A DNA stretch of 25,142 nucleotides from a virus: positions 1-25,142 of the IMG/VR virus record IMGVR_UViG_3300044632_001071; one strand, given 5' to 3'. Position 1 is the first letter of the stretch. Each line of letters starts with the position of its first letter. The translations under genes and the position numbers were made by a program. The notes under the pieces were generated by a model that did no database searches, had not been told where the DNA came from, and saw only the letters and a list, made by a program, of their open reading frames with translations. Positions 1 to 25,142 of the stretch are shown here, piece after piece.

Positions 1-281
1 ATTCGGTGACCACATCCAACAGCATCACAAGCGGAGCGCGAACCAAGGGTGCGTTTTCGTTCAGCGGAAGCACCGTGAATCTGACCCTGAATGGTGGCAC
101 GGTTGCGACATCCTCAAGCATCGCGTTTTCGACCGCGCCAACCTGGCTGGTGTTGGGTGGAACTTCCACCAATGGAAGCACGATCACCGATGCCACGGTG
201 CTACTGAATGGATCGATTCGGGCCATCAAGTATTGGCCAAGCGTCCTGCCAACCGCAACCCTTCAGAGCCTCACCACATGA
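1..281 (+). CDS. Tail fibre / LamG-like protein, C-terminal fragment
   Basis: This is an open frame entering from the left edge (codons in phase from base 3) and ending at TGA 279-281. The roughly 92 residues are rich in Ser, Thr, Gly and Asn and look like beta-sandwich strands. The last stretch, an I-R-x-I-K-Y-W-P motif followed by L-P-T-A-T-L-Q-S-L-T, resembles the end of concanavalin/LamG-type domains in phage fibres, where a strand motif is followed by a short helix. I infer that it is the C-terminus of the gene that leaves the window at the right edge (24102 onward), because composition and style match and the downstream genes continue the morphogenesis order. The two pieces do not join directly in frame, so some sequence is missing. 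The apparent GTG at base 6 is an internal codon and not a start. Confidence 0.7.
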   Translation, partial: SVTTSNSITSGARTKGAFSFSGSTVNLTLNGGTVATSSSIAFSTAPTWLVLGGTSTNGSTITDATVLLNGSIRAIKYWPSVLPTATLQSLTT

Positions 282-571
282 CCGATTACTACCTGCGATC
301 CAACACCGAAACGCAGATGGCCGAGGCTTTCGCGGCCATCGGCGTTGATGTCCAGCGCATTGATGGCGAGTGCCACAGCCTGGACGGGCAGCGCATCGAC
401 ATTGGATGGATTGGCCCCGTTACATGGATCGATGCAGCCACGGGGCAACCGCAAACCGATAGCCGCTTTCATGCGAACTTGCGCGTGGCTGGCGAACTGA
501 CCGAGGCCCAAGCCGCGGAGCTTCCGATCCTTGACCCTGCACCATCTACCCCCATGAGGGTTTGGGCGTGA
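278..571 (+). CDS. Small conserved-type phage protein downstream of the tail fibre
   Basis: This 97-residue protein starts at ATG 278, which overlaps the fibre stop (ATGA). An in-frame start at 233 would lie inside the fibre gene and is less likely. The sequence begins M-T-D-Y-Y-L-R-S and has a central G-W-I-G-P segment and an F-H-A-N-L-R strand. This style is seen in small proteins that sit next to tail-fibre genes in many siphophages, but I know no defined function. There is no signal peptide or membrane segment. The position suggests a fibre accessory or chaperone, but this rests on context only. Confidence 0.7.
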   Translation: MTDYYLRSNTETQMAEAFAAIGVDVQRIDGECHSLDGQRIDIGWIGPVTWIDAATGQPQTDSRFHANLRVAGELTEAQAAELPILDPAPSTPMRVWA

Positions 572-1155
572 GAACGAACCTGAACGATACCGGCGCAGTC
601 ACCACGGCAATCAGCGTGGCCGATTTCAAAGTTTTCGGGCGCATCTTCCATACCCAAGATGACACGGCGCTAGCCGATATGGTTCTCGCCGCCACGCAGG
701 TGATCGAAAACGAAACGCGGCGGGCGCTGATCACGCGTTCGTTCACCTATTCGCTGGAAGCGTTCCCCACCGATGGCGAAATCGTGTTGCCGCGTTCGCC
801 ATTCATTTCGGTTTCCAGCATCACCTACACCGACGCAGCCGGGGCCACCCAAACGCTTTCCGCGAGCGCCTACAACGCGTTCAGCGTCAACGGCATTGGG
901 CGGGTGATCCTGAAGGGTTCGCAATCGTGGCCCAGCACGCTTGGTGAGGGGGCGCTTGATGTGTCCGTGGCATTCACGGCGGGCTATGGTGCGGCGGCCG
1001 CGAACATCCCCCGCGCCCTGGTACACGCGTGCCTGCTGCAATGCAGCCACATGTACGACAATCGCGCGAGCGTGGCGATGGCTGCGGCACCTGTTGAAAT
1101 CCCGATGACCGTGCGCCGGTTGATCGTGCAGTATCAGGACGGGGGCTACTGGTGA
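568..1155 (+). CDS. Head-tail connector protein, HK97 gp6-like
   Basis: This 195-residue protein starts at GTG 568, which overlaps the previous stop (GTGA). A GAGGG ribosome site lies at 556-560. A TTG at 562 is possible but poorly spaced. The N-terminal half is helical (V-A-D-F-K-V-F-G-R then an I-E-N-E-T-R-R-A-L-I-T-R-S segment). It is followed by a beta region of the L-P-R-S-P-F-I-S-V-S-S-I-T-Y type and the terminal helix L-V-H-A-C-L-L-Q. These are hallmarks of the gp6/gp15-like connector family, which forms the ring bound under the portal. The adjacent head-closure, gp10-like and tail-terminator genes support this assignment. Confidence 0.85.
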   Translation: MRTNLNDTGAVTTAISVADFKVFGRIFHTQDDTALADMVLAATQVIENETRRALITRSFTYSLEAFPTDGEIVLPRSPFISVSSITYTDAAGATQTLSASAYNAFSVNGIGRVILKGSQSWPSTLGEGALDVSVAFTAGYGAAAANIPRALVHACLLQCSHMYDNRASVAMAAAPVEIPMTVRRLIVQYQDGGYW

Positions 1156-1502
1156 ACCCCGGCAACATGCGCGTGGCGCTCGAGCTGCTGGGGGCCACTA
1201 CCGCGCTGGATACCTACGGGCAGCCGATCCGCACGGTGAACGCGGCGGGCACGGGAACCATCCTGTTTGCCGAGATCAGCGACGCGACCCCCAGCGAGCG
1301 CATGAACCACAAGCAACTTGACCAGGTGGTGACGCATCGAATCCGCCTGCGGTGGAATCCAAATGTGAGCCACCGCAGCCAGTTGCAAACCGTATCGACC
1401 GAGGGCGGGATGACGCGTCGGGTGTGGGAAATCGTGACCGTGACCGATTGGCGCGAGCGCCGAGAGTTCCTTGATTGCATGGCTACGGAGATCGTCCAGT
1501 AA
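1152..1502 (+). CDS. Head closure protein (phage head-tail joining family)
   Basis: This 116-residue protein starts at GTG 1152 and overlaps the upstream stop (GTGA); GGGGG at 1141-1145 serves as the ribosome site. The pattern is typical of the SPP1 gp16 / HK97 head-tail joining family (Phage_H_T_join): an early G-Q-P motif, a central H-K-Q-L-D-Q-V-V-T-H-R-I-R-L-R-W strand, and a final W-E-I-V-T-V-T-D-W-R-E-R-R strand. Proteins of this family close the capsid exit channel and offer the docking surface for the tail. The length is normal for the family, and the order connector, closure, gp10, terminator is canonical. Confidence 0.85.
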   Translation: MNPGNMRVALELLGATTALDTYGQPIRTVNAAGTGTILFAEISDATPSERMNHKQLDQVVTHRIRLRWNPNVSHRSQLQTVSTEGGMTRRVWEIVTVTDWRERREFLDCMATEIVQ

Positions 1503-2047
1503 TGCCAAGCGCGCGCCAACGCCTGATTGTGGAAGGGATGCCGGAGTTCCGGAAAACCATCCTTGCGATGACCGGCCGCGAACTGGATGACACCGTCCTC
1601 AAGGTGTTGCAGGAGATGGGCGAGCCAACCCAAATGGCGTTGCTCCAGTACTTCGATTCCCTCACCGGCAAGCATGATGGCGAGAGCCTGCAACGCGCAT
1701 TGCAACACCGCTGGTGGAACAAGAATCGAAAGCAGGGACTCCCCGTGGGCTTTACCCGAAACCTTGCCATTCAAGCCCTTGTGCGCGATGGCAAGGATGG
1801 GTGGGGCTTCAAGGTGGCCAAGCTGAAGCGCGGCGTGGGCTACCTGCTGCGCTTGAAGGCGTGGGGCCCCGGCATGTTCCTGATGGAGTCCGGCCGCCAT
1901 TCGAAGCGTTCCTACCGCGGGTTCAACGGGGCGTTTTCGATCCTGAAGCGGTTTCGGTACACGGCCGAAAGCCAATTGAATCGAAAGTTGCCCGAAGTCT
2001 TTGAGCGCCTAGCGGCCAAAGCCGCGGCGCGGAATGGGGTGAAATGA
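1502..2047 (+). CDS. Neck protein, HK97 gp10-like
   Basis: This 181-residue basic protein starts at ATG 1502 and overlaps the previous stop (TAATG). An in-frame upstream start at 1475 would overlap the head-closure gene by 28 bases and is less likely. It is largely helical and rich in Lys and Arg, especially in the second half. Its position between the head-closure and tail-terminator genes is that of the HK97 gp10 family (minor neck or tail-completion protein). The N-terminal segment with R-E-L-D-D-T-V-L-K-V-L resembles the helix that opens this family. The assignment rests mainly on gene order; the sequence match is weak. Confidence 0.65.
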   Translation: MPSARQRLIVEGMPEFRKTILAMTGRELDDTVLKVLQEMGEPTQMALLQYFDSLTGKHDGESLQRALQHRWWNKNRKQGLPVGFTRNLAIQALVRDGKDGWGFKVAKLKRGVGYLLRLKAWGPGMFLMESGRHSKRSYRGFNGAFSILKRFRYTAESQLNRKLPEVFERLAAKAAARNGVK

Positions 2048-2499
2048 GTAGCACCATCATCGCAGCCATCCGCCAGGGCTTGGTTCAGAACACCGCTGTG
2101 ACAACGCTGGTGCCGGAATCCCGGATCACTTCCGCGTATCGCCAGGACACCGGAACCCTGCCCGCCATCGTGCTAACGGTGCAGACTGACGAGGCGGTGA
2201 GTCCGTCATTCCCCCGCACCGATTGCCTGCGCCGTATGGGAATGAACATCGAGTGCGTGGCGGCCAGCCTGAAGGCCGCGCGCGAACTAGGCGAGATCGT
2301 GCGCCGCGCAATGCATGGCGCAGCCGGTACGGCAAGCAGCACAACCATCCATGAAATCCGTGAAAACGGCATCACATCAACTTATGATGTGGGCGCAGAA
2401 GGCACGGAAACGGGAATCCACATCGCGGTGGTATCGGTCGATGCCTACTACCGCGCGCAATCGGTTGCACCCACCACCATCACTACCCCCGGCGGGTAA
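2044..2499 (+). CDS. Tail terminator / completion protein (DUF3168-like)
   Basis: This 151-residue protein starts at ATG 2044 and overlaps the previous stop (ATGA). It begins with a helix (I-I-A-A-I-R-Q-G-L-V), then V-P-E-S-R-I-T, L-P-A-I-V-L-T-V, a helix A-A-R-E-L-G-E-I-V-R-R-A-M, and a late strand I-H-I-A-V-V-S-V-D-A-Y-Y. This order of elements matches the DUF3168 / lambda gpU-like tail-terminator fold that caps the tail tube where it meets the head. Gene order (neck genes before, tail tube immediately after) agrees. Confidence 0.8.
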   Translation: MSSTIIAAIRQGLVQNTAVTTLVPESRITSAYRQDTGTLPAIVLTVQTDEAVSPSFPRTDCLRRMGMNIECVAASLKAARELGEIVRRAMHGAAGTASSTTIHEIRENGITSTYDVGAEGTETGIHIAVVSVDAYYRAQSVAPTTITTPGG

Positions 2500-2517
2500 C
2501 ACAGAGAGGAAACGCAC

Positions 2518-2973
2518 ATGGCCGCATTCACGAGTTTCGGAACCACGCTCAAGGTTGGCCCACTTGCCAGCGGCGCTTATTCAGCGCCAAGCGCAGCGGT
2601 TGGCGAAATCCTTTCGCTAAACCTTGATGGCCTCAAGCTCAACACCATCGATGTTTCGAACCTGGGCAACCAGTTTCGCACCTACGCGGCGGGCCTGATC
2701 GATAGCGGCACCGTGTCGCTTGAGGTGAATCTTGATCCCGATGACGCGCAGCAGGTGACCGTGCTGGGCCAACTGGATGTGACCGCGGCCACCACACGCC
2801 CGGCGCTGAAGTCCTGGCTGATCACTTTCGGAACCACCGGAAATCTTGGTGCAACCTTCGCGTTTATCGGGTTTGTGACCGATTTCAGCGTGAAGGGTGC
2901 GATGGATTCGGCGGTTACCGCGTCGATCAGCATCAAGATTTCCGGAAGCGTTGCCTTCACGGATGTGGACTAA
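2518..2973 (+). CDS. Major tail protein (tail tube subunit)
   Basis: This 151-residue protein is preceded by a strong ribosome site (GAGAGGAA, about 2502-2509), as expected for an abundant structural protein, in contrast to the coupled starts around it. It is nearly all beta strand, with the G-x-x-L-x-V-G opening, an I-D-V-S-N-L-G segment, and the L-I-T-F-G-T-T-G and F-I-G-F-V-T-D-F-S-V strands typical of siphophage tail tube proteins (TTP family). It would polymerise into hexameric rings around the tape measure. It sits between the terminator and the G/GT chaperones, the canonical place. Confidence 0.85.
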   Translation: MAAFTSFGTTLKVGPLASGAYSAPSAAVGEILSLNLDGLKLNTIDVSNLGNQFRTYAAGLIDSGTVSLEVNLDPDDAQQVTVLGQLDVTAATTRPALKSWLITFGTTGNLGATFAFIGFVTDFSVKGAMDSAVTASISIKISGSVAFTDVD

Positions 2974-2976
2974 ACC

Positions 2977-3318
2977 GTGAGCGACCTGAAAGCCAAGTTT
3001 CTCGCTCTCCGGGCCACCGTCCCCACCGAGCAGGTGACGGTGCCCGGAGTTGGCGTTGTGACCATGCGCGGGCTCACCGCAGGCAAGCGCGACGAATGGG
3101 AGCAGCGGATTTGGAGCGCCAAGGGAAAGACCCTCACCAACATCCGCGCCAGCCTCGTGGCCATGTGCGCGTATGACGGTGACGCTCCGATGTTCAGCGC
3201 CGCGGACATCGAAGCCATTGGGGACATGCCCGCATCCGTCATTGATGAGTTGTACGACATCGCCACGCGTCTTTCGGGCATGGGTGCGAAGGACAAGGAA
3301 GCCATCGAAAAAAACTGA
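2977..3318 (+). CDS. Tail assembly chaperone (gpG-like), frameshift donor
   Basis: This 113-residue protein starts at GTG 2977, four bases after the tail-tube stop, with only a weak ribosome site, so translation is probably coupled. It is helical, with a V-T-V-P-G-V-G-V-V-T-M-R-G-L-T-A-G-K-R-D segment like that of tail assembly chaperones that coat the tape measure during tail assembly. The final codons read GAA AAA AAC TGA and carry an A_AAA_AAC slippery heptamer just before the stop. This is the arrangement that produces gpG and gpGT in lambda and many other tailed phages. The identity is supported jointly by position, the slippery site and the partner frame. Confidence 0.85.
   Translation: MSDLKAKFLALRATVPTEQVTVPGVGVVTMRGLTAGKRDEWEQRIWSAKGKTLTNIRASLVAMCAYDGDAPMFSAADIEAIGDMPASVIDELYDIATRLSGMGAKDKEAIEKN
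3309..3315 (+). promoter_or_regulatory. Programmed -1 ribosomal frameshift site A_AAA_AAC
   Basis: In the chaperone frame the codons are GAA AAA AAC TGA. The heptamer A AAA AAC fits the X_XXY_YYZ rule exactly, so both tRNAs can re-pair after a one-base backward slip. The -1 frame is then open into the GT domain. The TGA directly after the heptamer could add a pause. A GCGGCCGC palindrome lies at 3323-3330; I see no strong pseudoknot. Confidence 0.9.
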
Positions 3319-3632
3319 TTGAGCGGCCGCTACGCAGGTTCATGTTTCAGTTGGCGCTTGCGTTGGGCCGCACAGTTGCGGAACTAGAGGAAACCATGTC
3401 GAGCCGCGAACTAACCGAATGGATCGCATACAACGCCATCCAGCCTTTCGGTGATACGCGCGCCGATTTGCGTTCCGCGATCATCGCCAGCACCGTGGCC
3501 AACTGCCACCGCACCAGCGGCACACCTTTCAAGGTGGCGGATTTCATGCCCTATGAAGACAAGCCCAAGGGCGCGCCGCTGGATGCGGTGAAGCAGTTGC
3601 GCGCCATGTTTGGAGGAAAGCGCAATGGGTAA
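3315..3632 (+). CDS. GT extension of the tail assembly chaperone, expressed by -1 frameshift
   Basis: This frame is read in the -1 phase from the slippery site. From 3315 it is open through L-I-E-R-P-L-R-R-F-M-F-Q to TGA 3630-3632, adding about 105 residues to the upstream product for a fusion of about 218 residues (join 2977..3315, 3315..3632). The segment with L-G-R-T-V-A-E-L, the run S-R-E-L-T-E-W-I-A-Y, then Q-P-F-G-D-x-R-A-D-L-R and the A-S-T-V-A-N motif matches the gpT / DUF4035-type domain. An internal ATG at 3342 could be used on its own, but no good ribosome site precedes it. The domain is thought to bind tail tube subunits while the G part binds the tape measure. Confidence 0.85.
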   Translation: MIERPLRRFMFQLALALGRTVAELEETMSSRELTEWIAYNAIQPFGDTRADLRSAIIASTVANCHRTSGTPFKVADFMPYEDKPKGAPLDAVKQLRAMFGGKRNG

Positions 3633-4743
3633 TGTCGCAGCGTTCAAAACCCGTATCACGCTTGAATCCGATCAGTACATCGCCGGGTGGAAGAAGGTGG
3701 AATCCGCTACCACGGACAAGGTGAGCGGTATTGAGAAGGCCATTTCCAAGGGCATGAAGTCTTGGAGTAACTCGATGGGGAAAGCCATCGGCGGGTTTCT
3801 TGGAATCCAGCTTGCGGACACGCTGCTAAAGAGCATTGATGACACGCTGAAGAATCCGATTTTCAACACAACCGGCGCGAACATCGCCTACGCCATCGGC
3901 GATGGTTTAGCCAAGACCCTCGAAAGCATCCCGGTGGTGGGCACCATCGGAAAGATGCTTGGGCAGAGCGAGAGCGGAGACATGGAAGCGCGGCAAAAGG
4001 CCAGCCGCGACGATGCCGCGCGAAATGAGCGGATGCTTGCCGTGGGTTCCAAGATGGTTGCCGATTTGGAGAAGCAGCGCGAACTAGCCGCCGCGGTGAG
4101 CGACGAACAGCGCACCCGCGTGGAGCGAGCGCAGCGCCTGGCGGAACTTGAGAAGCAGTTGAACGATCAGATGGCGAAAGAAAACGCCACCGGGCCGCAA
4201 ATCTTGGCGGCGCGCGAGAAGCTGCGCGCGGCATTTGAAGCCACGAGCGCGGCGCAGGATCAGGCAATACAGCGGCAGGAACGCGAGAAGATGATTGCCG
4301 ATGAACTGGCAGACGCAGAAGCGAAGCGGTTGAAAACACAGGAGGAAGCAGCCAAGCGCGCCGAAATGCGCGCCGCCGCCGAGGAGCGCCGCGAGGAATC
4401 CGTGATCAATTTCATGGAGGAATTGCAGGATGCGCTAGACGAGCGCACGATGACCGAGGAACAGTTGTTTCAAAAGAAGATGGATCGGTTGGGCCTTGAC
4501 GCGCAGGAACAAGAGAACGCGCGCGCGTTGAATGAGAAACTCAAGGCAGCCGAAGCCGGTGCATCCAAGACCACCGCGGTTTCCAACATCGAAAGCATCC
4601 AAAGCGCCGTTGGTAGCGTGAAAATGGCTGGCACCACGAGCGGGCTGGATAAACTGGCCAAGCCCGCAGAGGCCACCGCCAAGGCCACGCAGGCCAGCGC
4701 CACGCACCTGGCGAAACTCGCAGCAGCAACGGGAGCCGTGTAA
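3625..4743 (+). CDS. Tape measure protein (short)
   Basis: This 372-residue protein starts at ATG 3625 with GGAGG at 3612-3616. An in-frame start at 3610 lacks a good ribosome site. Residues about 1-45 are helical. A hydrophobic, Gly-rich segment follows (about 50-115, with I-G-G-F-L-G-I-Q-L and I-P-V-V-G-T-I-G), and then a long charged coiled coil rich in Ala, Glu, Lys, Arg and Gln to about residue 320. The end is Ala/Thr-rich. This architecture and the position immediately after the G/GT chaperones mark it as the tape measure that sets tail length. It is short for the family; at the usual about 0.15 nm per residue it would imply a tail near 55 nm. Confidence 0.75.
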   Translation: MGNVAAFKTRITLESDQYIAGWKKVESATTDKVSGIEKAISKGMKSWSNSMGKAIGGFLGIQLADTLLKSIDDTLKNPIFNTTGANIAYAIGDGLAKTLESIPVVGTIGKMLGQSESGDMEARQKASRDDAARNERMLAVGSKMVADLEKQRELAAAVSDEQRTRVERAQRLAELEKQLNDQMAKENATGPQILAAREKLRAAFEATSAAQDQAIQRQEREKMIADELADAEAKRLKTQEEAAKRAEMRAAAEERREESVINFMEELQDALDERTMTEEQLFQKKMDRLGLDAQEQENARALNEKLKAAEAGASKTTAVSNIESIQSAVGSVKMAGTTSGLDKLAKPAEATAKATQASATHLAKLAAATGAV

Positions 4744-5649
4744 ATGCCTATCACCGTAAACATTGCCCAGCGCGCCGGTGGAACCACCATCAACTTTGAG
4801 CGCGGCAAGTGGAGCGGCAGCGCGCAATATGTGATCACCGAGGCGGCCGCGCAGGCGCTCACGGCCAGCGACATCCTTGGCAGCGCCACCGTAATTGCGA
4901 AACTGTTCCCCACCGAATACGGCGGCAGCGGCGGCGCAATCACCGACCAAGGTTCATTCTTTTCGGGCCGCGTGACGCAGCCAAGCTTCTCGCTGGCAAT
5001 GGTTGATGATGGCGGCTATGTGTGGCAGGCCACCGTTACTTTCGACTCACAGACCGCGGACAATGGCACCACCACCACGGATAACAAGGTGGAGCGCGAG
5101 GTTGGTTTCACCGCCATTGAGTACAGCTTGAGTGGCGAGGGTGTGGATGTGTACCGGGTTGGCGCAACCGCACCCGCGAACAAGTCCACCCCAGCCGATA
5201 CTGACATCGGCGGCACCAAGGTTGATTCGGGCGGCGAGCCCATCACCTATTTCAACAATGTTGCAAAGGTGAGCGTTCGCAATGTGGTTGCCGGGCGGCC
5301 CACACCGCCGGTTGGCTTCATCAATAACCGGAACAGCGCCAGCTTTACGATTGGCCCCTACTCATTCCCGACTGACACGCTGCTGTTTACTGGTTGCAGC
5401 ATCACGCGGGTGGGCGCTGCAACCTATGAAATCGTCTACTCATTTGTCTATGACAATGGCTACCACCTGCGGCAGATCGCCAAGCGCGGCCCCGATGGCC
5501 AAGTGATCAAGGGCAAGAAAACCGATTCCTGCGGCAGCGCGCCAACCACCGTGCCGGATGGTGAGATGAGCAACGCGCTATGCGTGTTCTTCCGGCAGCC
5601 GTTCCCAACCACGAGCGCCTTCAGCGGCATCGGCATAACGGGCATCTGA
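4744..5649 (+). CDS. Tail protein of unknown type (possible distal tail / baseplate component)
   Basis: This 301-residue protein starts at ATG 4744, directly after the tape-measure stop. It is almost entirely beta-structured, rich in Thr, Gly, Val and Ser. Recognisable strands include F-S-L-A-M-V-D-D-G-G-Y-V-W-Q-A-T-V and Y-E-I-V-Y-S-F-V-Y-D-N-G-Y-H-L-R-Q-I. I do not recognise a family. Its place after the tape measure is where siphophages encode the distal tail protein and tail-associated lysin, so it may be part of the tail tip, but no peptidase or lysozyme motif is visible. The coding evidence is strong: a long frame with neighbour-like codon use and a TGATG link to the next gene. Confidence 0.75.
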   Translation: MPITVNIAQRAGGTTINFERGKWSGSAQYVITEAAAQALTASDILGSATVIAKLFPTEYGGSGGAITDQGSFFSGRVTQPSFSLAMVDDGGYVWQATVTFDSQTADNGTTTTDNKVEREVGFTAIEYSLSGEGVDVYRVGATAPANKSTPADTDIGGTKVDSGGEPITYFNNVAKVSVRNVVAGRPTPPVGFINNRNSASFTIGPYSFPTDTLLFTGCSITRVGAATYEIVYSFVYDNGYHLRQIAKRGPDGQVIKGKKTDSCGSAPTTVPDGEMSNALCVFFRQPFPTTSAFSGIGITGI

Positions 5650-6176
5650 TGTTTGTGAACGGTGTCACCCGCGGGAATGTTGGCCCCTGGTCACCGAACC
5701 AAGTTCGCACCATTGCGGACACCATCAACCGCATAAACGGAGAGGGGCAGCGCGGGCCCAAGTCCGCACCGCCGCCGGTTGTGGTGTTCATGGCGCGCAT
5801 TACTGGCAGCACGGCCATTGCGGGTAAGACCGCGACCATCGGCGGCACCGCCGCGCAGCCAGTTGCGTGGGAATACGATTGGGAAGAGGTGAGCGTGTCC
5901 ACAACGGGCACCTACAACACCAGCGATACCTACCGCCGCAAGTCTTCCCTGATCGCCACCAAGGGGAAGGCCATCAATGGGTGCGAGGGGCCGCAGATGA
6001 TCGGCGCTACCACCACGCTTGGCCCTGGCATTACCACCGCCAACATCCCTGCTGGGTTCAGTTTCAAGGCCATCGCCAACAATACGGTGGTGATGATGTA
6101 CGCCACCGCGCGCGCAACTGGCGAAAACCTGTTTTTCTTCAGCGTGCCGAACGCGGTGGATGGAACCTGCGCGTGA
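5649..6176 (+). CDS. Unknown tail-region protein
   Basis: This 175-residue protein starts at ATG 5649, overlapping the previous stop (TGATG), so the two are probably translated together. It begins with M-F-V-N-G-V-T-R-G and a short helix V-R-T-I-A-D-T-I-N-R-I-N. A Pro-rich hinge (about residues 38-46) leads into a beta-rich domain. That domain contains A-W-E-Y-D-W-E-E-V and a late F-F-F-S-V-P strand. The helix, hinge and beta-sandwich layout resembles small tail-tip or adhesin subunits, but no family is recognised. No signal peptide or membrane helix is present. Confidence 0.7.
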   Translation: MFVNGVTRGNVGPWSPNQVRTIADTINRINGEGQRGPKSAPPPVVVFMARITGSTAIAGKTATIGGTAAQPVAWEYDWEEVSVSTTGTYNTSDTYRRKSSLIATKGKAINGCEGPQMIGATTTLGPGITTANIPAGFSFKAIANNTVVMMYATARATGENLFFFSVPNAVDGTCA

Positions 6177-6463
6177 GCCCGGTTCCCCCCATTGGCCCCC
6201 GCCACCAGCAGCCCACAACCTTGGGCACCGTGATCAGCGTGGTGCAACTCGTGGTACTGGTGGTTGGCGTGGGCGGCATCTTCCAAACGATGGGCCGAAA
6301 AGATGCGATCTTGGAGCGCCAAGACCGCGATCTAACGGAGCTGCGCGCAATCGTGGGCGATTTGGTCAAGAGCCAAGTGCTAGGCGCGGCGAACGATTCA
6401 AAGCACGGCGAAAACCTGACCAGTATTGCGGTGCGCCTTGACCGGCTAGAGGGCCGCCGGTGA
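6173..6463 (+). CDS. Small membrane protein with one transmembrane helix and coiled coil
   Basis: This 96-residue protein starts at GTG 6173 (GTGA overlap). Residues about 17-38 form one strongly hydrophobic helix of Val, Leu and Gly. After it comes a charged heptad-like segment (K-D-A-I-L-E-R-Q-D-R-D-L-T-E-L-R, then L-T-S-I-A-V-R-L-D-R-L-E). The topology (one N-terminal membrane anchor plus a coiled coil) is like that of phage i-spanins and of small holin-associated proteins. It forms an overlapping string with two more membrane genes. A role in lysis is an inference from topology and neighbours. Confidence 0.7.
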   Translation: MSPVPPIGPRHQQPTTLGTVISVVQLVVLVVGVGGIFQTMGRKDAILERQDRDLTELRAIVGDLVKSQVLGAANDSKHGENLTSIAVRLDRLEGRR

Positions 6464-7005
6464 TCCGCTGTTTGGTCTTCCTGCTGCTGATCGCCTGCGC
6501 CGCGTGCAGCCCCAGCCGGGCCATTGCAGTTTCGGCCAGCGAGGCCGGTGAACGCGCCGGAACCATCGCCAGGCTTGCCACGCACATTGGGAGCGTGTCT
6601 ACCCAAACCGAGGTGGTGGCCGATGCGGCTGCCATCGTGGTTGAAGCCCAGCACATCGAAGCGGCCGCCGGAGCCATCCACAAGGCGCTACCGGGCGTGG
6701 AGGATCAGACCCCATGGTGGGCGGTGCTACTTGGTTACATCGCAGCAGCGGCCGCCCTCGTGGCCGTGGCGGCCATCCTGTGGCAGACGGGGATAGGCGC
6801 AGCCATACGCGTGGCGCTGGGTTGGATTCCGCGGCCAAGCCTGCGAGATGCGGCATTGGCCCGTGATGTGATGGAAAACAGCAATCCGGCCACGATCCGG
6901 GAATACATTGCAGCAAAGCGCGCAAGCGATCCCGTGTGGGAAGCCGCTTGGAAGCGCACCGAGGAACCCAAGCCATGTACTACATCGCATCCGCTGAATC
7001 CCTGA
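6460..7005 (+). CDS. Putative lipoprotein with an internal transmembrane helix
   Basis: This 181-residue protein starts at GTG 6460 (GTGA overlap). The N-terminus M-I-R-C-L-V-F-L-L-L-I-A-C fits a lipoprotein signal with lipobox L-I-A-C (Cys13). A second hydrophobic helix runs from about residue 86 to 108 (W-W-A-V-L-L-G-Y-I and Ala/Val-rich residues). Between them is an Ala-rich helical segment, and the C-terminus is charged. An outer-membrane-type lipoprotein next to a one-helix coiled-coil protein recalls spanin pairs, but the extra internal helix is atypical for an o-spanin. The alternative is a membrane-anchored structural or superinfection protein. Confidence 0.65.
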   Translation: MIRCLVFLLLIACAACSPSRAIAVSASEAGERAGTIARLATHIGSVSTQTEVVADAAAIVVEAQHIEAAAGAIHKALPGVEDQTPWWAVLLGYIAAAAALVAVAAILWQTGIGAAIRVALGWIPRPSLRDAALARDVMENSNPATIREYIAAKRASDPVWEAAWKRTEEPKPCTTSHPLNP

Positions 7006-7112
7006 TCGGTTCGACCTGGGCCGCCTTCGCCTGCCTTGCCATCGGCTACATCGCGGGGCACATCGTTCCGCTGGGCACCATCGCGGGATGGATTCGCGGC
7101 ACCAAGGGCTAA
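6975..7112 (+). CDS. Tiny membrane protein, 45 residues
   Basis: This short frame runs from ATG 6975 (M-Y-Y-I-A-S-A-E-S) to TAA 7112 and overlaps the 3' end of the lipoprotein gene by 31 bases. A single hydrophobic stretch (about residues 13-38, W-A-A-F-A-C-L-A-I-G-Y-I-A-G) is followed by a basic tail ending R-G-T-K-G. It fills the gap that would otherwise lie between the lipoprotein and the Cys-rich gene, which supports it being real. A holin or lysis accessory role is possible but unproven. Confidence 0.55.
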   Translation: MYYIASAESLIGSTWAAFACLAIGYIAGHIVPLGTIAGWIRGTKG

Positions 7113-7115
7113 CCC

Positions 7116-7700
7116 GTGAGCATGATGATGGCGGGTTGCTGCTGCGGTGCATGTCCAGCGTGTGCCGGATTGCCATCCACCATTTCAGCGACATGGACGG
7201 GCACCTATGAATCATGCTCTGATCAATGCATTGGCGAAGATTGTTCCGCAGGCGGCACCAACATCACGGTTTCAAAGACTTTCACCCTAACCAAAGCCTG
7301 CGACGGATCAACTACGCGCTACACAGGCATTGCCTGCGGTATCGGAACTTTTTCCGCGTGCGAAGTTGGGGTGTGTGCTGTTGGGTTAGTGTGCCAAAAC
7401 TACACCATCAATGCGGCGGTTTGCATCACATGCGGTGACTCGCCATTGTGCTGGTACATGAACGCCAACGCAGCGGGATACCCAATTGCCCCACTTGGTT
7501 CCTGTGACGCGTGCGATTGTGCAGACCTATCGGTTGCAAGCGGATCGTGTGAATTGGTGAATGGCGGATTATGTTCGCCAAACTATTTTTCGTGGACTGT
7601 GGATTGCGGAGGTACTGCAACCGAAAATGGTTCAAAGTGTGGCGCTTCATCGCCACTAGGCACCTACACGCTTACCTTCGGAACCCTTGTAGTCACATGA
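7116..7700 (+). CDS. Extremely cysteine-rich protein of unknown function
   Basis: This 194-residue protein contains 23 cysteines (about 12%). It opens with A-G-C-C-C-G-A-C-P-A-C-A-G; later clusters include S-C-D-A-C-D-C. Between the Cys clusters the sequence is Thr, Ser and Gly-rich and beta-like (T-I-S-A-T-W-T-G-T-Y and T-Y-T-L-T-F-G). GTG 7116 is taken as the start with AAGG at 7104-7107, but ATG 7122, 7125 and 7128 are alternatives. These alternatives lie within a small hairpin (AACCCG 7111-7116 / CGGGTT 7132-7137). I know of no enzyme motif. A disulfide- or metal-stabilised virion surface domain is possible. The gene looks less GC-rich than its neighbours, a possible sign of separate acquisition. 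Confidence 0.7.
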   Translation: MSMMMAGCCCGACPACAGLPSTISATWTGTYESCSDQCIGEDCSAGGTNITVSKTFTLTKACDGSTTRYTGIACGIGTFSACEVGVCAVGLVCQNYTINAAVCITCGDSPLCWYMNANAAGYPIAPLGSCDACDCADLSVASGSCELVNGGLCSPNYFSWTVDCGGTATENGSKCGASSPLGTYTLTFGTLVVT

Positions 7701-8230
7701 TCGAATGCGACCATTGGAGCGACTGCGGCGTGCTTGGCGGCGGCTGCTGCGCCGCCAACCACTACGGCGGCCGCCCCAGCGCAGGCGTGTGCAAGCAATG
7801 CCCGCACCGCGTGGTCAAGGGCGAGCGGCCGATGGCCATCGGTGAGACTGTGAACTATGGTTTCGCATCGCGCGCCGCGGCCTATCTAGCTGCGGAGCGC
7901 AGGCACGCCACCCAAGGCCCGGCAAGCGTCCAAGTGCAGGGTGAGCGCGCGGCCATTTGCCGAGCGTGCGAAGGCCGCGCCGAGGTGGTGGAGGGCGCTA
8001 CCGATCCCGGTGGCATTGGCTGGTGTACCAAGTGCGGGTGCGGTTCCAACCGCCGCGCGGCGCTGTCCGTAAAACTGACCCTCGCCGGGGCTACCTGCCC
8101 GCTGGGCAAGTGGCAGCCCGTAGAGGGGACAGGCGCAAGCCTGGGCACCGTGGCCGAGGCCATCACCGGCGTGGCCAGTAGCGTGGTGGATACAGCCAAG
8201 CGCATTTTTGGCAAAAACAGCGGCGAATAG
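7697..8230 (+). CDS. Cys-motif (zinc-binding-like) protein, unknown function
   Basis: This 177-residue protein starts at ATG 7697 (ATGA overlap with the Cys-rich gene). The N-terminus reads M-I-E-C-D-H-W-S-D-C-G-V with G-G-G-C-C-A, N-H-Y-G-G-R-P-S and V-C-K-Q-C-P. The middle has C-R-A-C, W-C-T-K-C-G-C-G and then C-P-L-G-K-W. These CxxC/CxC pairs look like two zinc-binding knuckles. Phage proteins with the C-P-L-G-K-W ending are familiar, but their role is unknown to me. The last 40 residues form a helix (V-A-E-A-I-T-G-V-A-S-S-V-V-D-T-A-K-R) that may be amphipathic. It is the last gene before the early-region promoter. Confidence 0.75.
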   Translation: MIECDHWSDCGVLGGGCCAANHYGGRPSAGVCKQCPHRVVKGERPMAIGETVNYGFASRAAAYLAAERRHATQGPASVQVQGERAAICRACEGRAEVVEGATDPGGIGWCTKCGCGSNRRAALSVKLTLAGATCPLGKWQPVEGTGASLGTVAEAITGVASSVVDTAKRIFGKNSGE

Positions 8231-8235
8231 CGGGC

Positions 8236-8264
8236 TTGACAAGCGCGCGCGGTTGTGCAACATT
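8236..8264 (+). promoter_or_regulatory. Candidate sigma70-type promoter for the early operon
   Basis: A perfect -35 TTGACA (8236-8241) lies 17 bases upstream of AACATT (8259-8264), a weak -10 (3 of 6 positions). The shifted CAACAT and CATTGT are no better matches. The site overlaps an imperfect inverted repeat TGTGCAA (8254-8260) / TTGCGCA (8267-8273), which could be an operator. It sits in the first true gap after the late genes and upstream of the recombination genes. The -35 is convincing; the -10 is not. Confidence 0.45.
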
Positions 8265-8314
8265 GTTTGCGCATCCGATGGCTCGCAGCGCATACACCAT
8301 TTCAGGCACTACGG

Positions 8315-8366
8315 CCCCCGCCCACGAACGAACGCGCTGCGTTTCGGATGCATCGTTGGGCGGGGG
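8315..8366 (+). other. Structured leader: perfect 10-bp stem with an inner hairpin
   Basis: CCCCCGCCCA (8315-8324) is exactly complementary to TGGGCGGGGG (8357-8366). Inside the 32-base loop, AACGC (8331-8335) pairs with GCGTT (8339-8343). No T-run follows, so it is not a standard terminator. It lies between the putative promoter and ATG 8389 and would be the 5' leader of the early mRNA, or possibly a small RNA. Confidence 0.6.
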
Positions 8367-8388
8367 TCGCGGTGCCCGAGGTTGCAGC

Positions 8389-8772
8389 ATGAATCGAAAC
8401 GAAAAGGTTGCACGGTTGAGTACTAGCGGCAAGGCGCACGAAGACATCGGAATTGCTATCCAGCATTTCGCGGCGTTGGGTGATACCCGCGAAGCAACCA
8501 TTATTGAACTGGTAGCAAACGCCCACGCTGGGGATATTCGTCGCGCACTTGAATCCGTCGAACTGTGGAGTTTCCCGGATCGCGCTAATCAAATTTTGCG
8601 GGTGTGCGAATCGATCCTAGAGGGCAAGCGCCCAGCATCCGAGCGCTTTCCGCTGGTCATCACCGGGCAGGGCGATTACACCCGCGAAGTTCACGCTGAG
8701 GATTTGGAGTGGGGCAGGCCATCGAAACTGTGGGGCCGAATCAAGAGCCGCTTTGCAACGGAGGGCAAGTAA
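8389..8772 (+). CDS. Unknown early protein
   Basis: This 127-residue protein starts at ATG 8389 (M-N-R-N-E-K-V-A-R-L); in-frame starts further upstream would run through the hairpin leader. The first 90 residues are helical (I-G-I-A-I-Q-H-F-A-A-L-G, R-R-A-L-E-S-V-E-L-W, I-L-R-V-C-E-S-I-L-E-G-K-R), and the C-terminus is basic and Trp-containing. It ends at TAA overlapping the next ATG (TAATG). It is the first gene of the recombination/replication operon. No known motif is visible; a small regulatory or DNA-binding role would fit the position only. Confidence 0.7.
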   Translation: MNRNEKVARLSTSGKAHEDIGIAIQHFAALGDTREATIIELVANAHAGDIRRALESVELWSFPDRANQILRVCESILEGKRPASERFPLVITGQGDYTREVHAEDLEWGRPSKLWGRIKSRFATEGK

Positions 8773-9614
8773 TGGGAACCGTAATGTTTACACCCGGAGT
8801 AATGCACAATGTTCCGGCAGAGGCATACCACGCGGTGCCTGCCCTGTCATCCACCTTTATGAAGGCAATGCTTGCCAAGTCACCGCTGCACGCTCGCTAC
8901 CAAATGGAGAATGGCGAGAGCAATGACGCGATGAACATGGGCACCGCTGTGCATACCGCGATCCTGACCCCGGACATGTACGAAGCCGAGGTGGCGGTAG
9001 CGCCGAAGTGCGACAAGCGCACCACCGCAGGCAAGGCCGAGTTCCGCGCGTTCGAAGTCCTGAACGGGCACAAACTGATTTTGGATGCCAGCCAGGGCGA
9101 GGCGGTGGCAGGCATGGTTGCCGCGGTTCATGCGTCTAACTCGTGCAGCGCCATGCTGGAGATGGCTACCCAGCGTGAACTTTCCGTGTTTGCGGAAGAC
9201 CCGCACACAGGCACACAGTTGAAGGCGCGGCTGGATGGGTATGACCCCGCCACCGGCTGGGTGATCGACTTGAAAACTTGCCGCGACGCGTCCTATCCCG
9301 GTTTCAAATCCGCCCTGTGGAACCTTGGCTACGGGTTGCAGGCCGCGTTCTACCGACGCGTGGCGCGCATCGCTGGGCTCAATGTGAGCGGGTTTGCGTT
9401 CCTGTGCGTCGAGAACACCGCGCCCCACGGCGTGGCCGTGTACGCGATGGACGATTCCGACATGGATTATTTCGAAGCGGACATGCGGCGGTTGATCGCG
9501 GACTACAAGGTGTGCCGCGAAACCGAGACATGGCCGGGCTACCCCGATCGCATCGAACGCATCGGGCTTGCGAATTGGGCGCGCCGCCAACTTGAGGAAG
9601 GGCTTGCGCGATGA
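8772..9614 (+). CDS. RecE-like PD-(D/E)XK exonuclease
   Basis: This 280-residue protein starts at ATG 8772 (a second ATG lies at 8784). The opening with Y-H-A-V-P-A-L-S-S-T-x-M-K and the M-G-T-A-V-H-T-A-I-L motif (His61), Glu136 in R-E-L-S-V-F, Asp155, D-L-K-T (Asp166, Lys168) and Gln190 form the usual PD-(D/E)XK core. This is the pattern of the exonuclease VIII / RecE C-terminal and DUF3799 family. Such 5'-3' exonucleases make 3' overhangs for a paired annealase, and a RecT/Bet gene follows with an ATGA overlap. The length matches stand-alone phage RecE nuclease domains. Confidence 0.88.
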   Translation: MGTVMFTPGVMHNVPAEAYHAVPALSSTFMKAMLAKSPLHARYQMENGESNDAMNMGTAVHTAILTPDMYEAEVAVAPKCDKRTTAGKAEFRAFEVLNGHKLILDASQGEAVAGMVAAVHASNSCSAMLEMATQRELSVFAEDPHTGTQLKARLDGYDPATGWVIDLKTCRDASYPGFKSALWNLGYGLQAAFYRRVARIAGLNVSGFAFLCVENTAPHGVAVYAMDDSDMDYFEADMRRLIADYKVCRETETWPGYPDRIERIGLANWARRQLEEGLAR

Positions 9615-10414
9615 GTGAACTAGCAACCGTTTCAAACGCCGCGCACATCGAACGCGTGATCGAACAGGTGATGCCTCGCAACGCAAGCCAGGTGGATCGA
9701 ATGGCGCTGGCGGCCATGATGAAGACCTACGGCCTTGATCCGCTCCGGCGCGAGGTGTACCCGCTGGCGTTCGGCGGCCGCCTGTGCCTGTATGTGTCCA
9801 TCGACGGGTGGCGCAGGCTGGCCCGTGAATCGGGGCGCTACCGCTCCGGCGTGTGTACTTATCACAAAGATGCAAGCGGAAGTATCGATTCCTGCACATT
9901 CAAAGTAGTCACCACGGAAGGCGGGGAGTTTGAGTTCACCTGCTGGCTTTCGGAGTTCAAGGGATCAAGCCCAAACTGGCGCACCCAGCCACTGCACATG
10001 CTGCGAACGCGCGCCGAAGCGCATTGCCTGAAAGCCGCTTTTGGGTTCAGCGGTGCCACCGAGGGCGATGAGGAACTAGCCGAAGCCACCACCGTGGTGG
10101 AGGCAGATAGCGCGCTGGCGGCGCTGAATGCCCGTGTGAGCCAATCAGCGGAGCGAACGACGGTATCGCTTCCCAGCGCATCGGCGGTGGTGGTGGAGCA
10201 GCCACCGCCGCCGAGCGCGCCGGATCGCATCCAGCAGCTAGCCGAATCCATCGCCGAGAAAGCCAAATCGGTTGGCATCCGATGGAGCGCAAAGCAGGCG
10301 GTGACCGCGGCAAGAAAGACGGTTGATTTGGGTACCGACCCATCCGAGGTGGATGGGTTGATTTTGAAGGCACTTCAAGTTCAGGCCGAGCGCCTGGAGA
10401 AAGGTTCGGAATGA
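9611..10414 (+). CDS. RecT/Bet-family single-strand annealing protein
   Basis: This 267-residue protein starts at ATG 9611 (ATGA overlap). The conserved phage Bet/RecT core is clear: a helix with A-L-A-A-M-M-K-T-Y-G-L-D-P, then E-V-Y-P-L-A-F-G-G-R-L-C-L-Y-V-S-I-D-G-W-R-R-L-A, and H-M-L-R-T-R-A-E-A-H-C-L-K-A-A-F-G-F. The C-terminal 90 residues are lower in complexity (Ser/Pro-rich, then a helical tail), as in other members. It anneals single strands exposed by the adjacent exonuclease during recombination-dependent replication and repair. Confidence 0.9.
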   Translation: MSELATVSNAAHIERVIEQVMPRNASQVDRMALAAMMKTYGLDPLRREVYPLAFGGRLCLYVSIDGWRRLARESGRYRSGVCTYHKDASGSIDSCTFKVVTTEGGEFEFTCWLSEFKGSSPNWRTQPLHMLRTRAEAHCLKAAFGFSGATEGDEELAEATTVVEADSALAALNARVSQSAERTTVSLPSASAVVVEQPPPPSAPDRIQQLAESIAEKAKSVGIRWSAKQAVTAARKTVDLGTDPSEVDGLILKALQVQAERLEKGSE

Positions 10415-10884
10415 TTGATCTAATTCACGGCAGCGGTGAAGACAAGGCACGCAAGAGCGGCGGTAGCGGGCCATGCCCCGAAGGCACCTTTACCGCCACG
10501 ATCAGCAAGGCCGAAGGGCGTGAAAGCCCGTTTGAGAACATGAAGACCCCCGACAATCCACGCGGGTTGGTGGTCACGCTGTGGTTCGACATCGAAACCG
10601 GCGGCCAGCGGTACAAGGTGTTTGAGGACATCGCGGTGACGCGCATCCTGCGCCTGAACGAACTGCTGGACGCGTGCATGTTGCCGCACATCGATACGGC
10701 CACCAAGAGGTTTGAGGAATCAAACCTTGAGGGGCGCGAAATCCTGCTGCGCGTGTACCACTCGCAGAACGGGCGCGCCAAGGCGGGCGATTTCATCCGC
10801 CCCACCCAGCAGCGCAGCACGGCCACGGCCGCGAAGCCTGGGCGCAAGGCGGTGCAGCCCGGCGCGGATGGAATTCCCTTCTAA
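10411..10884 (+). CDS. SSB-like single-stranded DNA-binding protein
   Basis: This 157-residue protein starts at ATG 10411 (ATGA overlap with the annealase). The core is beta-rich: C-P-E-G-T-F-T-A-T-I, G-L-V-V-T-L-W-F-D-I-E and R-E-I-L-L-R-V-Y, compatible with an OB fold. The last residues, D-G-I-P-F, match the acidic/hydrophobic tip through which SSB proteins recruit partners. DUF669-type proteins occupy the same position in other phages. The place directly after RecE/RecT supports an ssDNA-binding role. The tip and context are convincing; the fold is inferred. Confidence 0.7.
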   Translation: MIDLIHGSGEDKARKSGGSGPCPEGTFTATISKAEGRESPFENMKTPDNPRGLVVTLWFDIETGGQRYKVFEDIAVTRILRLNELLDACMLPHIDTATKRFEESNLEGREILLRVYHSQNGRAKAGDFIRPTQQRSTATAAKPGRKAVQPGADGIPF

Positions 10885-10888
10885 CGAA

Positions 10889-10930
10889 CCCCCGGAAAGG
10901 CCGGGGCGGTTGAGTTCTCGCCGCCCCGGC
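10889..10930 (+). terminator. GC-rich hairpin with a competing alternative stem (attenuator-like)
   Basis: GCCGGGGCGG (10900-10909) pairs perfectly with CCGCCCCGGC (10921-10930) around an 11-base loop. The same left arm can instead pair its CCGGGG (10901-10906) with the upstream CCCCGG (10890-10895). The two structures exclude each other. No T-run follows, so an intrinsic terminator is doubtful. It lies in the 100-base gap after the SSB-like gene. Confidence 0.5.
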
Positions 10931-10984
10931 TATGGGGTTACTTCTCAACATCTGTAGCGGATTCTATCCGCGGCAAGGATGCCG

Positions 10985-11491
10985 ATGGTTACGGTGGAAC
11001 TTACTGACGCGGAAATTGAACTATGCGAGCGCGTGGCCGAGGCGCGCATGGCGTTTGGTGCAGCGAACGGGCTGAACCACGCGTGCATCATGGATCGGAT
11101 TTTCACCGAGCGCGAGCAACATGAGTTTGGCGGCGCTGCTGGTGAACTAGCCGTGGCCAAGTGGTTTGGCGTGCGCGGCTACCAACCATCTGTGCAGTAT
11201 GTGAAGGGCGCAGTAGATGTGGAGCCGGACATTGAGGTGCGCTCCACCGGCTGGATGAACGGGCAACTGGTGGTGCGTCCACGCGATCACGGTGATAGGC
11301 GCTATGTGCTGGCCATCACGAGCCTCGCCAAGAGCTACGGCCAGGTGAGGCTGGCCGGGTGGATGTGGGGCCACGAGGCGCGCCGCGATGAGTTTCTACA
11401 AACCTACTACAACCGCCCCGAGCATTGGGTACCGCGTGACGCGTTGAACCCGATGCACACCATGCAGAGGGAATCGAATGGAACCGTATGA
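10985..11491 (+). CDS. Unknown protein, possible PD-(D/E)XK-like nuclease fold
   Basis: This 168-residue protein is taken to start at ATG 10985 because AAGGA (10975-10979) is well spaced for it. ATG 10979 would have almost no spacing. After an N-terminal helix come E-F-G-G-A-A-G-E-L-A-V-A-K-W-F-G, then V-D-V-E-P-D-I-E-V-R-S-T and a strand R-Y-V-L-A-I-T-S. A helix with conserved Glu, then D-x-E-V-R, then a strand is the order seen in restriction-endonuclease-like folds, but the lysine of the usual E-x-K is Arg here. The C-terminus has W-x-W-G-H-E-A and W-V-P-R-D-A-L-N-P-M. The assignment is tentative; the gene itself is well supported. Confidence 0.6.
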   Translation: MVTVELTDAEIELCERVAEARMAFGAANGLNHACIMDRIFTEREQHEFGGAAGELAVAKWFGVRGYQPSVQYVKGAVDVEPDIEVRSTGWMNGQLVVRPRDHGDRRYVLAITSLAKSYGQVRLAGWMWGHEARRDEFLQTYYNRPEHWVPRDALNPMHTMQRESNGTV

Positions 11492-11831
11492 CGCGCTGTT
11501 GCGCGATTTGCAGCGCCTATGCACCAAGCCGCACGGGCTGATTGCCCGCGCCATCGCGGCCATTGCGACCCTGCGCGAGCAAGCGAAGGTGTGGGAGGAG
11601 CGCGCGGACTACCTGCGCGAGCGGTGCGAGGATTTCAGGAAGCGGAACGATTACCTCGAGCGCGTGCAAACGGATCGGAACGACGATCAGAAGACCGCGC
11701 AGATTCGCCAAGAGATGGCGGAATTGCGTGCAGATCGTGATGCCCTGCGCAGAACGCTTTCGCGCATGTACATCGATCCCAACGCGTTTGCAGCTTCGAA
11801 GGGTTGGGATTGCTTTGGGGAATCCAAGTGA
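11478..11831 (+). CDS. Coiled-coil protein of unknown function
   Basis: This 117-residue protein starts at ATG 11478 with AGAGGGA just upstream, inside the end of the previous gene. Residues about 22-100 are an almost continuous charged helix with many Arg, Glu and Leu in heptad-like order (W-E-E-R-A-D-Y-L-R-E-R, E-M-A-E-L-R-A-D-R-D-A-L-R-R-T-L). It ends G-W-D-C-F-G-E-S-K. Its stop overlaps the start of the primase-helicase (GTGA), so it may be a partner of that protein. No motif gives a function. Confidence 0.65.
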   Translation: MEPYDALLRDLQRLCTKPHGLIARAIAAIATLREQAKVWEERADYLRERCEDFRKRNDYLERVQTDRNDDQKTAQIRQEMAELRADRDALRRTLSRMYIDPNAFAASKGWDCFGESK

Positions 11832-13831
11832 CCACCACAGATGCAGCAGCCGCGGCGATTGAGTCCGCGTACCAACTGCTGGGCCTGATCTTCGAAGCCA
11901 ATGACCTGATTGAGTTCCGCACCATCGGCGGCGCAGGTGGGCTACGCGATTGGGTGCCGCAGGCGAAGGCATCGCGCGTGATCGCGCAGCTTGCCGCGAC
12001 GGTGGCGAAGGGGCAGCATGTTTATTTCGGGGCCAACCCGCGGAGCGGCCGCGGCGGCAAGGCCACCGATGTGGCGTTGGCAAGGTGCCTGTTCGCCGAT
12101 TTCGATGGCGGTACCACCGTTGAACAAGCGCGCATGGCGTGGCGTGAGGCCAACATCCCTGAACCCACCGTGGTGGTGAAGACGGGCGGCGGCATCCATG
12201 CGTGGTGGCGGCTGGCCGAGCCGATGACCGACCTAGCCGAGTGGACGCGATACCAAAAGGCATTGGCCCACCGGCTGGGTTCCGATTCCAGCGTGACCGA
12301 TGCGCCGCGGGTGATGCGCGTGCCTGGCTTCCACAACTGGAAGTACCCCGAGCAACCGCTGTGCGTGGTGCATGAAAGCGAAGCCGATCACATATGGACG
12401 CTAGACGAGTTCCCCGCCCCGCAGGAGGGTGGGACGGTGTTGATGCCCCCAGCGGCCACACCGGCGGCCGGATCGCTCTCCGACCTGTCTAGGCGCTTCC
12501 TTGAGGAAGGTTTTGTGATGCGCCAGGGCAGGCGCACCACCGTCTTTACGGTTGCCTGTGACATGAAGGCGCGCGGGTGGTCGATTGCCGAGGCCGGGCC
12601 GCGGATCATGGCTAGGGCGGCCACGCTGGGCCTCACCGCGGATGAACTAATCGACCTGAACCAGCGGCAGATACCCAACGCGTTTGCCGCCGAGCGGAAG
12701 GCCGTAAGCGGGCCCGCAGAGGCTGTGCAGGCCGTGGAGCCCCCGCCAGCCGCCCCGGCGGCACGCTTGCAGCCTGTGCCTATCTGCGCCCTTGTGGCGC
12801 GGTGCCCCGAGTTGCGGCGGCCGGTCATCGAAGGGCTGCTGCGAACGGGCGAAACCCTGAACCTGATCAGTAGCCCCAAGATGGGAAAAAGTTTTCTTGT
12901 CAACCAACTTGCCATATGCGTTGCCAGGGGCGAGCCGTGGATGGGTTTCCAAATCCCGCAGGCGGGCCGCGTGCTGATCGTGGATAACGAGTTGCACCCC
13001 GAGACAAGCGCGGATCGCATCCCGAAGCTGTGCGCGGCGCAGGGCATCCCGTTTGAGTCGCTGGCGGATCGGCTCGACATCCTGAACCTACGCGGTGACC
13101 TAGTGGACTTTGACGGGCTGGGCGCGCGCCTGTTCGACCATTGCGCCGCTGGGCAGTACACGGTGGTGATCCTCGACGCGTTCTACCGCTTCCTGCCAGC
13201 GCGCACGGATGAGAACGACAACGGGAGCATGGCGCGCATTTACAACCAAGTGGATAAGTGGGCGCGCACGCTGGATTGCGCGTTCGTCATGATTCACCAC
13301 ACCAGCAAGGGCGATCAAGCCGGTAAGGGTGTGACCGATGTGGGCGCTGGCGCTGGTTCGATGAGCCGCGCTGCTGATAGCCACTTGATTCTTCGCCACC
13401 ACCGCGAGGAGGGCCATGTGGTTTTGGATGCGGCCGTGCGTTCCTTCGCCCCCATTGAGCCGCGCGTGCTGCGCTGGGCCTATCCCCTGTTCCACATGGC
13501 CCCGCACCTTGATCCCAAAGACTTGGCCAAGCCAGGCAAGAAGGATGCAGACGATGACGGGTGGAGCGCCCAACGGTTCGTGGAGGAGTGTTTCAGGGTT
13601 GAGACGAAGCAGGCCAACGGTGCCACGGTGTGGCTGGATCGTGAAGCCATGAGCGGCGCGGAGCTGCGAGCCACGGCCGAGGCCATGAAGCTGACCAAGG
13701 GCCGCGCCGAGAGCCTGCGAACGCTGGCGCTGGGTAGCGGGTTGATTGAGAAGCAGGGCAGCACCAAGGGCGTGGTGTGGGTGCGCCGAACCCACCCCGC
13801 CGCCGTGAATAATTCAAACGGAGACGCGTAA
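11828..13831 (+). CDS. Fused primase-helicase replication protein (RepB-like primase plus RepA/AAA_25 ATPase)
   Basis: This 667-residue protein starts at GTG 11828 (GTGA overlap) with GGGG at 11817-11820. The N-terminal domain has L-F-A-D-F-D-G (Asp91, Asp93), K-T-G-G-G-I-H-A-W-W-R-L (His124) and D-A-P-R-V-M-R-V-P-G-F-H-N-W-K (about 158-172). This is the metal-binding pattern of archaeo-eukaryotic-type RepB-like phage/plasmid primases. A Pro/Ala linker (about 295-315) leads to a RecA-like ATPase: Walker A S-P-K-M-G-K-S (349-355), Walker B V-V-I-L-D (446-450), and I-H-H-T-S-K-G (489-495). The C-terminus (about 570-667) is winged-helix-like. It should act as the replicative initiator/helicase with its own primase. 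Confidence 0.85.
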   Translation: MTTTDAAAAAIESAYQLLGLIFEANDLIEFRTIGGAGGLRDWVPQAKASRVIAQLAATVAKGQHVYFGANPRSGRGGKATDVALARCLFADFDGGTTVEQARMAWREANIPEPTVVVKTGGGIHAWWRLAEPMTDLAEWTRYQKALAHRLGSDSSVTDAPRVMRVPGFHNWKYPEQPLCVVHESEADHIWTLDEFPAPQEGGTVLMPPAATPAAGSLSDLSRRFLEEGFVMRQGRRTTVFTVACDMKARGWSIAEAGPRIMARAATLGLTADELIDLNQRQIPNAFAAERKAVSGPAEAVQAVEPPPAAPAARLQPVPICALVARCPELRRPVIEGLLRTGETLNLISSPKMGKSFLVNQLAICVARGEPWMGFQIPQAGRVLIVDNELHPETSADRIPKLCAAQGIPFESLADRLDILNLRGDLVDFDGLGARLFDHCAAGQYTVVILDAFYRFLPARTDENDNGSMARIYNQVDKWARTLDCAFVMIHHTSKGDQAGKGVTDVGAGAGSMSRAADSHLILRHHREEGHVVLDAAVRSFAPIEPRVLRWAYPLFHMAPHLDPKDLAKPGKKDADDDGWSAQRFVEECFRVETKQANGATVWLDREAMSGAELRATAEAMKLTKGRAESLRTLALGSGLIEKQGSTKGVVWVRRTHPAAVNNSNGDA

Positions 13832-13856
13832 CAGCGTGTAACACGATGAGGGAAGG

Positions 13857-13996
13857 TCCGATACTAATTAGGTTTTTGGCCCAATTTCAAATGGCGAAAT
13901 TAGGGCGGCAGGGCTGTTTTATTTCCTTTTTCTCTCCCCTAAAGGGAGAGAGAAAAAAGAAAAAAACAACCCAGCCCTATCGGATTAGTTATCGGA
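13857..13996 (+). repeat. Nested inverted repeats, candidate replication origin
   Basis: Three palindromes lie in this region. Outer arms: TCCGATACTAAT (13857-13868) and ATTAGTTATCGGA (13984-13996), complementary with a one-base bulge. Inner left: GCCC+AATTTC (13879-13888) with GAAATT+A+GGGC (13096 bases excluded; arms at 13896-13906), a 10-bp stem with one bulge and a 7-base loop. Inner right: AGGGCTG (13910-13916) with CAGCCCT (13972-13978), enclosing CTCTCCC (13932-13938) / GGGAGAG (13944-13950) flanked by T- and A-tracts. TATCGGA occurs twice, 12 bases apart (13978, 13990), and once inverted (13857-13863, TCCGATA). It directly follows the primase-helicase gene. A transcription terminator is an alternative. 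Confidence 0.6.
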
Positions 13997-14016
13997 ATCG
14001 AAGGGAATATGCATAA

Positions 14017-14361
14017 ATGGGAACCACGAGCGCCCAACCGTGGCAGGTGGTGATGGCGCTTGCGTCCCTTGAGTTCGGGTACGGGAACGATGCCAGCATG
14101 GCCGCCTACCGGGACCACCTGCGCCGCCACCAGCGCGAGCGCATCACCGCCCTTGCCGTGATCGTGCGGGTGTGCCAGGTCGAACCATCGGCCGCGGCCA
14201 TCGCGCTGGGCATCGATGACATCCAAACCGCCACGCGAAGCCTGCACCGGCGGCCACCTGACCCTAACGAGGTGCGAGAGTTCGCGCGCTTGGTTGCCGC
14301 GATATTCCGCAAGGCGCACGCGATGCACCTGCGCGCGAAGCTGCGCGAGGTGATGAAATGA
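14017..14361 (+). CDS. Unknown helical protein
   Basis: This 114-residue protein starts at ATG 14017, with AAGGG about a dozen bases upstream as a distant ribosome site. The sequence is mostly helical and basic, with A-A-Y-R-D-H-L-R-R-H-Q-R-E-R-I-T-A-L. A segment V-C-Q-V-E-P-S-A-A-A-I-A-L-G-I, followed by D-D-I-Q-T-A-T-R-S-L, could be a helix-turn-helix. Being the first gene after the palindromic region, it may be a DNA-binding regulator of it, but that is inference. Its stop overlaps the next start (ATGA). Confidence 0.65.
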   Translation: MGTTSAQPWQVVMALASLEFGYGNDASMAAYRDHLRRHQRERITALAVIVRVCQVEPSAAAIALGIDDIQTATRSLHRRPPDPNEVREFARLVAAIFRKAHAMHLRAKLREVMK

Positions 14362-14639
14362 CGAGCCACGAATGCGGCAGCGGGATAATGCCGGGCATGG
14401 AGGAAGTGCAACTGCGGTGGGGCCCATGTGACGGTGACCGCGTGCAGGTCGATGGCACGGATTTGGAAATCCGCGTGCCTGTGGTAATGGGCGTGTGCTG
14501 CGAGGAACTTCCATCAAACATCGGGCGCGATGTCTACACGGAAGCGATCTACATCCCCGACAAGGCCGGAGTGTGGTGGTACAGCGGCCGGATGCGCTAC
14601 CGCGATGACGGTGGCGAAGCGTATTTCCATCCCGCGTGA
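14358..14639 (+). CDS. Small unknown phage protein with G-P-x-D-G motif
   Basis: This 93-residue protein starts at ATG 14358 (ATGA overlap). It contains L-R-W-G-P-C-D-G-D-R-V-Q-V, then I-R-V-P-V, a strand E-A-I-Y-I-P-D, and G-V-W-W-Y-S-G-R-M-R-Y. Small phage proteins with a G-G-P-x-D-G start and late Tyr-rich strands are common in early regions of actinophages and others, and their function is unknown to me. A second ATG at 14391 (M-P-G-M-E-E) is possible. Confidence 0.6.
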   Translation: MTSHECGSGIMPGMEEVQLRWGPCDGDRVQVDGTDLEIRVPVVMGVCCEELPSNIGRDVYTEAIYIPDKAGVWWYSGRMRYRDDGGEAYFHPA

Positions 14640-14661
14640 AAAACTGTGAGAGGATGACCGC

Positions 14662-15033
14662 ATGGGCAGCCATTCACGGCAAAAGGGCAAGGCAGGCGAG
14701 CGCGAAGCAGCCGCAGTTCTCCAGCAGCATTGGAACGCCAGCGAGGCGCGCCGAGCGCAGCAGTTCTGCGGTGCCGCCGGTGATGCCGATCTACTGGGCC
14801 TGCCGGGCCTGCATTGCGAGGTGAAGCGGTACGCGGCCATCGGCGCGCTGAAGTTTCTTGAGCAAGCCGAGCGCGACGCAACACCCGGAACCGTGCCATT
14901 TGTGATGATGCGCCAGGACGGGGACACCGAGTGGGCGGTGATGCTGCGCCCCAGCGACGCGCCCGAGTTTGCGCGCCGTGTGCTGGCGATGATTGCCGAG
15001 CGCGCGCCCATGAATGCGGAGCCGGAGCCTTGA
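14662..15033 (+). CDS. PD-(D/E)XK nuclease, Holliday-junction-resolvase-like
   Basis: This 123-residue protein starts at ATG 14662 with AGAGGA at about 14648-14653. The N-terminus S-R-Q-K-G-K-A-G-E-R-E-A-A-A-V-L has Glu13/Glu15 on a helix. It is followed by G-D-A-D-L-L-G-L-P-G (Asp43) and H-C-E-V-K-R (Glu53-x-Lys55), the full E, D, ExK active site. The size and motif order fit Hjc-like resolvases and phage putative PDDEXK endonucleases that process branched replication intermediates. Its stop overlaps the TTG start of the next gene. Confidence 0.8.
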   Translation: MGSHSRQKGKAGEREAAAVLQQHWNASEARRAQQFCGAAGDADLLGLPGLHCEVKRYAAIGALKFLEQAERDATPGTVPFVMMRQDGDTEWAVMLRPSDAPEFARRVLAMIAERAPMNAEPEP

Positions 15034-15785
15034 AAGTTGCGGCGATTAGCTGCACGCATTCGCCGCACACCCCAATGGCTACGCACCATTGGTTACTCAA
15101 GACTCTTGCCGATCTGAAAGGCATCACGCACTTTATCCACCTTGGTGATGTGTTCGAAGCCAGCGCAGCGAGCGTGCACCCCGACGAGGCTGGGCATTCG
15201 CTGCTAGACGAGTACAGGCACGCGGCCGCGTTCCTGAAATCGATCCGCGAGGTGTTGCCGCGCAAAGCACGGTGCCACATCACCGAGGGCAACCACGATG
15301 ACAATCTACGGAGCCAAGACCCCCGCCGCATCCCGCGTGCGTTGCGGGCCGTGGCAGACTTCATGCACGCCGAACCGTTTGCAACCGAAGCAAAGCGGTG
15401 GCATTGGACCCCATACCGCAAGGATCGGAACGGGTGCCTTGAGCTTGGCCCCATCGTGGCTACGCATGGTTTCGATGTGGGGCAGAACTCCGACGAACTA
15501 GAAGCCTTGCAGTTTTTCAACGCCACCGGCGGAGCGCCACACCGGCTGTTCATCCGCGGGCATACCCACCGCCCAGTTGCGCCAACGCAATGCAGGCGCA
15601 CCCGATCCATCCCGCTCCCCTACTGGTACGCGAACGCGGGCACCTGCGGCCCGCTTCAGCCTGGGTGGATGTCGCGCCGCGATACATCGCAATGGGGTAG
15701 CGCCATCATCGTGATCGATGTGGGCGAGCCCATGAGCCGCCGCCGTGGTCGCAACTGGGAAGCGCGGCTAGAGGTGATGCCGTGA
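15030..15785 (+). CDS. Calcineurin-like metallophosphoesterase with altered first metal motif
   Basis: This 251-residue protein is taken to start at TTG 15030, which overlaps the TGA of the nuclease gene; GGAG at 15018-15021 is spaced 8 bases away. The next ATG (15075) would delete the first strand. Motifs in order: I-S-C-T-H (8-10), L-G-D-V-F-E (38-43), G-N-H-D-D (87-91), A-T-H-G (144-147), R-G-H-T-H-R-P (176-182). The family normally has D-x-H first; here the Asp is Cys8. All other ligands are present. Phage members act on phosphodiesters in nucleic acids or nucleotides; the substrate cannot be told. Confidence 0.8.
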   Translation: MKVAAISCTHSPHTPMATHHWLLKTLADLKGITHFIHLGDVFEASAASVHPDEAGHSLLDEYRHAAAFLKSIREVLPRKARCHITEGNHDDNLRSQDPRRIPRALRAVADFMHAEPFATEAKRWHWTPYRKDRNGCLELGPIVATHGFDVGQNSDELEALQFFNATGGAPHRLFIRGHTHRPVAPTQCRRTRSIPLPYWYANAGTCGPLQPGWMSRRDTSQWGSAIIVIDVGEPMSRRRGRNWEARLEVMP

Positions 15786-16069
15786 AGGGCGATGAGTTCC
15801 GCACACGCATCGCTGGCCGGGTTTGGCGTGTGCGGTTTGAGCCTGCGCGCGTGATGGGAACCGATTGGGGCCGCTGCTGGCTACCTGCGGGCCGCCACCC
15901 GCTCATCCAAGTCCGGCGCGCCCTGCGAGGGCAGCGGGCGCTAGATGTGCTGGTGCATGAGTGCCTACACGCTGCACGGCCGGAGCTGGATGAGGCGGCC
16001 GTAGAGGCCACGGCGAGCGCCATCGCCCGCGCCCTGTGGCGAGCGGGCTACCGCAAGGTGGATGCGTGA
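15782..16069 (+). CDS. Small HExxH zinc-metallopeptidase-like protein
   Basis: This 95-residue protein starts at GTG 15782 (GTGA overlap). The motif V-L-V-H-E-C-L-H (His59, Glu60, His63) sits in a helix after a strand and is followed by A-A-R-P-E-L-D-E-A-A-V-E, where Glu71 or Glu75 could be the third ligand. This is the zincin core. SprT-like and other short phage HExxH proteins look similar. Peptidase activity is an inference from the motif; the substrate is unknown. It lies between a metallophosphoesterase and an HNH nuclease, so a DNA-metabolism link is more likely than lysis. Confidence 0.7.
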   Translation: MKGDEFRTRIAGRVWRVRFEPARVMGTDWGRCWLPAGRHPLIQVRRALRGQRALDVLVHECLHAARPELDEAAVEATASAIARALWRAGYRKVDA

Positions 16070-16416
16070 CCGAGCCCCGCCGCTTCCCACCCCGCCTGCG
16101 GATCAACGCGGGCAAGGCAGCCGCGCCCCGCGCCTGGGTGAATGCCCAGCAACGGCACGATGAGAAGCGCGGCACGGCCAGCCAGCGTGGCTATGGCGCA
16201 GCGTGGCGCAAGCTGCGGCTGGTGATCCTGAACGCTGAACCCCTGTGCCGCCATTGCCTGGCGCGGGGCGTGCCTGTGCCTGCGGTGGAGGTTGACCACA
16301 TCGTGCCCCTACGCGATGGCGGGGATAACGCGCGCGCGAACCTGCAACCGTTGTGTGGCGAGTGCCATGATCGGAAGACCATGCGCGACCTGATCGCGCG
16401 TAAGAAACTGGGCTAG
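16066..16416 (+). CDS. HNH endonuclease
   Basis: This 116-residue protein starts at GTG 16066 (GTGA overlap). The basic N-terminus leads to W-R-K-L-R, C-R-H-C (Cys61, Cys64), E-V-D-H-I-V-P-L-R-D-G-G (Asp77, His78), N-L-Q-P-L-C (Asn92) and C-G-E-C-H-D-R-K-T (Cys97, Cys100, His101). This is a complete HNH motif with a zinc-stabilising CxxC pair. Stand-alone HNH proteins next to terminase genes are known to assist cos cleavage and packaging in several phages. Only the non-coding repeat region separates it from terS, so the same role is likely. Confidence 0.9.
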   Translation: MTEPRRFPPRLRINAGKAAAPRAWVNAQQRHDEKRGTASQRGYGAAWRKLRLVILNAEPLCRHCLARGVPVPAVEVDHIVPLRDGGDNARANLQPLCGECHDRKTMRDLIARKKLG

Positions 16417-16434
16417 AGTTTTCAGGAAGTCGAA

Positions 16435-16694
16435 AAAGTGGCGTTTGCGTATCAGAAACGCCACAAATGGCGATTTTACGCTATAAACGGCATGGCGATT
16501 TTAGGCTGAAAACAAGGAAAGTGGCGTTTTTAGGCTAAAAAGGCCGTTTTGGGCGCGCGTTTTAGGTTTCCGGGGAATCGCAAAAGTGGCGTTTTTGGCC
16601 TGAAAACGCCATAAGTGGCGATTTTGGCCTGAAAACGGCATGGCGATTTTGACCTGAAAAGGCAGAAAGTGCCGTTTTTACGCTAAAAACGCCA
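16435..16694 (+). repeat. Array of dyad-symmetric 25-bp repeats arranged as a duplicated four-unit block
   Basis: Units start at 16439, 16468, 16493 and 16522, and again at 16587, 16616, 16641 and 16670; a degenerate unit lies near 16551. Every unit in the second block is exactly 148 bases after its counterpart. Each 25-mer begins TGGCG(T/A)TTT (TGCCG in the last), has a G/C-rich centre and ends AAAACG(C/G)CA or close to it, so it is an imperfect palindrome. Spacing is 29, 25, 29 in both blocks, with AAAG-like linkers. The sixth base follows the order T, A, A, T in both blocks. The best palindromes are units 1, 6 and 9. This looks like a protein-binding (iteron-like) array. Confidence 0.88.
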
Positions 16695-16700
16695 CTTTTA

Positions 16701-16736
16701 GGGTAGGGGGGGTGCGTTTTTGAGGGGAAAAGGGGG
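16701..16736 (+). other. G-rich tract, possible quadruplex
   Basis: G-runs of 3 (16701), 7 (16706-16712), 4 (16724-16727) and 5 (16732-16736) occur directly after the repeat array, all on the + strand. Four runs of three or more G within 36 bases meet the usual quadruplex rule, although one loop is long (11 bases). Confidence 0.5.
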
Positions 16737-16790
16737 TAGGACCAATGTTGGGATCGTCGCTCACGCGGCCAATAGTGCGTTATTGGGGGT

Positions 16791-16840
16791 GCTACGGGCC
16801 AGCCAGCCGCATTCCAAGCATGAAAATGTGCCCCCGTAGC
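16791..16840 (+). repeat. 8-bp inverted repeat with 34-base loop upstream of terS
   Basis: GCTACGGG (16791-16798) is perfectly complementary to CCCGTAGC (16833-16840), and the right arm is followed by CTTTT. This could be a weak terminator, a packaging-site arm, or chance. The loop contains no clear inner stem. Confidence 0.4.
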
Positions 16841-16910
16841 CTTTTCGTCATTAGGATGGCTGTGGGGCAATCGTAGCGATGCAGTCCCATAGTAATTACC
16901 CGGCAAAAAC

Positions 16911-17393
16911 ATGGCAAATCGAATGGGCCCAAGGCCCACACCCACTCACATCCTGAAACTTCGGGGCTCCGAGTTGGCCGCCCAGCGGGATGCGGAACCC
17001 GTGGGCAACACCGATGGAACGCCAACCATGTTCCCGCAGGTGATGGCGTGCGATATCGCGCGGAAGTATTTCGACCGGCTGGTGGATGACCTTCGCGGGT
17101 TGGGGCTGTACGCGGCCGAGGACTATGTGAGCCACAACCATTACGCCCTGGCAGCTGCCGAGTGGGAGAAGGCCGCAGCCATTGTGGAAACCGGCGGGCT
17201 CATTACCGATTCACCGCAGGGCAGGTATCAGAATCCAGCCATCAAGGTGCGCGATGCAGCGCGCGCCGAGGTTGCGCGGCTGTGCCGCGAGTTCGGCCTA
17301 TCCCCCGCCAGCCGCGTGGGCCTGCAATCATCGAAGAAAAAGGGCAATGCCGCGAGCGCCATTGAAAGCATCCTCAAAGCGAAGACCGCCTAA
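16911..17393 (+). CDS. terS: Terminase small subunit, P27 family
   Basis: This 160-residue protein starts at ATG 16911; ATG 16923 is an alternative and no strong ribosome site is visible for either. The opening M-G-P-R-P-T-P-T-H-I-L-K-L-R-G-S (residues 5-20) is the classic start of P27-family small terminases. It is followed by P-x-M, then a helical region with Y-F-D-R-L-V-D-D-L-R-G-L-G-L and a C-terminal stretch with E-F-G-L-S-P-A-S-R-V-G-L, also family-typical. It recognises the packaging site and feeds DNA to TerL. The 3' end overlaps the TerL start by 47 bases. Confidence 0.9.
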   Translation: MANRMGPRPTPTHILKLRGSELAAQRDAEPVGNTDGTPTMFPQVMACDIARKYFDRLVDDLRGLGLYAAEDYVSHNHYALAAAEWEKAAAIVETGGLITDSPQGRYQNPAIKVRDAARAEVARLCREFGLSPASRVGLQSSKKKGNAASAIESILKAKTA

Positions 17394-18987
17394 AGCCGCA
17401 ACCATTGCGGGTTTCAGCGCGGCCAAGACTGCGAGCAAGGGAGACTGGTTCGATGAGCGCGAGTGGGAACGCATCCGCGCGTTCTTCGGCGCGCTGACGC
17501 ATCAAAAAGGCACCTTCGCTGGCCAACCGTTTTCCCTGTTGCCCTGGCAGGAAGACTTCCTAGCCACCTTGTTGTGCTGGAAGCGCGCCGATGGGCGGCG
17601 CAGGTTCACCACCTGCTATGCGGAAATACCACGCAAAAATGGGAAAACGACATTGATGAGCGCGGTGTGTCTGTGGATGCTGCTGTGCGATTCCGAACCG
17701 GGCGCAGAGGTTTACTGCTGCGCCTCAAGCCGCGACCAAGCTGCGGTGTGTGGCGATAGCGCGCGGCAGATGATTCAGGCGAACGCCACACTTGCGGGCT
17801 TGGTGGATGTGTTTCGAAACACGATCACCTACGGGAACAGCAAACTTGAGATTCTGTCCAGCGATTCAGGGACCAAGCACGGCAAGAATCCGTCATGCAT
17901 CGTGTTCGATGAGTTGCATACCTACGACGCAAACGGGCGCGACCTGTATGACGCGATGGTGAGCGGCCAAGGTGCGCGCAGCCAACCGCTGAACCTGTCC
18001 ATCACCACCGCGGGTTCGGATCGGAACAGCCTGTGCTTTGAGTTGCACCAATACGCGGAGAAGGTGCGCGATGGGTTGGTGCAGGATTCCAAGTTCCTGC
18101 CCGTGCTGTTCGGCGCGCCGGTGGACGCGGATTGGACAAGCCCGAAAGTGTGGAAGCAAGCGAACCCCAGCCTGGGCGTGACCATCAGCGAAGAGTTCCT
18201 AGCGACCGAGTGCGCGAAGGCGAAGGAACTACCCGCCTACCAAAACACCTTCCGCACCCTGTACCTGAATCAATGGGTGGAGAGCAGGCGCGCATGGATC
18301 GGGTTTGACACTTGGGCCGCGTGCGCGGCGAAGGGAATCACCGAGGAAGCGTTAGCCGGGCGTGAGTGCTGGGCCGGGCTTGACCTGTCCACCACCACAG
18401 ACCTCACGAGCCTTTCGCTGGTGTTCCCTTCGGATGATGGGTTCATGGATGTGCTTTCCTATTCGTGGTGCCCGGAGGAAGGGATCAAGCGCCGCAGCCG
18501 GTTGGATCGCGCGCCATATCAAGTGTGGGCCGATCAAGGGTGGTTGCGGCCCACGCCAGGTGCGGTGGTGGACTATGACCACGTGGCCGAGTTCATCAGG
18601 CAACTGTGCAAGCGGTTTGATGTGAAGCGCGTTGCATTCGATCCGTGGGGCGCAACGCAACTAGCAACCGGGCTGTTGCGCGAAGGCGTGCCGATGGTGG
18701 AAGTGCGTCAAGGCTTCCGGTCACTTTCGGAACCGTCGAAGAAACTGGAAGCCTTGGTGCTATCCAAAAAACTGCGGCATCCTGACAATCCGCTGATAAA
18801 TTGGGCGGTGAGCAATACGGTCATTGACCAAGATGCTGCCGGGAACATCAAGGCCAGCAAAGAGGCAAGCACCGAGCGCATCGACCCGGTAGCGGCGTTG
18901 ATCAGCGCGCTAGCGGGTTGGATGTTTCAGGGTGAGGAACACATGGGGCCCAGCGTTTACGAAACCAAGGGAATCGAATGGCTCTAA
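17347..18987 (+). CDS. terL: Terminase large subunit (Terminase_1 family)
   Basis: This 546-residue protein is taken to start at ATG 17347 (M-P-R-A-P-L-K) after AGGG; the frame is open further upstream but lies within terS. The ATPase has Walker A P-R-K-N-G-K-T (95-101) and Walker B I-V-F-D-E (185-189), with I-T-T-A-G as the coupling motif. The nuclease domain has G-L-D-L-S (Asp346), A-F-D-P-W-G (Asp432) and R-I-D-P-V-A-A (Asp513), the three acidic ligands of the RNase H-like fold. The length is normal. It pumps DNA into the prohead and cuts it. It overlaps the portal gene by 10 bases. Confidence 0.95.
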   Translation: MPRAPLKASSKRRPPKAATIAGFSAAKTASKGDWFDEREWERIRAFFGALTHQKGTFAGQPFSLLPWQEDFLATLLCWKRADGRRRFTTCYAEIPRKNGKTTLMSAVCLWMLLCDSEPGAEVYCCASSRDQAAVCGDSARQMIQANATLAGLVDVFRNTITYGNSKLEILSSDSGTKHGKNPSCIVFDELHTYDANGRDLYDAMVSGQGARSQPLNLSITTAGSDRNSLCFELHQYAEKVRDGLVQDSKFLPVLFGAPVDADWTSPKVWKQANPSLGVTISEEFLATECAKAKELPAYQNTFRTLYLNQWVESRRAWIGFDTWAACAAKGITEEALAGRECWAGLDLSTTTDLTSLSLVFPSDDGFMDVLSYSWCPEEGIKRRSRLDRAPYQVWADQGWLRPTPGAVVDYDHVAEFIRQLCKRFDVKRVAFDPWGATQLATGLLREGVPMVEVRQGFRSLSEPSKKLEALVLSKKLRHPDNPLINWAVSNTVIDQDAAGNIKASKEASTERIDPVAALISALAGWMFQGEEHMGPSVYETKGIEWL

Positions 18988-20747
18988 TCGACATTCTCCG
19001 CCGCTACTTGGGGCCACAGCCGCCGCGCAGCGAGTACGAAGACAACACACCCATTGGGCAACCCGTTTCGGGTGCGGTGCAGTCCTATGTGTCTTCCTAT
19101 TCGTTCACCGGGTCGAACATCAACCCGCTTACCGCGATGGAGTCCCCAAGCGTGTACGCGTGCGTTCGCCTGATCGCGTCGAGCATTGCGAAGCTGGAGT
19201 GGCAGATTTTGCGCGAGACTCCGGAAGGCAAGGTGGTTGAACCAAACCACCCGCTAGCGAACCTGCTGAATGTGGAGCCGAATGAGGACACCAGCGCGCT
19301 GGTGTTCCGTGAAACGCTGCTAACCAATGCGCTGCTGACCGGAAACGGATACGCGTACATACAGCGCGATGCATCCGGGATGCCCGTTTCGCTTGAACTG
19401 CTGCGGCCTGACATGGTGCAGATGATGCGCGACGGTGCGAACCAGCCCTACATTCAGGTTTACACGGGCAACTACACCGGGAAGGATGCCGAGAAAAAGG
19501 CACGCCGCTTCCGCCCCTACGATGTGTTTCACCTGTGCGGCGCGTCATTTGAGGGGCTGCTGGGCATCGCTCCAATCCACCTGATGCGCGAAACCATCGG
19601 GCTGGAACTGATCGTGCAGGAGTTCGTTACCAAGTATTGGGCCAACAATGCGGTTCCATCCGGCACGCTATCCCTGCCCGGCAAACTGTCCCCCGAAGCA
19701 TCGCAGCGGCTACGCGAAGCCTGGCAGAAGGCCCACAACGCGCGCAACGCGGGCCGCGTGGCGGTGCTTGAGGATGGAATGTCGTACCAGCCGATGGCAT
19801 CGACGATGAAGGATGCCGATTTGGTAGCCATCCGCGAGTTCTGCCGCCAGCAGATTGCGGCGGCGTTCGGCGTGCCTGCGGCGCGCATCGGTTCCACCGA
19901 GGCGCAGAGCTACGCAAGCGCCGAGAGCGGTGATGCCCATCTAGTCAAGCACACACTTAGCAGCTGGGCCACCCGCCTTGAGCAAGAGGCCAGCCGAAAG
20001 TTGATCGTGCGAGGTGCGCCATTCTGCACACGGATTTCGTTTGATTCGATGCTGCGCGCAGAGATGGCGGTGAGGTTCAGCGCCTACAACACGGCGATCA
20101 TGTCCGGGCTGATGAGCCCGAACGAATGCCGCGCGCGTGAAGGTTTGCCAGCGGTTGCAGGCGGCGAGTCCATCCGCCTGCCGCTGAACACGGCCGCGCC
20201 GGAGCCCGCCGCTGGTGGCGTGCCCCCGGCCGAGCCTGTGTCCGCACCGGCCGAGGAAGTGCCCGCCAGCGTTGACCTGGCACCCGATGAAGTGCCCGAT
20301 AGCGTGGATGTTGATCCAGCCGAAGACGAGGCCGGAGACAATGCGAAAAAGTTGATCGCCATCCGCGCGGCGGTGGACGCGGTGCGCCCCGCCATCGAAA
20401 ACGCGTATGGCCGCCACCTGAACCGGGTTTCCGAATACCTGTTGAAGACGCGCACTCAAGCGAAGCTTGACCGCTGGGCACCGCCCATCGATTGCATCGC
20501 GGGTGACCTGCGCGACACCATCACCGGGCTTGGGCGCATCATGGGCGATGAGGGCAAGGCATCCGATGTGCTGAACGCGGCGCTGTTGCGCCACGCTCGC
20601 CACCTGCGCGGCGCTGTCGGGAAAATCGCGGCGCTGTCCGATACGGTCGATGGGTGGAAGCCGCTTCCGAGCGTGGCCACCACCGAACTGCTGGAAATGC
20701 TCGAGCATGAAATTATGCAAACGCCACTACTGGAGGGAAAGCAATGA
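18978..20747 (+). CDS. Portal protein, HK97 family, with long C-terminal extension
   Basis: This 589-residue protein starts at ATG 18978 with AAGGGAA upstream. The N-terminal region has N-P-L-T-A-M-E-S-P-S-V-Y-A-C-V-R-L-I-A-S-S-I-A (about 49-71), then L-L-T-N-A-L-L-T-G-N-G-Y-A-Y-I and L-R-P-D, and a later Q-Q-I-A-A-A-F-G-V-P-A-A-R-I-G. All of these are diagnostic for the HK97 gp3-type portal. The core ends around residue 410. A Pro/Ala/Glu/Asp-rich linker and a helical domain of about 140 residues then follow, which makes it longer than the about 420 residues of HK97 gp3. The extension may carry a scaffolding-like or protease-docking role; that is inference. Confidence 0.93.
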   Translation: MALIDILRRYLGPQPPRSEYEDNTPIGQPVSGAVQSYVSSYSFTGSNINPLTAMESPSVYACVRLIASSIAKLEWQILRETPEGKVVEPNHPLANLLNVEPNEDTSALVFRETLLTNALLTGNGYAYIQRDASGMPVSLELLRPDMVQMMRDGANQPYIQVYTGNYTGKDAEKKARRFRPYDVFHLCGASFEGLLGIAPIHLMRETIGLELIVQEFVTKYWANNAVPSGTLSLPGKLSPEASQRLREAWQKAHNARNAGRVAVLEDGMSYQPMASTMKDADLVAIREFCRQQIAAAFGVPAARIGSTEAQSYASAESGDAHLVKHTLSSWATRLEQEASRKLIVRGAPFCTRISFDSMLRAEMAVRFSAYNTAIMSGLMSPNECRAREGLPAVAGGESIRLPLNTAAPEPAAGGVPPAEPVSAPAEEVPASVDLAPDEVPDSVDVDPAEDEAGDNAKKLIAIRAAVDAVRPAIENAYGRHLNRVSEYLLKTRTQAKLDRWAPPIDCIAGDLRDTITGLGRIMGDEGKASDVLNAALLRHARHLRGAVGKIAALSDTVDGWKPLPSVATTELLEMLEHEIMQTPLLEGKQ

Positions 20748-21262
20748 CCGAAACACGCGCTAGCGGCACCGTCAAACCTTCAACAGATTTGAAGATTCGT
20801 GGTTATGCGGTGACATGGGAGCCGTACACAATGGGCCCCGATTCATGGGAGCGCATCGAACGATCCGCATTTGATGCGGCGCTAGAGTCCCCCGAGGATG
20901 TGGCTTTGCTTTGGAACCATGACACCAGCAAGCCGATGGCCCGCGTGCGCGCTGGGAACCTGCGAATCTTCACCGATGAAACCGGGCTTGGCTTTGAGGC
21001 CACTTTGCCCGATACAGCCGTGAGCCGCGACGCGGTTTCCCTGATCCGTTCCGGCGTGGTGAGCCAATGCTCTTTCGGGTTCCATGTGCGCGGCGAGCGT
21101 TATGAAAAGGCACCCGATGGGAAGCCGCTGCGCGTCATCACCGACGCGAACTTGGTGGAAATTAGCGCGGTGACATTCCCTGCGAACCCTGCCACCAGCG
21201 TGGAGGCGCGCAACGCGCAGCCCGCCGCGCGCAAGCGTTACTACCTGCCACCCGAGATGTAA
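20744..21262 (+). CDS. Prohead protease, HK97 gp4 family
   Basis: This 172-residue protein starts at ATG 20744 (ATGA overlap with the portal). Motifs: I-R-G-Y-A-V-T-W (18-25), L-L-W-N-H-D (His59), S-Q-C-S-F-G-F (Ser110) and L-V-E-I-S-A-V (Glu139), giving the Ser-His-acid triad of HK97-type (herpes-assemblin-like) proteases, followed by T-F-P-A-N-P-A. It cleaves the delta domain from the capsid protein during maturation. Of the two capsid proteins downstream only the second has an obvious delta domain. Confidence 0.93.
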   Translation: MTETRASGTVKPSTDLKIRGYAVTWEPYTMGPDSWERIERSAFDAALESPEDVALLWNHDTSKPMARVRAGNLRIFTDETGLGFEATLPDTAVSRDAVSLIRSGVVSQCSFGFHVRGERYEKAPDGKPLRVITDANLVEISAVTFPANPATSVEARNAQPAARKRYYLPPEM

Positions 21263-21266
21263 TCGG

Positions 21267-21300
21267 TTGCAATTCACCTGCGCGCCCTGATAATGGGCGC
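21267..21300 (+). promoter_or_regulatory. Candidate capsid-operon promoter with a palindrome around the -10
   Basis: TTGCAA (21267-21272, 4 of 6 to consensus) and GATAAT (21289-21294, 5 of 6) are spaced by 16 bases. The -10 lies in the 7-base centre of a perfect inverted repeat, GCGCCC (21282-21287) / GGGCGC (21295-21300). An operator-like palindrome at the -10 suggests regulation. The gap (185 bases) between protease and first capsid gene is one of the largest within the late genes. Confidence 0.5.
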
Positions 21301-21423
21301 AACTGAATACGGCCGCGCGCGTCCTAGTGATGCGCCGCCACCTGTAACGGTTTCCGTTCCGCCCTCGTGGCGCAACTGACCACGCGATTTCTCACCGAAT
21401 CCGCGAGGCTGTGCGCCATGCGC

Positions 21424-21440
21424 CCCTCGCTTTTTGAGGG
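21424..21440 (+). promoter_or_regulatory. Hairpin that sequesters the capsid-1 ribosome site
   Basis: CCCTC (21424-21428) pairs with GAGGG (21436-21440) around GCTTTTT. The GAGGG is also the Shine-Dalgarno sequence, 7 bases before ATG 21448. A 5-bp stem is weak, so it may tune translation rather than block it. Confidence 0.5.
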
Positions 21441-21447
21441 TTGAACT

Positions 21448-22464
21448 ATGGGCGAAACCAAGATCACGCGCGATTCCGATCAATACAGCGACATCTACCG
21501 CACCTTCCTGCGCCGCGGCGCGCGCGGGCTCACCGATGTGGAGGCGCGCGCGCTGACCATCAGCAGCGGCGGCACCGCGCTGGCCCCTACCGCCTGGTCG
21601 AAGTACATCGATACGGAGATCGCAGAAGACGCGATCTTGTCGCGCGTTCAGAAGATCGAAACCCCCACCGCTTTCAATCTTCCGATCTACGCCGAGGATG
21701 CGACGGTGAACACGAATGTGGCCGAGTCCGCATTGGGTACCCAGTCTTCCCCAACCTTCGCCAAGCCTGTGCAGGGCACCACTAGCGGCACCAGCGGCAC
21801 CTATTACACCTTCGCGCAGAAGAAGGTAACCGCGTGGGTGAAGGTTTCCAACGAACTGCTGAACGATTCGAAGGGCGCGCAGGATGTGGAAGAGTTCCTG
21901 CGCCGCGCGCTGGTCGATGGGCTGATCTTTGAGGTGGGCCGCCAAATCCTGATCGGCAACGGCACCAGCGAATGCCAGGGCAGCTTCAACAGCGCGAAGG
22001 GTTACAGCCGCACGGCATCCACCGGCGTGGCCACCACAAACACCATGAAGGATGTGATTTCGGCGGTGTGGGGTTCGACGAACAGCGCCCTGTCCCCGCT
22101 TCCTTATGAATCGTGGATCAACAGCGTGGCCGTGATCAACAGCCGGTTGATGGCATCGTTCGATCCAACTTTCTTCCCGGTGCTGTTCCCCAGCTTCCGC
22201 GGAACGATGGTCAACGGCACCACGGTTGAGGGCTTGCCCACCGTCTACCACCGCTTGAGCGCCACCACCCCGGCCGCCGGTGACACGCTGGTGCATTTCT
22301 TCAACCCTGCCCAGTACCTGCTGGCCCATTCGTTCGGCGCGTTCAGCGTCGCGCGGTACAGCGAAGCGGCGGCCGATACGAACGAAACCATTTTCGTGGC
22401 TTCGATCCGTTGCGATGGATCGATCACCAACAAGTTTGCTGTTTTGAATGTCAACCGCGCCTAG
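21448..22464 (+). CDS. Major capsid protein 1 (HK97 fold, no delta domain)
   Basis: This 338-residue protein starts at ATG 21448. The sequence D-Q-Y-S-D-I-Y-R-T-F-L-R-R-G (11-24), then A-L-T-I-S-S-G-G-T-A-L-A-P-T-A-W (35-50), matches the start of the mature HK97 capsid domain. Further matches are an F-A-Q-K-K-V-T-A-W-V-K-V-S-N-E-L strand, a G-R-Q-I-L-I-G-N-G-T-S-E-C-Q-G spine/A-domain motif, and a final A-D-T-N-E-T (309-314). There is no N-terminal coiled-coil scaffold domain. The neighbouring gene encodes a second, clearly different HK97-fold protein. It may form hexamers or pentamers of a mosaic shell; the division of labour is unknown. Confidence 0.88.
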   Translation: MGETKITRDSDQYSDIYRTFLRRGARGLTDVEARALTISSGGTALAPTAWSKYIDTEIAEDAILSRVQKIETPTAFNLPIYAEDATVNTNVAESALGTQSSPTFAKPVQGTTSGTSGTYYTFAQKKVTAWVKVSNELLNDSKGAQDVEEFLRRALVDGLIFEVGRQILIGNGTSECQGSFNSAKGYSRTASTGVATTNTMKDVISAVWGSTNSALSPLPYESWINSVAVINSRLMASFDPTFFPVLFPSFRGTMVNGTTVEGLPTVYHRLSATTPAAGDTLVHFFNPAQYLLAHSFGAFSVARYSEAAADTNETIFVASIRCDGSITNKFAVLNVNRA

Positions 22465-22512
22465 TGCGCGTTTCAATCTTTGGGCATTCGCACACCGCCG
22501 CGAATGTCCCTG

Positions 22513-22529
22513 CGGGCCGCGTTGGCCCG
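22513..22529 (+). other. 6-bp hairpin between the two capsid genes
   Basis: CGGGCC (22513-22518) pairs with GGCCCG (22524-22529) around GCGTT. It sits in the 101-base gap upstream of a strong ribosome site (AGGAAGGAAG, 22551-22560). No T-run follows. It may act as a processing or stability element between the two cistrons. Confidence 0.4.
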
Positions 22530-22565
22530 AGCGACACGCGGCGGGAATCTAGGAAGGAAGAAACG

Positions 22566-23855
22566 ATGCCAGTCCCCAGTTCATACAAGGCCCTCATTGA
22601 GAAGATGGGTGCGCTCTATCAGGAAATGATGTCGATGGTCGATGGTGCAAACACCAACGGCGGCGAAATGGCCCCCGAGATGGAGGCGAAGTACACCGCC
22701 CTGAAGACCCAGTACGCCAGCCTGCGCAAGCAGCGTGAGCGCAACGAGGAAGTGATGGCAATGGACAACGGCCAGCAGGCCGTGTTCAGCGACATCCCCG
22801 CCGCACCCGAGGTTCGCAGCGCCCAGCGCGCCGAGCGCGCCGCGAAGGTTGGCGAGCGCCGCGAAACCGACGAGTACCGCGACGCGTTCCACAACTACCT
22901 CCGCAACGGCGAACACACCGCACCCGCGGAGCTTCGCGCGCTGACCGAGGCCAGCGGTGGCACCGTGATTCCGCCCACCGAGTTCGACAACCAGCTCGTG
23001 GCCAAGTTGCAGACGATGACGAGCGTTCGCAACCTGGCGCGCAAGCTCTCGCTGGGTTCGTTCGCGCGCGAAGTGGCTTTCGAAAACGCCACGGGTGCCG
23101 CGTACTGGGTTGGTGAGTCCACCGCCCCCACCGAGGCTGCGCCCACCTTCTCCAAGATCACGCTCACCCCGAAGCGCCTTTCGGCCCTTCTGCGCGTGTC
23201 GAACGAACTGGTGGCCGATGCCGATGCCCGCGGCGGCAATATGTCGATTTCGTCGATTGTCACCGAGCAGATGGCACGCGTGTTCGCACAGACCGAGGAA
23301 ACGGCGCTGCTGGCCGCTTCCAATGTTTCCGGCGCTCCTGTTTCGCTGCTGAATGATGCTGCCCTCACCAGCAGCAACACCGGCTCTTTCACGGCGTTCA
23401 CGGCGGAGAAGGTGATCGACTGGATTTACAGCCTGCCCCGCCAGTACCGCCAGCATCCCAGCTGCGCGATCATCGTGAACGATTCGACCTTGGGATACCT
23501 CCGCAAGCTGGCTGGCGTTGGTGGCTCTTCCAACATCACCAACTACTTCTGGGAGAACGGCTACACCAAGGGCGGCAGCGGCCAGGCTCCGGAGCCGGAT
23601 CGCATCCTCGGAATCCCGGTGTACACCAGCGCGGCCATTTCGGCGCTTCCGACGAGCGGCACCACCGCTACCAAGATCGGCATCATCGGCGCGTGGGACT
23701 ACTGCTACTTCGGCACCACGGGCAACTATGAACTGAAGGTGCTGCGCGAGCGTTACGCGGACACGAATGAGACGGGCTACATCGCAAACATGCGTATGGA
23801 TTGCCAGCTCTCGCTCCCCGCCCTGGCGTTCAAGGCTTTCAACGCCAGCACCTGA
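22566..23855 (+). CDS. Major capsid protein 2 (HK97 gp5-like, with delta domain)
   Basis: This 429-residue protein starts at ATG 22566 behind AGGAAGGAAG, the strongest ribosome site seen here. Residues about 1-100 are a helical, charged delta/scaffold domain (K-A-L-I-E-K-M-G-A-L-Y-Q-E-M, L-K-T-Q-Y-A-S-L-R-K-Q-R-E). Then come D-E-Y-R-D-A-F-H-N-Y-L-R-N-G (102-115), A-L-T-E-A-S-G-G-T-V-I-P-P-T-E-F (125-140), L-L-R-V-S-N-E-L-V, I-V-N-D-S-T, I-L-G-I-P-V-Y and A-D-T-N-E-T (398-403). This is the standard HK97 major capsid layout. It is the likely main substrate of the upstream protease and the source of scaffold function. Confidence 0.93.
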   Translation: MPVPSSYKALIEKMGALYQEMMSMVDGANTNGGEMAPEMEAKYTALKTQYASLRKQRERNEEVMAMDNGQQAVFSDIPAAPEVRSAQRAERAAKVGERRETDEYRDAFHNYLRNGEHTAPAELRALTEASGGTVIPPTEFDNQLVAKLQTMTSVRNLARKLSLGSFAREVAFENATGAAYWVGESTAPTEAAPTFSKITLTPKRLSALLRVSNELVADADARGGNMSISSIVTEQMARVFAQTEETALLAASNVSGAPVSLLNDAALTSSNTGSFTAFTAEKVIDWIYSLPRQYRQHPSCAIIVNDSTLGYLRKLAGVGGSSNITNYFWENGYTKGGSGQAPEPDRILGIPVYTSAAISALPTSGTTATKIGIIGAWDYCYFGTTGNYELKVLRERYADTNETGYIANMRMDCQLSLPALAFKAFNAST

Positions 23856-23874
23856 AGCTGAAACTGCACCCACA

Positions 23875-23902
23875 CCGGCGGGGGCCGAAAGGCCCTCGCC
23901 GG
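23875..23902 (+). terminator. Strong 12-bp hairpin with GAAA tetraloop after capsid 2
   Basis: Arms 23875-23886 and 23891-23902 pair over 12 bp with one G-U wobble (21/96 positions within 238xx), closed by the GNRA tetraloop GAAA (23887-23890). ATTTCCTC follows, a poor T-tract. It could be a weak or factor-assisted terminator, or a 3' stabiliser that boosts capsid mRNA relative to downstream genes. Confidence 0.6.
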
Positions 23903-23913
23903 ATTTCCTCACC

Positions 23914-24105
23914 ATGACAATGGTTCAAATCCAAATCCTCAAAACGGTTGCCAGCGCCAAGGGCGTTTGGGGGCCGGGCGAGGTGGCTACGGTCGATCCG
24001 GATACCGCGCAGCAGTGGTGCGTGGCAGGCATTGCGGAACGCGTCCACGCGGTTCCTGCTGCGCCTAGCGAGGCACCAAAGCAGAAAGGCCAGGGCAAGC
24101 GATGA
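23914..24105 (+). CDS. Small head-region protein, 63 residues
   Basis: ATG 23914 (or 23920) follows the hairpin; the frame overlaps the capsid-2 gene further upstream, so the start must be here. The protein reads M-V-Q-I-Q-I-L-K-T-V-A-S-A-K-G-V-W-G-P-G-E-V-A-T-V with D-x-D-T-A-Q-Q-W-C-V-A-G-I-A-E-R and an Ala/Pro/Lys tail. A strand, then G-P-G-E-V, then a helix and A-G-x-A is the pattern of a widespread tiny phage protein found near capsid and connector genes; its role is not known to me. Its stop overlaps the fibre start (ATGA). Confidence 0.7.
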   Translation: MTMVQIQILKTVASAKGVWGPGEVATVDPDTAQQWCVAGIAERVHAVPAAPSEAPKQKGQGKR

Positions 24106-25142
24106 AGGGCAATGCGTATGTTCCGTTCATGCTGCGGCGCGGCGATGGCTCCACGCTGTCGCTCGACTTCACCGCGATGGGTGACACGCTTGATAGTCGT
24201 TTCACCTTCACGCGCACCAGCACGGCCACCTTCATCAACTCGCAGGGGTACGTGCAGTTTGCGAATGCAAACTTGATGACTTATAGCAATCCTCGCCAGA
24301 CAGGAGCCGCATGGCTTACGGCTGGAACCGTTACTTGGGGCAGTAGCACACTTACTGATCCAACCGGAGGATCAGCCGCACAGTCAATTACGTTTGGAAC
24401 TACTGGTTCTGCCATTTTCAACACAAGCGGAACTACTGTTGTTTCCGGAATCACGCATACTTTCTCGGTGTGGATGCGTTCCGCAACTGGAACCACGAAT
24501 GTCAGAATCGGAGATGCAAATGTCGGTGGGGTCGCAACGGTAACTCTTACTACGACATGGCAGAGATTCAGTTGCCAGTACACGACATCTGGAACCAATG
24601 ACGGTGGAGCGATTTATAGTCAGACTGGGACACCAAGCGCAGAGTTCTACGTATGGGGCGCACAGGTGCAACCGGGCAGCATTGTTGGGGAACTGATACA
24701 GACAAGCGGAACAATCAACACCAACACCCCTCGATTCGACTACGACCCAACCACGCTGACTCCTCGCGGGCTGCTAATTGAAGGTACTGCAACAAACCTT
24801 GTAACCAATTCGCAGAACATCACAACAGGTACTTGGACCGTCGGTGGAAACACTACCTTGACTGCGAATACCACCGAAGTTACTGACCCTGCGGGTGGAA
24901 ACACCGCAACCAAAATTGCGCTTGCCGCGAGTGCGTATTGTTATAGAGCGCAACTGGTAACGGTTCTAGCAAATACCGCTTACACATTCTCATTTTGGAT
25001 TCGCGGCACAGCAGGATCAACACAGCGAGTTTTCGAGTTTGGCGGTGGCGACTTGGTTTCGCAAACAATTCTCACGTACACGAATACTGGCTGGACTCGG
25101 GTACAGGTTCAATTCACATCGGCAACAATCACCACGATATTT
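24102..25142 (+). CDS. Tail fibre / receptor-binding protein, 5' part (runs off the window)
   Basis: The first 347 residues start at ATG 24102. The N-terminus has L-D-S-R-F-T-F-T-R-T-S-T-A-T-F-I-N and later N-T-P-R-F-D-Y-D-P-T-T-L-T-P-R-G-L-L-I-E-G-T-A-T-N-L-V, a signature of phage fibre and adhesin proteins. Around it lie two jelly-roll carbohydrate-binding-like domains: one with F-S-V-W-M-R-S and W-G-A-Q-V-Q-P-G (about 55-200), one with F-S-F-W-I-R-G (about 240-347, incomplete). Composition is Thr, Ser, Asn and Gly-rich, and the DNA is visibly less GC-rich than the head genes, as is usual for host-range genes. The window ends exactly at a codon boundary. Confidence 0.82.
   Translation, partial: MKGNAYVPFMLRRGDGSTLSLDFTAMGDTLDSRFTFTRTSTATFINSQGYVQFANANLMTYSNPRQTGAAWLTAGTVTWGSSTLTDPTGGSAAQSITFGTTGSAIFNTSGTTVVSGITHTFSVWMRSATGTTNVRIGDANVGGVATVTLTTTWQRFSCQYTTSGTNDGGAIYSQTGTPSAEFYVWGAQVQPGSIVGELIQTSGTINTNTPRFDYDPTTLTPRGLLIEGTATNLVTNSQNITTGTWTVGGNTTLTANTTEVTDPAGGNTATKIALAASAYCYRAQLVTVLANTAYTFSFWIRGTAGSTQRVFEFGGGDLVSQTILTYTNTGWTRVQVQFTSATITTIF

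Follow-up and report, generated by a model that had tools for sequence, protein, structure and literature searches.

The textbook example of a head whose pentamers and hexamers are made by a single protein is that of the HK97-type phages. A second capsid protein of the HK97 fold is, as such, already known from phage T4, from SaPIbov5 and from two-component encapsulins, and as a dispersed duplicate from phage CcrColossus. In T4, gp24 forms the pentamers and is about 20% identical to gp23; 65 residues are removed from the N-terminus of gp23 and 10 from that of gp24 (PMC9958956). SaPIbov5 encodes Ccm, which is 24% identical to the capsid protein (CP) of Staphylococcus phage phi12 and takes the pentamer positions in a T=4 shell whose capsomers make few contacts with one another (PMC8569155). 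Two tandem 'major capsid proteins' have also been annotated in the C. perfringens phage CpP_VarHS (PMC13236511). Literature matches for 'two major capsid proteins' in JBD30 and T7 were discarded, as they reflected wording or frameshift products.

The stretch of DNA analysed here (the window, an IMG/VR virus record of 25,142 bases) encodes two HK97-fold capsid proteins in tandem, MCP1 and MCP2. As in T4, these are two divergent proteins in one phage, the presumed major one with a long N-terminal part and the other with little or none. T4, however, is a large myophage with portal and protease families of its own, whereas the window combines a PF04860 HK97-type portal, an S78 protease and PF05065 capsid proteins in a genome of probably about 25.5 kb, and both its capsid genes are exchanged as cassettes. 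In Pfam, only PF05065 fell within the 0.001 limit for MCP1 and MCP2, which places neither in the gp23/gp24 families. The pair is best explained as a separate case of a T4-like split, evolved independently in an HK97-type phage. The phi12 CP/Ccm pair likewise joins an HK97-type capsid protein with a delta domain to a divergent homologue, but Ccm is satellite-encoded, has a delta domain itself and hijacks helper heads, while MCP1 is a fixed phage gene without delta. Family 2B encapsulins share the two HK97-fold proteins, in mixed shells (PMC12407261), but are cellular compartments of irregular composition and not phage heads. CcrColossus, a Caulobacter phage of the phiCbK group, also has two related capsid genes (gp81/gp36), but there about 21 kb separate the major capsid gene from the second copy, which is not known to have a role (PMC3556154). 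The Rhodobacter capsulatus gene transfer agent (RcGTA), in contrast, uses one capsid protein for pentamers and hexamers of an oblate head (PMC7296036). In the open-licence literature, no universal tandem pair with separate allele exchange was found in small HK97-type siphophages, and this combination seems to be new.

The head module lies on the plus strand, in the order terminase small subunit (TerS), terminase large subunit (TerL), portal, protease, MCP1 and MCP2. The probable TerS (16911-17393) was assigned by position, as the ORF immediately 5' of TerL, and is kept in the relative L027. TerL (17347-18987, start approximate) matched Pfam TerL_nuclease (E 5.8e-50) and TerL_ATPase (E 5.3e-27), the portal protein (18978-20747) Phage_portal PF04860 (E 6.1e-91), and the HK97-type prohead protease (20744-21262) Peptidase_S78 (E 1.3e-40). 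A non-coding spacer of 185 nt (21263-21447), with a single promoter-like match at 21267-21294, separates the protease gene from MCP1 (21448-22464, 338 aa). MCP2 follows at 22566-23855 (429 aa). Both capsid ORFs have ATG starts and Shine-Dalgarno (SD)-like sequences. No Rfam match was found in the region, including the 185-nt spacer, and terminator-like sites were rarer there than in shuffled sequence. We read the window as a near-complete permuted genome with a full size of about 25.5 kb, because its two ends (positions 1 and 25142) mapped to adjacent sites about 344 bases apart in the relative L037.

Both proteins matched PF05065 (Phage_capsid) over nearly the whole model, with 67.5 bits (E 1.6e-18) for MCP1 and 133.1 bits (E 1.6e-38) for MCP2, above the curated cut-off of 24.2 bits, and both matched PHROG 10 'major head protein'. 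AlphaFold2 (AF2) models built from 32-row alignments had pLDDT values of 76 (MCP1) and 73 (MCP2). In Foldseek searches against the PDB they retrieved HK97-fold capsids with probability 1.00 (E 2.3e-12 and 1.4e-16, respectively), HK97 gp5 among them; the TM-scores of MCP1 were moderate (0.40-0.52 by query length). The best sequence match of both among solved structures was the RcGTA capsid protein Rcc01687 (E 1.6e-50 for MCP2, 1.1e-6 for MCP1). A preliminary description, made from the letters of the window, had proposed two tandem capsid genes of this fold, and the models bear it out. The landmarks it had named as common to both were also found: DQYSD at residue 11 of MCP1 and DEYRD at 102 of MCP2, VSNEL at 133 and 211, and ADTNET at 309 and 398. 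The SGGT motif was present as well, but in MCP1 it starts at residue 40 and not at 39 as given.

A delta domain had been ascribed to MCP2 only, in agreement with the models. The predicted scaffold-like domain of MCP2 covers about residues 1-96 (22566-22853), with AF2 helices at 7-30 and 37-70 followed by a low-confidence linker at 67-96. The N-terminus of MCP1 aligned with MCP2 from about residue 92-99 (99 from the alignment, the start by extension). The HK97-type arrangement, a helical delta domain of some 100 residues at the N-terminus and an S78 protease gene upstream, was thus present for MCP2 and absent for MCP1. The same held in the lineage members examined, in which MCP1 started directly behind an SD-like site without delta, and MCP2 had the domain.

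Relatives were collected by IMG/VR scans, using a pattern and tblastn with each protein and with alignments. The resulting lineage comprised 117 distinct contigs, counting the window, all of them from metagenomes. Both capsid genes were present in 103 of the 103 contigs that spanned the site; in the remaining 14, the lone capsid gene adjoined or was cut by the contig end. A deeper scan, queried with the deepest MCP1 group, yielded 33 loci, part of them on contigs of the first set; 28 had both genes, and at the other five MCP1 was near or cut by the contig end. In an independent Pfam search of near-genome-length relatives (14 contigs, 24.9-32 kb), 13 had exactly two PF05065 genes, and in the fourteenth (L096) MCP2 was in pieces through frameshifts. 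The splits over overlapping frames in this MCP2 (L096:5935-7240) and in one MCP1 (L141:1212-2290) are probably sequencing errors. TerL identity within the lineage was as low as 38%, and MCP1 identity as low as 21-25%. The three contigs L100-L102, which are more distant (TerL near 29% in those that have it), had a single capsid gene. The tandem pair thus is not peculiar to the window but marks an entire lineage of tailed phages, small and uncultured. Pattern scans of GTDB species genomes found no prophage or host relatives, and searches of INPHARED retrieved no cultured phage that carries both genes. There, the window MCP1 gave one weak match, to a short record whose one capsid gene branches on the MCP2 side in the tree, and a sister-group MCP1 gave none. 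In one subgroup (L048:7992-9239, also L067, L071, L076 and relatives), MCP1 was longer by an insert of about 75 residues in the E-loop region; the insert contains two Gly/Ser-rich repeats and is probably exposed on the shell.

MCP1 and MCP2 aligned with 29% identity over the best 135 aa (E 3e-12); the ADTNET block aligned as well. In a maximum-likelihood tree of 62 sequences a branch with full support (100/99) divided them, and the capsid proteins of other phages that have only one grouped with MCP2. On this evidence MCP2 resembles the ancestral type of capsid protein, and MCP1 appears to be old, duplicated or acquired before the sampled lineage arose; the long branches of the tree do not separate these two origins. 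The low identity, the old separate clades and the pair in all spanning contigs rule out an assembly artefact or a recent duplication, as the preliminary description had argued. Both genes are under purifying selection, with dN/dS values in three close groups of 0.08-0.12 for MCP1 and 0.12-0.17 for MCP2. A redundant leftover copy with no separate role would fit the fact that gene duplications are common and that CcrColossus has a diverged second copy elsewhere in its genome (PMC3556154), but a dN/dS of about 0.1, zero losses in 103 contigs and the old clades make it hardly credible.

The tree also bears on which protein forms the bulk of the shell. MCP1 could be the hexamer protein, with MCP2 in the minority, as a nucleator or penton whose delta domain acts as a scaffold in trans. 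MCP1 precedes MCP2 in the operon and is also well codon-adapted (of the 15 window genes tested, MCP1 ranked highest and MCP2 second, and the margin was small), and a few delta domains could in principle suffice. However, where other phages have a single capsid protein, it groups with MCP2 and not MCP1, and MCP2 identity follows that of the portal. In some relatives the SD sequence is stronger at MCP2 (7-base matches occurred at MCP2 only), and in T4 and the phi12 CP/Ccm shell the longer N-terminal part belongs to the hexamer protein. We consider this reversed assignment improbable.

MCP1 and MCP2 are each exchanged independently as cassettes between related phages. Between L107 and L106, MCP2 was 97%, the protease 98% and the portal 90% identical, but MCP1 only 33%; between L107 and L114, the values were 95% for MCP2, 97% for the portal and 32% for MCP1. 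The breakpoints were sharp. In L106/L107, the DNA was about 76-97% identical right up to MCP1, and identity went from about 90% to 30-50% across MCP1 and to about 100% in the spacer ahead of MCP2, which in the window measures 101 nt (22465-22565). Long repeats common to both spacers, as possible drivers of the exchange, were searched for and none were found. The reverse case was seen in L083/L084, with MCP1 at 86%, portal and TerL at 96-97%, and MCP2 at 58%, its delta domain being kept at 87%. When L098 and L099 were considered as well, the MCP2 delta domains were 87-89% identical and the mature parts only about 50%, with a breakpoint near the delta/mature junction. Over the lineage, MCP2 identity correlated with portal, protease and TerL identity at r 0.85-0.89 (portal 0.89), and MCP1 identity at r 0.43-0.52 (portal 0.43); the pairs are non-independent and the coefficients descriptive.

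Divergence within MCP1 was concentrated in the predicted A domain, the stretch from the spine helix to the final strands (residues 187-279 in window numbering, 22006-22284; limits approximate, from the order of predicted elements), in three sister groups. In these, the ratio of A-domain divergence to that of the rest was 3.75, 2.68 and 1.83 for MCP1 versus 1.16, 0.87 and 1.30 for MCP2, with approximate domain limits. Where MCP2 was 95-97% identical, MCP1 A domains differed at more than 70% of aligned positions (about 20% identical). This hypervariability is a trait of the three sister groups and of MCP1 only; the window's own group, with an MCP1 ratio of 0.86, lacks it.

In HK97-type shells, the A domains meet at the capsomer centres and the P domains join capsomers, as established and as seen in the phi12/Ccm structure (PMC8569155). 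These contacts can be set against a mixed shell without fixed places, in which MCP1 and MCP2 would share capsomers in variable composition. The folds of the two are alike by Foldseek, and the Family 2B encapsulin shows that two HK97-fold proteins can co-assemble in this way (PMC12407261). Neighbours within a capsomer touch through their A domains, however, and mixing should couple MCP1 to MCP2, yet MCP1 A domains diverge that far beside a nearly constant MCP2. The allele swap at constant MCP2, together with A-domain divergence confined to MCP1, argues against mixing within capsomers, and we regard such a shell as unlikely.

The portal of a siphophage is ringed by five hexamers (PMC11445458). 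Since MCP2 has retained the delta domain and varies together with the portal, MCP2 hexamers with MCP1 pentamers are the best model. T4 gp23/gp24 and phi12 CP/Ccm serve as direct precedents for a split of this kind. The pairing throughout the lineage, the purifying selection and the top codon adaptation of both genes also speak for a shared shell. The preliminary description had left several options open; the best fit among them is a mosaic shell in which the two proteins are split between hexamers and pentamers, and we give a probability of about 0.6 to a single mosaic head of this composition; the presence of both proteins in the virion, the homomeric capsomers and the placement of the pentamers are inferred here from the genes. 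MCP2 would be made with its own delta scaffold domain, later removed by the S78 protease, and would form hexamers and drive assembly around the portal. MCP1, without delta, would begin roughly at the predicted start of mature MCP2. Its capsomers would be homomeric and inserted among those of MCP2; they would most likely be the pentamers of the eleven vertices that do not hold the portal. Such a pentamer would contact MCP2 only at its periphery, which would explain how a very different MCP1 allele can take over while MCP2 stays unchanged. It would follow that the MCP2 delta domain serves the whole shell.

Some observations run against the mosaic shell. The window's own group has no hypervariable A domain, and the exchange of MCP2 at constant MCP1 in L083/L084 means that the interface tolerates change from both sides. 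Because Ccm has a delta domain, a missing one is not diagnostic of a penton protein. HK97 itself has a T=7 head and a genome of about 40 kb. Scaled from these values with the capsid scaling exponent of 0.71 (PMC8814770), a genome of 25.5 kb gives, as a rough estimate, T near 5. Lying between T=4 and T=7, this value could point to a head that is elongated or unusual in some other way.

MCP1 might also act outside the normal shell, by redirecting head size or shape, making an alternative head, or countering capsid-sensing defences or capsid-remodelling satellites. Ccm is a capsid protein homologue that alters head shape (PMC8569155), and cassette exchange and A-domain hypervariability resemble an arms race. 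Yet MCP1 is obligate in every spanning member, always at the same locus and in line with the other structural genes, and it sits inside a complete TerL-portal-protease-capsid module, not in a satellite that lacks the rest of the head module. A Ccm-like redirector would, moreover, itself sit in the shell and merge with the mosaic model. We give little credence to a role outside the shell. A function in diversity can be proposed more tentatively than the mosaic shell itself: MCP1 may be an interchangeable protein dedicated to the vertices (or to another homomeric capsomer) and maintained so that the head 'serotype' can switch, through whole-allele exchange and, in several lineages, through a hypervariable exposed domain at the capsomer centre. 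The benefit would perhaps be an escape from host defences that sense capsids or from satellites that hijack them. Such a function is possible, but we hold it to be doubtful.

If the mosaic model is true, a large natural siphophage lineage never uses one protein for both capsomer types. The natural pairs, with one partner up to 70% different and the other constant, form a test set for what a pentamer must share with a hexamer, and let one ask whether a delta domain can serve a delta-less partner. They also raise the question of why a capsid gene is so strongly exchanged or diversified.

Just 3' of the capsid genes lies an adhesin-like gene (24102-25142, 3' open) with a CBM_4_9 domain and a match to PHROG 5939 tail protein. 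Between it and MCP2 is an ORF of 63 aa (23914-24105) with no family match; L027 has one of 69 aa in the same place. A coupling of the MCP1 allele to the adhesin-like gene was considered and rejected: L107 and L114 differ in MCP1, yet are mostly more than 85% identical downstream. The GC3 of the adhesin-like gene was 0.50, versus about 0.74 elsewhere. In relatives its N-terminus is conserved and the C-terminal parts are exchanged, and its product could be a head or tail fibre.
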